Translations under genes and position numbers: made by a program
In this document: positions 1-64,000 of the stretch, one piece after another
Position numbering within the stretch: the first letter of the stretch is position 1
Layout: each line of letters begins with the position of its first letter
Assembly (NCBI RefSeq): GCF_017875735.1
Contig: NZ_JAGGMZ010000001.1
Coordinates: forward strand, 2,418,001-2,482,000
DNA: 64,000 nt
Reading direction: 5' to 3'
Source of the DNA: Arthrobacter sp. CAN_C5
Lineage (GTDB): Bacteria > Actinomycetota > Actinomycetes > Actinomycetales > Micrococcaceae
Notes under the pieces: generated by a model
Databases searched by the model: none
What the model saw: only the letters and a program-made list of their open reading frames with translations
Told to the model about the DNA's origin: nothing

Positions 1-902
1 ATGAAGTCCACCTCCCCACTGTCGGCGAGGGCGTGGGCCACCTCCACCTGCTGTGCGTTGGGCATCGTCGCGTATTCGTCGCCGACGTGGATCACGGCGA
101 TGACGACGTCTGCGCCTTCGTCCCTGGCCTGCCGGGCCTTGGCGGTCATGGCGGCTGCGTCGATCAGGTCCACCTGCCACGGCTGCTCGGGAATCAGCCC
201 GTTGAGCCCGTAGGTCGCCTGGATGACCGCCACCCGGGCTGCGGGGGTCTGAAGGATCATGACTTCCCCGGAGGATGCCTCATCGGCGTAGGAGCCGGTA
301 TGTTCCAGGCCCAGGCCATCCAGGACACCGAGGGTGCGGTTCAGCCCCTCAGTGCCGGCGTCGATGGTGTGGTTGCTGGCGGTGGTGCAGGCGTCGTAGC
401 CGACGTCACGGGCGGCGTCGAGGATCTGCGGGGGAACGTTGAACTGGGGGTAGCCGCTGAACGGCCCTTCCGGCAACGCCACCGGGGTTTCCATGTGGCA
501 GATTCCCAGATCGGCCTGGTCGAGATACCCGCGCTGCCCGGCGAGCAGTGGTTCAAAATCTAGATCCCCCGTGCCGGCTGTCGCGGCGTCGGCGGCGGCC
601 TGCTCCCACAGTCCCGGGTGGATCAGCAGGTCACCGGTGGCAGCCACGCTGAAACACCTGTCCGCATCACATGGTGGACCTTCGCCCGGCGTGGGTTCGG
701 GTGCGGTGGGCTCGGGTGCCGCCGTCGTGGATGCGGTGGCGGATGATGGGGTCGGCTGGGATGAGGCGGACGACTGGGGTCCCCCGGTCGCCGTCGTCGG
801 CCCCTGCCCGTCCGGGGTGGGGTTCTGCCCCGCCGCCGAGCAGCTGCTGAGCAGCCCGATAGCCAGCGCCGCTCCTGCCAAACTGGTCAAAGTAGCCCGC
901 AC
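1..902 (-). CDS. CapA-family (poly-gamma-glutamate synthesis type) lipoprotein, C-terminus outside window
   Basis: Reading the minus strand from a GTG at 902 gives a lipoprotein signal (hydrophobic stretch ending LLSSC), then a Ser/Thr/Pro/Ala-rich linker to about residue 75, then a CapA/PGA_cap calcineurin-like domain. Visible motifs are ATGDLLIH, ASNHTID and AVIHVGDEY, typical of this metallophosphatase-like fold. An AGGGGG ribosome site lies about 6 bases before the GTG. Established: CapA proteins act outside the membrane in capsule or polyglutamate export or hydrolysis; the substrate here is unknown. The end of the gene is lost at base 1. It is divergent from the peptidase gene at 1028. 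Confidence 0.85.
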   Translation of the reverse strand, partial: MRATLTSLAGAALAIGLLSSCSAAGQNPTPDGQGPTTATGGPQSSASSQPTPSSATASTTAAPEPTAPEPTPGEGPPCDADRCFSVAATGDLLIHPGLWEQAAADAATAGTGDLDFEPLLAGQRGYLDQADLGICHMETPVALPEGPFSGYPQFNVPPQILDAARDVGYDACTTASNHTIDAGTEGLNRTLGVLDGLGLEHTGSYADEASSGEVMILQTPAARVAVIQATYGLNGLIPEQPWQVDLIDAAAMTAKARQARDEGADVVIAVIHVGDEYATMPNAQQVEVAHALADSGEVDF

Positions 903-1027
903 GGCTGACCCCCTCGTCGATGTCCCCCCATGATAAGCCCCGCCAAGCGATCAGGGCCCCGCCGCGCGCCGAAGCGGATCCGCCGGTTGCTGGAGTGCCC
1001 GCCCAGCATGTGTAAGGGTTAGTTGTT

Positions 1028-3037
1028 ATGAGCAACCCTTTCCTTGCACCCAGTACCCTGCCGTATCAGCTCCCACCCTTCGGGCTGGTCCAGGATGACC
1101 ACTACCTGCCGGCTTTCGAGGCGGGGTTCGCCGAGCATCTCGCGGAAATCGAGTCGATCGTGTCCTCGCCGGAGCCGGCGTCCTTCGAGAACACCATTGT
1201 TGCCCTCGAGAAGGCCGGTGCCACCCTACGGCGGGTGGCACTGGTCTTCCACAACAGCTCCTCCGCGCATTCCACCCCCGCCATCCAGGCCCTGGAAACC
1301 GAGATCGCTCCCCGCTACGCGGCGCACGAGGACAACATTTCCCTCAACCGTGGCCTCTTCGACAGGGTCCGGGCGGTGCCGACCGCCGGGCTGGACGCCG
1401 AGGCCGTCCGCCTGGTCGAGGAGTACATCAGGCGGTTCATCCGCGCCGGCGCCCAGCTCGACGACGACGCCCAGGGCAAGCTGCGGGCCCTGAACACCGA
1501 GCTGTCCCAGTTGAGCACCGACTTCCAGCAGCGGCTGCTCAGGGACACCAACAACTCCGCGCTCCTCGTGGACACGGCTGACGAGCTCGCCGGTCTCTCG
1601 GCGGATGACATCGGATCGGCAGCAGCCGCAGCCGAAACCGCAGGCCACCCCGGGAAGTTCCTGCTCACCCTGATCCTGCCGACGGCGCAGCCGGCGATGG
1701 AGACCCTGACCCATCGGGCCACCCGCCAGCGGTTGCATGAGGCGTCGGTCAACCGCGGATTTGCCGACCATGAGAACCGGACCCTGGGCATCGCCGCCCG
1801 GATGGCCGAACTGCGGGCAGACCGGGCCGCACTGCTGGGTTTCGACAGCCACGCTGCGGCTGCCACCGACGACCAGACCGCCCCTTCACTGGATGCCATC
1901 CACCGGATGCTGGGGCAGTTGGCTCCGGCAGCGGTGCGCAACGCGCGGGCCGAGGTGGTGGACCTTGAAGCCGCCGCCGGGCACCCGATCGAGGCGTGGG
2001 ACTGGGCGTACTACTCGGAGAAGGTGCGCGCCGACAAGTTCGACGTCGACCTCGCTGCCCTGCGTCCCTACTTCGAGCTGGAACGGGTGCTGCAGGACGG
2101 CATCTTCTTCGCCGCGAACAAGCTCTACGGCCTCACCTTTTCCGAACGGTCCGATCTCGAGGGCTACCATCCCGAGGTGCGGGTCTGGGAGGTCAGGGAC
2201 GCCGACGGCGGAGACCTGGGCCTGTTCCTCGGCGACTACTACACCCGGGACACCAAGAATGGTGGCGCCTGGATGAACTCCTTCGTCGAGCAGTCGACGC
2301 TGAACGGCACCCACGCCGTCGTCGTCAATAACCTGAACATCCCCAAGCCGCCCGCGGGCGAGCCCACCCTCCTGACGTTCGACCAGGTGGTGACCACGTT
2401 CCACGAGTTTGGGCACGCCCTCCATGGCCTGTTCTCGTCGGTCACCTACCCGACCTTCTCCGGGACTTCCGTGCCCCGGGACTTCGTCGAGTACCCGTCA
2501 CAGGTGAACGAGATGTGGATCCTGTGGCCCGAGGTGGTGGCCAACTATGCCAAGCACTACCAGACGGGTGAGCCGTTGCCGGCGGAGACCGTCGACAAGC
2601 TGCTCGCTGCGCAGGCCTGGGGCGAAGGTTTCGCAACCACCGAGTACCTGGGGGCAGCCCTGCTGGACCTGGCCTGGCATGCGATCCCGGCGGGGACCAC
2701 TGTCGCGGACCCGGTGGAGTTCGAACGGGAGGCACTCACCCAGGCTGGCCTCGACTTCTCCCCCGTTCCGCCGCGGTACCGGACCGGCTATTTCAAGCAC
2801 ATCTTCGCGGGAGGCTACTCGGCCGCCTATTACGCGTACATCTGGAGCGAAGTGCTCGACGCCGACACCGTCGAATGGTTCAAGTCCGCCGGGGGCCTGA
2901 CCCGCGAAAATGGCGACCACTTCAGGACCGAGCTGCTCTCCCGCGGCAACAGCATCGACCCGCTGCAGGCGTTCCGCAACTTCCGCGGCCGCGACGCCCT
3001 GATCGACCCGCTCCTCACCCGCCGCGGGCTGGCCTAG
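1028..3037 (+). CDS. M3-family zinc metallopeptidase (peptidyl-dipeptidase Dcp / oligopeptidase A type)
   Basis: A 669-aa protein, the usual length for the M3A family (thimet oligopeptidase, Dcp, PrlC). The zinc motif HEFGH is at residues 459-463, with the second ligand region in WILWPEVVANY and the substrate loop RYRTGYFKHIFAGGYSAAYYAY near the C-terminus, all family hallmarks. No signal peptide is visible, so it probably degrades peptides in the cytoplasm. It starts at ATG 1028 after a short divergent spacer from the CapA gene. The GNAT gene follows after 6 bases, so the two are probably cotranscribed. Dcp versus OpdA cannot be decided from sequence alone. Confidence 0.93.
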   Translation: MSNPFLAPSTLPYQLPPFGLVQDDHYLPAFEAGFAEHLAEIESIVSSPEPASFENTIVALEKAGATLRRVALVFHNSSSAHSTPAIQALETEIAPRYAAHEDNISLNRGLFDRVRAVPTAGLDAEAVRLVEEYIRRFIRAGAQLDDDAQGKLRALNTELSQLSTDFQQRLLRDTNNSALLVDTADELAGLSADDIGSAAAAAETAGHPGKFLLTLILPTAQPAMETLTHRATRQRLHEASVNRGFADHENRTLGIAARMAELRADRAALLGFDSHAAAATDDQTAPSLDAIHRMLGQLAPAAVRNARAEVVDLEAAAGHPIEAWDWAYYSEKVRADKFDVDLAALRPYFELERVLQDGIFFAANKLYGLTFSERSDLEGYHPEVRVWEVRDADGGDLGLFLGDYYTRDTKNGGAWMNSFVEQSTLNGTHAVVVNNLNIPKPPAGEPTLLTFDQVVTTFHEFGHALHGLFSSVTYPTFSGTSVPRDFVEYPSQVNEMWILWPEVVANYAKHYQTGEPLPAETVDKLLAAQAWGEGFATTEYLGAALLDLAWHAIPAGTTVADPVEFEREALTQAGLDFSPVPPRYRTGYFKHIFAGGYSAAYYAYIWSEVLDADTVEWFKSAGGLTRENGDHFRTELLSRGNSIDPLQAFRNFRGRDALIDPLLTRRGLA

Positions 3038-3043
3038 AAAACC

Positions 3044-3754
3044 ATGGTCACCATCGCGGCGTGCCAGCGCCTGCAACGTTCCTGGTTCGCCGCGGTGTCC
3101 TCGGCCACGGGCGGTCGCATGTTCACTACCCACGGGTCGGAGTGGGTCTGGCTTCCCGCGCGCCGGGAACTGATCCTGCTCTTCCCGCTGGAAATCTCGC
3201 CGGCCGGGATCCGGCCAGCCCTCGCCGAGGCGACCAGGTTGGGCGCCCACCGGGTGGGCGCCTGGCTGGGCGGTGGCGTCAAGGGTTCGCCCTTGACCGG
3301 GCTGGGTTTCAGCCCGGGGTGGCAACCCTGGTGGATGGCCGCCAGGGTTCAGGATCCGGCAGCGTACGACGACGCCGCCGCGACCCTCACCACCGAGGTC
3401 CCCGACTACCGCGGGCCACTGCTCCAGGAGCTGCGGGTGGTGCGGTCCCAGCCTCGTCAGGCGTGGCACGCAGAAGCGAGGGTGGACGGCTCCATTGCGG
3501 GCGCCGGGTACTCGTTCTACCCGTCGGGGGTTTCGGGTTTGAAGGGGCTGGGCGGCATCTTCACTATGGAGGTGCTGCCGGAGTACCAGCGACGTGGCCT
3601 GGGGACTGCGCTGCTGAGCCGGCTAAGCACCGCCGCTGCCGCCTCGGGTGCCGAAAACCTCGCACTGAACGCGACGCCGCAGGGTTTTGAGCTGTATTCG
3701 CGCCGGGGATTCGAGCTGATCGGCCGGGGTCAGACGTACTGGCTGGAGCTGTAG
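3044..3754 (+). CDS. GNAT-family N-acetyltransferase
   Basis: A 236-aa protein with a C-terminal GNAT fold. The acetyl-CoA pyrophosphate loop is seen as Q182-R-R-G-L-G-T, preceded by the beta-strand FTMEVLPEY and followed by an ATPQGFELYSRRGFE segment typical of the domain end. The first ~130 residues are a less conserved Trp-rich region not assigned to a family. It starts 6 bases after the M3 peptidase stop, so it is probably in the same transcript. The acceptor substrate is unknown. A strong hairpin terminator follows the stop. Confidence 0.85.
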   Translation: MVTIAACQRLQRSWFAAVSSATGGRMFTTHGSEWVWLPARRELILLFPLEISPAGIRPALAEATRLGAHRVGAWLGGGVKGSPLTGLGFSPGWQPWWMAARVQDPAAYDDAAATLTTEVPDYRGPLLQELRVVRSQPRQAWHAEARVDGSIAGAGYSFYPSGVSGLKGLGGIFTMEVLPEYQRRGLGTALLSRLSTAAAASGAENLALNATPQGFELYSRRGFELIGRGQTYWLEL

Positions 3755-3763
3755 GCCACCTAC

Positions 3764-3797
3764 AAATGCGGACCACCCCTAAGGGCGGTCCGCATTT
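3764..3797. terminator. Bidirectional hairpin terminator
   Basis: An 11-bp perfect stem (AAATGCGGACC at 3764-3774 with GGTCCGCATTT at 3787-3797) separates the convergent GNAT and pdxS genes. The A-rich start and T-rich end of the stem would suit termination from both sides. Confidence 0.8.
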
Positions 3798-3819
3798 GGG
3801 TGTACTGGTTGGTGAACTG

Positions 3820-4734
3820 TTACCAGCCGCGCTCTGCGAGGCGGTGTGGCTCCGGGATTTCGTCGACGTTGATACCGACCATTGCCTCGCCGAGGCCACG
3901 GGATACCTTGGCGATCATGTCGGGATCGTCGTGGAAGGTGGTCGCCTTCACGATCGCCGCCGCACGCTCGGCCGGGTTGCCGGATTTGAAGATGCCCGAG
4001 CCCACGAAGACCCCGTCAGCGCCGAGCTGCATCATCATCGCGGCGTCGGACGGGGTGGCGATGCCGCCGGCGGTGAAGAGCACCACCGGGAGCTTGCCGG
4101 TACGGGCAACCTCCTTGACCAGGTCAAAGGGTGCCTGCAGTTCCTTGGCGGCCACGTACAACTCGTCCTCAGCCATCGAGGACAGGCGCAGGATCTCGGA
4201 ACGGATCTTCCGCATGTGCATGGTGGCGTTCGAGACGTCGCCGGTACCTGCCTCGCCCTTGGACCTGATCATCGCGGCACCCTCGTTGAGGCGGCGCAGC
4301 GCCTCGCCCAGATTGGTGGCGCCGCAGACGAAAGGAACAGTGAACTTCCACTTGTCGATGTGGTTGGCGTAGTCGGCCGGGGTCAATACCTCGGACTCGT
4401 CAATGTAGTCGACGCCGAGGGACTGCAGCACCTGTGCCTCAACGAAGTGGCCGATCCGGGCTTTGGCCATCACCGGGATGGAGACCGCCTCGATGATGCT
4501 GTCGATCATGTCAGGGTCGCTCATCCGTGACACGCCGCCCTGCGCCCTGATATCGGCAGGTACGCGCTCCAGGGCCATGACGGCTACGGCGCCGGCATCT
4601 TCAGCGATGCGCGCCTGCTCGGCAGTGACAACGTCCATGATGACGCCGCCCTTGAGCATTTCAGCCATGCCGCGCTTGACCCGGCTGCTGCCGGTCACGG
4701 GCGCGGTTGTCGAAGTTTCTTCAACGGTGGACAC
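3820..4734 (-). CDS. pdxS: Pyridoxal 5'-phosphate synthase, PdxS lyase subunit
   Basis: A 304-aa TIM-barrel protein, normal length for PdxS/PDX1. It condenses ribose 5-phosphate, glyceraldehyde 3-phosphate and ammonia to PLP. Visible hallmarks are [10 protein letters not shown]-like N-terminus, [11 protein letters not shown], the catalytic-lysine strand [20 protein letters not shown] and [26 protein letters not shown]. The start is GTG 4734 with AGGGG 6 bases upstream. It follows pgsA after 69 AT-rich bases that could hold its own promoter. Unusually, no pdxT glutaminase gene lies beside it; a terminator and an opposing gene follow. Confidence 0.96.
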
Positions 4735-4803
4735 AATTCGCCCCTAAAGTTAGGTAAAAAGATAACAATTAATAATACGCCCGCGACGGACCGGTATCTG
4801 CCG

Positions 4804-5424
4804 CTAGTGGCTTCCGCTGGAGGCCATCGCCTGTTTGTGGACAGCCGCTACCCGCTGGATCACTGTGGCCGTGCTCGCAAGAGCCAGCAGAATCAGCACC
4901 GTGAGCAGTACCACTTCGGGGAGTCCCAACCCGGTCAGGCCGGTCACCACCAGCACCGACACCAGCCGTTCGGCGCGTTCGGCGATGCCAACGTTGGCGG
5001 TGAAGCCCAGCGATTCGGCCTTCGCCCGCGCATAGGACACGAGCATCCCGAGGACGAGGCACGCCAGCGCGGCAATCGCAATGGGGGCGTTGTCTCCGCC
5101 GCCGAAGAACCAGATGGCCACCCCGGCGAACAGGGCGCCATCAGCAATCCGGTCGAGGGTCGAATCGAGGAAGTTTCCCCAGGTCCCTCCCGCACCCTTG
5201 ATGCGAGCCATGATGCCGTCCACCAGGTCGGAGAACACGAACACCGTGATGAACACCGTCCCCCAGAACAGTTCGCCCATCGGGTAGAACACCAGCGCAC
5301 CGACGACGACGCCGAGGGTGCCGACAATGGTCACCGCGTCAGGCGAGACTCCCCATTTGAGGAGCAGCTTAGCCAGGGGGCTGAACAGCGAGGTGAAGAA
5401 CCTGCGCGCGTACTTATTCAGCAT
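4804..5424 (-). CDS. pgsA: CDP-alcohol phosphatidyltransferase (phosphatidylinositol-phosphate synthase type)
   Basis: A 206-aa multi-pass membrane enzyme with the full CDP-alcohol motif D-G-x2-A-R-x8-G-x3-D-x3-D (DGIMARIKGAGGTWGNFLD then STLD). In actinobacteria the gene linked to thrS and the HIT gene makes phosphatidylinositol phosphate, the first step to PI and PI mannosides (inference from synteny). The ATG at 5424 overlaps the end of the HIT gene by 11 bases, indicating translational coupling; a longer reading frame upstream is not needed. The PI-mannoside acyltransferase and PimA genes that often follow are absent here. Confidence 0.88.
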   Translation of the reverse strand: MLNKYARRFFTSLFSPLAKLLLKWGVSPDAVTIVGTLGVVVGALVFYPMGELFWGTVFITVFVFSDLVDGIMARIKGAGGTWGNFLDSTLDRIADGALFAGVAIWFFGGGDNAPIAIAALACLVLGMLVSYARAKAESLGFTANVGIAERAERLVSVLVVTGLTGLGLPEVVLLTVLILLALASTATVIQRVAAVHKQAMASSGSH

Positions 5425-6064
5425 CGGTGCCACCGGCCTGCCCGGTCTTCTCGCCCGATGGCGCGACCCCTGACGGCTGGGGCCAGGCGTCAGCCATCTG
5501 GGTCCGCACCTCATCCAATGTCTGGGTGATTGCCTTGGTCTGGGCGATGATCGGCAGGAAGTTCCCGTCGCCGCCCCACCGCGGCACCACGTGCTGGTGC
5601 AGGTGCGCTGCGATTCCGGCGCCTCCGGTTATTCCCTGGTTCATTCCGAGGTTGAATCCGGTGGCCTTGGCCACCTCCCGCAGCACGCGCATCGCCGTCT
5701 GGGTGAGCTCGGCGATTTCGATGGTCTCGGCGGTGTCGACGTCGGTGTAGTCGGGAACGTGGCGGTACGGGCAGATCAGCAGGTGACCCGGGTTGTACGG
5801 GAACAAGTTGAGGATCACGTAGGCGTACGTGCCGCGGTGCACGATGAGGGATTCCTCGTCGGTACGCGACGGTGCCACACAGAACGGGCAGTCCTTGTCC
5901 TTGAACTGGGATTGGCCGCCCTTGATGTAGGCCATCCGGTGCGGAGTCCACAGGCGCTGGAAAGCGTCGGGCACCCCGGCAAGCTCGAAGTCGTCCCTTA
6001 CGTCGTCGTCGCCGGGATAATTCCCGTCGGCGTTCGCCCCGTCAGCCCCCGTAGTACCTTCCAT
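5414..6064 (-). CDS. HIT-domain nucleotide-binding protein (Ap4A phosphorylase-like)
   Basis: A 216-aa protein with the histidine triad HLHQH at residues 154-158 followed by VVPRW, and a CPFC pair at about residues 59-62 that may bind metal. Actinobacterial homologues at this locus have Ap4A phosphorylase activity (family knowledge). It lies between thrS (5-base gap upstream) and pgsA (11-base overlap downstream), so it is part of a thrS-HIT-pgsA transcript. The N-terminal ~30 residues are acidic and poorly conserved. Confidence 0.9.
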   Translation of the reverse strand: MEGTTGADGANADGNYPGDDDVRDDFELAGVPDAFQRLWTPHRMAYIKGGQSQFKDKDCPFCVAPSRTDEESLIVHRGTYAYVILNLFPYNPGHLLICPYRHVPDYTDVDTAETIEIAELTQTAMRVLREVAKATGFNLGMNQGITGGAGIAAHLHQHVVPRWGGDGNFLPIIAQTKAITQTLDEVRTQMADAWPQPSGVAPSGEKTGQAGGTDAE

Positions 6065-6069
6065 ACGTT

Positions 6070-8085
6070 TTACTTATCCCGATTCCGGACAGCCTCGACA
6101 ATGCGCCCGACTGCCTCGTCGACCGGCACCTGGTTGTCCTGGCTGCCGTCCCGGAACCTGAACGATACGGCTCCGGCGTCCTGGTCGTCGCCGCCAGCGA
6201 TCAGGACAAAGGGAACCTTTTCCTTGCTCGCAGTGCGGATTTTTTTCGGGAACCGGTCGGTGCCGATGTCCACCTGAGCTCGGATGCCCTCTGCCTTAAG
6301 CTTGTCGACGACGTCGAACAGGTACTCGTTGAAGGCTTCGGCGACCGGGATGGCCAGCACCTGTACGGGTGCCAGCCAGGCCGGGAACGCACCGGCGTAG
6401 TGCTCCGTGAGCACCCCCATGAAACGTTCAATCGAGCCAAACAACGCACGGTGGATCATGACCGGGCGCTGACGGGTTCCGTCGGCCGCCTGATACTCCA
6501 GTCCGAACCGTTCCGGCAGGTTGAAGTCCAGCTGGATGGTGGACATCTGCCAGGTGCGGCCAATGGCGTCGCGGGCCTGAACGGAGATTTTGGGACCGTA
6601 GAACGCAGCTCCGCCTGGATCGGGACGCAGTTCAAGCCCTGAGGCCTCGCCCACCTCGGCGAGGGTCCGGGTTGCTTCGTCCCAGATCTCATCCGAGCCC
6701 ACCGACTTTTCGGGGTTCTTGGTGGAGAGCTCCAGGTAGAAATCGTCCAGCCCGTAATCCTTGAGCAGGCCGAGCACAAAGTTGAGAGTCTCGGTGAGCT
6801 CGTCCTTCATCTGCTCGCGGGTGCAGTAGATATGGGCGTCATCCTGGGTCATGCCGCGCACCCGCGTCAGCCCGTGCACCACACCTGACTTTTCGTACCG
6901 GTAGACGGATCCGAACTCGAACATGCGCAGCGGCAGCTCGCGGTAGGACCGGCCCCGGGACTTGAAGATCAGGTTGTGCATGGGGCAGTTCATTGGCTTG
7001 AGGTAGTAATCCTGGCCCGGCTTGCGCACGGTGCCGTCCTCGTTGAGTTCCTCGTCGACGTGCATCGCCGGGAACATGCCGTCGCGGTACCAGTCCAGGT
7101 GGCCCGACACTTCGTAGAGGTGGCCCTTCGTGATGTGGGGCGTGTAGACGAACTCGTAGCCTGCGTCGACGTGGCGCTGGCGTGAGTAGTCCTCCATCGC
7201 CTTGCGGATGATTCCGCCCTTGGGGTGGAATACGGGCAGGCCAGAGCCCAGCTCGTCGGGGAAGGAAAACAGGTCCAGTTCGGTGCCGAGCTTGCGGTGG
7301 TCGCGGCGCTCCGCTTCGGCAATGCGCTCCTGGTAGGCCTTGAGTTCGTCCTTGGTGGGCCAGGCGGTGCCGTAGATGCGCTGCAGCTGCGGGTTCTTCT
7401 CACTGCCGCGCCAGTACGCGGCGGCCGAGCGGGTCAGAGCGTAGGCATTGGAGATGAGCTTGGTGTTGGGCAGGTGCGGGCCGCGGCACAGATCTTTCCA
7501 GACGACGTCGCCGCTCTTGCGGTCGATGTTGTCGTAGATGGTCAATTCCCCAGCGCCGACCTCGACCGAGGCGCCGTCGTCGTCGGTGATGTCTCCCGAA
7601 CCGCCCTTGAGGCCGATCAGTTCCAGCTTGTAGGGCTCGTTGGCCATCGCTTCGCGGGCTTCGGCCTCGGTCGCGACGCGGCGAACGAACAGCTGGTTGC
7701 TGTTGACGATCTTCAGCATCATCTTCTCGAGCTGCTTCAGGTCTTCCGGCGTGAAGGGGGTGTCGACGTCGAAGTCGAAGTAGAAGCCGTCAGTGATGTA
7801 CGGCCCGATGCCCAGTTTGGCGCCGGGGCGCAACTGCTGCACTGCCTGCGCCATCACGTGGGCAGCCGAGTGGCGCAACACTTCGAGGCCCTCGGGCGAT
7901 CCGATAGTGATGGGTTCGACCGTGGCACCGGCGGGGATTGGCTGATCCAGGTCCACCAATTCGCCATCAACGCGGACGACGACGACGTCGCGGCGGTCGG
8001 CGAACAAGTCAACGCCGGTAGTGCCCGTAGTCACCTGGTGCTCTTCGCCGTCGACGAGGAGGGTGATAAGGGAAGGCGCTGACAC
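6070..8085 (-). CDS. thrS: Threonine--tRNA ligase
   Basis: A 671-aa class II aminoacyl-tRNA synthetase. An N-terminal TGS domain (about residues 1-70) and editing domain are followed by the catalytic core with [12 protein letters not shown] and the motif-2 region [16 protein letters not shown], then a C-terminal anticodon-binding domain ([20 protein letters not shown]). The start is GTG 8085 with TAGGAG 6 bases upstream. It is the first gene of the thrS-HIT-pgsA(-pdxS) run. I saw no T-box in the ~130 bases upstream. Confidence 0.98.
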
Positions 8086-8213
8086 AGTGGTCTCCTAGCA
8101 AAGGTGGTGCGGTGGGTTAACTCTCTGATGGTATCCGCTGCGCCTGAAGCGACCAACAACCCGGCCAGCGCGCGCCGGTGCTGAACCTTCGAAAGTGTCA
8201 GTAGGATCAACTC

Positions 8214-8651
8214 ATGAAACCTCAGGTCACAGTTATTACGCTGGGTGTCCGGAACCTTGATACCTCCTACGCTTTTTATGCAACGGCTCTTGGCTGGGAG
8301 CCCCTCGTCTACGTCCCTGACGAGGTGGCGTTCTTCCAGGTGGGTCAGGGGCTGGTGCTGTCGCTCTTCCGTGCCGATCACCTGGCTGCGGAGGCCGGAG
8401 GTATTGGCCACGGTCTGATCGCTCCACCGCTCACCCTGGGCCACAACGTCGATTCACCGGAAGAGGTGGATGCGGTTCTCCAGACGGTTCTCAGTGCTGG
8501 TGCGGAATTGGTCGCGGAGGGCACCGCCATGAGCTGGGGCGGCTACTCGGGTTATTTTGCCGATCCGGACGGCTTCCATTGGGAGGTGTGCCACAACCCG
8601 GGCCTGACAGTGGCTGACGACGGGACCGTCGCGCTCCGGGAGATCGTCTGA
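8214..8651 (+). CDS. VOC-family (glyoxalase/bleomycin-resistance fold) protein
   Basis: A 145-aa single-domain VOC protein: start VITLGVRNLDTSYAFYATALGWEPL, middle VAFFQVGQGLVLSLF and end GYFADPDGFHWEVCHNP, the usual beta-alpha-beta-beta-beta pattern with metal-site candidates. The substrate is unknown. It is divergent from thrS with ~128 bases between. It stands alone; a 139-base gap separates it from the mycoredoxin gene. Confidence 0.85.
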   Translation: MKPQVTVITLGVRNLDTSYAFYATALGWEPLVYVPDEVAFFQVGQGLVLSLFRADHLAAEAGGIGHGLIAPPLTLGHNVDSPEEVDAVLQTVLSAGAELVAEGTAMSWGGYSGYFADPDGFHWEVCHNPGLTVADDGTVALREIV

Positions 8652-8790
8652 TCCGTCAGCGGCCCACTACCAACTACCGACTCGGAATCTAAACGTCCCC
8701 ACATGTGTTGAACCCTGTGTACGCGAATCATTGCGTATCCGTGCAAGACGTTCCTGCCTTGCCGCCACCAACAATTCCTGAAGGAGCACC

Positions 8791-9048
8791 GTGGATTACA
8801 CCCCCGATGCCGGCTCGATCACCATGTTCTCCACCAGCTGGTGCGGATACTGCCGCCGGCTGAAGAAGCAGCTTGACGCCAAGGGTGTCGGCTACACAGA
8901 GATCAACATCGAAGAGGTTGAAGGCACCGCAGCACTGGTGGAATCCCTTAACGGTGGCAACCAGACGGTCCCGACGGTGTTGTTCCCCGACGGTACTGCC
9001 GCCACCAATCCTTCAGTCTCCGATGTGATGGCACGGCTCGGTAGCTAG
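8791..9048 (+). CDS. mrx1: Mycoredoxin (glutaredoxin-like, CGYC)
   Basis: An 85-aa glutaredoxin-fold protein. The active site WCGYC has its cysteines at residues 18 and 21, and the TVP cis-proline is near residues 59-61. The CGYC motif with SW before it and RRLK after it is characteristic of mycoredoxin-1, which reduces mycothiol mixed disulfides with mycothiol as cofactor. It starts at GTG 8791 behind AAGGAG. Its presence implies a mycothiol-making host, in line with the mycothiol-dependent dehydrogenase gene at 11041. Confidence 0.88.
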   Translation: MDYTPDAGSITMFSTSWCGYCRRLKKQLDAKGVGYTEINIEEVEGTAALVESLNGGNQTVPTVLFPDGTAATNPSVSDVMARLGS

Positions 9049-9072
9049 TCGTCCCCGGCGCCCAGTCCACGC

Positions 9073-9104
9073 CGTCGCCCTTGCAGTACCTTGCGGGGGC
9101 GACG
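9073..9104. terminator. Possible hairpin terminator after mycoredoxin gene
   Basis: An 8-bp stem CGTCGCCC / GGGCGACG with a 16-base loop lies in the 100 bases between the mycoredoxin stop and the convergent DUF222 gene stop. There is no clear U-tract, so the call is tentative. Confidence 0.4.
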
Positions 9105-9148
9105 CTCACCTGATCGCGCGTCCGCTTCTCACCACACCGATTTACCTG

Positions 9149-10804
9149 TTAGAACGGGGGTGGTTGGGGCAGTGTGGTGTAGGTTTTGCCGGTGAGTGAG
9201 GTGGCGGTGAGGGTGCCGGGTTCGGGTTGCTCGTAGTGCCAGTAGCCAGCGGATTTGAGCATGTGGTGTTTCCGGCAGAGGGCGGCGAGGTTGTCGTAGC
9301 TGGTGTTTCCGCCCTGGTGCCAGGGGATGGTGTGGTCAAGGTCGCAGGCAGGGCCGGGACGGTTACACCCCGGGTGGCGGCAGGTTTTGTCCCTGACCAG
9401 GACGGTCCTGCGAAGGTCTTTGGGGACCTTGTAGCGGTCCCTCCCGACGCTGAGTACCGTCCCGGTTTCCGGGTGGGTGAGGATCCGGGTGAACCCTTTT
9501 GCGTGGGCGGCGAGCTTCCTGGCGGTGTCCGCGTCGATCGGCCCGAACCCCTCGAGCTCGGCTGGTTCGTTGCCGCCGAGTAGGGTCATCACGGGAACAG
9601 TCACGAACACCACAGGCTGCACGCCCAGCACTGACGCCAAATCGACCAGGCCCGCGCTCTCAGCATGAGTCTCACCAGCACCCGTCTCACCGGCAGCCGT
9701 GCCGTTGGCGCGGGTGCCGCTGGCACCGGTCCCCTTGTGCGTCTTGTGCGTGGCAGCCCCGCCCGGGGTTGGGTCGCAGCGGTGGGTGAGGAGGTCTCCG
9801 AAGACGTCGGCTTTGAGTTGGGTGAGGGTCCGGGTTTCCTGGGGGTTCTGCAGTGCCCGGGCCATGAAAGTGAGCCGGTTCTCGATGCCACAGGCCCGCT
9901 CCGCGGGCAGATACGCCGAAAGCCAGGCCATGCCGTCCTGGTCGGGGGTGACCTCGACGTGCCGGTCCGCCGTAGCGGTACGCCTTCGGGTGACCGCAGA
10001 TTCGGGGTGGAGCTTCTCTCTGACTCGCTTGCACTTGGCTTTCAGCCGCGGCGCCATCAGGTGGGCCCCCGAGGCGAGGACTTCATCTTCGAAGCCCGCC
10101 AACGCCTGCGCCGGGATGGTGGATGCCTCATCGAGGATGATCTGGGCCTGCCGGGCCGTGAGCATCCCCGCTCCCAACGACTGCAGGGTCTTGGGAAGAT
10201 CCTCGACCAACCTCAGGCTCTGGTCCAGCAGCCGGTGCGCGGCACGGGTGGAAAGGTTCAGCAACGGCACCAACTCCTCAGCCGTCAGAGTAAACCCCAG
10301 ACCCGCCCCCACCCTCTCACCAGAACGGGACCCAGCCTGAGCGACTGTCTGGTCCTGGACCTCGGTGTGCAAAGCGGCGACCAGTTCCGCCTGCCGGGCA
10401 ACAACCCACGACATCAACCGATCAGCAGCCACCAACAAATCAGCCGTATCAGGCCCAGCGGTGTCAGACTCAACAGTGTCAGGCTCGGCAAGGTCAGGTT
10501 CGGCAGGGTCAGGCGTTGGCTCAAGGGCACCAGTCCCCGCCACCTGCCTCGTGTCCCCCTGCAGCATGGCCACCAGCGTCTCCGGGCTGGCTACCTCCAC
10601 CACGGTGGCTGGAGTGTCACCAGCGACCGGGCGGCGGCGGACCCAAGCGGCGACAGGCTCCATCCAGATCCTCCCCTCAAGACTGAACGACTCCGGGGAA
10701 ATCGGGTCAACCGACGGCGTCTGACCGGCAGAAGCGGAACCCGGGACACCAGGATCAGACACCGGAAAACCGGTGATCTGCTCTGCGTTCTCCTGCCGCT
10801 TCAT
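9149..10804 (-). CDS. DUF222 / 13E12-repeat HNH endonuclease-like protein
   Basis: A 551-aa protein with a DUF222 helical domain in the first two thirds (for example LTAEELVPLLNLSTRAAHRLLD and AQIILDEASTIP) and a C-terminal HNH nuclease domain: CRHPGC and CDLDHTIPWHQGGNTS with NLAALCRKHHMLK. This family is expanded in Micrococcaceae and mycobacteria and is often linked to mobile DNA; its role is unknown. A low-complexity linker rich in TxETxAGxT separates the domains. A second family member at 33726 is interrupted by an IS element. It starts at ATG 10804 and is monocistronic. Confidence 0.88.
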   Translation of the reverse strand: MKRQENAEQITGFPVSDPGVPGSASAGQTPSVDPISPESFSLEGRIWMEPVAAWVRRRPVAGDTPATVVEVASPETLVAMLQGDTRQVAGTGALEPTPDPAEPDLAEPDTVESDTAGPDTADLLVAADRLMSWVVARQAELVAALHTEVQDQTVAQAGSRSGERVGAGLGFTLTAEELVPLLNLSTRAAHRLLDQSLRLVEDLPKTLQSLGAGMLTARQAQIILDEASTIPAQALAGFEDEVLASGAHLMAPRLKAKCKRVREKLHPESAVTRRRTATADRHVEVTPDQDGMAWLSAYLPAERACGIENRLTFMARALQNPQETRTLTQLKADVFGDLLTHRCDPTPGGAATHKTHKGTGASGTRANGTAAGETGAGETHAESAGLVDLASVLGVQPVVFVTVPVMTLLGGNEPAELEGFGPIDADTARKLAAHAKGFTRILTHPETGTVLSVGRDRYKVPKDLRRTVLVRDKTCRHPGCNRPGPACDLDHTIPWHQGGNTSYDNLAALCRKHHMLKSAGYWHYEQPEPGTLTATSLTGKTYTTLPQPPPF

Positions 10805-11040
10805 ACCTCCATCACATCACCCCCCACTGACATTTTTAGGGTGAGCGGGGGTAGGGGAAAAGAAAAAATCTCGAAGACCGTCCACCAATTCCCTGTCCCG
10901 ACCGGCTCGTCGAGCTCCCCGGCCGGCTCGTCTGGCTCTATGGCCCGAGTTTGGTGAACATCACCTGATTGAGTCACTGTCCGTGTCCGTGCCTATGCTT
11001 GAGTTACCGCCCGGTACCCAACCGAAAGGACCGTGTTGAA

Positions 11041-12126
11041 ATGGCTCATAGAGTCCAAGCCGTCGTTGTCAGGGAAATGAACTCTCCAGCCACGATCGAA
11101 ACCATCCTGGTGCCAGATCCGGGACCGGGTGAAGCGCTGGTGGACATCCTCACCTGCGGTGTCTGCCATACCGATCTGCACTACAAACAGGGTGGGATCA
11201 GCGACGATTACCCCTTCCTCCTCGGCCACGAAGCGACCGGAGTGGTCAGCGCCGTCGGCACGGACGTGACCCAGGTCAAGGCCGGCGACCGCGTCATCCT
11301 GAACTGGCGTGCCGTGTGCGGCGAGTGCCGCGCCTGCCGTCGTGGTGAAGCCCAATACTGCTTCAACACCCACAACGCCACCCAAAAAATGACCCTCGAG
11401 GACGGCACCGAGCTCTCACCCGCGCTGGGAATCGGCGCGTTCGCCGAGAAGACCCTCGTCGCTGCGGGCCAGTGCACCAAGGTGGATCCCGCAGCGGATG
11501 CCGCCGCCGTCGGCTTGCTGGGCTGCGGAATCATGGCAGGCATCGGCGCCGCCATCAACACCGGCAACGTCCGTCGCGGCGACTCGGTAGCGGTCATCGG
11601 TTGCGGCGGTGTGGGCAGCGCCGCGATCGCCGGCGCCAAACTGGCGGGGGCGACGACCATCATCGCCGTCGACATCGACGACCGGAAGCTCGAAGCCACC
11701 CGAAAGCTCGGAGCGACCCACACGGTCAACTCCAAGGACCAGGATGCCGTCGAAGCGATCCAGGCCCTCACCGACGGCAATGGCGCCAACGTGGTGATTG
11801 ACGCCGTCGGCCGCCCCGAAACCTACAAGCAGGCGTTCTACGCCCGCGACCTTGCCGGCACCGTGGTGCTGGTCGGCGTGCCCACCCCGGAAATGGTGCT
11901 GGAACTGCCACTCCTTGACGTGTTCGGGCGGGGCGGCTCATTGAAATCATCCTGGTATGGCGACTGCCTGCCGTCCCGGGACTTCCCCATGCTCGTAAGT
12001 CACTACCAGCAGGGCAACCTGGATCTTGACGCGTTCGTCACCGAACGGATCAAGCTCGACCAGGTTGAAGCCGCATTCGACAAGATGCACGACGGCTCGG
12101 TGCTGCGCTCGGTGGTGGAGCTCTGA
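11041..12126 (+). CDS. mscR: S-(hydroxymethyl)mycothiol dehydrogenase (MscR-type class III alcohol dehydrogenase)
   Basis: A 361-aa zinc alcohol dehydrogenase. Catalytic zinc ligands are in CGVCHTD and GHEATG, structural zinc cysteines in [15 protein letters not shown], and the NAD fold shows [11 protein letters not shown]. This subtype oxidises the formaldehyde-mycothiol adduct, so it detoxifies formaldehyde; MscR also acts as S-nitrosomycothiol reductase (family knowledge). ATG 11041 is preferred over an upstream in-frame start because it begins at the conserved N-terminus with GAAAGGA upstream. The next gene overlaps its stop (TGATG), so they are translationally coupled. Confidence 0.9.
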
Positions 12127-12755
12127 TGGCTGCACGCGTAGAGCACCTGCTCACCAGCGGAACCTTCTCCCTTGATGGTGGAACCTGGGACGTGGACAAC
12201 AACGTCTGGATCATTGGCGACGACACCGAATGCATCGTCATCGACCCGGCGCACAACGCCGACGCCGTCGTCGAGCAGATCAACGGCCGTCAGGTCCGTG
12301 CCATCCTGCTGACCCACGGCCACGATGACCACATCCGTGCGGTCGGCGATGTGTACGACGCCGTCCGGGCGCCCATCCACCTGCACCCGGCGGACCGGAT
12401 GCTGTGGGATCAGGTCTACCCTGACCCGGCACCGGACCAGGACATCAACGACGGCGACGAGTTCACGGTTGCCGGCGTCACCCTCAAAGCGCTGCACACC
12501 CCCGGCCACTCCCCCGGCTCGGTGAGCTTCTACCTCGAGGAGGCCGGAACAGTCTTCACCGGCGACACCCTGTTCCAGGGCGGCCCCGGCGCCACCGGCC
12601 GGTCCTTCAGCGATTTCCCGACCATCATCGAGTCCATCCGTCACCGCCTGCTCAGCCTCCCGGCGGACACGGTGGTGCGGCCCGGACACGGCGACTCGAC
12701 GACCGTCGGCGCCGAGGCACCGTCCCTGGACGACTGGATCGCACGCGGGCAGTAG
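12126..12755 (+). CDS. Metallo-beta-lactamase-fold hydrolase coupled to mscR
   Basis: A 209-aa glyoxalase-II-like protein with the metal motif THGHDDH, further ligands in HTPGHSPGS and GDTLFQ, and a C-terminal RPGHGD. The start codon shares one base with the mscR stop, the tightest coupling possible. Mycobacteria have the same pair. Inference: it may hydrolyse the S-formylmycothiol made by MscR, completing formaldehyde oxidation to formate and freeing mycothiol; other thioesters are possible. A strong terminator follows. Confidence 0.88.
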   Translation: MAARVEHLLTSGTFSLDGGTWDVDNNVWIIGDDTECIVIDPAHNADAVVEQINGRQVRAILLTHGHDDHIRAVGDVYDAVRAPIHLHPADRMLWDQVYPDPAPDQDINDGDEFTVAGVTLKALHTPGHSPGSVSFYLEEAGTVFTGDTLFQGGPGATGRSFSDFPTIIESIRHRLLSLPADTVVRPGHGDSTTVGAEAPSLDDWIARGQ

Positions 12756-12781
12756 ATCCGAAACTTTCCCCGCATGACGAT

Positions 12782-12816
12782 GACTGCCCCGCAGCCGGTC
12801 AGGCTGCGGGGCAGTC
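12782..12816. terminator. Strong hairpin terminator between convergent genes
   Basis: A perfect 15-bp stem (12782-12796 with 12802-12816) around the 5-base loop GGTCA, beginning GACTGCCCCGC. It sits between the mscR operon and the convergent PIG-L gene and could serve both. Confidence 0.85.
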
Positions 12817-12830
12817 CGCGTCAGGACGGT

Positions 12831-13637
12831 CTACAGCGCCTCAAAGATATCGTGCAGGAGCGGGTCGTCGGCGTTCCGGGGCGGCCAGGCCATGACGAAA
12901 CACTCGCGGCCAACGGTGCGTTGCCAGTCTGCGGCGCTCCGGGTGTGATCGGTAATGACATGCAACTGGCTACGGTGCTGCGACAAGCCGGCCACAATCC
13001 GGTCCGCCACCGGACTGGTGTCGACCTCCACCGCGACCATCTCATCGGGCACACCCCGCAGGTGGTAGACCCGGTTCGGGTCCCAGGCGTCCCTGCCTGT
13101 CCGCACCCGCGCGGCGTTCCACCGCTCGAAAGTGGATGCCTTCAGCGCCCCGTGCAGCAGTCGCCGCAGCACGGCACCGCCGTCGGCCCGGACACGGTGA
13201 AAAGCCTCGTCGGTGGCTCGTCCCGCCACGATGTGGTCCGGGTGCCCGGTGATCCCGTCGGGTCCGAAAGTTGCCACCACATCGGGGCGTTCCTGCTGGA
13301 GGAGGGCGGCGATCCGGTCGGCCAGTTCGCCGTCCGGTACCTCGGCCACCTCACCATCCTGGTAGTCGAGCCAGACATGCCGGTCCGGAACCCGACCCAG
13401 GGCACGCCACGCATTCCGGCACTCGCCCCGGCGGACCGCTCCCAACGACTCCCGGGTGGCGGGGAAGCCCGGCGGGATGTCACCGCCGGACCCGTCCGTG
13501 GCATGGACCAGGACAAACCGGAAACCGGGATCTGCGGAGTGCAGCGCCACACTTCCGGCGATCCCGTAGGCGTCATCATCCGGATGGGCGACCACCAGCA
13601 TGACCGACCTGCTCACGGTGGGGGCTGGCGCCGTCAT
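12831..13637 (-). CDS. PIG-L family (LmbE-like) deacetylase
   Basis: A 268-aa zinc-dependent N-acetylglucosamine deacetylase fold. The zinc motif VVAHPDDD near residue 16 and the distal GHPDH motif (TFGPDGITGHPDH) are both present. Family members include MshB and Mca of mycothiol metabolism and LmbE; specificity cannot be read from sequence, and MshB/Mca identity is not claimed. It lies 35 bases downstream of the lipoate-ligase-like gene on the same strand, so the two may share a transcript. Confidence 0.85.
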   Translation of the reverse strand: MTAPAPTVSRSVMLVVAHPDDDAYGIAGSVALHSADPGFRFVLVHATDGSGGDIPPGFPATRESLGAVRRGECRNAWRALGRVPDRHVWLDYQDGEVAEVPDGELADRIAALLQQERPDVVATFGPDGITGHPDHIVAGRATDEAFHRVRADGGAVLRRLLHGALKASTFERWNAARVRTGRDAWDPNRVYHLRGVPDEMVAVEVDTSPVADRIVAGLSQHRSQLHVITDHTRSAADWQRTVGRECFVMAWPPRNADDPLLHDIFEAL

Positions 13638-13672
13638 TCCCGCCTCCTGCCGGTCCGTGGGGATTCTGGCAG

Positions 13673-14440
13673 TCAGGATACGCCGGGCAGCACCGCGGTG
13701 GAAGTGGAAGGGGTGGAAGTGGAAGGGGTGGAAGCGGGAACGGTGATCGAGTATCCGCTACGCCGGTAGGCGGCGACCACCGCGTCCTCCACCATCCCGA
13801 CGGTTACCCCGGGAACCAGATCCTCCACCGCACCGGCGGTCGCCGGGTCCCAGTCGAGTCCCATCGCCGCGTACGACGACGTCAGCACCTCGCGGATCGG
13901 CGGCGAGTCCTCGACCACCACCACTGAGGAAAAAAGCCAAGCACCCGCAACCACCCGCTGGGCGGTGCCTACCAGTTTGAGCTGCCCGGCCGTGCCGGTG
14001 CCGTGGACGCTGTACTCGCCGGGGCAGTACTCCCCCGGAATCTCCCCGACGCCCGCTGCGACGCCAAGGGATTCCAGTGCATCGGCCAGAAGGTCACCGA
14101 ATCCGGAGAAGCGCGCGCGGGACCCGGCGACGGCGTCGGTCTGCGGCTCCACATGATCGATCACCAAGCAGCCCTGATGGTAGGCGGCTGCACGACCTCC
14201 CGCCCGCCGGACCAACGGCTCGAACCCCCGCTCCCGGGCGGCGGACTCCGCAGCGGTGAAGCCGGGAAGCCGGGTATCCCGCTGCCCGAACGCCAGGGTG
14301 GGCTGTGGCCGGTAGAGCCGCAGCGTGGCTGGCTGGTCTCCGGCGGCGACGGTCCGGAGGAGGGTGATCCCTGCCGCCAGATCCTCGGCGGCGCCAGCTG
14401 AGGCAGCGCCGCGAACCAGGGACAGCTCTGTACCGCTCAT
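13673..14440 (-). CDS. Biotin/lipoate protein ligase A family protein
   Basis: A 255-aa protein with the LplA/BPL fold: LRLYRPQPTLAFGQRD, the RRAGGRAAAYHQGCLVID loop (family motif RRxSGGxxVxH, with Ala-Ala in place of the usual residues) and GQLKLVGTAQRVV carrying the catalytic-type lysine. It probably ligates or transfers lipoate or octanoate; a degenerate RRAGG loop leaves the substrate open. The C-terminus carries a short Ser-Thr-Pro tandem repeat (see repeat entry). It is divergent from the DUF2177 pair with about 19 bases between starts. Confidence 0.8.
   Translation of the reverse strand: MSGTELSLVRGAASAGAAEDLAAGITLLRTVAAGDQPATLRLYRPQPTLAFGQRDTRLPGFTAAESAARERGFEPLVRRAGGRAAAYHQGCLVIDHVEPQTDAVAGSRARFSGFGDLLADALESLGVAAGVGEIPGEYCPGEYSVHGTGTAGQLKLVGTAQRVVAGAWLFSSVVVVEDSPPIREVLTSSYAAMGLDWDPATAGAVEDLVPGVTVGMVEDAVVAAYRRSGYSITVPASTPSTSTPSTSTAVLPGVS
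13698..13735. repeat. 15-bp tandem repeat in the 3' end of the lipoate-ligase-like gene
   Basis: The unit GTGGAAGTGGAAGGG occurs about 2.5 times in direct tandem. In the gene it encodes the tail STPSTSTPSTST, a disordered extension that could vary in copy number by slippage. Confidence 0.85.
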
Positions 14441-14459
14441 CTAGGTTAGGCTCCTGTCC

Positions 14460-14843
14460 ATGATCTTCCTGCAGTTCCTGGTTGCCGCAGCGACGTTCCT
14501 GCTGCTGGACGCCGTGTGGCTCAAATCGATGAGCAAGTTTTACCGGGGTCAGCTCGGCGACCAGCTCGCCGACAAACCCAATTTTCTCTATGCGGCGGCG
14601 TTCTACCTAATTTATATAGCCGGCATCGTGCTGTTCGCCGTGCAACCGGCTCTGGCCGCTGGATCATGGCTGGCCGCCCTCGGCTACGGCGGAGCCCTGG
14701 GGCTCTTCGCCTACGCCACGTATGACCTGACCAACGCGTCAACCCTCAAACGGTGGCCCGCCCTGCTGATCGTCGTCGACCTGGCTTGGGGCACCGCCCT
14801 GACCGCTCTGATCACCCTGGCTACCTACCTGGTGTTCGCATGA
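14460..14843 (+). CDS. DUF2177 family membrane protein (first of tandem pair)
   Basis: A 127-aa protein with four predicted hydrophobic segments and the DUF2177 signatures LLLDAVWLKSM near the start, FYLIYIAGIVLFAV in the middle and YATYDLTNASTLKRWP followed by DLAWGTALTA. Function is unknown. It starts at ATG 14460, nearly back-to-back with the ligase gene. Its stop overlaps the start of a second DUF2177 gene (ATGA), so the pair is cotranslated and may form a heteromer (inference). Confidence 0.85.
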   Translation: MIFLQFLVAAATFLLLDAVWLKSMSKFYRGQLGDQLADKPNFLYAAAFYLIYIAGIVLFAVQPALAAGSWLAALGYGGALGLFAYATYDLTNASTLKRWPALLIVVDLAWGTALTALITLATYLVFA

Positions 14844-15277
14844 TCAGGTTCGCCCGGAACGCAGCGGTGGTCGCGGCTTTCTTCCTGCTCTTCGACATCC
14901 CGTGGCTGCTGGCCATGGCGGGAACGTATCGGGGCTGGATTGGGCCGCTCATGGCCGAGGACACCTCGCTGGGCTACGCGGTGGTGTTCTACCTGGCCTA
15001 TTCAGCGGCAGCATACTGGCTCGCGGTCCGTCCCGCCCTGGAGAGCGGCAGCCTGCGGATGGCAGCGATCTCCGGTGCCGTCCTCGGTTTCGCCGCGTAC
15101 GGCACCTACGGTTTCACCAACGCCGCCACCCTTCGCGACTGGCCAGCCCAGATGCTGCTGATCGACACCATCTGGGGAACCCTGCTCACCGCCAGCATCT
15201 GCGCCGCCGCCTACGCGACGATCCGGCGTATTGACCGCCGGACCGACGGGAAAGCCCCGATCAGTCGGAGACCGTGA
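14840..15277 (+). CDS. DUF2177 family membrane protein (second of tandem pair)
   Basis: A 145-aa paralogue of the preceding gene: FLLFDIPWLLAMAGTYRGWIGP, FYLAYSAAAYWLAVRPALESG, YGTYGFTNAATLRDWP and DTIWGTLLTASI align segment by segment with it. It starts within the stop of its neighbour. A basic 18-residue C-terminal tail is extra. Its 3' end overlaps the convergent DUF427 gene by 17 bases. Function unknown. Confidence 0.85.
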   Translation: MIRFARNAAVVAAFFLLFDIPWLLAMAGTYRGWIGPLMAEDTSLGYAVVFYLAYSAAAYWLAVRPALESGSLRMAAISGAVLGFAAYGTYGFTNAATLRDWPAQMLLIDTIWGTLLTASICAAAYATIRRIDRRTDGKAPISRRP

Positions 15278-15545
15278 CCCCGCGCCAGAAAGCCACATGG
15301 CCCCGGATGTTCTCGGCGGCCGACTTCGGCTCCAGGTAGGACCAGGCGGCGTCGTCGTTGGTGTCGCCGTTTACCGTGATGGACAGGTAGTTGGCGGTTC
15401 CCTTCCACGGGCAGACTGTGGTCATTGCACTTTCGCTGAGGTACTCGGTCTTGACCGACTCCCGGGGAAAATAGTGGTTACCCTCGACCATCACTGTCTC
15501 GTCCGACTCTGCGATGACCACGTTGTTCCACATTGCCTTTGCCAT
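15261..15545 (-). CDS. DUF427 domain protein
   Basis: A 94-aa protein matching the compact DUF427 beta fold: MWNNVVIAESDETVMVEGNHYFP, then TVCPWKGTANYLSI and AAWSYLEPKSAAENIRGHVAF. Homologues are widespread small actinobacterial proteins of unknown function. An AGGAAGG site precedes ATG 15545. It ends inside the 3' end of the convergent DUF2177 gene. Confidence 0.88.
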   Translation of the reverse strand: MAKAMWNNVVIAESDETVMVEGNHYFPRESVKTEYLSESAMTTVCPWKGTANYLSITVNGDTNDDAAWSYLEPKSAAENIRGHVAFWRGVTVSD

Positions 15546-15645
15546 GGTGCTGGCCTTCCTGTCACAGCGCCCGGGGTGGGCGTCTACTGTGTCTCAACGA
15601 CCGTGCCCGCTTCCGAATTCCGTGGTGGTGCCGGAAGACCCTCGC

Positions 15646-16677
15646 TTAGCGCCCGCCGTCGATTTTACGGCTGCGCTGTTCCTGTCCCGGCACACCGTAG
15701 GGGTAGTCGGAGACCTCCGGGGCGCTGACGGTGCTGAGACGGTCGATCTCGTCCGCGGTGAGGGTTACGGCGTCGGCGCCGAGGTTGTCGGCGAGCTGCC
15801 CGGTGTTCCGCGCACCGAGGATCACGGAGGTGACGGCTGGCTGCTGCGCCACCCAGGCGAGAGCAACCTGCGACGCGGTGATGCCCCGCGAACCGGCGAT
15901 TTCCACGACGGTGTCGATGATGCGCCAGGTGCGCTCCTTGGAGTTGCGTTCCTTCCACGCCTCCATGCCGCGCTCAGGATTTTCACCCAGCCGGGTTTCC
16001 CCGGTCGGCGAGGTGTCCCGCTTGTACTTTCCGGTCAGCCAGCCGCCGCCGAGTGGTGACCAGGGCAGCAGGCCCATACCGGCGTCGAGGGCTGCGGGAA
16101 CGATTTCCGACTCAATCTCGCGAACCAGCAGGCTGTACTGGGGCTGCAGGGTGACGGGGGCGTTCCAGCCGTGGGCCTTGGCAAGCCACACCGCCTTGGT
16201 CAGCTGCCAACCGGTGTAGTTCGAGAAGCCGTAGTAGCCGATCTTGCCGCTGCGGATCGAATCCTCTAAGAACCCCAGGGTTTCCTCGAGTGGGGTGAGT
16301 GGATCCCACGAGTGCACCTGGTACAGATCAATGTGGTCGACTCCCAACCTTGCCAGCGAGTCATCGAGCGCACGGCGCAGGTGGCGGCGGGACAGTCCAA
16401 TGTCGTTGACACCGTCGCCCATCGGGAACCGCCCCTTGGACGCGATGACCATCTGGTCACGCTCGGTGGGGTTTTTCGCCAGCCAGGAGCCGATGATTTC
16501 CTCGGAGGCGCCGCGGGTGTAGACGTCGGCGGTATCGATGAAGTTGCCGCCGGCAGCCGCGTAGGCACTCATGATCTGGTGGGAGGTCGCTTCGTCGGCC
16601 TCCGCCCCGAAGGTCATGGTGCCGAGCGCGTACGCCGAGACTGCTGCTCCGCTGTTGCCTAGCTTCCGGTATTCCAT
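15646..16677 (-). CDS. Aldo/keto reductase
   Basis: A 343-aa TIM-barrel NADPH oxidoreductase close to the voltage-gated-potassium-channel beta/YghZ-like group. The catalytic tetrad is visible in FIDTADVYTRG (Asp, Tyr), MVIASKGRF (Lys) and LYQVHSWD (His). ATG 16677 with AAGGAG 7 bases before it is the start; the frame stays open upstream without conservation. Substrate unknown. The thioesterase gene lies 68 bases upstream on the same strand. Confidence 0.92.
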   Translation of the reverse strand: MEYRKLGNSGAAVSAYALGTMTFGAEADEATSHQIMSAYAAAGGNFIDTADVYTRGASEEIIGSWLAKNPTERDQMVIASKGRFPMGDGVNDIGLSRRHLRRALDDSLARLGVDHIDLYQVHSWDPLTPLEETLGFLEDSIRSGKIGYYGFSNYTGWQLTKAVWLAKAHGWNAPVTLQPQYSLLVREIESEIVPAALDAGMGLLPWSPLGGGWLTGKYKRDTSPTGETRLGENPERGMEAWKERNSKERTWRIIDTVVEIAGSRGITASQVALAWVAQQPAVTSVILGARNTGQLADNLGADAVTLTADEIDRLSTVSAPEVSDYPYGVPGQEQRSRKIDGGR

Positions 16678-16745
16678 GGGGGTGCTCCTTGGGATCGGTG
16701 ATGGGTGTTCTGCTTCCACCCTAGTTGCACTGATCCGACCAATGA

Positions 16746-17522
16746 TTACAGCTTCCGGATAGTCAGGATCTGCTCGGCTCGCCCGAAGGGACCGGTGGTG
16801 TCGTGCAGCACCGCCGACGTCAACCCGATCCCGTCGGTTCCGAAGCTCACGCTGGTTTCCAGTCCGAGCCACTCGCCCACCGGTTCCCGGTACAGGTGGA
16901 CCTGCAGATCCAGGTTGGGGAACATCCAGCTCCCTGGCCCCGGTGGCACCCTGGCCGACACCCCGTTGGCCGTATCGATCAGGCCGATCAGCCGGACCAC
17001 ATCGGCTGTCTCAATGCCGTCAACCATCTGGTGGGGTGTCCGGAGCCAGACGCGTCCCCGGCCCGGGCGGTGGCCCTTCAGCACCCTGAACTCCAATGAT
17101 TCGATGTAGCCTCCCGGCCAGGCGGTCATCTCCGCGAACGGCCCCGCCTGCTCGGGACCCGGCATCGGCTCATCCTCAATGGCGGACACTGCCGAGCTGT
17201 CCGCTTTCGCCAGACGCCAGGCCTTCGCGCGTATCACCGTGCGTCCGCCGGAGATCATCTCGGCTTCGAGCAGTTCGATGGTCTTGCCGGGCCGGATCAC
17301 TTTCGCGAGGACATCGAATGCCCCGCCCGGAATCATGCCGAGAATATCGAAGCTGAGCCGTGCCATCCGCAGGTCGGGCCGGGGGCTGCACTGTTCGAGG
17401 CAGTGGGCCAGCAGGCCGGCCGCCGGAGCCATGTGCTGCTCCTCGGGATTCCAGGCACCCTGCGCGTGGATGGTTGATTCGAAGCTGCCCTCGCCCAGTG
17501 AGCGGTAGTAAGAGCCTGGCAT
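16746..17522 (-). CDS. Thioesterase family protein (TesB-like double hotdog)
   Basis: A 258-aa protein resembling acyl-CoA thioesterases with two hotdog halves: ESTIHAQGAWNPEEQHMAPAAGLLAHCLEQ in the first half and LDLQVHLYREPVGEWLGLETSVSFG with DGIGLTSAVLHD in the second, the usual C-terminal signature. Likely it hydrolyses acyl-CoA. The start ATG 17522 begins MPGSYYRSLG; the frame runs open further upstream but without a ribosome site or conservation. Confidence 0.85.
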   Translation of the reverse strand: MPGSYYRSLGEGSFESTIHAQGAWNPEEQHMAPAAGLLAHCLEQCSPRPDLRMARLSFDILGMIPGGAFDVLAKVIRPGKTIELLEAEMISGGRTVIRAKAWRLAKADSSAVSAIEDEPMPGPEQAGPFAEMTAWPGGYIESLEFRVLKGHRPGRGRVWLRTPHQMVDGIETADVVRLIGLIDTANGVSARVPPGPGSWMFPNLDLQVHLYREPVGEWLGLETSVSFGTDGIGLTSAVLHDTTGPFGRAEQILTIRKL

Positions 17523-17614
17523 GTGTGAACTCCCGAGATCCTCAGATGGTGGATGGTGAGATGACCGGCGACGGCGGCCGGTCCCGGCGCGCCCAGTGAC
17601 GGGCGCGCAGAAGC

Positions 17615-17782
17615 TTAGCGCCGGTTGAGGAAGCTGCGGATCTTGGAACTGATTCCGCCGCCTGCTCCACCTGGGCGGCCGGTTCCTGCGCCTGTGGCTG
17701 ACCCTGTGCGGCCCCCAGTGGTTCCGCGGTTGCCGCCCCCAAGTCGTCCAACGGCGTTCTTGATCGTGTTGCTCAGGCCCAT
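17615..17782 (-). CDS. 55-aa glycine-rich small protein
   Basis: A short gene starting at ATG 17782 behind AAAGGAG with ideal spacing. The product begins MGLSNTIKNAVGRLGGG, has a Gly/Thr/Arg-rich middle and ends GGGISSKIRSFLNRR before TAA. The two ends look amphipathic and basic, the middle disordered. I do not recognise a family. The good ribosome site and balanced ends make it a credible gene, possibly a membrane- or nucleic-acid-binding peptide (inference). Confidence 0.6.
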   Translation of the reverse strand: MGLSNTIKNAVGRLGGGNRGTTGGRTGSATGAGTGRPGGAGGGISSKIRSFLNRR

Positions 17783-17920
17783 GGTGTACTCCTTTGGTTG
17801 GTGACCGCTGGCGCACCGCCAGCTCGCCTTCGACTCTACTCGGTAGGCCCCACCTAGCTGCTGACCGCAGCGAAATTTTCAGCGCCAGTCTGGTCCGGGC
17901 CACCGCTTGACGGATCCGGT

Positions 17921-18419
17921 TCACCGCTTCATTGGCGACGACGACGGCCGAAGCGCAGAGAGCTGCGCCGCGCGGCCGAGCCAGGGGTCGACGTCGGCCG
18001 CCCACCGAGTCACGATGGTGGCAGCCCGATCAGCATCCCTGCGCGTTAGACCCTCGATCAGCGGACCAACCACATCGTGCGCAAGCGGATCGACCAGTTC
18101 CCGCGTTCCTGCCTCGCGGAGGAATCCCTCAAGACGTGTCAGGTCGCTGGCCACCAGCAGCGGCAGCTTCGTCTGCAGGACGACGACTGCCGCGAGCCGG
18201 CGTTCGAAAACCGGAATCGCCCAGAGCTCGGAGCTGAGGGCGAGCACGGCGTCGTGCTCCAACCCCCGGTAGCGGCGGAACGCATCACGGACGGTGCCGC
18301 GCACCGCGCCCACCGACGAGCCGTACCGCCGCAGGCCGTCGGGACCCGGATCCGCTGCCCGCTCCCACGACGCCTCACGCTGCAGCCCAGCATCGATGAA
18401 CTCCCCGGCATCACTCACC
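17921..18419 (-). CDS. AlkD-like DNA alkylation repair protein, C-terminally truncated
   Basis: The product aligns with the middle of AlkD HEAT-repeat glycosylases: LEHDAVLALSSELWAIPVFERRLAAVVVLQ, ELVDPLAHDVVGPLI and VTRWAADVDPWLGRAAQLSAL. It then ends after about 165 residues, whereas the family runs to about 230. The C-terminal helix carrying the conserved GW(V/A)LR segment is missing in every frame downstream, and the tryptophan pair before VDxxA is replaced (TRELVD). The start is uncertain: GTG 18419 is given, GTG 18445 is in frame. Probably a degenerate or non-catalytic paralogue. Confidence 0.6.
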
Positions 18420-18500
18420 CATCCATTCTCAACCGGCTCAGGCACCGCGTCGAATACCGCAACTGGGTAGGAAGGCTACTGAGGGTGGCCGGACCCTCGG

Positions 18501-18600
18501 TATACTGGTGTAGGTAAATGTCCCAAGACTGCTAAAGGTGCTGGTCTAACTGCGTACGAAACCGGGGTCCTCTGATGACCCCAGTCATTGTTGTTCTTTC
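18501..18600 (+). promoter_or_regulatory. Promoter and structured leader with attenuator-like hairpin
   Basis: A TATACT -10-like box at 18501-18506 is followed by a ~160-base untranslated leader before the first CNNM gene. Within it GGGGTC (18564-18569) pairs with GACCCC (18577-18582) and is followed by the T-rich run TTGTTGTTCTTTC, the layout of an intrinsic attenuator. The conserved-looking stretch between (AAATGTCCC, AAGACTGC, GGTGCTGGTC) could be a sensing domain. No known riboswitch class was recognised. Confidence 0.45.
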
Positions 18601-18665
18601 AATCTAAGTCTTGAGCTGTATCGCTGCCGTGAGTTTTCACCGGTCAGCAGCGGGGGGTCCGCATT

Positions 18666-20096
18666 ATGACGATCACCCTGCTCACGCTTCTGCTCGGCGT
18701 CATCATTATCCTCGCCATTATTGCCGCCAACGGCTATTTTGTGGCCCAGGAATTCGCTTACATGTCAGTCGACCGGAACAAGCTGGCTGCCAGCGCCGAA
18801 GCTGGCGACGTAGCTGCCCAACGCGCCCTGAAGGTCACCAAACGGACGTCCTTCATGCTTTCCGGCGCCCAACTCGGTATTACCGTCACGGGCCTCCTCA
18901 TTGGTTACGTCGCTGAGCCGCTGGTCGGTGAATCGCTGGGCCTCCTCCTCGGCGGCGCCGGGGTGCCCATGGCGCTCGGCATCTCGATCGGCACCGTGCT
19001 GGCGCTGGTCATCGCCGCGGTGGTGCAGATGATCTTCGGCGAGCTGTATCCGAAGAACCTGGCCATCGCCAATCCCGAGCCAATGGCCCGCGGGCTGGCG
19101 CGGTCGACCACCATCTACCTCGCCACCTTTGGCTGGCTGATCACGATTTTCGACCACTCGGCCAACGCGCTGCTCAAGCTCGTGCGCGTGGAACCGGTGC
19201 ATGACGTCGACACCACCGCCACCGCGGAGGACCTTGACCGGATTGTCTCCGACTCCCGCCAGAGTGGCGACCTGCCGGAGGAACTGTCGATGCTGATCGA
19301 CCGTATCCTCGACTTCCCGGACCGGGACATCGAGCACGCTATGATTCCACGCTCCCAGGTCGGCACGGTGGGACCCCTGGCAACAGTGGGCCAGGTGCGT
19401 ATCCTGATGGCCGATGCCCATACCCGGTACCCGGTGGTATCGGAATCCGAGGAGCCCCTCGGCGTTGTGCAGCTTGCCGACATCCTGCCCTCAAGCGTGA
19501 GCGACGACGCACTGGTGACCACAGTGATGCACCCACCGCTCGTCCTGCCCACGCTGATGTCACTCCCCGATGCGCTGGAGCAGTTGATGAACTCCCGCAA
19601 CGAACTCGCCTGCGTCATCGATGAATACGGCGGCTTTACCGGCGTCATCACCGTGGAGGACCTCGCCGAAGAGCTGGTGGGCGAACTGACCGACGAGCAC
19701 GACGACGAAGCGCCGCCCACGATCGAAACCAGGGAAGACAACACGTGGCGGATGAGCGGCGACGTTCACGTCGACGAGGTGGAGCGGGCCATCGGGCACG
19801 ACCTGCCCGAGGGCGACTACGAGACCATTTCCGGTGTGCTGATCGCCGCACGCGGCCAGCTGCCGGTCATCGGCGAAACCGTGACGGTGGTGCTACCCGA
19901 TGATCCCCGCGATCTGGTGGAGGACGAGCCGGTACGGCGGGTGCTCGACGTCGAAGTCCTCGACGTCGCACGCCATGTACCGAGCGAACTGCTCGTACGA
20001 CTGATCGAGGTAACACCCGAGAACGCCGACGCCGGTGACCGTGCCGAACGCCGCACCGATGCCCAGGACGACACCAGTGAGGATGAGACCCGATGA
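18666..20096 (+). CDS. CNNM/HlyC-type membrane protein with CBS pair and CorC domain
   Basis: A 476-aa hemolysin-family (DUF21) protein: four N-terminal membrane segments (residues ~1-190) with FMLSGAQLGITVTGLLIGYVAEP, then a CBS pair (IEHAMIPRSQVGTV, VIDEYGGFTGVITVEDLAEELVGEL) and a C-terminal CorC/HlyC transporter-associated domain (MSGDVHVDEVERAIG with LPEGDYETISG). Family members are linked to Mg2+ or Co2+ export. The downstream paralogue overlaps its stop (ATGA). A structured leader precedes it, so metal- or stress-dependent attenuation is possible (inference). Confidence 0.93.
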   Translation: MTITLLTLLLGVIIILAIIAANGYFVAQEFAYMSVDRNKLAASAEAGDVAAQRALKVTKRTSFMLSGAQLGITVTGLLIGYVAEPLVGESLGLLLGGAGVPMALGISIGTVLALVIAAVVQMIFGELYPKNLAIANPEPMARGLARSTTIYLATFGWLITIFDHSANALLKLVRVEPVHDVDTTATAEDLDRIVSDSRQSGDLPEELSMLIDRILDFPDRDIEHAMIPRSQVGTVGPLATVGQVRILMADAHTRYPVVSESEEPLGVVQLADILPSSVSDDALVTTVMHPPLVLPTLMSLPDALEQLMNSRNELACVIDEYGGFTGVITVEDLAEELVGELTDEHDDEAPPTIETREDNTWRMSGDVHVDEVERAIGHDLPEGDYETISGVLIAARGQLPVIGETVTVVLPDDPRDLVEDEPVRRVLDVEVLDVARHVPSELLVRLIEVTPENADAGDRAERRTDAQDDTSEDETR

Positions 20097-21115
20097 CGGA
20101 CCCATTGACCGTAACCCTGGTGACCGTGCTGCTCATCGTCCTCAGTGCCTTCTTCGTGGTGATCGAGTTCGCCTTGCTGGGCGCGCGTCGTTACCGTCTG
20201 GAAGCCGAGGCCGCCAACAACCGGTCCGCCCGCGCAGCATTGCGCGGCATCAACGAACTGACAATCATGCTTGCCGGTGCCCAGCTGGGTATCACGGCCT
20301 GCACCTTCGCCCTGGGAGCAATCACCAAGCCAGCTGTCGACGCCTGGCTGGGACCGGTCCTCGGATCGTGGGGCGTGCCTGCCGGCATCGCGGGCGGGAC
20401 GGCCTTCGCCCTGTCCCTACTGTTCGTCACGTTCCTCCACCTGGTGGTGGGAGAGATGGCGCCCAAGTCCTGGGCGATTGCCCACCCGGAGCGTTCGGCC
20501 AAACTGATTGGGCTGCCATCCCGGGGATTCATCTGGCTGGTGCGGCCCCTGCTGGTCTGGGTCAATGCCATCGCCAACCGCCTCGTGGCGGCCAGCGGTG
20601 TCACGCCGGTCAACCGGGCTGCAGTGGGCGGGCTCGACGCCGGCTCCATCCGACACCTGGTGGAGCACTCCGCGGCGGCGGGAGCCCTCGACCCCTCCTT
20701 TGAGACACAGCTGTCGGGCGTTCTGGAGCTGGAGACGCTCACGGTTCGGTCGCTGATCGCGCCCGACGGGAAACCGACCGTCGTCCCCGACACGGCCTCG
20801 GTGGCAGACGTGCAGGAAGTAGCGGCGCGCTCCAAGCATCTCCGGATTTTGGTGCAGGGCACCGCCGGTGAGGCGCCGGGCGTCATCCATGTGCGGGACA
20901 CGCTCCTTGAGCCCGCGGAGCGACGGGTACGCGAGCTGGCAGGGCCCGCATTCCTGCTGGAGGCCGACGTGCCCGTGTATGAAGCGCTCGCCCAGATCCG
21001 CAGCGCAAGCGTGCAGCTGGCGGCGGTGATGGACAACGGTGAGTTCGTGGGCGTGATCACCCTGTCCGACGTCCTGCGCCGGGTACTCCCAATGTCGATG
21101 ACCCCCGCCGCGTAG
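20093..21115 (+). CDS. CNNM-type membrane protein with CBS pair, lacking CorC domain
   Basis: A 340-aa paralogue of its upstream neighbour: FFVVIEFALLGARRYRLE, IMLAGAQLGITACTFALG and VTFLHLVVGEMAPKSWAIAHPE are the membrane domain; LTVRSLIAPDGKPTV and VMDNGEFVGVITLSDVLRR are the CBS pair. It ends without the CorC/HlyC tail. The start is inside the previous stop, so the two are made together and probably act as a heteromer, as paired CNNM genes often do in actinobacteria. Confidence 0.93.
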   Translation: MTDPLTVTLVTVLLIVLSAFFVVIEFALLGARRYRLEAEAANNRSARAALRGINELTIMLAGAQLGITACTFALGAITKPAVDAWLGPVLGSWGVPAGIAGGTAFALSLLFVTFLHLVVGEMAPKSWAIAHPERSAKLIGLPSRGFIWLVRPLLVWVNAIANRLVAASGVTPVNRAAVGGLDAGSIRHLVEHSAAAGALDPSFETQLSGVLELETLTVRSLIAPDGKPTVVPDTASVADVQEVAARSKHLRILVQGTAGEAPGVIHVRDTLLEPAERRVRELAGPAFLLEADVPVYEALAQIRSASVQLAAVMDNGEFVGVITLSDVLRRVLPMSMTPAA

Positions 21116-21143
21116 GTCCTCAGTGCGAATGGCCGATGGGGCC

Positions 21144-21965
21144 CTAGGACGGAATCAATTCGATTTCGCTCTGGGCCTCGGCGGCCAGTCTTTTTAAGGT
21201 CAGTTCGTCAGCCGCGGAGAACCCGCGGGGCGAATCGTCGATCACGCAGAGGGTGCCGATGGGCCAGCCGCCCGGGCCACGGAGGGCGTAGCCCGCGTAG
21301 AACCTGATGTGTGGCTTGAGCTGGACGAGTGGGTTGTTGCTGAACGACTTGTCAGCCAGAGCATTGGGCACCACCATGGACTGCCGGTTCCGGATCGTCT
21401 GGTTACAGAAGGAAATCCGGCGCGGGACATTCGCCCCGATGGGTCCGGTCACCGATTTGATGAACTGGCGATGCTGGCCGATGAGTGCAATGGACGCCGA
21501 GCTGACTCCGAACGCCGCCCGGGCCTCGCGCGTGATCCGGTCAAACCGTTCCTCCGGCGCAGACCCCATCAGACCGGTGAGGTGCAGAGACCGCAGACGT
21601 CGGGTTTCGGCGCCGTTCAGGGGAAACAGCGCTGCAGCCGAGATGGTCAGCCGCTTCAGCGCCGGGTCGGTCGGGCTCTCGAACGTGCTCTCGGAAGGGA
21701 TGCCTGAGGCCAGCGATATGTTGTCGGTGGTGTAGGCGGCCCGTCGCACGGGTGAGCGCCCGTCGTCGAGCATCTCGTTGATGGCATGCGAGACCATGTC
21801 CCGTTCGAAGTCGCCGAGCTGGAGGAGGCCGCTCACATACGCCTTGAACTCCAGGACGTCGCAGGAGCCCCCGATGCTGGTGTAGACCTCCCATGCGGCG
21901 TCGAGGTCGAGCCCGGAGTTCACGGCAGCGAGGCGCGTGAACCACTGCTGCAGGTGGGGATTCAT
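21144..21965 (-). CDS. GAF-domain protein cotranscribed with an ECF sigma factor
   Basis: A 273-aa protein with an N-terminal helical region (MNPHLQQWFTRLAAVNSG, then an ~85-aa stretch around EFKAYVSGLLQLGDFERDMV) and a C-terminal GAF domain (SASIALIGQHRQFIKS, ISFCNQTIRNRQSMVVPNAL, FYAGYALRGPGGWPIGTLCVID). Such GAF domains bind small ligands or sense redox or light. It starts 19 bases after the sigma factor gene, where a typical SigK operon has the RskA anti-sigma factor. Inference: it may feed a signal to the sigma factor. ATG 21965 chosen; GTG 21977 is an alternative. Confidence 0.8.
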   Translation of the reverse strand: MNPHLQQWFTRLAAVNSGLDLDAAWEVYTSIGGSCDVLEFKAYVSGLLQLGDFERDMVSHAINEMLDDGRSPVRRAAYTTDNISLASGIPSESTFESPTDPALKRLTISAAALFPLNGAETRRLRSLHLTGLMGSAPEERFDRITREARAAFGVSSASIALIGQHRQFIKSVTGPIGANVPRRISFCNQTIRNRQSMVVPNALADKSFSNNPLVQLKPHIRFYAGYALRGPGGWPIGTLCVIDDSPRGFSAADELTLKRLAAEAQSEIELIPS

Positions 21966-21984
21966 AGTGAACGTCACTTTCTGC

Positions 21985-22608
21985 TCACCGTGAATGGGAG
22001 TCGTATCCGTCAGCTTCCAGAGCGTCCCGCAGCCGAATGAGTCCAGCCTGGATCCTCGACTTGGCGGTGGGCAGTTTGATGTGCAGTTTCTCGGCGACCT
22101 CAACATAGGTCAGTCCGCCATAATACGCCAGGTTGATGGCTTCCGCCTGCCGCTCGGTGAGCGACGCGAGGCACTTCCTGACGCTCTCGCACATCAGGGT
22201 GTGATGGACGGCCTCCTCGATGCTGTCCACTTTCACCGCGGCCGACCGCTGGCTGTACGCCGTGTCGCGACCGCTCGAGCTCTGTTCGCTGCGGACCCGG
22301 TCGACAGCACGGCGGTGGGCGAGGGTGAAGATCCAGCTCTGGGCAGACCCCCGGCCGGCGTCGAACTGTCCTGCCGTGGTCCACAGCATGAGGTACACCT
22401 CCTGCACCACTTCCGCTGAAATGGCCGCATTCTTGATCACCCGTAGCACCAGGCCGTAGACCCGCTTACAGGTTTGCGCATAGAGGGAAGCGAATGCCTC
22501 CTGATCTCCCGTAGCGATTCTGACGAGTAAATCAGTCAGCGACGCAGGGGTTGCTTCGGATTCCTGCGGCGAAGCGGTGGGGAGGCTTGCGGTGATCGGG
22601 TATGCCAT
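21985..22608 (-). CDS. ECF RNA polymerase sigma factor (SigK-like)
   Basis: A 207-aa ECF sigma factor. Region 2 shows FASLYAQTCKRVYGLVLRVIKN, EVVQEVYLMLW and SWIFTLAHRRAVDRVR; region 4 shows LTERQAEAINLAYYGGLTYVEVAEKLHI and the recognition helix LPTAKSRIQAGLIRLRD. Sequence is closest to the SigK/ECF19 type. No RskA-like membrane anti-sigma gene is next to it; the following gene encodes a GAF protein. The first 25 residues are a variable Ser/Thr/Pro extension. Confidence 0.9.
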   Translation of the reverse strand: MAYPITASLPTASPQESEATPASLTDLLVRIATGDQEAFASLYAQTCKRVYGLVLRVIKNAAISAEVVQEVYLMLWTTAGQFDAGRGSAQSWIFTLAHRRAVDRVRSEQSSSGRDTAYSQRSAAVKVDSIEEAVHHTLMCESVRKCLASLTERQAEAINLAYYGGLTYVEVAEKLHIKLPTAKSRIQAGLIRLRDALEADGYDSHSR

Positions 22609-22735
22609 GGACGTGCTCGACCTTGAGTTGGTTGTGCAGGATCAACCGATCAGCGCGAGAGAGCTCCGCGGCGCCCAGCACAATCCGAACTATGCCACCC
22701 GGTGGACCTCGTCGCAAGAGGCGGTGTCCAAATCG

Positions 22736-23727
<992 letters not shown>

Positions 23728-23813
23728 CTCGTGCGCTCGGCCTTCAACTGGCCAGTCGTCGGCCTGGCCGGGGCAGCCGGTATCCCTGCCGCAGAACTGG
23801 GCTGCAGCTTCGG

Positions 23814-25340
23814 TCAGTCGACGGTGGTTGCCAGGCGTGGCCCCAGGTCGCGGTACTTGGCGGTCCGCTGGACCAGCAGGTCGTCGATCGGGGCGCCGGC
23901 GAGGGCTGCGAGCTCGTACTCGATGGCTGCCCCCAACCGGAGGCAGAACGCCTTGGCTTCCTCGGCGGCATCGTCGCGCTCATCGACGATGTGGTCCACC
24001 AGCCCGTTCGCGTGCAGTGAGGCCACATTGACTCCCTGGGCCTCGGATAGAGCAGGCGCAAACTCGGTGCTCCGGTGCATGATGGCGCTCGCACCTTCGG
24101 GCGGCAGCGGCGAGAGCCAGGCATGGTGGGCGGCGATGGTCCGGTCGGCGGGGAGTAGCGCCAGCGCCCCTCCCCCGGCCCCCTGGCCCAGCAGCACCGA
24201 GACCGTTGGAGACGCCAGCCCGATCAGGTCATAGAGCGACCGTGCAATCTCGCCGGCAAGCCCGCCCTCCTCAGCTTCCTTCGACAGCGCGGCGCCCGCC
24301 GTGTCAATCACGGTCAGCAGGGGCAGACCGAGTTCCTCGGCCAGCTTCATCCCGCGCCTCGCCTCCCGGAGCGAGGCTGGCCCCATGGCGCTCTCCGGGG
24401 CCGATCGGGACCGGTTGTGGCCCAACACTACGCAGGACTGGTCGCCGAAGCGGGCCAGCGCCAGTTGCAGACCCGGGTCCTTCTCACCCTGCCCGGTGCC
24501 GTTGAGGGGCAGCACATCCTGCGCGGCCCAGGCGAGCAGCCGGCGCAAATCGGGGCGGCGACGGTTCCGGGAGATCTCAATGGACGTCCAGGCGTCGACG
24601 GCAGCAGGTACGACGTCGAGGGTTTCCGGAGGTGCCACCGGCTCGGTGGCCTGTCGGGAGAGCACATTCAGGGCCCGATCGACGATTTCGGGAAGCAGCT
24701 CGGGTGGGACCACCGCGTCGATGAGTCCCTTGTCGTGCAGGTTCTCAGCGACCTGCACGTTCTCCGGGAAAGGAGTGCCGTACAGCGCCTCGTAGACCCG
24801 TGGACCGAGGAACCCGAGCAGAGCGCCAGGTTCGGCGACGGTAACGTGGCCCAGCGACCCCCAGGAGGCCATCACCCCGCCGGTGGTGGGGTGCCGCAGA
24901 TAGACCAGGTAGGGCAACCTGGCCCGGCGGTGGGTGCGGACCGCAGCCGAGATTTTCACCATCGAAAGGAACGCGAGGGTGCCCTCCTGCATTCTGGTAC
25001 CGCCCGACGCCGGTCCCGCCAGCAGCGGAAGTTCCTCACGGGTGGCGCGCTCGATCGCCGCCACGATCCGGTTCGCGGCGGCCAACCCGATGGAACCGGC
25101 AAGGAACCGGAACTCGGACACGATCACTGCGACCCGGCGCCCGCGGATCAGCCCTTCGCCGGTAAGCACCGACTCGTCGACGCCGCTTTTCTCCCGCGCG
25201 GCCTGCAGTTCCCGCTCATACTTTTCGTCGGCGTGCGGGCCGGGGACCGGCTCATCCCAGGAGGCAAAGGTCCCTTGATCGAGGACGACGTCGATCAGTT
25301 CCGCCGCGGTCAGGTGGCGCACCGGCTGGGCCGCCGCCAC
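23814..25340 (-). CDS. Fused acyl-CoA carboxylase carboxyltransferase (AccD-AccA like)
   Basis: A 508-aa protein. The first half is AccD-like (LTGEGLIRGRRVAVIVSEF, the GPASGGTRMQEG loop, GGVMASWGSLGHV) but lacks an N-terminal four-cysteine zinc ribbon; the second half is AccA-like (MKLAEELGLPLLTVIDTAGA, GQGAGGGALALLPADR, LSPLPPEGASAIMHR). No biotin carboxylase or biotin-carrier gene is nearby. GTG 25340 starts one base after the CoA-transferase stop, with GGAGAA upstream. Together with the CoA-transferase and the MatC carrier it suggests malonate-type dicarboxylate metabolism (inference). Confidence 0.85.
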   Translation of the reverse strand: MAAAQPVRHLTAAELIDVVLDQGTFASWDEPVPGPHADEKYERELQAAREKSGVDESVLTGEGLIRGRRVAVIVSEFRFLAGSIGLAAANRIVAAIERATREELPLLAGPASGGTRMQEGTLAFLSMVKISAAVRTHRRARLPYLVYLRHPTTGGVMASWGSLGHVTVAEPGALLGFLGPRVYEALYGTPFPENVQVAENLHDKGLIDAVVPPELLPEIVDRALNVLSRQATEPVAPPETLDVVPAAVDAWTSIEISRNRRRPDLRRLLAWAAQDVLPLNGTGQGEKDPGLQLALARFGDQSCVVLGHNRSRSAPESAMGPASLREARRGMKLAEELGLPLLTVIDTAGAALSKEAEEGGLAGEIARSLYDLIGLASPTVSVLLGQGAGGGALALLPADRTIAAHHAWLSPLPPEGASAIMHRSTEFAPALSEAQGVNVASLHANGLVDHIVDERDDAAEEAKAFCLRLGAAIEYELAALAGAPIDDLLVQRTAKYRDLGPRLATTVD

Positions 25341-25341
25341 G

Positions 25342-26556
25342 CTAGGAGTTCTCCGCCAGGGCGTCGTCGAGCCAGCGCCGGATGTCGGCGCCGTCCTGGT
25401 CCAGCAGGGGTGGGGCGGTGTGGTTGGAGTTGGTGGTCTCCTGTGATGCGCCATCGAAGAACCGTAGCGGCGGTCCGGGGAGGCTGACCTTGCCGAGGAG
25501 TTCGTGCTCGACGTCGATCAGTAGTCCCTGCGATTTGACCTGCTCCCACTCGTAGACCTCATCGAGTGAGCGGACCTTGCCGGCCGGGATTCCTGCCTCG
25601 TTGAGTTTCGCCAGCAACGGTTCGGATTCATAGGCGGCGAAGGCTTTCTCGATCTCGCCGATCAAGAGGTCCCGGTTCCGGACCCGGTCGCCGTTGGTGG
25701 CGAACTCGGCACGGCCGGCGTCGAGCCCGAAGGTGGTGGCGAATTTCTGCCACAGCTTCTCGCTGCCGACGCTGATCTGGACCTTCCCGGCGGCGCAGCT
25801 GAAGAGGCCGTACGGGGCGATGGAGGGGTGGTGGTTGCCCTGTGCCTGCGGCACCTCACCGGCGACGGTGGTCCGGGTGCCCTGGAAGGCATGGACACCA
25901 ACCAGTGCGGCGAGCAGCGAGGTGCGCACCACCTGGCCCATGCCGGTCTTTTCCCGTTCCAGGAGTGCCGCCAGCGCACCGTAGGCTCCGTACATGCCCG
26001 AGAGGAGGTCGGCGATGGGGACGCCGACGCGCTGGGGGTCGTCCGGCCTGGGCCCGGTCAGGGACATCAGGCCTGCTTCGCCCTGCAGGATCTGGTCGTA
26101 GCCGCTCCGGCTGGACTCGGGCCCGTCATGGCCGAAGCCGGTGATTGAGAGGATGACCAGACGGGGGTTGAGCTGATGCATCGCTTCGGTGGAGAACCCC
26201 AGCCGGTCCAGGACTCCGGGTCGGAAGTTCTCGACGACGACGTCGGCCCGCTGAAGGAGCGCCGTCAGGATCTTTTTGCCGTCGTCGCTCTTCAGATCCA
26301 GGGCGATCGATTCCTTATTGCGGTTGCAGGACAGGAAGTAGGTCGCCTGGGGGTTGTCTTCGGGGCCCACGAAGGGTGGGCCCCAACCGCGGGTGTCGTC
26401 GCCGGAACCGGGGTTTTCCACTTTGATCACGCGGGCACCCAGGTCGGCCAGCATCATTCCGGCGTGCGGGCCGGCCAGGGCGCGGCTGAGGTCCACCACG
26501 AGGGTGCCGGCAAGTGGGCCGGATCGCTCTGCGGGGGTGGGGGTAGCTGTGCTCAT
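25342..26556 (-). CDS. CaiB/BaiF class III CoA-transferase
   Basis: A 404-aa protein of the family III CoA-transferases: VVDLSRALAGPHAGMMLADLGARVIKVE at the start, VVVENFRPGVLDRLG, and VGVPIADLLSGMYGAYG containing the catalytic aspartate. These enzymes move CoA between acyl-CoA and a free carboxylic acid. It is the middle gene of the carrier - CoA-transferase - carboxyltransferase run, 59 bases after the carrier and 1 base before the carboxyltransferase. The likely acceptor is the imported dicarboxylate (inference). Confidence 0.92.
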   Translation of the reverse strand: MSTATPTPAERSGPLAGTLVVDLSRALAGPHAGMMLADLGARVIKVENPGSGDDTRGWGPPFVGPEDNPQATYFLSCNRNKESIALDLKSDDGKKILTALLQRADVVVENFRPGVLDRLGFSTEAMHQLNPRLVILSITGFGHDGPESSRSGYDQILQGEAGLMSLTGPRPDDPQRVGVPIADLLSGMYGAYGALAALLEREKTGMGQVVRTSLLAALVGVHAFQGTRTTVAGEVPQAQGNHHPSIAPYGLFSCAAGKVQISVGSEKLWQKFATTFGLDAGRAEFATNGDRVRNRDLLIGEIEKAFAAYESEPLLAKLNEAGIPAGKVRSLDEVYEWEQVKSQGLLIDVEHELLGKVSLPGPPLRFFDGASQETTNSNHTAPPLLDQDGADIRRWLDDALAENS

Positions 26557-26615
26557 GATGTTCTTTCCTCTCAGTGGGGTGGCCGGTTCCGACGTTCAGG
26601 GTCTGAAGCCGAGGC

Positions 26616-27995
26616 TTAGAGCCAGCCCGGAACCACCAGGACCAGCCAGGCGACCAGCGGGCCGACGACGACGATGATGCCGCCGTAGGCAAGGATCTGC
26701 TTGTAGAAGCGGTCCCGGTCGGTGCCCTCGGGTGCATTGGCGAGCACCAGGGCGCCGTTGGTGGAGAACGGCGACACATCGACCACCGTGGAGGCGATCG
26801 AGAGGGCTGCAATGACCCCGATCGCGCCAATTTCGCCGGATTCCAGGAACGGGATGGCCAGCGGGATGAGCGCTGCCAGGATCGCTGTCGAGGAGGCGAA
26901 GGCGGAGACCACTGCCCCGATGTAGCAGATCAGCAGGGCTGCCAGCAGCGGCATGCCGAGGCTGGCCACGCCGTCGGAAACGTACTCGATGGTTCCGGCT
27001 TCCTGCAGGACGCCGACGAAAGTGAGCATGCCGCAGATCAGCAGGACCGTGGACCAGCTGATCTTCTCAACCGCGCCCTTCTGGGACCGTGGCGAGATCA
27101 GTGCGAGGGCGACGGCGACAGTAATGGCGACGAAGCCGACGTCGACCTTGAAGCCGAGGGCGACGACGGCCAGGATGATCAGCCCGGCGATGGTGGCGTA
27201 CTGTGCCAGGGTCTGCTGGGAATCGGTGGCGACAGCGCCGCCGTCGTTCCCTGATGTGGCTTTGCCCTGCAGCGAGTCGGTGCCGGACCCGGTACCGCGG
27301 AAGTCGACGTCGGCGCCCGAGGCGCGGGCTCCCACGCTGGCGCGCATCCGGGCGTCGGCTGCACCTTCGACGAACTGCTCGACGCGGGCGGAGAAGAGCT
27401 TCCGTCCGCCCAGCACCAGGAACAAGACGACGGCGATGAGGAAGTTGAAGATCAGGCTGGAGAGGAAGAGGGCCAACGGGCTGTAGTCGAAGCCCGTGTC
27501 CGCGACGATGCCGTTGACGATGACGCCGTAGACGGCGATGGGCGAGAAGCCGCCCGCCTGTGCACCGTGGACCACCATCATGCCCATCAGGAGGGGGCTG
27601 ATCTTGTGCTTGGCTGCGAAGCCCAGGGCAACGGGAGCCATGATGGCCACGGCGGCGGGGCCAAGCGCGCCGACTGCGGTGATCACACCGGTGATGATGA
27701 ACATGATCCACGGGATCAGGGCCACCCTGCTGCGGACGAGTTTGACCGCTCCGTTGACCAAGAGGTCGATCGTGCCGTTATTTTGGGCGATCGCGAAGAG
27801 ATACGTGACCCCGACCAGGGTCAGGAAGAGACCACCGGGGAAGTTGGCGATGATGTCATCGGTTTCCATGCCGAGGAAGACTGCACCCAGCAGGAAGGCG
27901 CCCACGAAGGCCAGGGCGCCCATGTTGACGGGCAGCAGCGTGGCAATGAGGAACATCGCTGCCAGGATGATGATGGAGAGGAGCGGGACGGACAT
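26616..27995 (-). CDS. MatC-type malonate/dicarboxylate carrier
   Basis: A 459-aa membrane protein with about 11-12 hydrophobic segments. The N-terminal ~150 residues match the MatC_N family: LPVNMGALAFVGAFLLGAVF, FPGGLFLTLVGVTYLFAIAQNNGTID, and LLMGMMVVHGAQAGGFSPIAVYG. A ~55-residue hydrophilic loop (around residue 215-260) separates the two halves. MatC is the carrier of the rhizobial malonate operon matABC. It is the first gene of the run and is divergent from a GntR regulator, the same arrangement as matR-matABC. Confidence 0.88.
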   Translation of the reverse strand: MSVPLLSIIILAAMFLIATLLPVNMGALAFVGAFLLGAVFLGMETDDIIANFPGGLFLTLVGVTYLFAIAQNNGTIDLLVNGAVKLVRSRVALIPWIMFIITGVITAVGALGPAAVAIMAPVALGFAAKHKISPLLMGMMVVHGAQAGGFSPIAVYGVIVNGIVADTGFDYSPLALFLSSLIFNFLIAVVLFLVLGGRKLFSARVEQFVEGAADARMRASVGARASGADVDFRGTGSGTDSLQGKATSGNDGGAVATDSQQTLAQYATIAGLIILAVVALGFKVDVGFVAITVAVALALISPRSQKGAVEKISWSTVLLICGMLTFVGVLQEAGTIEYVSDGVASLGMPLLAALLICYIGAVVSAFASSTAILAALIPLAIPFLESGEIGAIGVIAALSIASTVVDVSPFSTNGALVLANAPEGTDRDRFYKQILAYGGIIVVVGPLVAWLVLVVPGWL

Positions 27996-28058
27996 AGGGC
28001 TTCTTTCGCCGGTGAAAGTGTGATGTGACGCACGTTACCTGCGCACTGGACTAGACTG

Positions 28059-28069
28059 TTAGACACTAA
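28059..28069. promoter_or_regulatory. Possible GntR operator in the matC-like / gntR intergenic region
   Basis: The 11-bp palindrome TTAGACACTAA lies in the 156 bases between the divergent carrier and regulator genes, beside a TAGACT -10-like sequence at 28052-28057. Position suits a FadR-subfamily operator, but the match to any published box is weak. Confidence 0.3.
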
Positions 28070-28151
28070 TCCATTTGTCAATTGTGACCTGGTCCCCGCC
28101 GACCTGCTCGTAGACTGGAAAGACCATTCCCGCCGACGACGAGGACCGCTG

Positions 28152-28853
28152 ATGAACTCACCGCCCGATCCACGGCATCTGGTTCGCGCACCACGGCCAC
28201 GACTGTATGAACAGCTGGTGGAGCAGATTCTCGTCTACATCGAGGAAGCCCAGCTGGGACCTGGCGACCTACTACCAGCCGAGCGCATCCTCGCCGACCA
28301 GCTGGGAGTGTCGAGGGCCACACTGGCGCAGGCGCTGGTGGCCCTGGAGGTGCTGGGCATCATTGATGTGCAACATGGGACGGGTGCCGTGCTGGTCTAC
28401 CGGCCTTCCCTGGCGACGGTGATCAGGAAACTGCGTGAGCACCAGTCCCGGCTGCCCGAGATTGCGGAGGCCCGCAGCACGCTAGAGGTCAAGCTAGCCG
28501 CGCTGGCAGCTGAGCGGCGCACCCCTGAGGATCTGGTGGCGATCGACGCTGCATTGGACGCCATGTCAGGGGAGATCGACGGCGGAGATCGGGGGACGCA
28601 CGGGGATGAGCTGTTCCATCAGGCGGTGACCGCGGCAGCCCACTCCCCCGTGCTGGGGCAGCTGATGGCGTTCATTGCCGAGATGGTGCTGGAAACGCGG
28701 ATTGAGTCGTTAGGCCAGCCGGGCCGGCCTGAACAGTCGTTGAAGTCTCATCGGGTCATTGCCGAGGCGATCCGTTCGCAGGACGCGTCTGCGGCGGCAG
28801 CTGCGATGCAGTCGCACATCGATCTGGTGTCGGATGTCGCGCTCCTGAAGTAG
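28152..28853 (+). CDS. GntR-family (FadR/FCD subfamily) transcriptional regulator
   Basis: A 233-aa regulator. The winged helix is at residues ~15-85 (LLPAERILADQLGVSRATLAQALVALEVLG, then GTGAVLVY) and a helical FCD ligand domain follows, with metal/ligand histidines in DELFHQAVTAAAHSPVLG and the SHRVIAEAI segment. It is transcribed away from the MatC-like carrier operon. MatR of the rhizobial malonate operon is in the same subfamily, so it is probably the local repressor, released by malonate or its CoA ester (inference). Confidence 0.88.
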   Translation: MNSPPDPRHLVRAPRPRLYEQLVEQILVYIEEAQLGPGDLLPAERILADQLGVSRATLAQALVALEVLGIIDVQHGTGAVLVYRPSLATVIRKLREHQSRLPEIAEARSTLEVKLAALAAERRTPEDLVAIDAALDAMSGEIDGGDRGTHGDELFHQAVTAAAHSPVLGQLMAFIAEMVLETRIESLGQPGRPEQSLKSHRVIAEAIRSQDASAAAAAMQSHIDLVSDVALLK

Positions 28854-28893
28854 CGGTGTGTCACCGGGTGCGGGAGCGGAGTTGCCCGTACTC

Positions 28894-28907
28894 GTGACTT
28901 TTGGCCC
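28894..28907. promoter_or_regulatory. DevR/DosR-like box upstream of the universal stress gene
   Basis: GTGACTTTTGGCCC matches the 14-bp core GGGACTWWAGTCCC of the mycobacterial DosR box at 11 positions and is 11/14 identical to the site at 30827. It lies about 63-76 bases before the GTG start at 28970, a plausible activator position. Confidence 0.45.
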
Positions 28908-28969
28908 TAGGGTTCCTGGGTGGTTGTGCGGGAGGCTGAAAGCCCACCTAGCTGATCCGGAGGCCCGCT

Positions 28970-29836
28970 GTGAATGCGTCCAAACCGATTGCCGTCGCCA
29001 CCACTGACAATGCCCAAAGCCAGGCGGCGGTGAGATGGGCTGCCCGCAGGGCGGAACGCCTCAAGCTGCCGCTGGTCATCATTCACGTCGTCGACGACCG
29101 CTGGGTGACAGAACCCATCCCCTGGGCCAACAGCCTCCTCAAAGACGGCGAGCAACTGCTGGAAAATACTGCCCGGCGCGTCCGCGCGGATCATCAGCTG
29201 GAGGTCACCACCAAGCTCCTCGAAGGCGGAGTGGCCGGGAAGCTGGGACAGTATTCGGCAGAGGTATCAATGTTGGTGGTCGGCTCGGGCAGCATCCATC
29301 TGGGTGGCTCCCTCACCGACCGTGCCCTGCAGATCGCCGCCACGGCTGACTGCCCGGTAGCAGTGATTGGTGCCCACGAGGGTGATGGCCGCCGGGGAGT
29401 AGTGGTTGGTGTTGATGGGTCGGAAGAATCGATCCAGGCGGTCGCCTTCGCCGCTGCTGAGGCAGACCGGGATGGCCAGGAACTGGTAGTGGTGTACGCC
29501 GTGCATACGCCCAATCACCTGCTGGATGAGGGCCTCCTGCCCCGAACGCTCAACCAGGCCCTCGAGGAAGAGGAACGGGTGGTGTTGTCCGAGACGGTCT
29601 CCGGCGTCGGGCAGGACTTCCCTGACCTCACGGTGCGCAAGGTGCTGGAAACCGAAAGGGAACCAGCGGCCGCACTGCTGCACGCGGCAGCCAACGCGAC
29701 CCTTCTGGTGGTCGGGAGCCGCGGGCGGGGCGGCTTCAAACGGCTACTGCTTGGATCGACCGCCCATGGTGTCCTGCACCATCTCCCCTGCCCCACCGTG
29801 GTGACGCCACTTCACCACATCAAGCACCTGGACTAG
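28970..29836 (+). CDS. Universal stress protein, two USP domains
   Basis: A 288-aa tandem UspA protein (domains ~1-137 and ~140-284). The second domain has a full ATP-binding signature G-x2-G-x9-G-S/T (GSRGRGGFKRLLLGST); the first is less complete (VGSGSIHLGGSLTDRAL). Tandem USPs of this length are typical dormancy or hypoxia proteins in actinobacteria. The start is GTG 28970 with CCGGAGG 7 bases before. The PNPOx-like gene follows after 3 bases, so they form an operon under a DosR-like box. Confidence 0.92.
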   Translation: MNASKPIAVATTDNAQSQAAVRWAARRAERLKLPLVIIHVVDDRWVTEPIPWANSLLKDGEQLLENTARRVRADHQLEVTTKLLEGGVAGKLGQYSAEVSMLVVGSGSIHLGGSLTDRALQIAATADCPVAVIGAHEGDGRRGVVVGVDGSEESIQAVAFAAAEADRDGQELVVVYAVHTPNHLLDEGLLPRTLNQALEEEERVVLSETVSGVGQDFPDLTVRKVLETEREPAAALLHAAANATLLVVGSRGRGGFKRLLLGSTAHGVLHHLPCPTVVTPLHHIKHLD

Positions 29837-29839
29837 ATC

Positions 29840-30307
29840 ATGGCTGCCAACGACGCCGTTCCCCAGAAATCCTCCCTGTCCGCTGATGATTGCTGGCATT
29901 TGTTACGGGCTGGCTCCTACGGTCGGCTTGCCGTCTGGGTCATCGACCACCCCGAAATATTCCCAATCAACTACAGGATCGATCGAGGTCTGCTGGTGTT
30001 CCGGACCGGTCATGGCACCAAGCTGGCCTCAGCCCTGGGCAAGGTGGTTGCCTTTGAAACGGATGGCACCGAGAACAACCGCAGCATCGCGTGGAGTGTT
30101 GCGGTCAAAGGCCACGCGAACCGGCTGGATCGCACGCCTGAGATTCTCGATTCGGTGGGTAGGCTTCTCGTCCCGTGGGATGCCGGAACAAAGGACCATT
30201 TCATCGGCATCACCCCGGAAAGCCTCAGCGGACGACGGTTCACCATCGCCGCGCCATTCTCCTGGGGTGGTCAGCTGGACGACGCTACCCGGGCCGGACT
30301 GGAGTAG
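29840..30307 (+). CDS. Pyridoxamine 5'-phosphate oxidase-fold flavin/heme-binding protein
   Basis: A 155-aa split-barrel protein: LLRAGSYGRLAVWVIDHPEIFPINYRID at the start and GHGTKLASALGKVVAFETDG in the middle, as in the PNPOx-like family common beside stress proteins in mycobacteria. True PLP synthesis is unlikely; small split-barrel proteins of this type often bind FMN, F420 or heme. It starts 3 bases after the USP stop. Its 3' end overlaps the convergent membrane-protein gene by 37 bases. Confidence 0.85.
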   Translation: MAANDAVPQKSSLSADDCWHLLRAGSYGRLAVWVIDHPEIFPINYRIDRGLLVFRTGHGTKLASALGKVVAFETDGTENNRSIAWSVAVKGHANRLDRTPEILDSVGRLLVPWDAGTKDHFIGITPESLSGRRFTIAAPFSWGGQLDDATRAGLE

Positions 30308-30753
30308 GACCCGCCGGTGGGACGACGGGATCGCAAGTCCTTCAATGCTGCGGGGAGCACAATCGCCAGGAAAGGAACGCTCCACAACCAGAATCCCCAG
30401 CCAAAGAGCATCAATCCGAGATGGAAGGTGATGACTCCCAGCCACCCCACCTTGGCGGCAGTCCCGCCCCTCAACAACAACACCCCCAGGGTTGCTTCGC
30501 CAACGGCGAGAGCGAGCCCCCAGCCGGCTGGTTGAGCCATGAACACCTGGTGCCACGCCTCCGTGACGAGAGGGAAGACGGCTTCGTTGGCGAACGCCGC
30601 GTAGAACTGCGGATCAGCCGCAACGATGCCGAGGTGTATTCCCCCGGTAAACAGGAAGAATCCGCCCACGACTTTTCTCATTAACCCACGACGGCGGCTT
30701 CGGGTCCGGACCGAGCGGGTGGTCGTTGCGCTGTCGAATTGCCTGGCATCCAT
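30271..30753 (-). CDS. Small membrane protein of unknown function
   Basis: A 160-aa protein with four hydrophobic segments: VVGGFFLFTGGIHLGIVAAD, GWGLALAVGEATLGVLLLRGG, VGWLGVITFHLGLMLFGWG and VPFLAIVLPAAL. The layout recalls DoxX-like or DUF4383-like proteins, but I cannot assign a family. ATG 30753 has CCGGAGT upstream; ATG 30681 would remove a basic 24-residue leader. It is divergent from the flavodoxin gene and shares a DosR-like site with it. The C-terminal codons overlap the PNPOx gene on the other strand. Confidence 0.7.
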   Translation of the reverse strand: MDARQFDSATTTRSVRTRSRRRGLMRKVVGGFFLFTGGIHLGIVAADPQFYAAFANEAVFPLVTEAWHQVFMAQPAGWGLALAVGEATLGVLLLRGGTAAKVGWLGVITFHLGLMLFGWGFWLWSVPFLAIVLPAALKDLRSRRPTGGSYSSPARVASSS

Positions 30754-30826
30754 AATTCCGACTCCGGTATTGAAAAAAACGAGCTAGGTACCCAACCATC
30801 CTTGCCCTTCCTGCCACGCCACGGCA

Positions 30827-30840
30827 GGGACCTTTGACCC
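30827..30840. promoter_or_regulatory. DevR/DosR-like box in a divergent promoter region
   Basis: GGGACCTTTGACCC matches the DosR core GGGACTWWAGTCCC at 11 of 14 positions and is 11/14 identical to the site at 28894. It sits between the divergent membrane-protein (30753) and flavodoxin (30904) genes and could serve both. Confidence 0.5.
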
Positions 30841-30903
30841 TTTTGCCTTCCCTGTGGCAGAACCACCCTTAAGGAGGGAAAGTGAGACGAAGGGGGAAGA
30901 TCG

Positions 30904-31449
30904 ATGAGGGTCCTTATTGCGTATGCGACCAGGCACGGGTCAACTGCTGGGATTGCCCAGCGGATTGCTGACCGTCTGGTGAACGACGGCATCCCGGCAG
31001 AAGCCCTGCCGGTTGAAGAGGTTCGCGATGTCAGCGTTTACAACGCCGTCGTACTGGGCAGCGCTGCGTACATGGGACGGTGGCTCAGACCGGCGGCAGC
31101 CTTTGCAAAACGACACCGCGAAGCGCTCCAATCCCGGCAGGTCTGGTTGTTCAGCAGCGGGCCGCTCGGCCGCAGTCTCGTCGATAAGGATGGCAGGAGC
31201 GTCCTGCACAGCAGTCGACCGAAGGATTTCGGGGAGTTACAAGCAACCCTGAACCCCAAGGATGCGCGGGTTTTCTTCGGCGCCTGGGACCCTAACTCCC
31301 CCGTTGTCGGCATTGGTGAGCGCCTGATGAGGCTGGCTCCGGCCTCGACCGGGGCGCTACCCGGCGGAGATTTCCGTGACTGGGATGCTATCGACGTTTG
31401 GGCAGACGACATCGCAGCAGCGCTGAAGGGTTCCGCTGGGGCGACCTGA
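30904..31449 (+). CDS. Flavodoxin-domain protein (HemG-like)
   Basis: A 181-aa flavodoxin-fold protein with the FMN phosphate loop YATRHGSTAGIAQRIADRL at residues 7-25, VVLGSAAYMGRW at the second FMN loop and WLFSSGPLG at the third. Size and motifs suit the menaquinone-dependent protoporphyrinogen oxidase (HemG) group, but many actinobacterial members have unknown electron partners. ATG 30904 follows AAGGGGGAAG. Its 3' end overlaps the convergent gene at 31388 by 62 bases. Confidence 0.88.
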   Translation: MRVLIAYATRHGSTAGIAQRIADRLVNDGIPAEALPVEEVRDVSVYNAVVLGSAAYMGRWLRPAAAFAKRHREALQSRQVWLFSSGPLGRSLVDKDGRSVLHSSRPKDFGELQATLNPKDARVFFGAWDPNSPVVGIGERLMRLAPASTGALPGGDFRDWDAIDVWADDIAAALKGSAGAT

Positions 31450-31780
31450 CGTTTCGCAGGTGGGCCCAGACAGCCAGCGCAATCAGGGGCACGTGAAGTG
31501 CTGGCAGATTATGTGCAAACCATCTCGGTAGGTAGATGTCAGTCACTGATCCGGTGGGGTCGCCCAACCGTTGCGCCAGCGGAGTCAGCGGGCACCGGAA
31601 ACCATTGCCAACGAAGACGAGGATTTCGCCACCGACCACCACCGCGGCAATTCCTGCACGCCGGTCTGTCTTGCCCGCGAGGCCTGCGTAAAGCACGTAC
31701 ACCACGCAGGCTTCAATGGAGAACCATGCGAAGGTATGAAACGCCTTGACAGCCTTCAACGCGAGACGGTGTTTATCCAT
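31388..31780 (-). CDS. Small membrane protein (DUF2784-like)
   Basis: A 130-aa protein with hydrophobic segments FAWFSIEACVVYVLYAGL, AGIAAVVVGGEILVFVGN and LPALHVPLIALAVWAHL, and an RCPLTPLAQRLGD stretch resembling the CPLT motif of DUF2784 proteins. ATG 31780 gives MDKHRLALKAVKAFHTF; ATG 31789 is also possible and there is no clear ribosome site. The 3' end overlaps the flavodoxin gene. Function unknown. Confidence 0.6.
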   Translation of the reverse strand: MDKHRLALKAVKAFHTFAWFSIEACVVYVLYAGLAGKTDRRAGIAAVVVGGEILVFVGNGFRCPLTPLAQRLGDPTGSVTDIYLPRWFAHNLPALHVPLIALAVWAHLRNVRSPQRNPSALLRCRLPKRR

Positions 31781-32094
31781 GGGCGGCATGCTGGTTGGCA
31801 GCGGCGGCGAGAAAGGAGCCAGCCGCCAGCGTAGGTTTTGTTTCCCTGCTGAGGAGTGCGACCTCGGGTCGGAACACCGGTTCAATCATGACGGTGCCCA
31901 GCCCTGAGCGGTTGTCCAGCACCGCCCAGGTCGATGGCATCACGGCGTGGCCCTCCCCGCCAAGAACCGGCGGAAGGATCGAGGTCCGGTGGGCAACCTT
32001 CACCGCGATTCCTCTCGGTGCCGTAGGCCAGTGCATCAGATGACGTAGCTCCTCTGATGTAGCTCCTCGGGAACCTTTGGCGAACTTCCCCTGA
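31773..32094 (-). pseudogene. Remnant of a LysR-type regulator (C-terminal part)
   Basis: The frame reads KFAKGSRG, GIAVKVAHRTSILPPV, GEGHAVMPSTWAVLDNRSGLG and VALLSRETKPTLAAGSFLAAAA, which resembles the last third of a LysR ligand-binding domain (late invariant Gly-x-G then Pro, terminal L-x-R-x2-x-P-L-x-x-A-x-x-F-L). No HTH domain is present and a stop lies just upstream, so only the tail survives. An internal ATG at 32036 could still give an 87-aa peptide. Confidence 0.4.
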
Positions 32095-32353
32095 CCATGT
32101 GGTCAATATGGTCGGCAACCCAAACGGCCCATGAGCTGGCGATTGGTGCCGTTCTTGTGCGGCTCGGTGTTCACAGGTTGAGGATACAGCTCACCCTGAT
32201 TGGCGTCCTAGATCCGCTTGCTAGTCCTGGCTTCATCCTGGCTCCAAATGGGCAGATAGGCAGACTCTCATCGTTCGAATATTTGTTCGAGAGGTTTGTC
32301 CACATAGCCCGGAATTCCGTAGGAATGTCGGTGGGGTTTGGGACAATAGAGGT

Positions 32354-32394
32354 ATGGAAGGCAGCGCAGCTCCATCACCGAGACGGAAGGGAAA
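32354..32394 (+). pseudogene. 5' fragment of the IS-interrupted DUF222-HNH gene, with its upstream region
   Basis: ATG 32354 (preceded by AGAGGT) opens MEGSAAPSPRRKGN and is cut by the IS30 element after codon 13. Deleting 32395-33649 and one AAA duplicate joins this frame exactly to the codons at 33654 onward. The 312 bases before it (32042-32353) hold the LysR remnant up to ~32094 and then promoter DNA with no other gene seen. Confidence 0.8.
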
Positions 32395-33649
32395 GGCGAG
32401 CTCAAGCGGTCGTTGCAACACCCCTATTGATGTGAGGTGCTGCGTACGTTGTCGAAGAAGGAACGGATCGAGAATGAGGCGCGGTTTTGGGTGTTGATGG
32501 CGCAGGGCTCCACGTTGACGGCGGCGTGTGATGCTGTGGGTGTGAATCGACAAACTGGGCGACGTTGGCGGCAAGCAACCGGTGGGCGGATCCCGCGTGC
32601 CAAGCCGGAGCCGTCGGGTCGGTACCTGTGCCTGGAGGATCGGCTGCGGATTGCCGACCTGCATCTGGCCGGGACCGGCGTGCGGGGGATCGCCCGAGAG
32701 GTGGGGCGGTCGGCCTCGACGGTCAGCCGTGAGCTGCACCGCAACGGCCCCGAACCGGGTCCGCGGGGGCGGGGGAAGTACGCTCCGTATGCTGCCCAGA
32801 AACGGGCCGAGCTCCGCGGACGCCGACCCAAGGCCAGCAAGTTTGATGACTTGGAACTGGCATCCTTAGTACAGGCCAAGTTGTGCGTGAAGTGGAGCCC
32901 CGAGCAGATCAGCGACCACCTCGCCGCGGCGTTCCCAGACCGAGCGGAGATGCAGGTGTGTCCCGAAACGATCTACCAGGCACTGTACGTCCAGGGCCGC
33001 GGTCATTTACGCGCTGACCTGCACCAACACCTGCGCACCGGCCGTGCCATGAGGCGTCCCAGACGCTCCACCGCTGCTAAGAGTTCGGGGAAGATCCCAG
33101 ACATGATCCTGATCAGCGAACGGCCCGCCGAGGTCGCAGACCGCGCCGTCCCTGGCCACTGGGAAGGGGATCTGGTGCTGGGCTCAAACTGCCGCTCGGC
33201 CATCGCCACCCTCGTGGAGCGCCAGACCCGGTTCACGATGCTCATCCACCTGCCCGAGGACCATGGCGCCATCGCGGTCCGTGACGGTCTCCTGGCGGCC
33301 ATCAAGACCCTCCCAGCACACCTGGCTAAGTCGCTGACCTGGGACCAGGGCACCGAGCTGGCCCAGCACCGCCAGATCACCATGGCCACGAAAATGGCCA
33401 TCTACTTTTGCGACCCTCATTCACCGTGGCAGCGGGGCTCCAATGAGAACACGAACGGGTTGCTGCGCCAGTATTTCCCCAAAGGCACAGACCTGTCCGT
33501 GCACTCACCCCAGCGGCTGCTCGAAGTCGCTACCGAACTCAACGACCGGCCCCGCAAAACACTCGGCGGGATCACCCCCGCACAAGCCATGGAACGACTA
33601 CTATTCGAACCAGGCAAACCCATCGTTGCAACGACCGCCTAAATTCGCC
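32395..33649. mobile_element. IS30-family insertion sequence, complete
   Basis: A 1255-bp element. Its 25-bp inverted ends, 32395-32419 and 33625-33649, agree at 21 positions and share GCGGTCGTTGCAAC. It is flanked by the 3-bp direct repeat AAA (32392-32394 and 33650-33652), the duplication size known for IS30. It carries one full transposase gene and lies inside a DUF222-HNH gene. Intact ends, gene and duplication suggest a recent insertion. Confidence 0.92.
32437..33642 (+). CDS. IS30-family transposase
   Basis: A 401-aa transposase. The N-terminal half has HTH segments ([17 protein letters not shown] and [20 protein letters not shown]), the C-terminal half an IS30-type DDE domain with the first Asp in [10 protein letters not shown], the second in [13 protein letters not shown] and Glu in [22 protein letters not shown]. 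The GTG at 32437 lies just inside the left inverted repeat and the stop lies within the right one. It appears intact and likely functional. Confidence 0.95.
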
Positions 33650-33725
33650 AAACCCCTCCCGGGTAGCGGCTCCGCGGGGCGCCTCTGGTGTTGTTTCTAC
33701 TGGTGGTGCTGGTCGCAGCGTCGTT

Positions 33726-35231
33726 GTGGGAGATACGACGGCTGTGGCCGAAGCCCTCGACTCGTTGCGGCCGGCTGTGGATGTGGTGGGGTTGATTGAT
33801 CAGTTGCGGGAGTTGGAGGATCTGAAGTCGGCGATTGCTGGGGTGCAGGCCCGGATCACGGTCGCGATCGACGTCTCCGAACGCCACACCCAAACCCTCG
33901 CCGGGGTACCCGCCGCGGAGCGGGGCAAGGGGGTGGGGGCGCAGATCGCGTTAGCGAGGCGTGAATCCCCATCCCGCGGCAGCCGGCTCCTCGGCTTGGC
34001 GCGTGCACTGGTCACGGAGATGCCCCACACACTGGCGGCCCTTCACACCGGTCAGTTGAATGAGTGGCGGGCGACCCTGTTAGTGAAAGAGACCGCGTGC
34101 CTCAGTAGTGCTGACCGGGTAGCCGTCGATGAAGAACTATCAGCTGATACGGGTAGGTTCACCGGGTGTGGGGATAAGGCGGTCGTCGCGGCGGTGAAGG
34201 CCGCCGCGTACCGGCGGGATCCCCGGTCGGTGGTGAACCGTGCCGCCCACGCTGTCACGGAGCGGTGTGTGAGTATCCGCCCGGCACCGGACACCATGGC
34301 CTATCTGACAGCGTTGCTTCCGGTGAAGGAGGCCGTCGCCACCTACGCCACCCTGACTCGTCACGCTGACACGGTCCGGGGTACTGGTGACCCGAGGTCT
34401 AGGGGTCAGGTGATGGCCGATACCCTCGTCGAACGCGTCACCGGGGTCCCCGGGGGTATCAGCCGGGTCGAGTTGCAGCTCATCATGACCGACCGTGCCC
34501 TCTTCCAAGGCGACAGCGAACCGGCCAGGATCCCCGGCTACGGCATCGTCCCCTCCAGCTGGGCACGCAACCTCCTTCAGGTAGAAACACCGACCAACCC
34601 AGCAAACAGCCCAACAAACAGCCAGGACGGTTCAACCAGCCCGGCAACCGGTCGGGCAGATTCGACCGGGTCAGGGTCAGCTGGCGGCACTGTCACTGGG
34701 CGGAAGGGTCAAAGCCGGTCGGGGCAAGGAGGTTCGGCTTTCGATGTCTGGTTACGTCGCCTCTACACCGCACCATCGACCGGGGATCTGGTGGCCATGG
34801 ATTCCAGGGCCCGGCTCTTCACGAAAGCGCAACGCAGATTTATCACCGCCCGGGATGACACCTGCCGGACCCCGTACTGCGACGCACCGATCCGCCACAT
34901 CGACCACATCATCCCCTGGCACCGCGGCGGGCCAACATCGATCAGCAACGGGGCAGGACTCTGCGAAGCGTGCAACCACACCAAAGAACACCCCGGCTGG
35001 ACTGTAGCCCCCGTCCCCGGACCGAGACATCAGCTCAAAACCACCACCCCCACCGGCCACACCTACCACTCCACCGCACCACCCCTATCTGGAACTGGAG
35101 CTGGAACTGGAGCTGGAGCTGGCGCCGAGCCGGGGAGAGCCAAACCAGCTATTCGGCTCGAATCCGTCACGCTAGGTATCCGACGCCGTCGGATACGGGA
35201 ACGCGGAAGCCCTCAACCCGGAGCGGCCTGA
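33726..35231 (+). CDS. DUF222 / 13E12-repeat HNH protein, 5' end displaced by IS30
   Basis: A DUF222 helical domain ([24 protein letters not shown] onward) and C-terminal HNH domain ([34 protein letters not shown]), then a Gly/Thr/Ala-rich tail from a GGAGCTGGAACT repeat and a basic end. Without the IS the gene would run from ATG 32354 and encode 539 residues. Now translation could only begin at GTG 33726 (501 aa) or from an IS-derived start, losing about 38 residues. It may therefore be inactive or altered. Confidence 0.8.
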
Positions 35232-35372
35232 GCACGGCGCGGCTTGAACCCGGTGCCGCCTGAACATTCACCCGCGGAGTAGTCTTGACCGTCCAACAGC
35301 GGAACGTCGACCGACAGATGTCCACGCTGAACCGTACTCACGCTGAAACGTCCACCCTGCCAGGAGGCTGCA

Positions 35373-36056
35373 ATGACGGCAACCACATCGGCTGCGACTC
35401 GTGACGAAGTACTCGCCGAACTCGCCTTGCTCGAAGACCCGAAGATCAAAGCAGTGAACGAGCGGCACGGTGACGATCACGCGGTCAATTTGGGAAAGCT
35501 GCGTGCCGTCGCAAAGACACTCAAGACCCAACATGATCTTGCCCGTGACCTCTGGGCTTCCGATGACACGGCTGCACGACTGGTAGCTCTGCTGATCTGC
35601 CGCCCGAAGGCTTTTGACCGAGACGAGTTGGACTCTATGCTGCGCGAAGCCCGCGCACCCAAGGTGCACGACTGGCTGGTAAACTATGTGGTCAAAAAGA
35701 GTCCTCATGCCGAAGACCTCCGGATAACCTGGTCAGCGGATCCTGACCCGATCGTCGCAAGCGCGGGCTGGGCGCTGACTTCGGAACGAGTGATTAAGAA
35801 CCCAGATGCTATCGATCTGCCGGCGTTGCTCGATGTCATCGAAGCGGAGATGAAAGACGCGCCGGACCGACTGCAATGGGCCATGAATCATTGTCTGGCC
35901 ATGATCGGTATTGAACACTCCGCGTATCGTGCCCGTGCACTCGCTATTGGTGAGCGCCTGGAGGTGCTCAAGGACTATCCCACTTCCCCGAACTGCACCT
36001 CGCCGTTCGCGCCGAATTGGATCAATGAGATGGTGAGCCGACAGGTGGGCAAATAA
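35373..36056 (+). CDS. DNA alkylation repair (AlkD-like HEAT) family protein
   Basis: A 227-aa all-helical protein matching the DNA_alkylation family: NLGKLRAVAKTLKTQHDLARDLWASDD, KVHDWLVNYVVKKSP, PDPIVASAGWALTSERV, DRLQWAMNHCLAMIGIEH and a C-terminal TSPFAPNWINEMV. This is the actinobacterial branch with the C-terminal PNWI motif; its glycosylase activity is unproven. ATG 35373 follows CAGGAGG. It is full-length, unlike the truncated AlkD-like gene at 17921. Confidence 0.85.
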   Translation: MTATTSAATRDEVLAELALLEDPKIKAVNERHGDDHAVNLGKLRAVAKTLKTQHDLARDLWASDDTAARLVALLICRPKAFDRDELDSMLREARAPKVHDWLVNYVVKKSPHAEDLRITWSADPDPIVASAGWALTSERVIKNPDAIDLPALLDVIEAEMKDAPDRLQWAMNHCLAMIGIEHSAYRARALAIGERLEVLKDYPTSPNCTSPFAPNWINEMVSRQVGK

Positions 36057-36236
36057 CAATTGGCCCCCTCAGGAGGAGCGGAAAGAGCTCGCCCACCGGC
36101 CGTTGGGGCGGCGAGCGGCTGCCGGAGCGTGCACGTATTCCCATGAGTGTTGCGAAGGTTACCGGCGAGTAGCTATCGTGTGTGCGGTGCACGCTCCCGC
36201 CCGGGGAGCTTCGATGATACGAAGAGGTTTCAGCGC

Positions 36237-37085
36237 ATGCCGCACCGTTTTTCGACATTCCTTGCCACTGTTGCCCTGCTTGGCGGAAGCCTAGCCGGGG
36301 CGCCTCCTGCCGCAGCCGATACCTTGGACATCTCCCCGCCAGGAGCGAACAACTGGTCCTGCCAGCCGAGTGCCGAACACCCGTACCCCGTCATCCTCGT
36401 GCCCGGAACGTTCGAAAGCATGCTCAAAAACTGGTCCACGCTCTCCCCGGTCCTCGCCGGGCAGGGTTATTGCGTCTTCGCTCTCAACTACGGCACCACC
36501 AATAACATCGATGCCACCGGCCCGGTGGCTGATTCTGCCGCGGAGCTTGGTTCGTTCGTCGACGCCGTGCTGGGTGCCACCGGAGCAGAGAAGGTAGATC
36601 TGGTCGGCCACAGCCAGGGCGGCATGATGCCGCGCTACTACATCGGGTTCCTCGGCGGCGCCAAGAAGGTCAACCACCTCGTCGGAATCGCTCCCTCAAA
36701 CCATGGCACCGAGGGACTACTCGTGCCCGCCGGTGACGACCCGTTGCTCGCTGCGTTTGACTCCAACTTCCTCTGCCAGGCATGTTCCGATCAGCAGGCT
36801 GGTTCACCTTTCCTGACCGAGCTGAACTCGATCGGTGACACGGTGAATGGTCCGTCCTACACGGTAATCAGCACGAAGTACGACGAGGTTGTTACGCCCT
36901 ACACCAGCCAGTTCCTCGACGGGCGAGCCAGGCAGGTCACCAACATCACCATTCAGGACAAATGCGCGCTGAACCTGATCGAGCATGATCAGGCTCCCAA
37001 CGATCCAGTGGTGCACCGGCTGGTGTCCCATGCTCTTGCTCAGGATGGCCCGGCGGATCCGACGTTCCAGCCACGCTGTCTGTAG
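36237..37085 (+). CDS. Secreted alpha/beta-hydrolase lipase/esterase
   Basis: A 282-aa protein with a Sec signal peptide (RFSTFLATVALLGGSLAGAPPAAA, cleavage after AAA near residue 28). The nucleophile elbow GHSQGG places Ser126; candidate Asp is in TKYDEVVTPY and His in HRLVSH or EHDQAPND. It resembles extracellular triacylglycerol lipases (lipase class 2) of Streptomyces and Arthrobacter. Four cysteines could form disulfides. ATG 36237 is favoured over a longer frame because it starts the signal peptide. The 180 bases upstream contain a 7-bp hairpin (36087-36116) only. Confidence 0.88.
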   Translation: MPHRFSTFLATVALLGGSLAGAPPAAADTLDISPPGANNWSCQPSAEHPYPVILVPGTFESMLKNWSTLSPVLAGQGYCVFALNYGTTNNIDATGPVADSAAELGSFVDAVLGATGAEKVDLVGHSQGGMMPRYYIGFLGGAKKVNHLVGIAPSNHGTEGLLVPAGDDPLLAAFDSNFLCQACSDQQAGSPFLTELNSIGDTVNGPSYTVISTKYDEVVTPYTSQFLDGRARQVTNITIQDKCALNLIEHDQAPNDPVVHRLVSHALAQDGPADPTFQPRCL

Positions 37086-37101
37086 GCGTTCCCGACCAAC
37101 G

Positions 37102-37280
37102 GCGCCATACCTGGTCCAGTTGGCCGACAAGCATGGGTGGACCGTCACGGCTGACGAGGGGCTGCGCAATGTCACTTCCAGGGCCCCAACCGCCGCGCCA
37201 AAGATCCGGAGGAATACCGGCTGGCCAGCTGGATGAATGTCCAGCGGGTGAACAGCAAGGCCGGCACACTGCGCGAATGA
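37102..37280 (+). pseudogene. Frameshifted remnant of a helicase-associated (HA) domain gene
   Basis: One frame reads YLVQLADKHGWTVTADEGLRN; a second, one step shifted, continues FQGPNRRAKDPEEYRLASWMNVQRV and ends KAGTLRE before TGA. The spacing of W, L-x-x-W-x-x-x-Q-R and L-R resembles the helicase-associated domain repeated in actinobacterial proteins. No intact gene exists here; the piece abuts the DUF3140 remnant. Confidence 0.4.
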
Positions 37281-37282
37281 TC

Positions 37283-37540
37283 ACGTCCGAGGACGACTTC
37301 AGCGTAAGGTGCCGGTGAACGTAGCCCACCACCGTGCGCATATGTTCAATGTCGGAGTCGGTCAGGCCGGCCTTCTTCGTGGACAGAATCTTGATGATTC
37401 GACGGCCGGATGCGTGGCCAACCGATTCTCCGTCGTCGTCTTTCTGGCCGACCTCCTATGACTCATCCGTGTCCAGCCACTCGTTTAGCTCAGAAGCGGT
37501 CATATTGACCGATTCCTTCCAGTCATCCCACAGCTGCGGA
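37283..37540 (-). pseudogene. DUF3140 pseudogene with in-frame stop
   Basis: On the minus strand the frame directly after the GH13 stop reads QLWDDWKESVNMTASELNEWL, then DTDES and TAG (37456-37458), then EVGQKDDDGESVGHASGRR, KILSTKKAGLTDSD and EHMRTVVGYVHRHL. This is the DUF3140 pattern with one nonsense codon, where family members usually have a Lys (one-base change from AAG). The start codon is missing and the C-terminal tail (normally ending GHDP) is lost at the junction near 37285. The whole 37086-37542 stretch holds only this and the HA remnant. Confidence 0.65.
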
Positions 37541-37542
37541 TT

Positions 37543-39216
37543 TCACCAGAGCCGGCCCACCTCAGGAACCTGGACTCGCAGCCAGCGGTACCCGTACGCA
37601 GGCAATTCAACCTGCATCTCATCCCCCGCTTGGATGTCGGCCATGGTGTCCTGCAGCAGGTCGGTCAGGATTCCGCCACCGTCGGGTACGTCGCCGTCTT
37701 TGAGCTTCACTGATACCTCAGTGGGTTCGGCCCCAAAGTTATGGAAGAGGAAAAGGGAGTTTTCCTCCCAATCACAGCGATGGGCAAGAACAGCGGGATT
37801 AGGTGTGTCGATCAGGGAGAAAGAACCCCACCCGAGCTCGGGACACTCCCGATAGCGGCGGATCAGACTACCCATGAAACCCAGTAACGACGTCGGGTCC
37901 CGCCGCGCATCCACCACATTCACACTGTCTTGGGCGAACTTGCCCTCCACCAGCGGCCGAACAAGCTTGCCCGGCGGAGCTGAGGAGAAGCCCGCACTCT
38001 CTTCATGCGTCCATTGCATTGGCGTGCGTACCGCCAGCCTGCCCTCGGCGGCCAGGTTCTCCCCCATCCCGATTTCCTCACCGTAGAACAGCACGGGGGT
38101 GCCGGGCAGGGAGAACAGGAGCGAGTAGACCATGCGGATGCGCTGCGGGTCGCCGTCGAGCATCGGGGGCAGCCGTCGCTTGAGTCCGCGGTCGTAGACC
38201 TGCATGTTCTTCTCCGGACCGAACGCTTCGAAGACCTCCTGGCGCTCTGAATCCAATAGCTTGTCCAGGGTCAGTTCGTCATGGTTGCGTACGAACGTGG
38301 CCCACTGGCTGTCGGGATCGATGCCGGGCCGGTCAGTCAAGGTATGGGCCAGCGGCCGCGCATCGCCGCGGGCCAGCGAGAGATACATCTGCTGCATTGT
38401 GACGAAATCGAACTGCATGGTGAGCTCGTCCGCGGCATCCCCGAAAAACTCGATCTGCTGTTCGAAGGGCAGGTTCACCTCGCCCAGAAGCACTGCGTCA
38501 CCGGACCGCCGCAAGAGGAACCGGCGCAGGTCCCGGAGGTAGTCGTGCGGGTCGCCTGTGTGACCATCGATACCCTCGGTTTCCAGAAAGAAGGGAACGG
38601 CGTCGACGCGGAAACCGGACAACCCCAGTTCCATCCAGAAGCCCATCGCCTTGGCGATTTCATCGCGGACGGCCGGGTTGGCCACGTTCAAGTCCGGCTG
38701 GTGGGAGTAAAAGCGGTGCAGATACCATTCGCCGGTTTTCCGGTCCTTGGTCCAGATTGAGTTCTCCTGGTCGGGGAACACCACTTCACTCGACGTGTCG
38801 GGAGGCGGGTCCGATCGCCATACGTAGAAGTCGCGGTACGGATTGTCTTTGGAAGAGCGCGCCTGCTTGAACCAGGGGTGCTCGTCTGAGGTGTGATTCA
38901 CCACCAGATCGGCGATAACCCGCATCCCGCGGTCCTTGGCAGTGCGGATGAACTCGACCACGTCGCCCAGCGTGCCCAGCCGCTCGTCAACCCCGTAGAA
39001 ATCGACGACGTCGTATCCGTCATCACGCTGTGGCGACGGGTAGAACGGCATCAGCCAGACACAGGTGACACCGAGCTCCGCAAGATAGTCCAAGCGCTGG
39101 GCAGCGCCGGCGAAGTCGCCGATGCCGTCACCGTTGGAATCGCAGAACGTTTCGATGTCGAGGCAGTAGATGACAGCATTTTTCCACCAGAGGTCAGAGG
39201 TGTCCGTGATCCGCAT
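37543..39216 (-). CDS. GH13 alpha-amylase family enzyme (trehalose-synthase-like)
   Basis: A 557-aa (beta/alpha)8 glycosidase. Conserved regions: DLVVNHTSDEHPWF; GFRVDAVPFF with the nucleophile Asp; LLGEVNLPFEQQ with the acid/base Glu; FVRNHDELTLD with the third Asp; and GTPVLFYGEEIGMGENL. The order and the FYVWRSDPP motif recall trehalose synthase/maltose glucosyltransferases, but it lacks the extra C-terminal part of TreS, so the substrate is open. The start overlaps the stop of the LLM gene (TGATG), indicating coupling. Confidence 0.88.
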   Translation of the reverse strand: MRITDTSDLWWKNAVIYCLDIETFCDSNGDGIGDFAGAAQRLDYLAELGVTCVWLMPFYPSPQRDDGYDVVDFYGVDERLGTLGDVVEFIRTAKDRGMRVIADLVVNHTSDEHPWFKQARSSKDNPYRDFYVWRSDPPPDTSSEVVFPDQENSIWTKDRKTGEWYLHRFYSHQPDLNVANPAVRDEIAKAMGFWMELGLSGFRVDAVPFFLETEGIDGHTGDPHDYLRDLRRFLLRRSGDAVLLGEVNLPFEQQIEFFGDAADELTMQFDFVTMQQMYLSLARGDARPLAHTLTDRPGIDPDSQWATFVRNHDELTLDKLLDSERQEVFEAFGPEKNMQVYDRGLKRRLPPMLDGDPQRIRMVYSLLFSLPGTPVLFYGEEIGMGENLAAEGRLAVRTPMQWTHEESAGFSSAPPGKLVRPLVEGKFAQDSVNVVDARRDPTSLLGFMGSLIRRYRECPELGWGSFSLIDTPNPAVLAHRCDWEENSLFLFHNFGAEPTEVSVKLKDGDVPDGGGILTDLLQDTMADIQAGDEMQVELPAYGYRWLRVQVPEVGRLW

Positions 39217-40172
39217 CAGCGCACCTCGGGCAACACGTGTTCGGCGAACGTCTCGATGAATGGTTTCTGTTCGGTTCCGACGTAGTGCAGGTACAGCTCA
39301 TCGAAACCGAGGTCAGCAAATTCACGAAGCCGCTGGGCGTGCGTGGCGAGATCGGCCGAGATCTGCACGGTGCCCCGAAGCTCCTTCTCGGTAAGGTCCC
39401 GGGTAGCCTCCTCAAAGTCGGACGGACGGGCGAGATCCCAGGTGGTCGGCGGCTTCACACAGTTGGAACTCCACTGTCTATGAGCGATGTCCACAGCCTC
39501 TTCCTCACTGGGCGCCCAGGACAGGTGCACCTGCAGAATAAGCTTCCCCTGACCTCCGTTGTCCCGGTATGCGTTGATCATTTCCGTCAGTTTTTCGTGC
39601 GGCTGGTTCGTGGTGACCAGGCCGTCGGCCCAGCGTGCGCTCCGCGCGGCGGTCTCAACGCTTATCGCCGGCGCGATCAACTGCGGCTTTATTTCCGGCA
39701 CATCCCAGAGCCGGGCCTGCTCCACGGTGACGAGGCCCCGGTGCGTGACTTCCTCGCCGTCGTGCATTCGCCGGATGATGTCAACGCACTCTTCGATTCG
39801 CTGCTGGCGCTCCTCCTTGGGTGGCCAGGCGTCCCCGGTGATGTGCTCATTCAGGTTTTCTCCGCTGCCAAGGGCGGCCCAGAATCGACCCGGGAACATG
39901 CTCGCCAGCGTGCCGCTAGCCTGAGCAATGATGGCCGGGTGGTAGCGCTGCCCAGGGGCGGTAACGACGCCGAAGCGCAGCCTCGTGGTGGCAAGCGCGG
40001 CTCCGAGCCAGGACCAGGCAAACCCAGAATGTCCCTGCACCTTGGACCACGGTTCAAAGTGGTCGGAGCACATTGCGGCGTCGAAGCCGGCCTGCTCCGC
40101 CAGCTGGACATCCGCGAGGAGCTGTCCTGGCGCGATCTGTTCGTGGGAGGCATGAAAGCCGATGAGGGGCAT
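39216..40172 (-). CDS. LLM-class oxidoreductase of the F420 G6PD-like family (TIGR03557 type)
   Basis: A 318-aa luciferase-like TIM barrel. Typical segments are IGFHASHEQIAP, AMCSDHFEPWSKVQGHSGFAWSWLGAAL, RYHPAIIAQASGTLASMFPGRFWAALGSGENLNEH and ADGLVTTNQPHEKL. This subfamily is annotated as F420-dependent; whether the host makes F420 is not shown by this window, and FMN is an alternative. It is cotranscribed with the GH13 gene downstream (one-base overlap). Confidence 0.88.
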   Translation of the reverse strand: MPLIGFHASHEQIAPGQLLADVQLAEQAGFDAAMCSDHFEPWSKVQGHSGFAWSWLGAALATTRLRFGVVTAPGQRYHPAIIAQASGTLASMFPGRFWAALGSGENLNEHITGDAWPPKEERQQRIEECVDIIRRMHDGEEVTHRGLVTVEQARLWDVPEIKPQLIAPAISVETAARSARWADGLVTTNQPHEKLTEMINAYRDNGGQGKLILQVHLSWAPSEEEAVDIAHRQWSSNCVKPPTTWDLARPSDFEEATRDLTEKELRGTVQISADLATHAQRLREFADLGFDELYLHYVGTEQKPFIETFAEHVLPEVR

Positions 40173-40320
40173 GCAGGGGCCTTTCCTTGGGTGGCGCTTG
40201 AACGCTTAAGCAGGTCCGTCCTAGTGTGACCGGCAGGCTTAGCAATACCTCTCGAGCGTATCTGTCCTGTAGGAGGCCCTCAAGGGTGCTACCAAAACTT
40301 CCGGATACCTGGAGGAACGC

Positions 40321-40456
40321 ATGCGTGATCAGTACACATTTCAGAACCCCGCGACACGTTTCCCGGAGATCTCGCCACCCAAGCAGGACGAGCCGGAACC
40401 CGGTCTGGACCGCGACCTCGAGCCGCGGAGTGACCGGGGCGAAGAGTCGTACCGTG
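40321..40456 (+). pseudogene. 5' fragment of an SDR oxidoreductase gene split by an IS21-like element
   Basis: ATG 40321 behind GGAGGAACGC opens MRDQYTFQNPATRFPEISPP and continues KQDEPEPGL to GEESYR, the conserved leader of YhdF/GspA-type SDR proteins. It is cut after TACCGTG (40450-40456), which is repeated at 46410-46416 where the gene resumes in frame with [20 protein letters not shown]. Confidence 0.88.
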
Positions 40457-40574
40457 TGAGAATGTCAACGCGAGTGGAGACCACTTCCGCAGCCTGACTT
40501 GAGCCCACTACCCTTCCCAATCCGACTTGATAGTGGACTAACCGCAGTTTCACTTGAGCCCACCCCACCGTTGA
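40457..40574. repeat. 118-bp inverted terminal repeat, istB-distal end
   Basis: Reverse complement of 46292-46409 with scattered mismatches, mostly in the outer 22 bases. It contains TGACTTGAGCCCACTACCC and CACTTGAGCCCACCCCACC. The two repeats have equal length and stop matching at the same inner point after CCGTTGA. Confidence 0.85.
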
Positions 40575-40708
40575 TCACCGGTCGTCAGGGCCAGCTAAGT
40601 GAGACACTCACACTCAGGCGCCTAAGGGACAGAGTTGTAGCTTCGCTCCCTTTTGATGCTGATCCGGTAACTGCTGCTTCCCGTATTAGTCCGGTCATAA
40701 GGAGGATC

Positions 40709-40853
40709 ATGTCTACGTTTGATTGGGAATCTGTACGGGTCTCGGTGCCGCCTGCGGGTTGGGTGGAGCTTGAGGACTCGACGTGGGATGCGCTTATTTC
40801 TGCGCGAGCAGGAGCGGGCAACGTGGTGAGGCAGGTTCGTGGGTATGGCACTC
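40709..40853 (+). pseudogene. 5' part of the passenger gene, cut by nested IS21
   Basis: ATG 40709 follows AAGGAGG, a near-perfect ribosome site. It encodes MSTFDWESVRVSVPPAGW, then VELEDSTWDALISARAGAG and NVVRQVRGYGT before the nested element. Joined with 43370-43642 it gives a 137-aa protein. I do not recognise the family. Confidence 0.7.
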
Positions 40854-40976
40854 TGAAATGGCCCCACTTAGGGGACTTTTAGCCGTTTGAAGTGGCCCCA
40901 CCCTCGACCCGCCCGTAGCGTTCTTTTTGTCGGCCAAGACGAAGAGATCGGAACGGGTTTGAAAGAGAGATCGAGA

Positions 40977-42515
40977 GTGAAGCAATTCGAGCGTATCCGC
41001 CTTGATGCGAGGGATAAAGATATGTCGGTCAGAGAGTTGGCACGGGTGCACGGCGTTCACCGCCGTACCGTCCGGGCCGCGTTGGCGGAGGCCACGCCGC
41101 CGGCACGGAAGACGCCGGAGCGGAAGGCTCCGAAGCTGGGGCCCTGGGAGGACACCATCCGGGCCTGGTTGACCGCGGACCAGAAGTCACCGCGCAAACA
41201 GCGCCACACGGCCCGCCGGATCTGGCAGCGGCTGGTCGATGAACACGGCGTCGTGGTTGCCGAGTCCACGGTCGCCCACGCTGTGGCCAGGATCCGCCGC
41301 GGGCTCGTCGACACGCAGGCTGACGTCGCGGTCCCGCAGACCCACACCCCGGGCGGGGAAGCCGAGGTCGATTTCGGCGAGTTCCAGGCCGTGATCGGCG
41401 GCGTGCAGGCGAAGCTGTTCATGTTCGTGATGCGGCTGTCCTACTCCGGACGCGCCGCGCATGTGGCCTACGCGAACCAGTCGCAGGAGTCCTTTCTGGA
41501 CGGGCATAACACCGCGTTCGAACGCTTCGGCGGGATCCCGGCCAAAATGATCCGCTACGACAACCTCAAACCCGCTGTCACCACCGTGATCCTGGGCCGT
41601 GAACGGCTGGAAAACGAACGCTTCATCGCCCTGCGCTCCCATTACGGGTTCGACTCGTTCTTCTGCCTGCCCGGCATCGACGGCGCCCACGAAAAGGGCG
41701 GCGTCGAAGGTGAAGTCGGCAGGTTCCGCCGCCGCTGGCTGACCCCGGTTCCGGAGTTCGATACCCTGGCCGGGCTGAACGCGTATATGGCTGGCTGCGA
41801 TGTCAAAGACGACCACCGCGTCATCACGGGCCGCCCCGTCACCGTCGGTGCCGCGGCAGCGGAGGAAGCCGGCATGCTTCGGCCGTTGCCGGCGGACACG
41901 TTCGAGGCCGCCTCGACGTTCTCGTTCAAGGCCGACCACAAGTCCCAGGTCTGCGTCCGCCAGTCCTACTACTCGGTCCCGGCCCGCTATGCCGGGCGCC
42001 GGGTCAGCGTCCGGCTCGGTGCCCGCACCATCGAGATGTTCGCCGAAGGCGCCCGGATCGCGTCCCACGTCCGGGCCATCCACAAGTATTCCTACGTCCT
42101 GGAACTGGACCACTACCTTGAGGTCCTCACCCGCAAACCCGGCGCCCTGGCCGGGGCAACAGCGCTGATGGCCGCCCGCGCCTCCGGGGCCTTCACCGGA
42201 GCCCACCAGAAATACTGGGACAGGGCCCGGGCCGCGCTCGGCGACAAGGCCGGCACGAAGGCCCTGATCGAGGTCCTGCTGATGGCCCGGACCCTGCCGG
42301 CCGCCGCGGTCACCGGCGCCATGGAGAACGCCGTGAGGACCGGGGACTTCGACCCCGATCATCTGGCCATCGACGCCCGTGCCAGCCAGAGCTTCCACCA
42401 CGTCCCGGCGGCGCTACCTGATGAAGTTTCCGGACGGATCAGGCACCTGCCCGACCGCTGGGAGCCCTCGCTGGCCGGCTATGACGGGCTGCTGGCCGCG
42501 GCGGGCAGCCGATGA
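40977..42515 (+). CDS. istA: IS21 family transposase IstA (nested element)
   Basis: A 512-aa transposase. It opens with an HTH (VKQFERIRLDARDKDMSVRELARVHG then HRRTVRAAL), followed by a DDE integrase core (EVDFGEFQAVIGG, KMIRYDNLKPAV, DGAHEKGGVEGEVGRFRRRW) and a C-terminal beta-rich region (YYSVPARYAGRRVSVRLGAR). GTG 40977 after GAAAGAGAGA is the best start; the frame is open further up into the IS end. Its stop overlaps istB (ATGA). It appears intact. Confidence 0.93.
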   Translation: MKQFERIRLDARDKDMSVRELARVHGVHRRTVRAALAEATPPARKTPERKAPKLGPWEDTIRAWLTADQKSPRKQRHTARRIWQRLVDEHGVVVAESTVAHAVARIRRGLVDTQADVAVPQTHTPGGEAEVDFGEFQAVIGGVQAKLFMFVMRLSYSGRAAHVAYANQSQESFLDGHNTAFERFGGIPAKMIRYDNLKPAVTTVILGRERLENERFIALRSHYGFDSFFCLPGIDGAHEKGGVEGEVGRFRRRWLTPVPEFDTLAGLNAYMAGCDVKDDHRVITGRPVTVGAAAAEEAGMLRPLPADTFEAASTFSFKADHKSQVCVRQSYYSVPARYAGRRVSVRLGARTIEMFAEGARIASHVRAIHKYSYVLELDHYLEVLTRKPGALAGATALMAARASGAFTGAHQKYWDRARAALGDKAGTKALIEVLLMARTLPAAAVTGAMENAVRTGDFDPDHLAIDARASQSFHHVPAALPDEVSGRIRHLPDRWEPSLAGYDGLLAAAGSR

Positions 42516-43315
42516 GCGCCGGGCAAGGACCGTCCATGGGCCAGCTCAGTGAGCCCGCCGCCGCGGCGGCGATCGGCGCAGCCTGCAAAACCCTGTATCT
42601 GAGAGGCACCGCGCAGGTCGCCGGGTCCATGGCAGCCGAAGCGGCCCGGCAGCGCCTCAGCCACCAGGCCTACCTCGCCGAGGTCCTGACCTATGAATGC
42701 GAGGAACGCGATAACCGCGCCCGGGCCCGGCGGATCAAGGAAGCGAAGTTCCCTCGCAGCAAACGCCTCGAAGACCTGGACCTGGCCCAGATCCCTGACC
42801 TGCCGCCGGCGACCCTGACACACCTGGCCACCGGCGCGTGGATCGATGCCGGGGAACCACTGGTACTCCTCGGCAATTCCGGGACCGGGAAAACACACCT
42901 GCTCATCGGCCTGGGCATGGCCGCCGCCGAGCAGGGACGGCGGGTCCGCTACATCACCACGGCCGCGCTGGTCAACGAACTCGTCGAGGCTGCCGACAAC
43001 AAGGAGCTATCAAAGCTGGTGGGCAAATACGCGCGCCTGGATCTCCTTTGCCTCGATGAGGTCGGCTACGTCAAGCTCGATACCCACGGCGCCGAGCTTT
43101 TGTTCCAGATCATCACGGCCAGGGAAGAACGGGCGTCCATCGCCTGCGCAAGCAACGCCCCGTTCAGCGAGTGGGGCCAGACGTTCACCGACCCGCGCCT
43201 CGCGGCGGCGGTCGTGGACCGGCTGACCTTCCGCGGCCACATCATCAACACCGGCACCGATTCCTACCGGCTGAAAACCACCCAACAGACCATCAACAAG
43301 TCCCGGCAAAACTGA
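42512..43315 (+). CDS. istB: IS21 family helper ATPase IstB (nested element)
   Basis: A 267-aa AAA+ ATPase related to DnaC. The Walker A motif LLGNSGTGKTHLLIGLG and Walker B-like LDLLCLDEVGYVKLD are present, with the sensor region IACASNAPFSEWGQTFTDPRLAAAVVDRLTFRG. IstB selects target DNA and stimulates IstA. The start overlaps the istA stop. The right IS end follows within 55 bases. Confidence 0.95.
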   Translation: MSAGQGPSMGQLSEPAAAAAIGAACKTLYLRGTAQVAGSMAAEAARQRLSHQAYLAEVLTYECEERDNRARARRIKEAKFPRSKRLEDLDLAQIPDLPPATLTHLATGAWIDAGEPLVLLGNSGTGKTHLLIGLGMAAAEQGRRVRYITTAALVNELVEAADNKELSKLVGKYARLDLLCLDEVGYVKLDTHGAELLFQIITAREERASIACASNAPFSEWGQTFTDPRLAAAVVDRLTFRGHIINTGTDSYRLKTTQQTINKSRQN

Positions 43316-43369
43316 CCGGAACACCAACAGGGTGGGGCCAAAACAAGCGGCGAAACCGGGGCCAAATCA

Positions 43370-43642
43370 ACTTGCTATTCCCAGGTTCGCGATGGTTCAC
43401 GGTTTCGTGCTGATGATCAGGAAGTTGTCGACCGCACTATCGATGAGTATCTTGGTGCCGCAGGAATCCCGCCCCGCCCTCGGGGGTACGCGTGGTTCCT
43501 GCGGTTACCTCAGGGGATTACGAACCAGCGGGCGTTTCAGCAGGATCTCAATACGTTCATCACGAATAGTGATCCGACAGCTTCCCTTCCTGGGGATCTG
43601 AGCGTACTCGTCTCATCCTTTCTGCAGCGTTCGTACTCTTAG
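43370..43642 (+). pseudogene. 3' part of the passenger gene
   Basis: After the nested IS21 the frame continues TCYSQVRDGSRFRADDQEVV, then DRTIDEYLGAAGIPP, RPRGYAWFLRLPQGITNQ, AFQQDLNTFITNSDP and ends SSFLQRSYS at TAG 43640-43642. The region shows codon-like composition across its whole length with no stop. The stop is 43 bases from the istB stop on the other strand. Confidence 0.7.
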
Positions 43643-43685
43643 GACTGGCCGGCGGGAAGGGTGAAACCCCGACCTAAACTCCTGC

Positions 43686-44510
43686 TTAGTCATGGGCGAG
43701 GTGCTGGTTCCGAGTTTGCGCGAGGCGGTAGGAGTCGGTTCCTGTCTCGATGATGGTTCCTTTGAAGGTGAGCCTGTCAACGATCGCGGCGCAGAGGCGG
43801 GGGTCGGTGGAGGTTCTGGTCCATCCGGAAAAGGACTCGTTGGTGGCGATCGCGACGGAGGCTTTCTCTTCGCGCTCGGTGAGGACCTGGAAGAGTAATT
43901 CAGCGCCGCGTTTGTCGAGTTCCATATAGCCGAGCTCATCGATGCAGAGCAGGTCAACCCGGCCGTAGCGGGCTATACTCCGGGCGAGGACCTTGTCATC
44001 TTCGGCTTCGACGAGTTCGTTCACGAGCCGGGTGGCGAGCGTGTATTTGACGCGGTACCCCTTCTCGTCGGCTGCAGTCCCTAAGCCGCTCAGCAGGTGA
44101 GACTTCCCGGTGCCGGAGTCCCCGATGAGGCAAAGGGGTTGTCCTTTGCGGATCCAGTCGCCGGTCGCGAGAGTGTTGATGGTGGCCTGGTTGATGTTGG
44201 GGTTCGCGTCGTAGTCGAAGTCTCCCAACCATTTGTCGCGGGGAAAGTTCGCTGATTTGACCTGTCGTACTGATGAGCGGCGGTCCCGGTCGTCGCACTC
44301 GGCCAGAAGCAGCTCAGCAAGGAACCCCTGATAGGAGAGCAGTTCCTTACCCGCGACCGTGAGTGCTTCGCCCAGGACGGCGCGGATGGATGGCAGGCGC
44401 ATCCGGCGGCAGGATTGATCGACAGCCGCGGTTGCTGCTTCTTCGGTCAGTCCACGCCGTCGGCGCAGGGTCGAGGAGACGGTGATCGGGTTGATGTTAG
44501 CTGGGCTCAT
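43686..44510 (-). CDS. istB: IS21 family helper ATPase IstB (outer element)
   Basis: A 274-aa IstB with Walker A LIGDSGTGKSHLLSGLG, Walker B VDLLCIDELGYMELD and the segment VAIATNESFSGWTRTSTDPRLCAAIVDRLTFKG. It is intact, although the istA partner upstream is broken. It is clearly diverged from the nested element's IstB, so the two elements are different IS types. The start overlaps the istA stop (ATGA at 44507-44510). Confidence 0.93.
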   Translation of the reverse strand: MSPANINPITVSSTLRRRRGLTEEAATAAVDQSCRRMRLPSIRAVLGEALTVAGKELLSYQGFLAELLLAECDDRDRRSSVRQVKSANFPRDKWLGDFDYDANPNINQATINTLATGDWIRKGQPLCLIGDSGTGKSHLLSGLGTAADEKGYRVKYTLATRLVNELVEAEDDKVLARSIARYGRVDLLCIDELGYMELDKRGAELLFQVLTEREEKASVAIATNESFSGWTRTSTDPRLCAAIVDRLTFKGTIIETGTDSYRLAQTRNQHLAHD

Positions 44511-46254
44511 GAGATGTTCTCCCTCGTCTGTCGGTTCGTACCGGTCAGCATCTGGTCAGAGGTTGGGTTAGGAGTTCGTCGGGTGAGGAGCTCGTGGTAG
44601 CCCGCGACGGACGGCAACGGACGGGTGTCTGGTGGCAGAACGGCAATCACCGCTGCAGGATCGGCCAGTCTGCGTTGCGTGAGACTGATGACCTGCCGTT
44701 CACGCGCGGAAGGACGTACCGCGACGGTGCCCTCCAAACCGAGTTCATTGAGGCGATGACGGTCAGAAGTTCCGGGTTCCACCACCGCGGCTGCAGGTTG
44801 GAGGCGTTCGGCGGTGATTCGATCGGTGGCGACTCGGCGTGCTTCGACAGCGACTACATCAGCGGTGACAGCCCCGACCGTCAGGGCTGCTTTTATCCCG
44901 CTCACAACATCCTTGGTGATCATCGACCGGTGCAGCAGGAGCACGTTGATCAGCTCCCGAGTCGCTTGGGCATATCCGTCCGCGCGGCGGGCGGCTGCCC
45001 AGAACGCGTCATGCGCGGAGGTGAATGATCCTGAGGCGAGGGCCGTCGAGCCGGGAAACGCGCCGGGTTTGTGGTGGAGGACCTCGAGGTAGTGATCGAG
45101 GTCGACGCAGCTGCCATGCCGGGCAACGACCCGGGCATGCCTTGCAATCAAAGTCCGTCCATCAAAGACCAGGACCTCTGATGTTTGCAGGGACACGCGG
45201 ACGGTCCGTCCGATGAACCGGACCGGAACCGAGTACTTGATAATTCGAACCCGGATCAGCGATGACCGGTCCACCTCGGCACGAGGACCACGCCGGGGTC
45301 GAAGGCCTCGGTCGGTAACGGGTTCAGAAGGGTTCGTTCGTGCGCGAAGCCAGTCCCTATCGTAGTCAGTTTCCCGCTGATCCTATGTCTTTCGTCCTCC
45401 TCGTCCCAGACGATGATGCCCGCGTTAAGCTCCGCCAAGGACTCCACCACCGGCACGGGCGTGAGCCGGTTCCTGCGGAACCTACCAACCTCACCATCAA
45501 TACCGCCCTTCTCGTGCGCACCCTTGATTCCTGGCTGGCAGTAGAACGCGTCGAACCCGCAATGGGACCGGAAGAGGACCCACCGATCGTTCTCCACGCG
45601 GTCACGGGACGTCCCGAGGACCTGCTTCACGGCAGCCGTCAGATTGTCTTACCGGATATGACCGATGGGGACGCCGCCTATCCTGGTAAACGCCTCAAAA
45701 TGGCCTTCGAGGAACGCCTCCTGCCCCTGAGTCGAATAGACGCGGTGCACGGCTTTGCCGGAAAAGGACAGGCGGAATGCGAAGATATAGCACTTCGTGC
45801 GGACCCCAGCCAGGTCAACCCAGACCTCACCGAAGTCGACCTCGGCCTCCGCGCCGGGTGCGTGCTCCTGGGGGATGAACACATTCGCAGTGGACTTCCC
45901 ACCCTCGTGCTCGAGCTCGGGCCGCCGGCTCTTCACACAGTGACGGACTGTCGAATACGACCGATCTGCGCCATGCTCATCCACCAACCGATCATGGATG
46001 CGCTGAGCGGTATGACGTTGCCTCCGCGGTGCAGTCAGATCCTCCCGCAGCATCCCGTCACTGACCACCTTGAACCGGTCAAGCCTAGGAGCGTTCCTGA
46101 CCGGTGTCTTTCGTCGTGGAGGTTCCGCCGATGCCAAGGCCTGACGCACAGTCCTCCGCGCGACTCGATACTTCCTGGCCAAGGACCGTATCGAGTCACC
46201 GTTGACCCGGGTGTCCCTGCGAATCTGCTCGAATAACTCCACCTTCGACTCCAT
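44507..46254 (-). pseudogene. istA transposase of the outer element, inactivated
   Basis: The three open pieces 46254-45649, 45630-45256 and 45274-44507 together cover an IstA of ~580 residues. The first ends at TAA 45649-45651 in IGGVPIGHIR-stop-DNL, where family members have RYDNL (TAC to TAA). The second is in the same frame. The third is shifted, the break lying near 45274 between FDPGVVLVPR and DRSSLIRVRIIKYSVPVRF, consistent with loss of one base. The HTH, DDE-core and C-terminal motifs are otherwise recognisable. Confidence 0.88.
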
Positions 46255-46291
46255 CGCTGCCTTCCACCATCAGAAACACACTTCGATGAAT

Positions 46292-46409
46292 TCAACGGTG
46301 GGGTGGGCTCAAGTGAAACTGCGATTAGTCCACTGGCGAGTCGGATTGGGAAGGGTGGTGGGCTCAAGTCAGGCTGCGGAAGTGGCCTCCACTCAAGCTC
46401 CCATAGTCA
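46292..46409. repeat. 118-bp inverted terminal repeat, istA-proximal end
   Basis: Partner of 40457-40574. It holds GTGGGCTCAAGT twice (around 46312 and 46362) upstream of istA, and ends at CATAGTCA immediately before the TACCGTG target duplicate. Confidence 0.85.
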
Positions 46410-46604
46410 TACCGTGGCACCGGACGGCTGGAGGTCCGGAAGACTCTCATCACGGGAGCGGATTCAGGGATCGGCGCGGCAGCGGCGATCGCATTCGCCC
46501 GCGAAAACACCGACGTCGCGCTTCCCTACCTGCCTGAGGAGGAAGCCGACGCCGACGCCGACGCCGACGAGATTGTCCGCCTTACTAGTAAGTGCGTGAG
46601 GTGA
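46410..46604 (+). pseudogene. 3' fragment of the split SDR gene, itself truncated
   Basis: Starting in frame with the 5' fragment: [46 protein letters not shown], then an Asp-Ala run from GCCGAC repeats, [12 protein letters not shown] and TGA. It covers the cofactor Gly motif (TGADSGIG) but ends about 200 residues before the catalytic YxxxK region, so a second deletion removed the rest before the nrdF end at 46618. Confidence 0.85.
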
Positions 46605-46617
46605 GAAAGAAGAGAGA

Positions 46618-47601
<984 letters not shown>

Positions 47602-47682
47602 TCAATGGTGGGTTGGTTCTTAGTTAAAGCGTACGACGACGGGCGATGACCCGCCGTCGTACTGCTGTTCGGAAGCAGCTGG

Positions 47683-49860
47683 TTACAGCATGCAGCTAAC
47701 GCAACCGTCTACCTCGGTCCCTTCCAGCGCAAGCTGGCGGAGACGGATGTAGTAGATGGTCTTGATGCCCTTGCGCCAGGCGTAGATCTGCGCCTTGTTG
47801 ATGTCACGAGTGGTGGCGGTGTCCTTGAAGAACAACGTCAACGACAGACCCTGATCCACGTGCTGCGTGGCGGCAGCATAGGTGTCGATGATCTTTTCGA
47901 AACCCAGCTCGTATGCATCCTCGTAGTACTCGAGGTTGTCGTTCGTCAGGTAAGGAGCCGGGTAGTACACGCGGCCCAGCTTGCCTTCCTTCCGGATCTC
48001 GATCTTCGAGGCCACAGGGTGGATCGACGAGGTGGAGTTGTTGATGTAGCTGATCGAACCGGTCGGCGGCACAGCCTGCAGGTTCTGGTTGTAAATGCCG
48101 TGCTCCACGACCGAAGCCTTCAGTGCGCTCCAGTCTTCCTGGGTAGGAATGTGGATGTTCTTGAACAGCTCAGCGACCTTCTCGGTCTGGGGAACCCAGG
48201 CCTGGTCGGTGTACTTGTCGAAGAACTCGCCGGTGGCGTACTTCGACTTTTCGAAGCCACCAAACGTGGTGCCCGTCTGGATGGCCAGCAGGTTGGACGC
48301 CCGCACCGCGTGGTAAACCACTGAGTAGAAGTAGATGTTCGTGAAGTCCAGACCCTCTTCGGAGCCGTAGTGGACCCGCTCCCGAGCCAGGTAACCGTGC
48401 AGGTTCATCTGGCCCAGGCCGATCGCGTGGCTCTGGTCGTTACCACGGGCGATCGACGGCACTGAGGTGATGTTGGACATGTCGGACACAGCCGACAGCG
48501 ACCGGATGGCCGTTTCGATGGTCAGACCGAAGTCCGGCGAATCCATGGTCTTCGCGATGTTCAGCGAACCCAGGTTGCAGGAGATGTCCTTGCCGGTCTC
48601 GTCGTAGGACAGGTCATCGTGGTACGTGGTGGGCTGCGAAACCTGAAGGATCTCGGAGCACAGGTTACTCATGATGATCTTGCCGTCGATCGGGTTGGCC
48701 CGGTTCACCGTGTCCTCGAACATGATGTACGGGTAGCCGGACTCGAACTGGATTTCCGCCAGGGTCTGGAAAAAGTCGCGAGCCTTGATCTTGGTCTTCT
48801 TGATCCGGGCGTCGTCAACCATTTCGTAGTACTTCTCGGTGACCGAGACGTCGGAGAACGGCATCCCGTAGACCTTTTCGACGTCGTAGGGCGAGAACAG
48901 GTACATGTCCTCATCCTTCTTGGCCAGCTCGAAGGTGATGTCAGGGATGACGACGCCGAGCGAGAGGGTCTTGATCCGGATCTTTTCGTCTGCGTTCTCC
49001 CGCTTGGTGTCGAGGAAGCGGTAGATGTCCGGGTGGTGAGCATGCAGGTACACGGCACCGGCACCCTGGCGGGCACCGAGCTGGTTCGCGTAGGAGAAGC
49101 TGTCCTCAAGAAGCTTCATCACGGGGATGACGCCGGAGGACTGGTTCTCGATCTGCTTGATCGGCGCACCGACCTCGCGGATGTTGGTCAGCGCGAACGC
49201 CACACCGCCACCACGCTTGGAGAGCTGCAGCGCAGAGTTGATGGACCGGCCAATCGACTCCATGTTGTCTTCGATGCGGAGCAGGAAGCAGGAAACCAGT
49301 TCGCCACGCTGGCGCTTGCCGGCATTGAGGAAAGTGGGGGTGGCCGGCTGGAAGCGTCCCTCGATGATCTCGTCGACCATCTGGAGTGCCAACTGCTGGT
49401 CGCCGCGGGCCAGGTGGAGCGCCACCATGCAGACGCGATCCTCATAGCGCTCCAGGAAACGCTTGCCGTCGAACGTCTTCAGCGTGTACGAGGTGTAGAA
49501 CTTGAAGGCTCCGAGGAAGGTCTCGAACCGGAACTTCTTGTTGTAGGCGCGCTTGTAAAGGTCGCGGATGAAGTTCATTGAGTACTGATCGAGGGTTTCC
49601 CGCTCGTAGTACTCGTTCTTCACGAGGTAGTCGAGCTTCTCCTCGAGGTCATGGAAGAACACGGTGTTGTTGTTGACGTGCTGCAGGAAGTACTGGTGTG
49701 CAGCCTCGCGGTCGGCCTCGAACTGGATATCTCCGTTGGGGCCGTACAGGTTCAACATGGCGTTAAGCTCGTGATAGCCCATGCCATGAAAACGCTCTAG
49801 CGCAGGTGCGGGGGCGCCGCCTGCTCCCTTTGTCTCTGTCTCTGCAACAGTCATATCCAA
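47683..49860 (-). CDS. nrdE: Class Ib ribonucleotide reductase alpha subunit
   Basis: A 725-aa catalytic subunit. Visible motifs include [21 protein letters not shown] with an active-site Cys, NLCSEILQ with the radical-site Cys and Glu, and the C-terminal redox pair CVSC in DGCVSCML, reduced by NrdH. It lacks the N-terminal ATP cone of class Ia, as usual for NrdE. The start overlaps the nrdI end by 10 bases. Confidence 0.97.
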
Positions 49861-50324
49861 AACGCTTCCAATCCTTGGGCTACTCGGTCAACGTCCTCGG
49901 ACGTTCCCATTAATTCAAATCTGTACAGAACGGGGATCCCGCACTTGGCCGCAATAATGTCCGCCGCCAGGCAGTAGGTTTCCCCGAAGTTGGTGTTTCC
50001 TGCGCCAATCACGCCGCGGATCAAGGATCGATTTCCCTCGTCGTTGAGGAACTTGATTACCTGCTTGGGTACGGCGCCCCGTCCGGAAATCCCGCCATAC
50101 GTCGGCAGGACCAGGACAAACGGCTGCTGTGCTCTAAGTGTTGGTTCCCGGGTCAGCAGCGGCATCCGCGCCGACGCTGTCCCCGTGGCCTCATCAAGTT
50201 TCTGGACGAACCGGTGCGTGTTATCCGAGGACGAGGAGAAGTAGATGAGCCGGGCATCGGTCACCCCGCCCGGCTCACTGTGAGCCGCTGCGGTGGGTGA
50301 CGTGTGCACTGCTGTGAGGGTCAT
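49851..50324 (-). CDS. nrdI: Flavodoxin-like NrdI, class Ib RNR activator
   Basis: A 157-aa flavodoxin-fold protein: [18 protein letters not shown] (FMN loop), [24 protein letters not shown] and [28 protein letters not shown]. NrdI supplies the oxidant for the Mn cofactor of NrdF. ATG 50324 is preferred; the frame is open to 50381, overlapping nrdH. The 27-base gap from nrdH and overlap with nrdE place it in the operon. Confidence 0.95.
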
Positions 50325-50349
50325 GATGAAGGACCCGCATCCTGTCGAA

Positions 50350-50604
50350 TCAGGCGACCGAGCTGACCGAGGCGTGGCCAAGCTCAGCCAGTTCGTTGAT
50401 CTTGTCCGGGCGGAAACCCGACCAGTGATCCTGCTCGGTGATGACTACCGGAGCCTGCATGTAGCCCAGTGCGCGGACACGCTCCAGAGCTGCTGGATCC
50501 TGCGAGATATCCACGCTCTGGTAGGTGATGCCCTTCTTGTCCAAGGCCCGGTACGTGGCGTTGCACTGTACGCATGCTGGCTTGGTATAAACCGTGACGG
50601 TCAT
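50350..50604 (-). CDS. nrdH: Glutaredoxin-like NrdH
   Basis: An 84-aa thioredoxin-system glutaredoxin: [21 protein letters not shown] with the CVQC active site, and [19 protein letters not shown] with the cis-proline and the conserved WSGFRPD segment of NrdH. It reduces NrdE. ATG 50604 follows GGGGAGAGGGA. It is the first gene of nrdHIEF; an NrdR-like box lies about 140 bases upstream. Confidence 0.96.
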
Positions 50605-50967
50605 AGTCCCTCTCCCCTTGTAATTCTTGGCTTGTCATCGACGCGTATTCAGGAACTGGCGGGCTGTGAACGAGGGACTTTCCGGAGGTTCTCCGGGGTG
50701 TGTCGCTTGTGCCCGCCATGCCAGCGGTTCGATATCTAAATACTACATCTAGTGCAAACCTCTGGGTGCGACCCCAAGATGATGTATTACAAGTATGTCA
50801 TTCATCGGCTGGTTCGTCCACAGATAATCCACAATCGGAGCTCTCCGAAATGCGCGGAAACCCGCTGATCCATGGCCGTCATCCACACCCCTGTGGAGTA
50901 CTTGCGCACAGGCAAAATACTTCTGTGTCGTGGTTTGTCGGCGTGTCGTCTATGCGCCGGAAGTTAA
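50605..50967. promoter_or_regulatory. nrd operon control region with NrdR-like and DnaA-box-like sites
   Basis: This gap between nrdH and the CFA-synthase gene holds no gene. ACTACATCTAGTGC (50742-50755) resembles the NrdR box ACACWATATATWGTGT. Further out are three near DnaA boxes with one mismatch to TTGTCCACA or TTATCCACA: TCGTCCACA (50814-50822), TAATCCACA (50825-50833) and TCATCCACA (50879-50887); the first two are 11 bases apart. The second NrdR box expected about 31 bases away is poor. Confidence 0.5.
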
Positions 50968-52242
50968 CTACCCCAGTGGCTTCTGCGACAGGATCTGGTC
51001 CACACCCATGCGACCGTCGCGGAAGGTCATCGACGCACCCACCAGGTAGAGCCGCCAGACACGGGCAACTTCCTCGCCCATCATTTCGACTGCCTGATCC
51101 CAGTTCGCCTCGAACCGGTCGTGCCAGGCATCGATGGTGTGGACATAGTGCTCCCGCATGGCTTCAACGCCGCGGATCTCGAACCCGGCGTTCTCGATCA
51201 GGTTGATAGTGTCCCCCACCGACCGCATGTGCATGTCGGGCGCAATGAAGGACTCGATGAACGGGCCACCACCAGGGTTCTTGCCGTGCCGTGACATTTG
51301 CTGGATCAGCACCTTACCGCCGGGCCGCACATTGCGGAACAGCGTTGAGGTGTAGGTTCCGTAGTTCTCCTCGCCGACGTGTTCCCCCATTTCGAGGGAC
51401 GCCACCGCGTCGTAGGGTCCGTCGCTGACCTCGCGGTAGTCCTGGAGCCGGATTTCCACCCGGTCCTGCAGCCCGCGCTCGGCAATCCGCTGATCGATAA
51501 ACGCCTTCTGCTCTTTGGAGATGGTGACCCCGGTGACCTTCGCCCCAAAATGTTCGGCAGCGAACAGGCTCAGCGAGCCCCAGCCGCAGCCGACGTCGAG
51601 GAAGCGCTGCCCGGGCATCGTGTCGAGACCGATTTTGCGGCAGACCTGATCCAGCTTGTCCCGCTGGGCATCCTCGAGCGTGTAGTCAGGATCGTCGGAC
51701 AGCCAGTAGCCGCAGGAGTAGGCCATGTGGTCGTCGAGGATCAGCTCGTAGAAACTGTTGGACAGATCGTAGTGGTGGCTGATGGCCTCCCGGTCGCGCA
51801 GCAGGCTGTGCAGCCTGCCCTTGATCTTCGCCTGCGACGCCGGCGCCGGCAGCGGAGGTCCGAAGACTCCCAGTTCGCGGGCCAGCTTCGTCAGCTGCAG
51901 CACCAGCGACGGGGTCAGCTTCGGCATGGTGAGATCCCGTGACGCCACCACATTCCAGAGATGGGTGAGGGCGTCGTCAAGCGACCCGGGCACATCGACC
52001 TCCCCGGTCACATACGCCTGCGCGGCACCCAACTCCCCCGGGCTCCACAACAGCCGGCGCAACGCATTGGCGCTGTTGATCTGGACTTCGGGCTGACCAA
52101 TTGGTCCGGCCGTGCTGCCGTCCCAGGCGCGGAGATGCACCGGCAGTTCGCCGCCCACTATCGGGTCGAGGATCCGCGCGATCCTGCCGGCGATGTCCTG
52201 ATCGATGCTGGCGGTGTGTCGTGTGGTTTCGGACTGAGTCAA
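50968..52242 (-). CDS. Cyclopropane-fatty-acyl-phospholipid synthase family methyltransferase (distal copy)
   Basis: A 424-aa protein with the CFA-synthase layout: an N-terminal lipid-binding part (residues ~1-130), HHYDLSNSFYELILDDHMAYSCGYW, SAM motif FLDVGCGWGSLSLFAAEHFG, and EMGEHVGEENYGTYT. It acts on unsaturated acyl chains of membrane lipids using SAM. The start is TTG 52242 with CAGGAG 8 bases before, just after the neighbour's stop at 52260; an ATG further up would overlap that gene extensively. It is last in the four-gene operon. Confidence 0.87.
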   Translation of the reverse strand: MTQSETTRHTASIDQDIAGRIARILDPIVGGELPVHLRAWDGSTAGPIGQPEVQINSANALRRLLWSPGELGAAQAYVTGEVDVPGSLDDALTHLWNVVASRDLTMPKLTPSLVLQLTKLARELGVFGPPLPAPASQAKIKGRLHSLLRDREAISHHYDLSNSFYELILDDHMAYSCGYWLSDDPDYTLEDAQRDKLDQVCRKIGLDTMPGQRFLDVGCGWGSLSLFAAEHFGAKVTGVTISKEQKAFIDQRIAERGLQDRVEIRLQDYREVSDGPYDAVASLEMGEHVGEENYGTYTSTLFRNVRPGGKVLIQQMSRHGKNPGGGPFIESFIAPDMHMRSVGDTINLIENAGFEIRGVEAMREHYVHTIDAWHDRFEANWDQAVEMMGEEVARVWRLYLVGASMTFRDGRMGVDQILSQKPLG

Positions 52243-52259
52243 GGGAATGCTCCTGATGG

Positions 52260-53537
52260 TTACGGCCGGCGGTCGAAGATGAGCTGTTGCACGTCGAGGT
52301 AGCCGGACTGGAAGCCGGCCCGCGAGTAGCACAGGTAGAAGCGCCACATCCGCTGGAAGACGTCGTCGAAGCCGAGGGCCGCGACGTCGTCGGCGTGCGC
52401 AAGGAAACGTTCCTCCCACAGCCTGAGGGTTTGCGCGTAGTGGTCGCCCATTGAAAGCCGCTCACGCACCCTCAGGCTCGTATAGCGGTCGGTGATGTCC
52501 TCGATCGCCCGGACCGAGGGGATGAAGCCGCCCGGGAAAATGTACTTGTGGATCCAGGTGTACGACCGGCGGGTCACCATCATTCGCTCGTGCGGCATGG
52601 TGATCGCCTGAATGGCTACCCGGCCGTCAGGAGCGAGCAGCCGGTCGATGGTCTGGAAGTACACGCCCCAGTACTCGTAGCCCACCGCCTCGATCATTTC
52701 CACCGACACAATCGCGTCGTACTGGCCCTCGACGGCGCGGTAATCCTTCAGCTCGATGGTGACCAGGTGGGACAACCCTGCCTCTGCAACGCGCTGCTCA
52801 GCCAGTTCCTTCTGCTCGCTCGACAGGGTCACCGAGACCACTGTGGCCCCGCGGCGGGCGGCACGGATGGCCAGCTCGCCCCAGCCCGTGCCGATCTCCA
52901 GCACCCTGGTTCCCTCGCCGACGTCGGCCTGGTCCAGCAGCCGGTCAACCTTGCGCTGCTGGGCTTCCGGAAGGTCGTCCCACCGCGCATCCAGCAGTTG
53001 TGGCCCATTGGCGTCGAACAGGGCGCTGGAGTAGGACATGGTGTCGTCCAGGAACAGGTTGAACAGGTCGTTGGACAGGTCGTAGTGCCGGGAGATGTTG
53101 GACCGGGTATTGACCTTGGTGTTGCGCTCCTTGCGGGGCGGTTTGGGCAGGTACAGCCCGCGCAGCTTCTGCAGCGGGACCGGCACCAGATGGGCGGCCT
53201 GCGCCGCGAACACCTGCATCACTTCGGTGAGGTCCGACGCCGTCCAGTCCTGCGCCATGTAGGCCTCGCCCAGCCCGATCAGCCCGTTGTCGCCCAGCCG
53301 CGCGAAGAAATCAGCTGGGCGGTGGATCCGCATCTCGGGGCGGGGTCCCCCGCCGGGTGCACCCAGGACCGTCCCGTCGTCGTACAGGACCCGCAACTGC
53401 AACCGGTTCACGGCTGCGGTGAAGATCTTCTCAGCGAGCGCCGCGGCAACCTTGTTCCGGGGGCCCGACGGAACAAGGGCGATACCGGGCCAGTACTGAG
53501 GATCTACGTCTTCCTCGGAACGAACAAGGGTACTCAT
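52260..53537 (-). CDS. Cyclopropane-fatty-acyl-phospholipid synthase family methyltransferase (proximal copy)
   Basis: A 425-aa paralogue. Key stretches are RHYDLSNDLFNLFLDDTMSYSSALF, the SAM motif VLEIGTGWGELAIRAARRGA and SVEMIEAVGYEYWGVYFQTIDRLL, then ITMPHERMMVTRRSYTWIHKYIFPGG. It overlaps the DUF1365 gene by 4 bases. This subtype normally occurs with DUF1365 and FAD amine-oxidase genes; the product may be a methylated or cyclopropane acyl chain, exact reaction unknown. Confidence 0.9.
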   Translation of the reverse strand: MSTLVRSEEDVDPQYWPGIALVPSGPRNKVAAALAEKIFTAAVNRLQLRVLYDDGTVLGAPGGGPRPEMRIHRPADFFARLGDNGLIGLGEAYMAQDWTASDLTEVMQVFAAQAAHLVPVPLQKLRGLYLPKPPRKERNTKVNTRSNISRHYDLSNDLFNLFLDDTMSYSSALFDANGPQLLDARWDDLPEAQQRKVDRLLDQADVGEGTRVLEIGTGWGELAIRAARRGATVVSVTLSSEQKELAEQRVAEAGLSHLVTIELKDYRAVEGQYDAIVSVEMIEAVGYEYWGVYFQTIDRLLAPDGRVAIQAITMPHERMMVTRRSYTWIHKYIFPGGFIPSVRAIEDITDRYTSLRVRERLSMGDHYAQTLRLWEERFLAHADDVAALGFDDVFQRMWRFYLCYSRAGFQSGYLDVQQLIFDRRP

Positions 53538-54289
53538 CGAACTGCCTCCTGCGAATCATGGTGTGGCCTGGTGCGGACGGGCAACCGGCGCATCCAGAGT
53601 TTAACTCCCTGCCACCTGATCTGCGCAGCCGCGCGCAGGGGTGCAACCGGGATGGCGGTGATCATGCGGACAACGTTGCCGGTCGTGGCTGGCAGGCGGT
53701 GGCCCGCCATCGTTGCGATAAAGGGGGATTGACCATCCCGGTGCAGGGTAATTGCGATGGTGAGCCGTTCAGCCGGTTCCGGGACACGCATCTCGTAACT
53801 GCCCGAGACGTCGTTAAACGGCGACACATAGAACGCCTTCTCGGTGACAGCGCGGCCCACCAGGTCCGGATCCAGCAGGTAGCAGTGCCGCTCCCCGTAG
53901 GTGTTGTGCACCTCGGCGATCACCGCGGCCAGTGTCCCGTCGGTGCGGTGGCACCAGAACAGGCTCAGGGGGTTGAACACGTGCCCGAGCACCCGGCCGC
54001 TGGTCAGCATGGTGACGGTTCCGCCGTCGTCGTCGATACCCTGGGTCGCCAGATAGGTGGCGACGTTGGACCGGATCGAGCGCTCCGGGTCCCCCAGATG
54101 GTCGGCGGCGGAGAACACCGCGAACGGCCGCAGCCACCTTGGGAGCTGTGGGAGGTCATCCAGGTTCACGAACCAGCTGTAGCTGCGGTAGGTGAACTCA
54201 TTGTGTAGCGGCGACCGGCGCACATGCCGGATCGTCGTCGGGTACAGGGCGGACGGGCTTGGGTCCGCGGGGTAGGAAGCAGGGCTCAT
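53534..54289 (-). CDS. DUF1365 family protein
   Basis: A 251-aa protein: TIRHVRRSPLHNEFTYRSYSWFVNLDDLP, VTMLTSGRVLGHVFNPLSLFWCHR, VIAEVHNTYGERHCYLL and KAFYVSPFNDVSGSYEMRV, all DUF1365 landmarks. The domain has no proven activity, but it is nearly always beside a FAD-dependent amine-oxidase-like gene and a CFA-synthase-like gene. Overlaps of 4 bases on each side show a tight operon. Confidence 0.92.
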   Translation of the reverse strand: MSPASYPADPSPSALYPTTIRHVRRSPLHNEFTYRSYSWFVNLDDLPQLPRWLRPFAVFSAADHLGDPERSIRSNVATYLATQGIDDDGGTVTMLTSGRVLGHVFNPLSLFWCHRTDGTLAAVIAEVHNTYGERHCYLLDPDLVGRAVTEKAFYVSPFNDVSGSYEMRVPEPAERLTIAITLHRDGQSPFIATMAGHRLPATTGNVVRMITAIPVAPLRAAAQIRWQGVKLWMRRLPVRTRPHHDSQEAVR

Positions 54290-55659
54290 GACGGAACGTC
54301 CACCACTGCAACCTCGAGCGGTTCGGCGTCCCAGGAACCGCCGAGACGTTCAGCCGCCCGGAGCCCGGAGAGGGCCCCGTCCTCATGGAAACCCCACCCG
54401 TGATAGGCGCCGGCGAAGGCGATCCGCTCGTCGCTGAGATCGGCCAGGCGGCGTTGCGCGGCGAGCGACGACGGCGTGTACTGCGGGTGCTCGTAGGTCA
54501 TTGATTCCAGTACCGACTCCGGGGCAATCTCGTCGCGCTCACCAAGACTGACGAGGAACCGGTGCGCGGTGCGCCCCTCCAGCCGCTGCAGCCGTGTCAG
54601 GTCGTAGGTGACCAGGACCCGGTCGGGGCTCGCCTCGCAGGACGGCAGCCGGTAGTTCCACGAGGACCGGACGGCGTCGGTCCGCGGCAGTACCGATTCG
54701 TCGGTGTGGAAGAGCGTGTGGTTTGTCGAGTACGGCAGATCGCCCAGCACCTGCCTCTCGAGCGGGCCGGCCTCCCCCAGCATGGCGAGCGCCTGGTGCG
54801 GGTGAGTCGCGATCACAGCCGCATCATAGGTTTCGGTCTCGCCGTTGGAGGTGACGACGACGCCGTCCCCTGCCTTTCGCACCCCGGCGACGGGCGATCC
54901 GAGCCGCACGTCCTCGATGTGATCGAGGACCCGGCTCACGTACTCTCCCGACCCGCCCGTCACGGTGCGCCACTGCGGCGACCCCTTGATGGTGAGCATT
55001 CCGTGGTGCGACATGAAGGAAAACAGGTACCGCGCCGGATAGGCGAGCGCCGTCGACGGGTCGCAGGACCACACCGCGGACACTACGGGGGTCATGAAGT
55101 GGGAGGTGAAGTACTGGCTGAACCGTCCCCGGGCGAGGAACTCACCGAGGGTCATTCCATCGTCTGCGCCGGTAGCCTCCAGGAGTGCACGGGCGTTGCG
55201 CTGGAAACGGAGAACCTCGAGCAACATTTTGAGGTACCTGCCGCGGCGCAACACTCCCAGCTGACCGAATACCCCGCGCCTGCCCTTGGCCCCGGCGTAC
55301 TCGAGCCCGCAACCATCGCACCGGACCGACATGGTCATGTCGGAGTCCTGGGTGGGAACGCCCAGTTCGTCAAAGAGCCGTAACAGCGTCGGGTAGGTAC
55401 GGTCGTTGTGGACAATGAACCCGGTGTCGACACCTGACGTAGTACCGTCGGCCATCGGCATCTGGTGGGTATGGGCATGGCCACCGGCGCGGCGGTCGGC
55501 CTCGTAGAGGGTGACCGAGTGGTGACGGCTCAGCACATAGGCGGCGGTCAGCCCCGCCACGCCGCTGCCGACGACGGCGACCCGGCGGCGGACGCCCGGC
55601 TCGCTGGAGCCGGCGTCGGGCGTGTCAAGGTCCGGCGTGCCATGCTGTTGCTCAGTCAT
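54286..55659 (-). CDS. FAD-dependent amine-oxidase-like oxidoreductase
   Basis: A 457-aa flavoprotein. The Rossmann motif VAVVGSGVAGLTAAYVLSRHHSVTLYEADRRAGGHAHT is at residues ~27-64, GVDTGFIVHNDRTYP follows, and the C-terminal FAD motif is in ERIAFAGAYHGWGFHEDGALSGLRAAERL. The conserved GWGFHEDG is typical of the group linked to DUF1365. It may desaturate or oxidise lipid acyl chains (inference). ATG 55659 with GCGGAGGAG is the start. It is the first gene of the operon and divergent from a LysR gene. Confidence 0.9.
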   Translation of the reverse strand: MTEQQHGTPDLDTPDAGSSEPGVRRRVAVVGSGVAGLTAAYVLSRHHSVTLYEADRRAGGHAHTHQMPMADGTTSGVDTGFIVHNDRTYPTLLRLFDELGVPTQDSDMTMSVRCDGCGLEYAGAKGRRGVFGQLGVLRRGRYLKMLLEVLRFQRNARALLEATGADDGMTLGEFLARGRFSQYFTSHFMTPVVSAVWSCDPSTALAYPARYLFSFMSHHGMLTIKGSPQWRTVTGGSGEYVSRVLDHIEDVRLGSPVAGVRKAGDGVVVTSNGETETYDAAVIATHPHQALAMLGEAGPLERQVLGDLPYSTNHTLFHTDESVLPRTDAVRSSWNYRLPSCEASPDRVLVTYDLTRLQRLEGRTAHRFLVSLGERDEIAPESVLESMTYEHPQYTPSSLAAQRRLADLSDERIAFAGAYHGWGFHEDGALSGLRAAERLGGSWDAEPLEVAVVDVPS

Positions 55660-55859
55660 CTGCGCTCCTCCGCGTAGGTTTGCGTAAGGCGTCCAGCCGG
55701 TCGATCCGACCGTCCGGCACCTCACCACAGGCCTCCCAAAAGGAAAACGCCTGTTGTAAATATAGTTTGGTTATTGTTCGGAGACGGTTCATTCCCGGAT
55801 TGGTGCCCCAGCCAGGGCCGAGGATCGCGAATGGCCCTCCGCTGCGGAAAGGAGTGCCA

Positions 55860-56783
55860 GTGGTCAACCCCGTGCATTTGCGCACACTTCTGGAGGTCAT
55901 CCGGCTGGGCTCGTTCACGGCTGCAGCGTCCCGCCTCGGGTATACGGCGTCGGCGGTGTCACAGCAGATGTCGGCTCTGGAGCGGGACACCGGGGCCACC
56001 CTGTTTGAGCGGTCCGCGCGCAGCGCGATTCCGACGGAGGCGGCAGTGGTCATGTCACGTCATGCGGCGAAGGTGCTCACCGACATCGACGCCCTCCTGG
56101 CCTCGACGGCGCGGGCCGAGGCAGAGCCCACGCAGGAGCTACGGTTGGGGATTTTCCCGAGTCTGGCCACCTATGCACTACCGCGACTGCTCGGCACCCC
56201 TGAATGGCGTCGGTTGGGGATCAGCCTGAAGGTGTACGTCGCGGAACCGGGTCAGACCATCCAGGGGTTGCGGGCCGGCGGCGAACTCGACCTGGCCCTG
56301 GTGTTCCAGGTGGGCCAGGGTGGGCTCGCCTGGCCGTCGTCGGTCAGTCGCCAGTGGATCGGGGATGACAATTTCCGGGTGGTGCTCCCGGCTGCATGGG
56401 GCATCCAGCCCGGGGCAGCGGTCAGCGCCGACCAGCTTTCCGACATGCCATGGATCATGCACCACCCCGGGACTGCCGATGCCACGGTGATCGAACGGCT
56501 GTTCGCCAGCTGCAACCTGCACCCGCGGGTGGTGGCGTACTGCGACGATTTCAACGCCAGTCTGGCGATGGCCGACGCCGGGCTCGGCGCCGCGCTGGTC
56601 CCCGACCTCGCCATGACCCACGGCCCATCCGGCGTGGTGGCGCTGGATGTCCCCGAGATCCGCCTGGCCCGCAGTATCTTCGCCCTGCAGATCGGTGACC
56701 GGCAGACCACCAGGGTGGGGCTCTTCATGGACCAGCTCGCTGCCATCCTGAAGGCACAGAGCATCGAGCCGGTCCGCAGCTAG
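55860..56783 (+). CDS. LysR-family transcriptional regulator
   Basis: A 307-aa regulator. The HTH is at residues ~4-60 (LRTLLEVIRLGSFTAAASRLGYTASAVSQQMSALERDTGATLFER), followed by a ligand-binding domain (LRLGIFPSLATYALPRLL, GGELDLALVFQ, DDFNASLAMADAGLGAALVP). GTG 55860 has AAAGGAG 6 bases before it. It is divergent from the lipid-modification operon across 200 bases, so it may control that operon. Its stop overlaps the convergent metE stop in a shared CTAG. Confidence 0.9.
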   Translation: MVNPVHLRTLLEVIRLGSFTAAASRLGYTASAVSQQMSALERDTGATLFERSARSAIPTEAAVVMSRHAAKVLTDIDALLASTARAEAEPTQELRLGIFPSLATYALPRLLGTPEWRRLGISLKVYVAEPGQTIQGLRAGGELDLALVFQVGQGGLAWPSSVSRQWIGDDNFRVVLPAAWGIQPGAAVSADQLSDMPWIMHHPGTADATVIERLFASCNLHPRVVAYCDDFNASLAMADAGLGAALVPDLAMTHGPSGVVALDVPEIRLARSIFALQIGDRQTTRVGLFMDQLAAILKAQSIEPVRS

Positions 56784-59095
56784 AGTGTCAGCCTCACCCG
56801 AACGGCGGCGTTGACCAGGTTACCCAATGACTCGGTGGTTTCCGTGTACCCCCTGGTCTTCAGGCCGCAGTCGGGATTCACCCAGAGCTGCCGGGCTGGC
56901 ACGTGCCGGACCGCTTTCCCCAGGAGGTCCGCAACCTCATCCTCGTCCGGGACCCGTGGCGAATGAATGTCATACACCCCCGGCCCCACCCCCCGCGCGA
57001 AACCGTGGGACTGCAGGTCGTGGACCACTTCCATCCGCGACCGGGCGGCCTCGATCGAGGTGACGTCCGCATCGAGGCCGTCGATCGCCTCGATGATGGC
57101 GCCGAACTCGGAATAGCAGAGATGGGTGTGGACCTGCGTGGACGGCGCCGCCCCGGAGGTTGCCAGCCGGAAGGAGTTGACCGACCACGCCAGGTAGTGC
57201 GGCCGCTGTGCCGCCCGGAGGGGCAGCAGCTCGCGGAGCGCCGGTTCGTCGACCTGGATCACCCGGATACCGGCACGCTGCAGATCGCTCACCTCGTCGC
57301 GGAGCGCGAGGGCCACCTGGCTTGCCGTCTCGCCCAGCGGCAGGTCATCCCGGACAAAGGACCAGGCCAGGATGGTGACCGGACCGGTCAGCATCCCCTT
57401 CACGGGCTTGCTGGTCAGGGACTGGGCGTATTCGGCCCACCGCACGGTGATCGGTTCGGGTCGGCTGACATCGCCCCACAGGATTGACGGCCGGGTACAT
57501 CTCGACCCGTAGGACTGCACCCATCCGTTCACCGTGACGTCGAAGCCGTCCAGGTGTTCGGCGAAGTACTGCACCATGTCGTTGCGTTCCGGCTCACCGT
57601 GCACCAGGACATCAAACCCCAGGTCCTCCTGCAGTGCGATGACCCGCGCAATCTCCTCCTGCATCAGGCCCGTGTACTCCTCGGTGGTGAGGTCTCCCCG
57701 GTGGAACCGGGCCCGCGCTGACCGCACCTCGACGGTCTGTGGGAACGATCCGATGGTGGTGGTGGGAAGCACGGGCAACTGGAGGGCCTCCTCCTGCGCC
57801 GCGACCCGTTCCTGGTACGGTCCGCGGGTGAAGTCCGACGGCGTGAGTGCGCCGAGCCGCTCCCTCACCTCGTGCCGGTTGACGCCGACGGCGGCCGCGC
57901 GGGAGGCCAGCACCGCCGTGGCCTCGGCGATGGCGCCGTCGATCGACCCGGTCGGGGACCCATCCACCAGCCGGGACAGGGTGAGAACCTCGGCGATCTT
58001 CTGGTCCGCGAAGGCCAGCCACGACCGGAGGTCGGGAGCCAGGTCCGGTTCGTCGTCGACGTCGTGCGGGACGTGTTGCAGCGAGGTGGAGGTCGCCACC
58101 GTAAGCCGGTCGACCGAATCAGCGAGGGTGGTCAGCTTGGCCGCCGCGGCCGCGAGGTCGGCTTTCCAGATGTTGTGGCCGTCGACCACCCCGGCCACGA
58201 GGGTGGTGCTACCCAGGACGGCCAGGTCCTGGGCTGAGGGCAGATCGCCCTTGAAGAGGTCCAGGTGCAGCGCGTCAATGCCGGTGGCGGCCAGGACCGG
58301 CAGCAGCGATCCCAGTGAGCCGTACGCAGTGGTGACGAGCAGTGAGGGCCGTTCGGCCGTCCCGGCGAGGTACTGGTAGGCCCGCTCCACGGCAGCCGCC
58401 ACCTCGTGTTCGGGGATCACTTGGTCCGCCACCAGCGCCGGCTCCTCCAGTTGCACCCAGCGCGTTCCCACAGCAGCCAGCCGGCCGAGGAGGTCGGCGT
58501 AGAGCGGCAGCAGGTCGTCGAGCCGGGTCAGCGGGGAGAAGCCGTCAGGCGCCTCTGCCGCGGCCTTGCTGAGCAGCAGGAAAGTGACCGGGCCGATGAG
58601 GGTGGGCCGCAGCGTGATCCCCAGGTCGGCTCCCTCTACGACGTTGCGCAGCGTCCAGTCGTTGGCAATCGTGAACCGGGTGTCCGGCCCGATCTCGGGG
58701 ACCAGGTAGTGATAGTTGGTATCGAACCACTTGGTCATTTCCAGGGGCGGCCGCCCGGCGTCGCCGCGGGCGAGGGTGAAGTAGGCGTCGAGTCCCAGCG
58801 AACCGCCGTCGTCGTACAGGTCCTGGAACCGGGCCGGCACCGCCCCGAAGGTGACGGCGGTATCGAGCACCTGGTCATACAGGGAGAAGGACGCTGGGAT
58901 GGCCGACGCGGTCTCCGAAAGCCCGAGGCCGGCCAGCCGCGCGTAACCGTCCTCGCGGAGCTGGCGGGCGGTGGCTTCCAGCTCCGCCGCCGAGATTCTG
59001 GACGCCCAATAGGATTCAACGGCCTTCTTCAGTTCGCGCCGGGGGCCGATACGGGGGTAGCCGACGATCGTGGCGGCCGGGAATTCACTGTGCAT
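56780..59095 (-). CDS. metE: Cobalamin-independent methionine synthase
   Basis: A 771-aa MetE with both barrels: N-terminal VGYPRIGPRRELKKAVESYW and C-terminal LPVLPTTTIGSFPQTVEVR. Zinc ligands are visible in HTHLCYSEF and NPDCGLKTR, and IQVDEPALRELLPLR is a core strand. It methylates homocysteine with methyl-tetrahydrofolate polyglutamate, supplied by MetF, encoded 30 bases upstream. The operon is preceded by a structured leader. Confidence 0.98.
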   Translation of the reverse strand: MHSEFPAATIVGYPRIGPRRELKKAVESYWASRISAAELEATARQLREDGYARLAGLGLSETASAIPASFSLYDQVLDTAVTFGAVPARFQDLYDDGGSLGLDAYFTLARGDAGRPPLEMTKWFDTNYHYLVPEIGPDTRFTIANDWTLRNVVEGADLGITLRPTLIGPVTFLLLSKAAAEAPDGFSPLTRLDDLLPLYADLLGRLAAVGTRWVQLEEPALVADQVIPEHEVAAAVERAYQYLAGTAERPSLLVTTAYGSLGSLLPVLAATGIDALHLDLFKGDLPSAQDLAVLGSTTLVAGVVDGHNIWKADLAAAAAKLTTLADSVDRLTVATSTSLQHVPHDVDDEPDLAPDLRSWLAFADQKIAEVLTLSRLVDGSPTGSIDGAIAEATAVLASRAAAVGVNRHEVRERLGALTPSDFTRGPYQERVAAQEEALQLPVLPTTTIGSFPQTVEVRSARARFHRGDLTTEEYTGLMQEEIARVIALQEDLGFDVLVHGEPERNDMVQYFAEHLDGFDVTVNGWVQSYGSRCTRPSILWGDVSRPEPITVRWAEYAQSLTSKPVKGMLTGPVTILAWSFVRDDLPLGETASQVALALRDEVSDLQRAGIRVIQVDEPALRELLPLRAAQRPHYLAWSVNSFRLATSGAAPSTQVHTHLCYSEFGAIIEAIDGLDADVTSIEAARSRMEVVHDLQSHGFARGVGPGVYDIHSPRVPDEDEVADLLGKAVRHVPARQLWVNPDCGLKTRGYTETTESLGNLVNAAVRVRLTL

Positions 59096-59125
59096 GGTGG
59101 TTAACCCTTCGGAAGTAGTGGTGGG

Positions 59126-60043
59126 TCAGGCGGTCTGGATCAGGCCCGGCGCTGGCGGGCGGCTCAACTCGAGCCGGTCGAGGACGTCCAGCGCTGCCGC
59201 GTGTTCGTTGAAGGTGTAGATATGGATGCCCGGGGCGCCGTCGTTCAGGGCAGCGTGCGCCAGGTCCACGGTGGCGCGGACGCCGATGCGCCGTCGTTCG
59301 GCGTCGTCACCGGCGCTGACCAGCCGATCCTTCAACCGGGCGTCGATCTGCAGTCCCGCGAGTTCGCTGAGCCGCTCCAGCCGCCTGACGCTCGTGAAGG
59401 GGATGACGCCCGGGATGATGGGAATGTCCACGCCGGCGCGGCGGGCCGTGCGCAGGAGCTGGCTGTACTGTTCCGGTGCGAAATAGACCTGGGTGATGGC
59501 GAAGTCGGCTCCTGCCGCCTGTTTGGCCAGCAGTACTTCGATGTCGTGTTCGGTGCTCGGTGATTCCGGGTGCTTCGTGGAGTAGGCGGCAACGCCGACG
59601 GCGACCCGGCCGGCGCACAGATGTGCCGTGAGCTGCCGTTCCGCTTGCCGGATCAATTCCACCAGTTCGCTGGCGTGCTGCAGATCGCCCTCGGGCAGCG
59701 ACCGGTCAAGTGGCCGGTCACCGCGAAGGGCGAGGATACCGCGCACTCCGCGGGAGATCAGTTCGTACACGAGCTGGACCAGATAGTCCCGGGAGTTCCC
59801 CACGCAGGTGAGGTGGGCGAGCGGCTTCAGGGTGGTCTCGTCCAGGAGACGCTTCAGCAGCCCGACGGCGGTGTCCCGGTTGGAGCCGGAAGCACCATAG
59901 GTCACTGATACGAAGTCTGGCCGGGTATCTTCAAGCGCCCGGATGGTCCGCCACAGACCTTCTTCGGCACTGGTGGTGCGCGGCGGGAACAATTCGTAGG
60001 ACAGGGCTGGGTAGGTGGGCGGCGGCGGAAGAGGAAATGACAT
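59126..60043 (-). CDS. metF: Methylenetetrahydrofolate reductase
   Basis: A 305-aa TIM-barrel flavoprotein of normal MetF length: ALSYELFPPRTTSAEEGLW, DFVSVTYGASGSNRD, HLTCVGNSRDYLVQ, GILALRGDRP, GADFAITQVYFAPEQYS and IPIIPGVIPFTSVRRLERL. It makes methyl-THF for MetE. It is first in a metF-metE operon. ATG 60043 lies behind ACAGGACACAA. Confidence 0.97.
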   Translation of the reverse strand: MSFPLPPPPTYPALSYELFPPRTTSAEEGLWRTIRALEDTRPDFVSVTYGASGSNRDTAVGLLKRLLDETTLKPLAHLTCVGNSRDYLVQLVYELISRGVRGILALRGDRPLDRSLPEGDLQHASELVELIRQAERQLTAHLCAGRVAVGVAAYSTKHPESPSTEHDIEVLLAKQAAGADFAITQVYFAPEQYSQLLRTARRAGVDIPIIPGVIPFTSVRRLERLSELAGLQIDARLKDRLVSAGDDAERRRIGVRATVDLAHAALNDGAPGIHIYTFNEHAAALDVLDRLELSRPPAPGLIQTA

Positions 60044-60404
60044 TTGTGTCCTGTTTCGTTAGGTCACCGCCAACCCATCAGGGCATTCGGCTGGTGAAAT
60101 AATCCGGAGGAACGCAGATCCGAGTCCCGGCGTAGCGCGGCCGCGCTGACGAGGAACTCCTACGAACAAATGTCAGACCCACATGGGGGCACCCACACTC
60201 TCCGTGGGAGAGTCGCTGACCCGTTACTGAAGTAACTTGGGGGCTACGCTACGCCGTCGACCCCGCCGCATCAAGTACCTAGCGCTGACGACCGCGTCAA
60301 TCTGGGCACTGAATCGACCTGGGCATACCCCGTGCACATCAGAACCGGGGACACATTGGGACGGCGAATTCCGTGGGAGAGGGAATGCTGGAAGAATAGC
60401 AAGC
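60044..60404 (-). promoter_or_regulatory. Structured leader of metF-metE (riboswitch or attenuator candidate) and promoter region
   Basis: This gap holds no gene. Read as metF leader it contains, from 60236 down: GTTAC-TTCA-GTAAC (60223-60236); a 5-bp GTCAG/CTGAC closing pair (60216-60220 with 60172-60176) enclosing ACTCTCC-CAC-GGAGAGT (60197-60213) and a GGGTGCCCCC stretch; and the 14-bp palindrome AGCGCGGCCGCGCT (60134-60147). The layout suggests an RNA sensor for methionine or SAM, but I could not match SAM-I, SAM-IV or cobalamin cores. The FUSC gene promoter must also lie here (60240-60404). Confidence 0.4.
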
Positions 60405-61523
60405 ATGCTGAACAACCCTTCCGGCGCCCGCCTGCTGACCCGGGTGGGAGGACTGATCCGCCACAAGCGACTGCTGCTGGCGTTCAAGGCCGCCCTTGCC
60501 GCTTCCATTGCCTGGCTGGTTGCCCTGCAGGTGCCGGGCGTCGCCTCCGAGTACCCGTATTACGCACCCCTGGGCGCCGTCGCCTGCATGTACCCGACCA
60601 TTGCGGGCTCGGCAAAACAGGGCTTCCAGACCCTGGTGGGCCTCGCCATCGGGTTTGCCCTGGCCTTCCCGGTGATATATTTCGGCGATCGTTCGGTGGT
60701 GTCGGTGGCGTTGGTCGTGGGACTCGGGGTACTTACCGCCGGGCTTCCCCACATCGGAGCGGGCCGGGACTGGATCCCCGTCGCTGCCCTGTTTGTCCTG
60801 CTGCTCGGCGGCGACGATCCTGACGGGTATTCGTTCGGGTATCTGTTGCAGATGCTGGTGGGCGTAACAATCGGCCTGATCGTGAATGTGCTGATCATTC
60901 CGCCCCTGCACCTGAACGCGGTGGTTGCCGGACTCGACAGTCTCCGCTCCGCACTCGCACTTCAGCTGCGGGACATGGGCGAGGCCCTCCGAGAGCAATG
61001 GCCACCGGAGCACAAGGACTGGGCCGATCGGCAAAACAAGCTCACCACCTTTAGCAAGGAGGTGCGCACCGCAGTGCAGCTGGCAGATTCCAGCCGGCAC
61101 GGGAACATCCGCCAGTACCGTCACAAACGGGACCTGGCCGCCGATTTCCACTCACTGCAGTCGATGGAGCGTATTACGTTCTACGTCGAGGACATGACCG
61201 AACTGCTCACCGACGTCATCTGGCGTACCCCGGAATCCACTCCCCTGCCCAAACCGCTCGGTCCGCCCCTCGCTTACGCGGTGAAGCTCACCGGGACCGC
61301 CGTCGAAGAGTGGGACACCACGGCCGAGTCCCTGACCGACGCCGAGACCGCCGTCGAGGACCTGATGCAGCACCTCAAGGATGTGTCCCCTGACGAGCGG
61401 ATTGACGCGACCGCTTCGCTGGGCATGGCCCTTCGACGCATCCTCCTGACCATCCGCGCCGACGCCGGCCCGCAGGATCAGGACGGAATTACTCTGCCGG
61501 CTCCTGAAACGAATGATCAATAA
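60405..61523 (+). CDS. FUSC / aromatic acid exporter family membrane protein
   Basis: A 372-aa protein. Residues ~20-170 contain about six hydrophobic segments (LLLAFKAALAASIAWLVALQVPG, YYAPLGAVACMYPTIAGSAKQG, GFALAFPVIYFGD, WIPVAALFVLLLGG), the remainder is a soluble helical domain (MERITFYVEDMTELLTDVIW). This is the FUSC/ArAE layout of proton-driven aromatic-acid efflux; the substrate is unknown. ATG 60405 starts at the conserved N-terminus; a longer frame lacks support. It overlaps the convergent App1 gene by 35 bases. Confidence 0.82.
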   Translation: MLNNPSGARLLTRVGGLIRHKRLLLAFKAALAASIAWLVALQVPGVASEYPYYAPLGAVACMYPTIAGSAKQGFQTLVGLAIGFALAFPVIYFGDRSVVSVALVVGLGVLTAGLPHIGAGRDWIPVAALFVLLLGGDDPDGYSFGYLLQMLVGVTIGLIVNVLIIPPLHLNAVVAGLDSLRSALALQLRDMGEALREQWPPEHKDWADRQNKLTTFSKEVRTAVQLADSSRHGNIRQYRHKRDLAADFHSLQSMERITFYVEDMTELLTDVIWRTPESTPLPKPLGPPLAYAVKLTGTAVEEWDTTAESLTDAETAVEDLMQHLKDVSPDERIDATASLGMALRRILLTIRADAGPQDQDGITLPAPETNDQ

Positions 61524-62595
61524 TTCCAAGGTCCGCCAGCTGGGATGACATTCCGGCGCCGTCCGGTGCGTAGATCCACGGAATGTTCGGGGTGGGCGAG
61601 GACGGCTTGGCGTTCGAGCGGCCACCGGCCAGCACTGCCTCACCCATGGTCAGCTGGCGAATCGCCACAGCCCGAACATTCTGCGGGTACTGCTCAGCGA
61701 AGTCGGCGTAGATTTCCTCGTCATGCTGGCCATTGTCGCCGATGAGCAGCCACTTGATGTCGGGGAACTCGGCGGCGAGCCGTTTCAGCGAGCTGCGCTT
61801 GTGCTCGGGGCCGCTGCGGAACCAGCGATCCCGGGTGGGGCCCCAATCGGTCAGCAGTTTCGGCCCGGCGGGATACAGGTTTCGCGACAGGAAACGGGTG
61901 AGCGCGGGAGCGACGTTCCACGCCCCGGTGGACAGATACAGCACCGGTGCCCCGGGGGACTCCTGCGTGATGCGTTCCAACAGCACGGCCATCCCCGGGG
62001 TGGCAGCCCGTGCGTGCTCGTCGAGGACGAACGTGTTCCACGCGGCGAGGAACGGCCGGGGCAGCGCAGTGACCATGACGGTGTCGTCGATGTCGGAGAC
62101 CACGCCAAAGTCGATGCCGGATTCAATGATCCGCACCGGCGACTCGACCAGGATGTTGTCGGCCGAGCGTAGTGTGATGGTGTGCCAGCCCGGAGAGAGC
62201 TGGGCATCGATCCGTGCGTCGACGATTCCGCCACGGTCGGCAGTCACCTGGTGGCTCTCTCCGTCCACCTCGACGGTGACCGACGCATAGCGAACGGGTG
62301 CGCTGGTGAAATTGCGCCACCCACGGATGCCTTCCTTGATGGTCTTCAGCACCTCACCGCCGCTGATCGGCGCCATCTCCTCGGGATCAGCCAGGACCAC
62401 GCGGGCCAGAACCCGTATCCAGCTGCCGGTCCCATAACCGGTGTACGGGATGATCGTTTCGACGTGTCCACGCTTGATAGCGACATTTGTCTGGACCGAG
62501 TGCCAGGCATCGTCTATCCGGAGGCCAAGATGGGTTCGTTCTTCGACGCCGTCGTTGTCCGACGCGGCCTGATCTGGTGGGGTGCTCGATGACAT
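61489..62595 (-). CDS. App1-like phosphatidate phosphatase (DUF2183)
   Basis: A 368-aa protein: an N-terminal beta-rich part with YTGYGTGSWIRVLARVVL, then a HAD-like catalytic domain with DIDDT at residues 168-172, PVLYLSTGAWNVAPALTRFL, LTDWGPTRDRWFRSGPEHK and LLIGDNGQHDEEIYADFAEQYP. The yeast relative App1 is a Mg2+-dependent phosphatidate phosphatase; the bacterial substrate is unproven. No signal peptide seen. It is divergent from the M50-like gene with 53 bases between. Confidence 0.9.
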   Translation of the reverse strand: MSSSTPPDQAASDNDGVEERTHLGLRIDDAWHSVQTNVAIKRGHVETIIPYTGYGTGSWIRVLARVVLADPEEMAPISGGEVLKTIKEGIRGWRNFTSAPVRYASVTVEVDGESHQVTADRGGIVDARIDAQLSPGWHTITLRSADNILVESPVRIIESGIDFGVVSDIDDTVMVTALPRPFLAAWNTFVLDEHARAATPGMAVLLERITQESPGAPVLYLSTGAWNVAPALTRFLSRNLYPAGPKLLTDWGPTRDRWFRSGPEHKRSSLKRLAAEFPDIKWLLIGDNGQHDEEIYADFAEQYPQNVRAVAIRQLTMGEAVLAGGRSNAKPSSPTPNIPWIYAPDGAGMSSQLADLGIIDHSFQEPAE

Positions 62596-62648
62596 GCTCC
62601 CAGTCTTTCACGTCGGGGCCGCCACCGAGGGTTCAGTAGGGTGGAGAC

Positions 62649-63386
62649 ATGATTGAGACGTGGTGGAACCGGATCGTGGAGGGGTTCGCCCGGGCCGAGC
62701 CACCGGAGGTCACCGCCGTGGAGCTGGCGATCATGGTGCTCGCCGCCGCGGCGCTGTCGATCCCCCGGTTCACCTGGCGTTACTTCGGCCTGTTCACCAC
62801 CGTGGTGCATGAGCTCGGCCACGCATTCGCTGCCCTGATGACCGGCCGGGTACTCAAGGGCATCACGCTGACCATGGACCATGCGGGCACGACGACGACG
62901 ATCGGGCGCCCGGGGTGGCGCGCCGCATGGTCCGGGTTCTGGGGATACCCCACACCGGCAGTGCTCGGAGCATCGCTGACCTGGGCCGGCCTCAACGGGT
63001 GGGGGCCCGCGGCCCTGTCGCTGGGAGCGTTGATCCTGCTCGCAGCGCTCCTGTTGATCCGTAACGGCGGCGGCCTGCTCATCCTGCTGTCAGCGGTGGC
63101 CGTCTCGGCATTGCTGGTACTGACCCTCCCGGCAGCGTTCACCGGGCATGTGGTCATTGCCCTCGGGCTGGCGCTCCTGGTCGGGTCGGTGCGGGATCTG
63201 GGCAAGGTGATCTCGGTACACCTACGGCGCCGTCGGGAACTGCAGTCCTCCGACGCGTACCTGCTGTACCGCAGCACCGGTGTCCCCTCGCCAGTCTGGT
63301 TACTACTCTTCGCCGTCGTCATCGCGGGGTCGTTGGTTGCGGCCTGGTTCCCATTGTCCAAGGTGGTCGGCACGGCGCTCAGCTAG
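62649..63386 (+). CDS. M50-like membrane metallopeptidase
   Basis: A 245-aa membrane protein with the zinc motif HELGH at residues 54-58 (TTVVHELGHAFAALMTGRVLKG) and about six hydrophobic segments after it. It matches the actinobacterial M50B-like family annotated as site-2-protease homologues without PDZ domain; substrates are unknown. ATG 62649 is preceded by GTGGAGAC. Confidence 0.87.
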   Translation: MIETWWNRIVEGFARAEPPEVTAVELAIMVLAAAALSIPRFTWRYFGLFTTVVHELGHAFAALMTGRVLKGITLTMDHAGTTTTIGRPGWRAAWSGFWGYPTPAVLGASLTWAGLNGWGPAALSLGALILLAALLLIRNGGGLLILLSAVAVSALLVLTLPAAFTGHVVIALGLALLVGSVRDLGKVISVHLRRRRELQSSDAYLLYRSTGVPSPVWLLLFAVVIAGSLVAAWFPLSKVVGTALS

Positions 63387-63551
63387 CATTTTGGGTGCGA
63401 GCACCAGGCCCGGCCGGCCAACAACGCAATTTTTGCGCTGGATCGGCCGAGGTCAGCCAAAACCGCCCACAATGAGGCTAACGTAGGGGTGCCACGCTGA
63501 TTGTGGTGACCGGCGCGGGGAGCGTCCTTTGACAAGTACGGGAGCATCTTG

Positions 63552-64000
63552 GTGGTACTTCGGTGGACTAGGTCTGTGTTCAATGCATTTCCGCGCGGTT
63601 CGCGGCTCCCCGACCCGGCCTGGAATATGCGCCACCGGCTAATCCTGCTGTTCGCGGTAATATCGTCGGTCCTGGTCGCTCTCTTTTCCCTTTTCCAACA
63701 GGAACCCCTGCGGATGGCGCTGGTCCAGGGCGCCGCTCCCGCAGCAGTAGCGTTGCTGGCTTGGAAAGCCCCGTTGAGTAGGCGTTTTAGCGCATCGCTG
63801 AGCTCGGCGTCCCTGATGCTTGTCGCGGCAATGGTCGTGAACATCAGTGGCACCATCGAAGCCCATTTCCTGTTCTTTATCCTCGTTCCCGTCGTTGCTT
63901 TGTACGAGGACTGGGCGCCACTGGCAACAGCCTCCATCCTGGTCTTGGGCCATCACTCAATAATGGGAGTCGCTTTGCCGACCGTCGTCTACAACCATGA
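63552..64000 (+). CDS. N-terminal part of a multi-pass membrane sensor protein (cut by window end)
   Basis: From GTG 63552 (GGGAG 7 bases before) the frame stays open to the window end. It reads LPDPAWNMRHRLILLFAVISS, APAAVALLAWKAPLSRRF, VNISGTIEAHFLFFILVPVVAL and ATASILVLGHHSIMGVALPTVV: about five membrane segments with the E-A-H-F and H-H patterns seen at the N-terminus of actinobacterial diguanylate cyclase/phosphodiesterase and chemoreceptor-type proteins. The output domain lies beyond the window, so the class is inferred. Confidence 0.65.
   Translation, partial: MVLRWTRSVFNAFPRGSRLPDPAWNMRHRLILLFAVISSVLVALFSLFQQEPLRMALVQGAAPAAVALLAWKAPLSRRFSASLSSASLMLVAAMVVNISGTIEAHFLFFILVPVVALYEDWAPLATASILVLGHHSIMGVALPTVVYNH

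Follow-up and report, generated by a model that had tools for sequence, protein, structure and literature searches.

Gene organization of the locus

The window, that is, the whole stretch of 64,000 nucleotides of Arthrobacter sp. CAN_C5 DNA that was analysed, contains the four genes of the initial annotation, all of which were confirmed in place by Pfam. Three of them lie on the minus strand: a MatC-type dicarboxylate carrier of 459 aa (26616..27995; MatC_N 1.7e-58, CitMHS 1.3e-33), a class III (CaiB) CoA-transferase of 404 aa (25342..26556; CoA_transf_3, PF02515, 1.2e-115) and an AccD-AccA-like fused carboxyltransferase (CT) of 508 aa (23814..25340; Carboxyl_trans 1.9e-49, ACCA 3.1e-45), proposed here as a malonyl-CoA decarboxylase. 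The fourth, on the plus strand and divergent from the carrier, encodes a GntR/FCD (FadR-subfamily) regulator of 233 aa (28152..28853; GntR 1.6e-14, FCD 4.1e-28). The operon has no space for a further gene, such as a dedicated ACP (MdcC) or modifying enzymes, and no biotinyl/lipoyl domain is encoded in the window, the nearest one in the genome being about 68 kb past its right end.

The open reading frame of CT (23814-25454) is over-extended. Its likely start, common to relatives, is the GTG at 25340, one base past the CaiB stop codon (TAG, 25344-25342), and with this start the apparent 113-base overlap of the two genes vanishes. In 16 of the 19 loci checked the CT start is at most 6 bases from the CaiB stop, and this close spacing is found among them in Arthrobacter, Cryobacterium, Agreia, Herbidospora and Mycobacterium. 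CaiB and CT are translationally coupled.

Among NCBIfam models the CoA-transferase fits succinate-glutarate CoA-transferase best, and its nearest relatives are the dicarboxylate CoA-transferases (SUGCT, YfdE and the succinate-glutarate family). It aligns over its full length with SUGCT and YfdE, with the conserved catalytic Asp183 in register.

Regulator, operator and carrier

The divergence of the GntR orthologue from MatC is conserved in about 30 loci. A matrix built from 28 other loci located the predicted operator block ACAGTCTAGTCCAGTGCGCAGGTAA at 28035..28059 (minus strand) with 23.3 bits, the next best site in 16 kb reaching 10.1. The predicted operator precedes matC in 28 loci; in loci with a separate matC or none, it stands directly before CaiB (loci L058 and L136) or CT (L134). 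FadR-subfamily operators are palindromes of TKGT and ACMA boxes, whose GT and AC are usually 3 nt apart (PMC4494728). The core in the relatives, TGGC-TAG-GCCA, would fit this palindrome with C/G in place of T/A; the copy in the window, AGTC-TAG-TCCA, is degenerate. No sigma-70 promoter was found by strict consensus in the region scanned, although most relatives have a conserved TTGACA upstream of the operator. A PDB sequence search with MatC gave no match. Carriers of the MatC family and FCD regulators serve many acids.

Conservation of the gene set

CT orthologues are present in 24 of 38 congeners, and CaiB, MatC and GntR recur with CT in dozens of genomes, so the arrangement is not due to chance. 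The set is widespread among soil actinobacteria, the four genes occurring together in Micrococcaceae, Microbacteriaceae, Nocardiopsidaceae and Mycobacterium. Considering the 106 orthologue neighbourhoods, CaiB adjoins CT in 66 and is accompanied by GntR and MatC in 31. In Nocardiopsidaceae the order is GntR-MatC-CT-CaiB, the set being kept though rearranged, and the deep branches of the CT clade also show the linkage to CaiB. The conservation of carrier, CoA-transferase and CT, which the initial annotation had proposed as a check, thus extends across lineages together with their co-regulation, and both the operon and the partnership of CaiB and CT are well supported.

Other lineages have TctABC, HyuAB (in some cases together with an amidase) or a carboxylesterase beside CaiB and CT, as expected for enzymes importing or releasing a small dicarboxylate; in some of them an M20 hydrolase is a neighbour. 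The amidase beside CaiB in locus L092 was compared with malonamidase E2, but at 84.8 bits the match is weak, GatA and other amidases scoring far higher, and for this reason the amidase does not count in favour of malonate. In Brevibacterium the pair is flanked by housekeeping genes, which is uninformative.

The absence of a biotin carboxylase gene, described from the sequence of this locus, holds for the whole family: none was found near CT in any of the 106 neighbourhoods, whereas the same search on fused AccDA controls of the zinc-ribbon type found one near 6 of 7. On the other hand, several genomes with a stand-alone CT have no CaiB orthologue, and CT must therefore also have a use that is free of the transferase.

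The fused carboxyltransferase

Both halves of CT have the AccD/AccA (crotonase-type) fold (AF2, pLDDT 88). The C half aligns with AccA with a Z of 36 and around 30% identity, and both halves together align with PccB-type chains with a Z of about 30; the best Foldseek matches are the transcarboxylase 12S and PccB-type chains. No MdcD or MdcE chain is among the 50 structural matches listed for CT, which does not in itself exclude similarity to them.

CT shares its fold and domain order with AccD/AccA and with fused AccDA, but it differs from them in the absence of a zinc ribbon, of the AccA signature and of a linked biotin carboxylase. The reading of CT as a fusion without zinc ribbon was borne out: it has only two cysteines and no CxxC motif, and the ribbon is missing throughout its family, whereas most fused AccDA controls carry two CxxC. 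The AccA loop DTPGAYPGxxAEERGQ is changed to DTxGAALSxxAEEGGL across the CT family, and the serine of GGSGG is replaced by glycine; the fused AccDA controls retain GA[YF][CP]G, AEERGQ and GGSGG. CT falls below the NCBIfam equivalog cut-offs of accD (172.8 of 317.45) and accA (152.1 of 357), and also below those of MdcD (45.6 of 278 bits) and MdcE (26.2 of 237 bits). CT does not keep as such the residues Gln100, Tyr102 and Ser142, the putative malonyl contacts of MdcE.

Comparison with known systems

The host genome gave no match to malonyl-CoA decarboxylase (MCD, the MatA family, PF05292), a profile that the search found in 3 of 296 actinobacterial genomes. The Mdc system is absent, with no Mdc gamma over the cut-off, and there is no open reading frame for MatB at the locus, the best match in the genome lying elsewhere and below the cut-off (394 bits against 558).

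The rhizobial mat locus (MatR-MatC-MatB-MatA) resembles the operon only in its MatC-family carrier and GntR-family regulator, and "rebuilt" is an overstatement: at this locus there is no MatB ligase and no MatA (MCD fold), activation would proceed by CoA transfer, the putative decarboxylase is unrelated to MatA, and in other lineages CaiB and CT lie beside other transporters or hydrolases. The operon is an independent module.

By analogy, its chemistry appears closer to Mdc (MdcA-MdcC-MdcD-MdcE), which also combines, in a cyclic scheme, a transferase with a decarboxylase of CT fold, and whose MdcD is homologous to the N half of CT. MdcD-MdcE decarboxylates malonyl-CoA without biotin, with a kcat of 2.3 per s (PMC5534430). 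In contrast to Mdc, the window operon has a class III CoA-transferase instead of MdcA, and its CT is one fused polypeptide whose halves are far closer to AccD/AccA than to MdcD/MdcE. Free CoA would replace the Mdc carrier protein, CaiB taking the role of MdcA and CT that of MdcD plus MdcE.

In oxalate catabolism, a formyl-CoA transferase (class III) is followed by oxalyl-CoA decarboxylase, which acts on the CoA ester. The order of steps would be the same here, although the oxalate enzyme depends on thiamine diphosphate and the putative decarboxylase here has the crotonase/CT fold. A full-text literature search, with subscription papers mostly outside its reach, found no published malonate system composed of CaiB and CT.

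Proposed pathway and alternatives

The initial annotation had proposed CoA transfer to an imported dicarboxylate followed by loss of its carboxyl group. This remains the best fit, and the reading was essentially right overall; we infer in addition the substrate, the CoA donor, the direct decarboxylation and the independence from biotin. The operon would serve, with a little better than an even chance, the catabolism of malonate, or of a 2-carboxy acid closely similar to it, by CoA transfer and biotin-free decarboxylation. It would be inducible by its substrate, the divergent FCD regulator acting through the operator before matC with a sign of control that is presumed here. Malonate would be imported by MatC, and CaiB would move CoA from acetyl-CoA to malonate, yielding malonyl-CoA and acetate. 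CT could then convert malonyl-CoA to acetyl-CoA and CO2 in an oxyanion-hole active site, with no biotin carrier, and this acetyl-CoA would regenerate the CoA donor. The net conversion would be malonate to acetate and CO2, with no ATP spent on activation.

Alternatively, CT could pass the carboxyl group of malonyl-CoA to the biotin of a general BCCP (acyl-CoA carboxylase alpha chains), either as a transcarboxylase or with ATP recovery through reverse biotin carboxylase. The genome has genes for such biotin carboxylase/BCCP chains at other loci, and the Foldseek matches named above are in line with this alternative. The C half of CT has also remained clearly AccA-like in fold and in overall similarity, whereas MdcE is far diverged from AccA, which leaves room for carboxybiotin binding. 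Nevertheless, the family-wide change of the AccA loop and the lack of a linked biotin carboxylase make this unlikely, as does AccD3, a probable family member (see below), which bound no biotin-carrying subunit in pull-downs (PMC4347857).

Another alternative is that import, CoA transfer and decarboxylation proceed as proposed above but on a different acid (methylmalonate, tartronate or some substituted malonate). CaiB belongs to a broad family, with succinate-glutarate CoA-transferase as best match, and the HyuAB, amidase, M20 hydrolase and carboxylesterase neighbours suggest varied parent compounds. This is rather improbable, however, for a CT of the AccD/AccA type (whose known pair is acetyl-/malonyl-CoA) and not of the PCC type, beside a carrier of the MatC family. 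Finally, it is very improbable that CT is the carboxyltransferase of a separate, malonyl-CoA-making acyl-CoA carboxylase and its operon position incidental: Pfam and fold group it with acetyl-CoA carboxylase carboxyltransferases, but its sub-threshold accD/accA scores, missing zinc ribbon and missing linked biotin carboxylase, its coupling to CaiB and the common operator in distant lineages speak against it.

If malonate decarboxylation is the function, common soil actinobacteria without the known systems are predicted to use malonate by an ATP-free route. For a protein family that at present takes its name from subunits of acetyl-CoA carboxylase, this also offers a single biochemical prediction that can be tested.

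Stand-alone members and AccD3

The stand-alone CT orthologues of Mycobacteriales appear to be the orphan AccD3 (Rv0904c), an assignment based on shared synteny with an enoyl-CoA hydratase gene (PMC5501465), which likewise places the corynebacterial homologues in the CT family. It is conceivable, though we hold it only tentatively, that the family as a whole is an undescribed malonyl-CoA decarboxylase free of biotin and carrier protein, which with CaiB would add another malonate-degrading system to Mat, Mdc and Mad, and of which AccD3 would be a stand-alone member consuming malonyl-CoA. If so, AccD3, placed in lipid synthesis by its name, would work in reverse, and many genome annotations, as well as metabolic models, would have to be corrected. 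AccD3 differs from the window CT in being a stand-alone gene without CaiB, MatC or GntR, the searched genomes having no CaiB orthologue. The stand-alone copies of mycobacterial type share 57-59% identity with the window CT.

Gene organization and conservation of the module

The four genes recognized at this locus in the initial annotation are all present: a GntR/FCD regulator on the forward strand (28152-28853) and, on the reverse strand, a MatC-type carrier (26616-27995), a class III CoA-transferase (CaiB, 25342-26556) and a fused carboxyltransferase (CT) ending at 23814. The CT frame is open from 25454, and the start common to its relatives is a GTG at 25340, one base past the CaiB stop codon TAG, which gives a protein of 508 aa. 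The window sits in a single-contig 3.86-Mb actinobacterial genome, and the closest named relative of the CT is found in Arthrobacter sp. H20 (91%). Immediately past the CT end there are overlapping ORFs, as called, for a CsoR-type metal-sensitive repressor and a divergent rhodanese/YgaP-like protein (22736-23727). To the right of the operon are transposase ORFs (32437-33642 and 40887-42515; IS30-like by eye, Mu-transpos_C_2 by Pfam) and a reverse-strand cluster (50968-55728) encoding an amine oxidase, a DUF1365 protein and two cyclopropane-synthase-type methyltransferases.

GntR-MatC-CaiB-CT is a real, conserved and co-regulated module. CT orthologues appear in 24 of 38 congeners, in many actinobacterial families and in named genomes. 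Conservation of the gene set, suggested earlier as a check, was found: CaiB is next to CT in 66 of the 106 neighbourhoods with readable flanks and the CaiB, MatC and GntR set in 31, counts that are descriptive since the genome sample is not independent and close relatives are over-represented. The complete divergent arrangement occurs in Arthrobacter, Pseudarthrobacter, Cryobacterium, Glutamicibacter, Paeniglutamicibacter, Tersicoccus, a Microbacteriaceae MAG and Mycobacterium sp. AT1, and Nocardiopsidaceae retain the set in the order GntR-MatC-CT-CaiB.

Elsewhere, the CaiB-CT pair has other neighbours, all compatible with uptake or release of a small acid: TctABC (L065), a carboxylesterase and Opp genes (Agreia L168), DUF5058 and an M20 hydrolase (L162), directly adjoining hydantoinase/oxoprolinase genes HyuA-HyuB with an amidase (L064, 10785-16389), their homologues by clustering (L071 and L072), and directly adjoining HyuAB (L158 and L164). 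These hydantoinase/oxoprolinase genes may supply malonate from a cyclic amide. CaiB-CT pairs are also carried by the plasmids Paenarthrobacter pYJN5-2 (L172) and Rhodococcus pUSK13_1 (L174), one of which was typed as conjugative.

Putative operator

The GntR-MatC intergenic region of most relatives contains TTGACA and, about 21 bases downstream, the conserved block RGGCTAGKCCASTGAGCCAGT. Its copy in the window (28035-28059) scored 23.3 bits versus 10.1 for the next best site in 16 kb, using a matrix built without the window sequence whose training set included the close relative L114. The core in relatives, TGGC-TAG-GCCA, is similar to the FadR-subfamily palindrome, where three bases usually separate GT from AC (PMC4494728), and we infer that the GntR/FCD regulator binds this block. 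Where matC is separate or absent, the motif is directly upstream of CaiB (L058 and L136) or CT (L134), which links the regulator not just with the carrier but with CaiB and CT too.

Comparison of the CT with AccDA fusions

The CT matches the Pfam families Carboxyl_trans and ACCA and scores under the accD and accA equivalog cut-offs. The carboxyltransferase fold extends throughout, the C half being nearest AccA, and the acyl-CoA-binding half retains the conserved SGG and GG elements; this fold is no guide to decarboxylase versus carboxylase activity. As controls, 20 more distant CT fusions of the same phylum were used, seven of them AccDA-like (six assigned by two CxxC pairs, the seventh, L200, by a canonical AccA motif). 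All seven keep GA[YF][CP]G, AEERGQ and GGSGG, and six have a biotin carboxylase gene nearby. In the window family, 107/107 sequences carry Ser or Thr where the AccA loop has its second Gly, and Gly where GGSGG has Ser. The earlier claim that no biotin carboxylase or zinc ribbon lies nearby holds, with no biotin carboxylase gene in any of the 106 neighbourhoods and no CxxC pair anywhere in the CT sequence. In the maximum-likelihood tree, AccDA fusions and the window family form separate, fully supported clades. Taken together, these data argue against a normal acetyl-CoA carboxylase. Biotin independence is plausible, not proven; if it were shown, the CT may merit its own family.

Beside the window family, the tree places a second clade of CT fusions (L190-L192, L194-L196, L199, L201-L206) that likewise have neither a zinc ribbon nor a linked biotin carboxylase; most carry the loop DTPGADPSxxSE.

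Proposed malonate route

The module would belong to malonate utilisation, a known kind of metabolism. In the biotin-independent malonate decarboxylase (Mdc), MdcA loads the acetylated carrier MdcC with malonate, which the CT-fold pair MdcD-MdcE then decarboxylates without biotin, malonyl-CoA being also a substrate of this pair (PMC5534430). The operon would perform the same two steps on free CoA, with CaiB replacing MdcA, and a single-chain CT replacing the two-chain MdcD-MdcE. This mechanism, put forward in the initial annotation, is the best available reading, and its logic is close to that of Mdc. The closest solved relatives of CaiB with known activity act on dicarboxylates. Malonate is favoured over methylmalonate, since the substrates of AccD/AccA-type CTs are acetyl- and malonyl-CoA, and acetyl-CoA would be the CoA donor because the cycle needs closing. 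Furthermore, the genome shows no other complete malonate route, given that searches of it gave no match to the malonyl-CoA decarboxylase (MatA) family and neither an Mdc gamma subunit nor the malonyl-CoA synthetase MatB above cut-off.

Another genome, G074, has a 588-aa open frame fusing MdcD-like and MdcE-like halves (L084). It also carries two CT copies, one of them within a complete GntR-MatC-CaiB-CT operon (L058).

Probable relationship to mycobacterial AccD3

Mycobacteriales have a stand-alone CT orthologue (57-59% identity in mycobacterial-type genomes), adjoining an enoyl-CoA hydratase gene and with a P-type ATPase nearby. Rv0904c, the orphan AccD3 named as an acetyl-CoA carboxylase subunit, also adjoins an enoyl-CoA hydratase gene, Rv0905 (PMC5501465). 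AccD3 is less than 20% identical to the rest of the AccD proteins, and pull-downs recovered no partner for it (PMC4347857). We infer from synteny that AccD3 belongs to the window CT family. Since the searched genomes of this stand-alone group, G074 excepted, have no CaiB orthologue, AccD3 would use endogenous malonyl-CoA, or something else.
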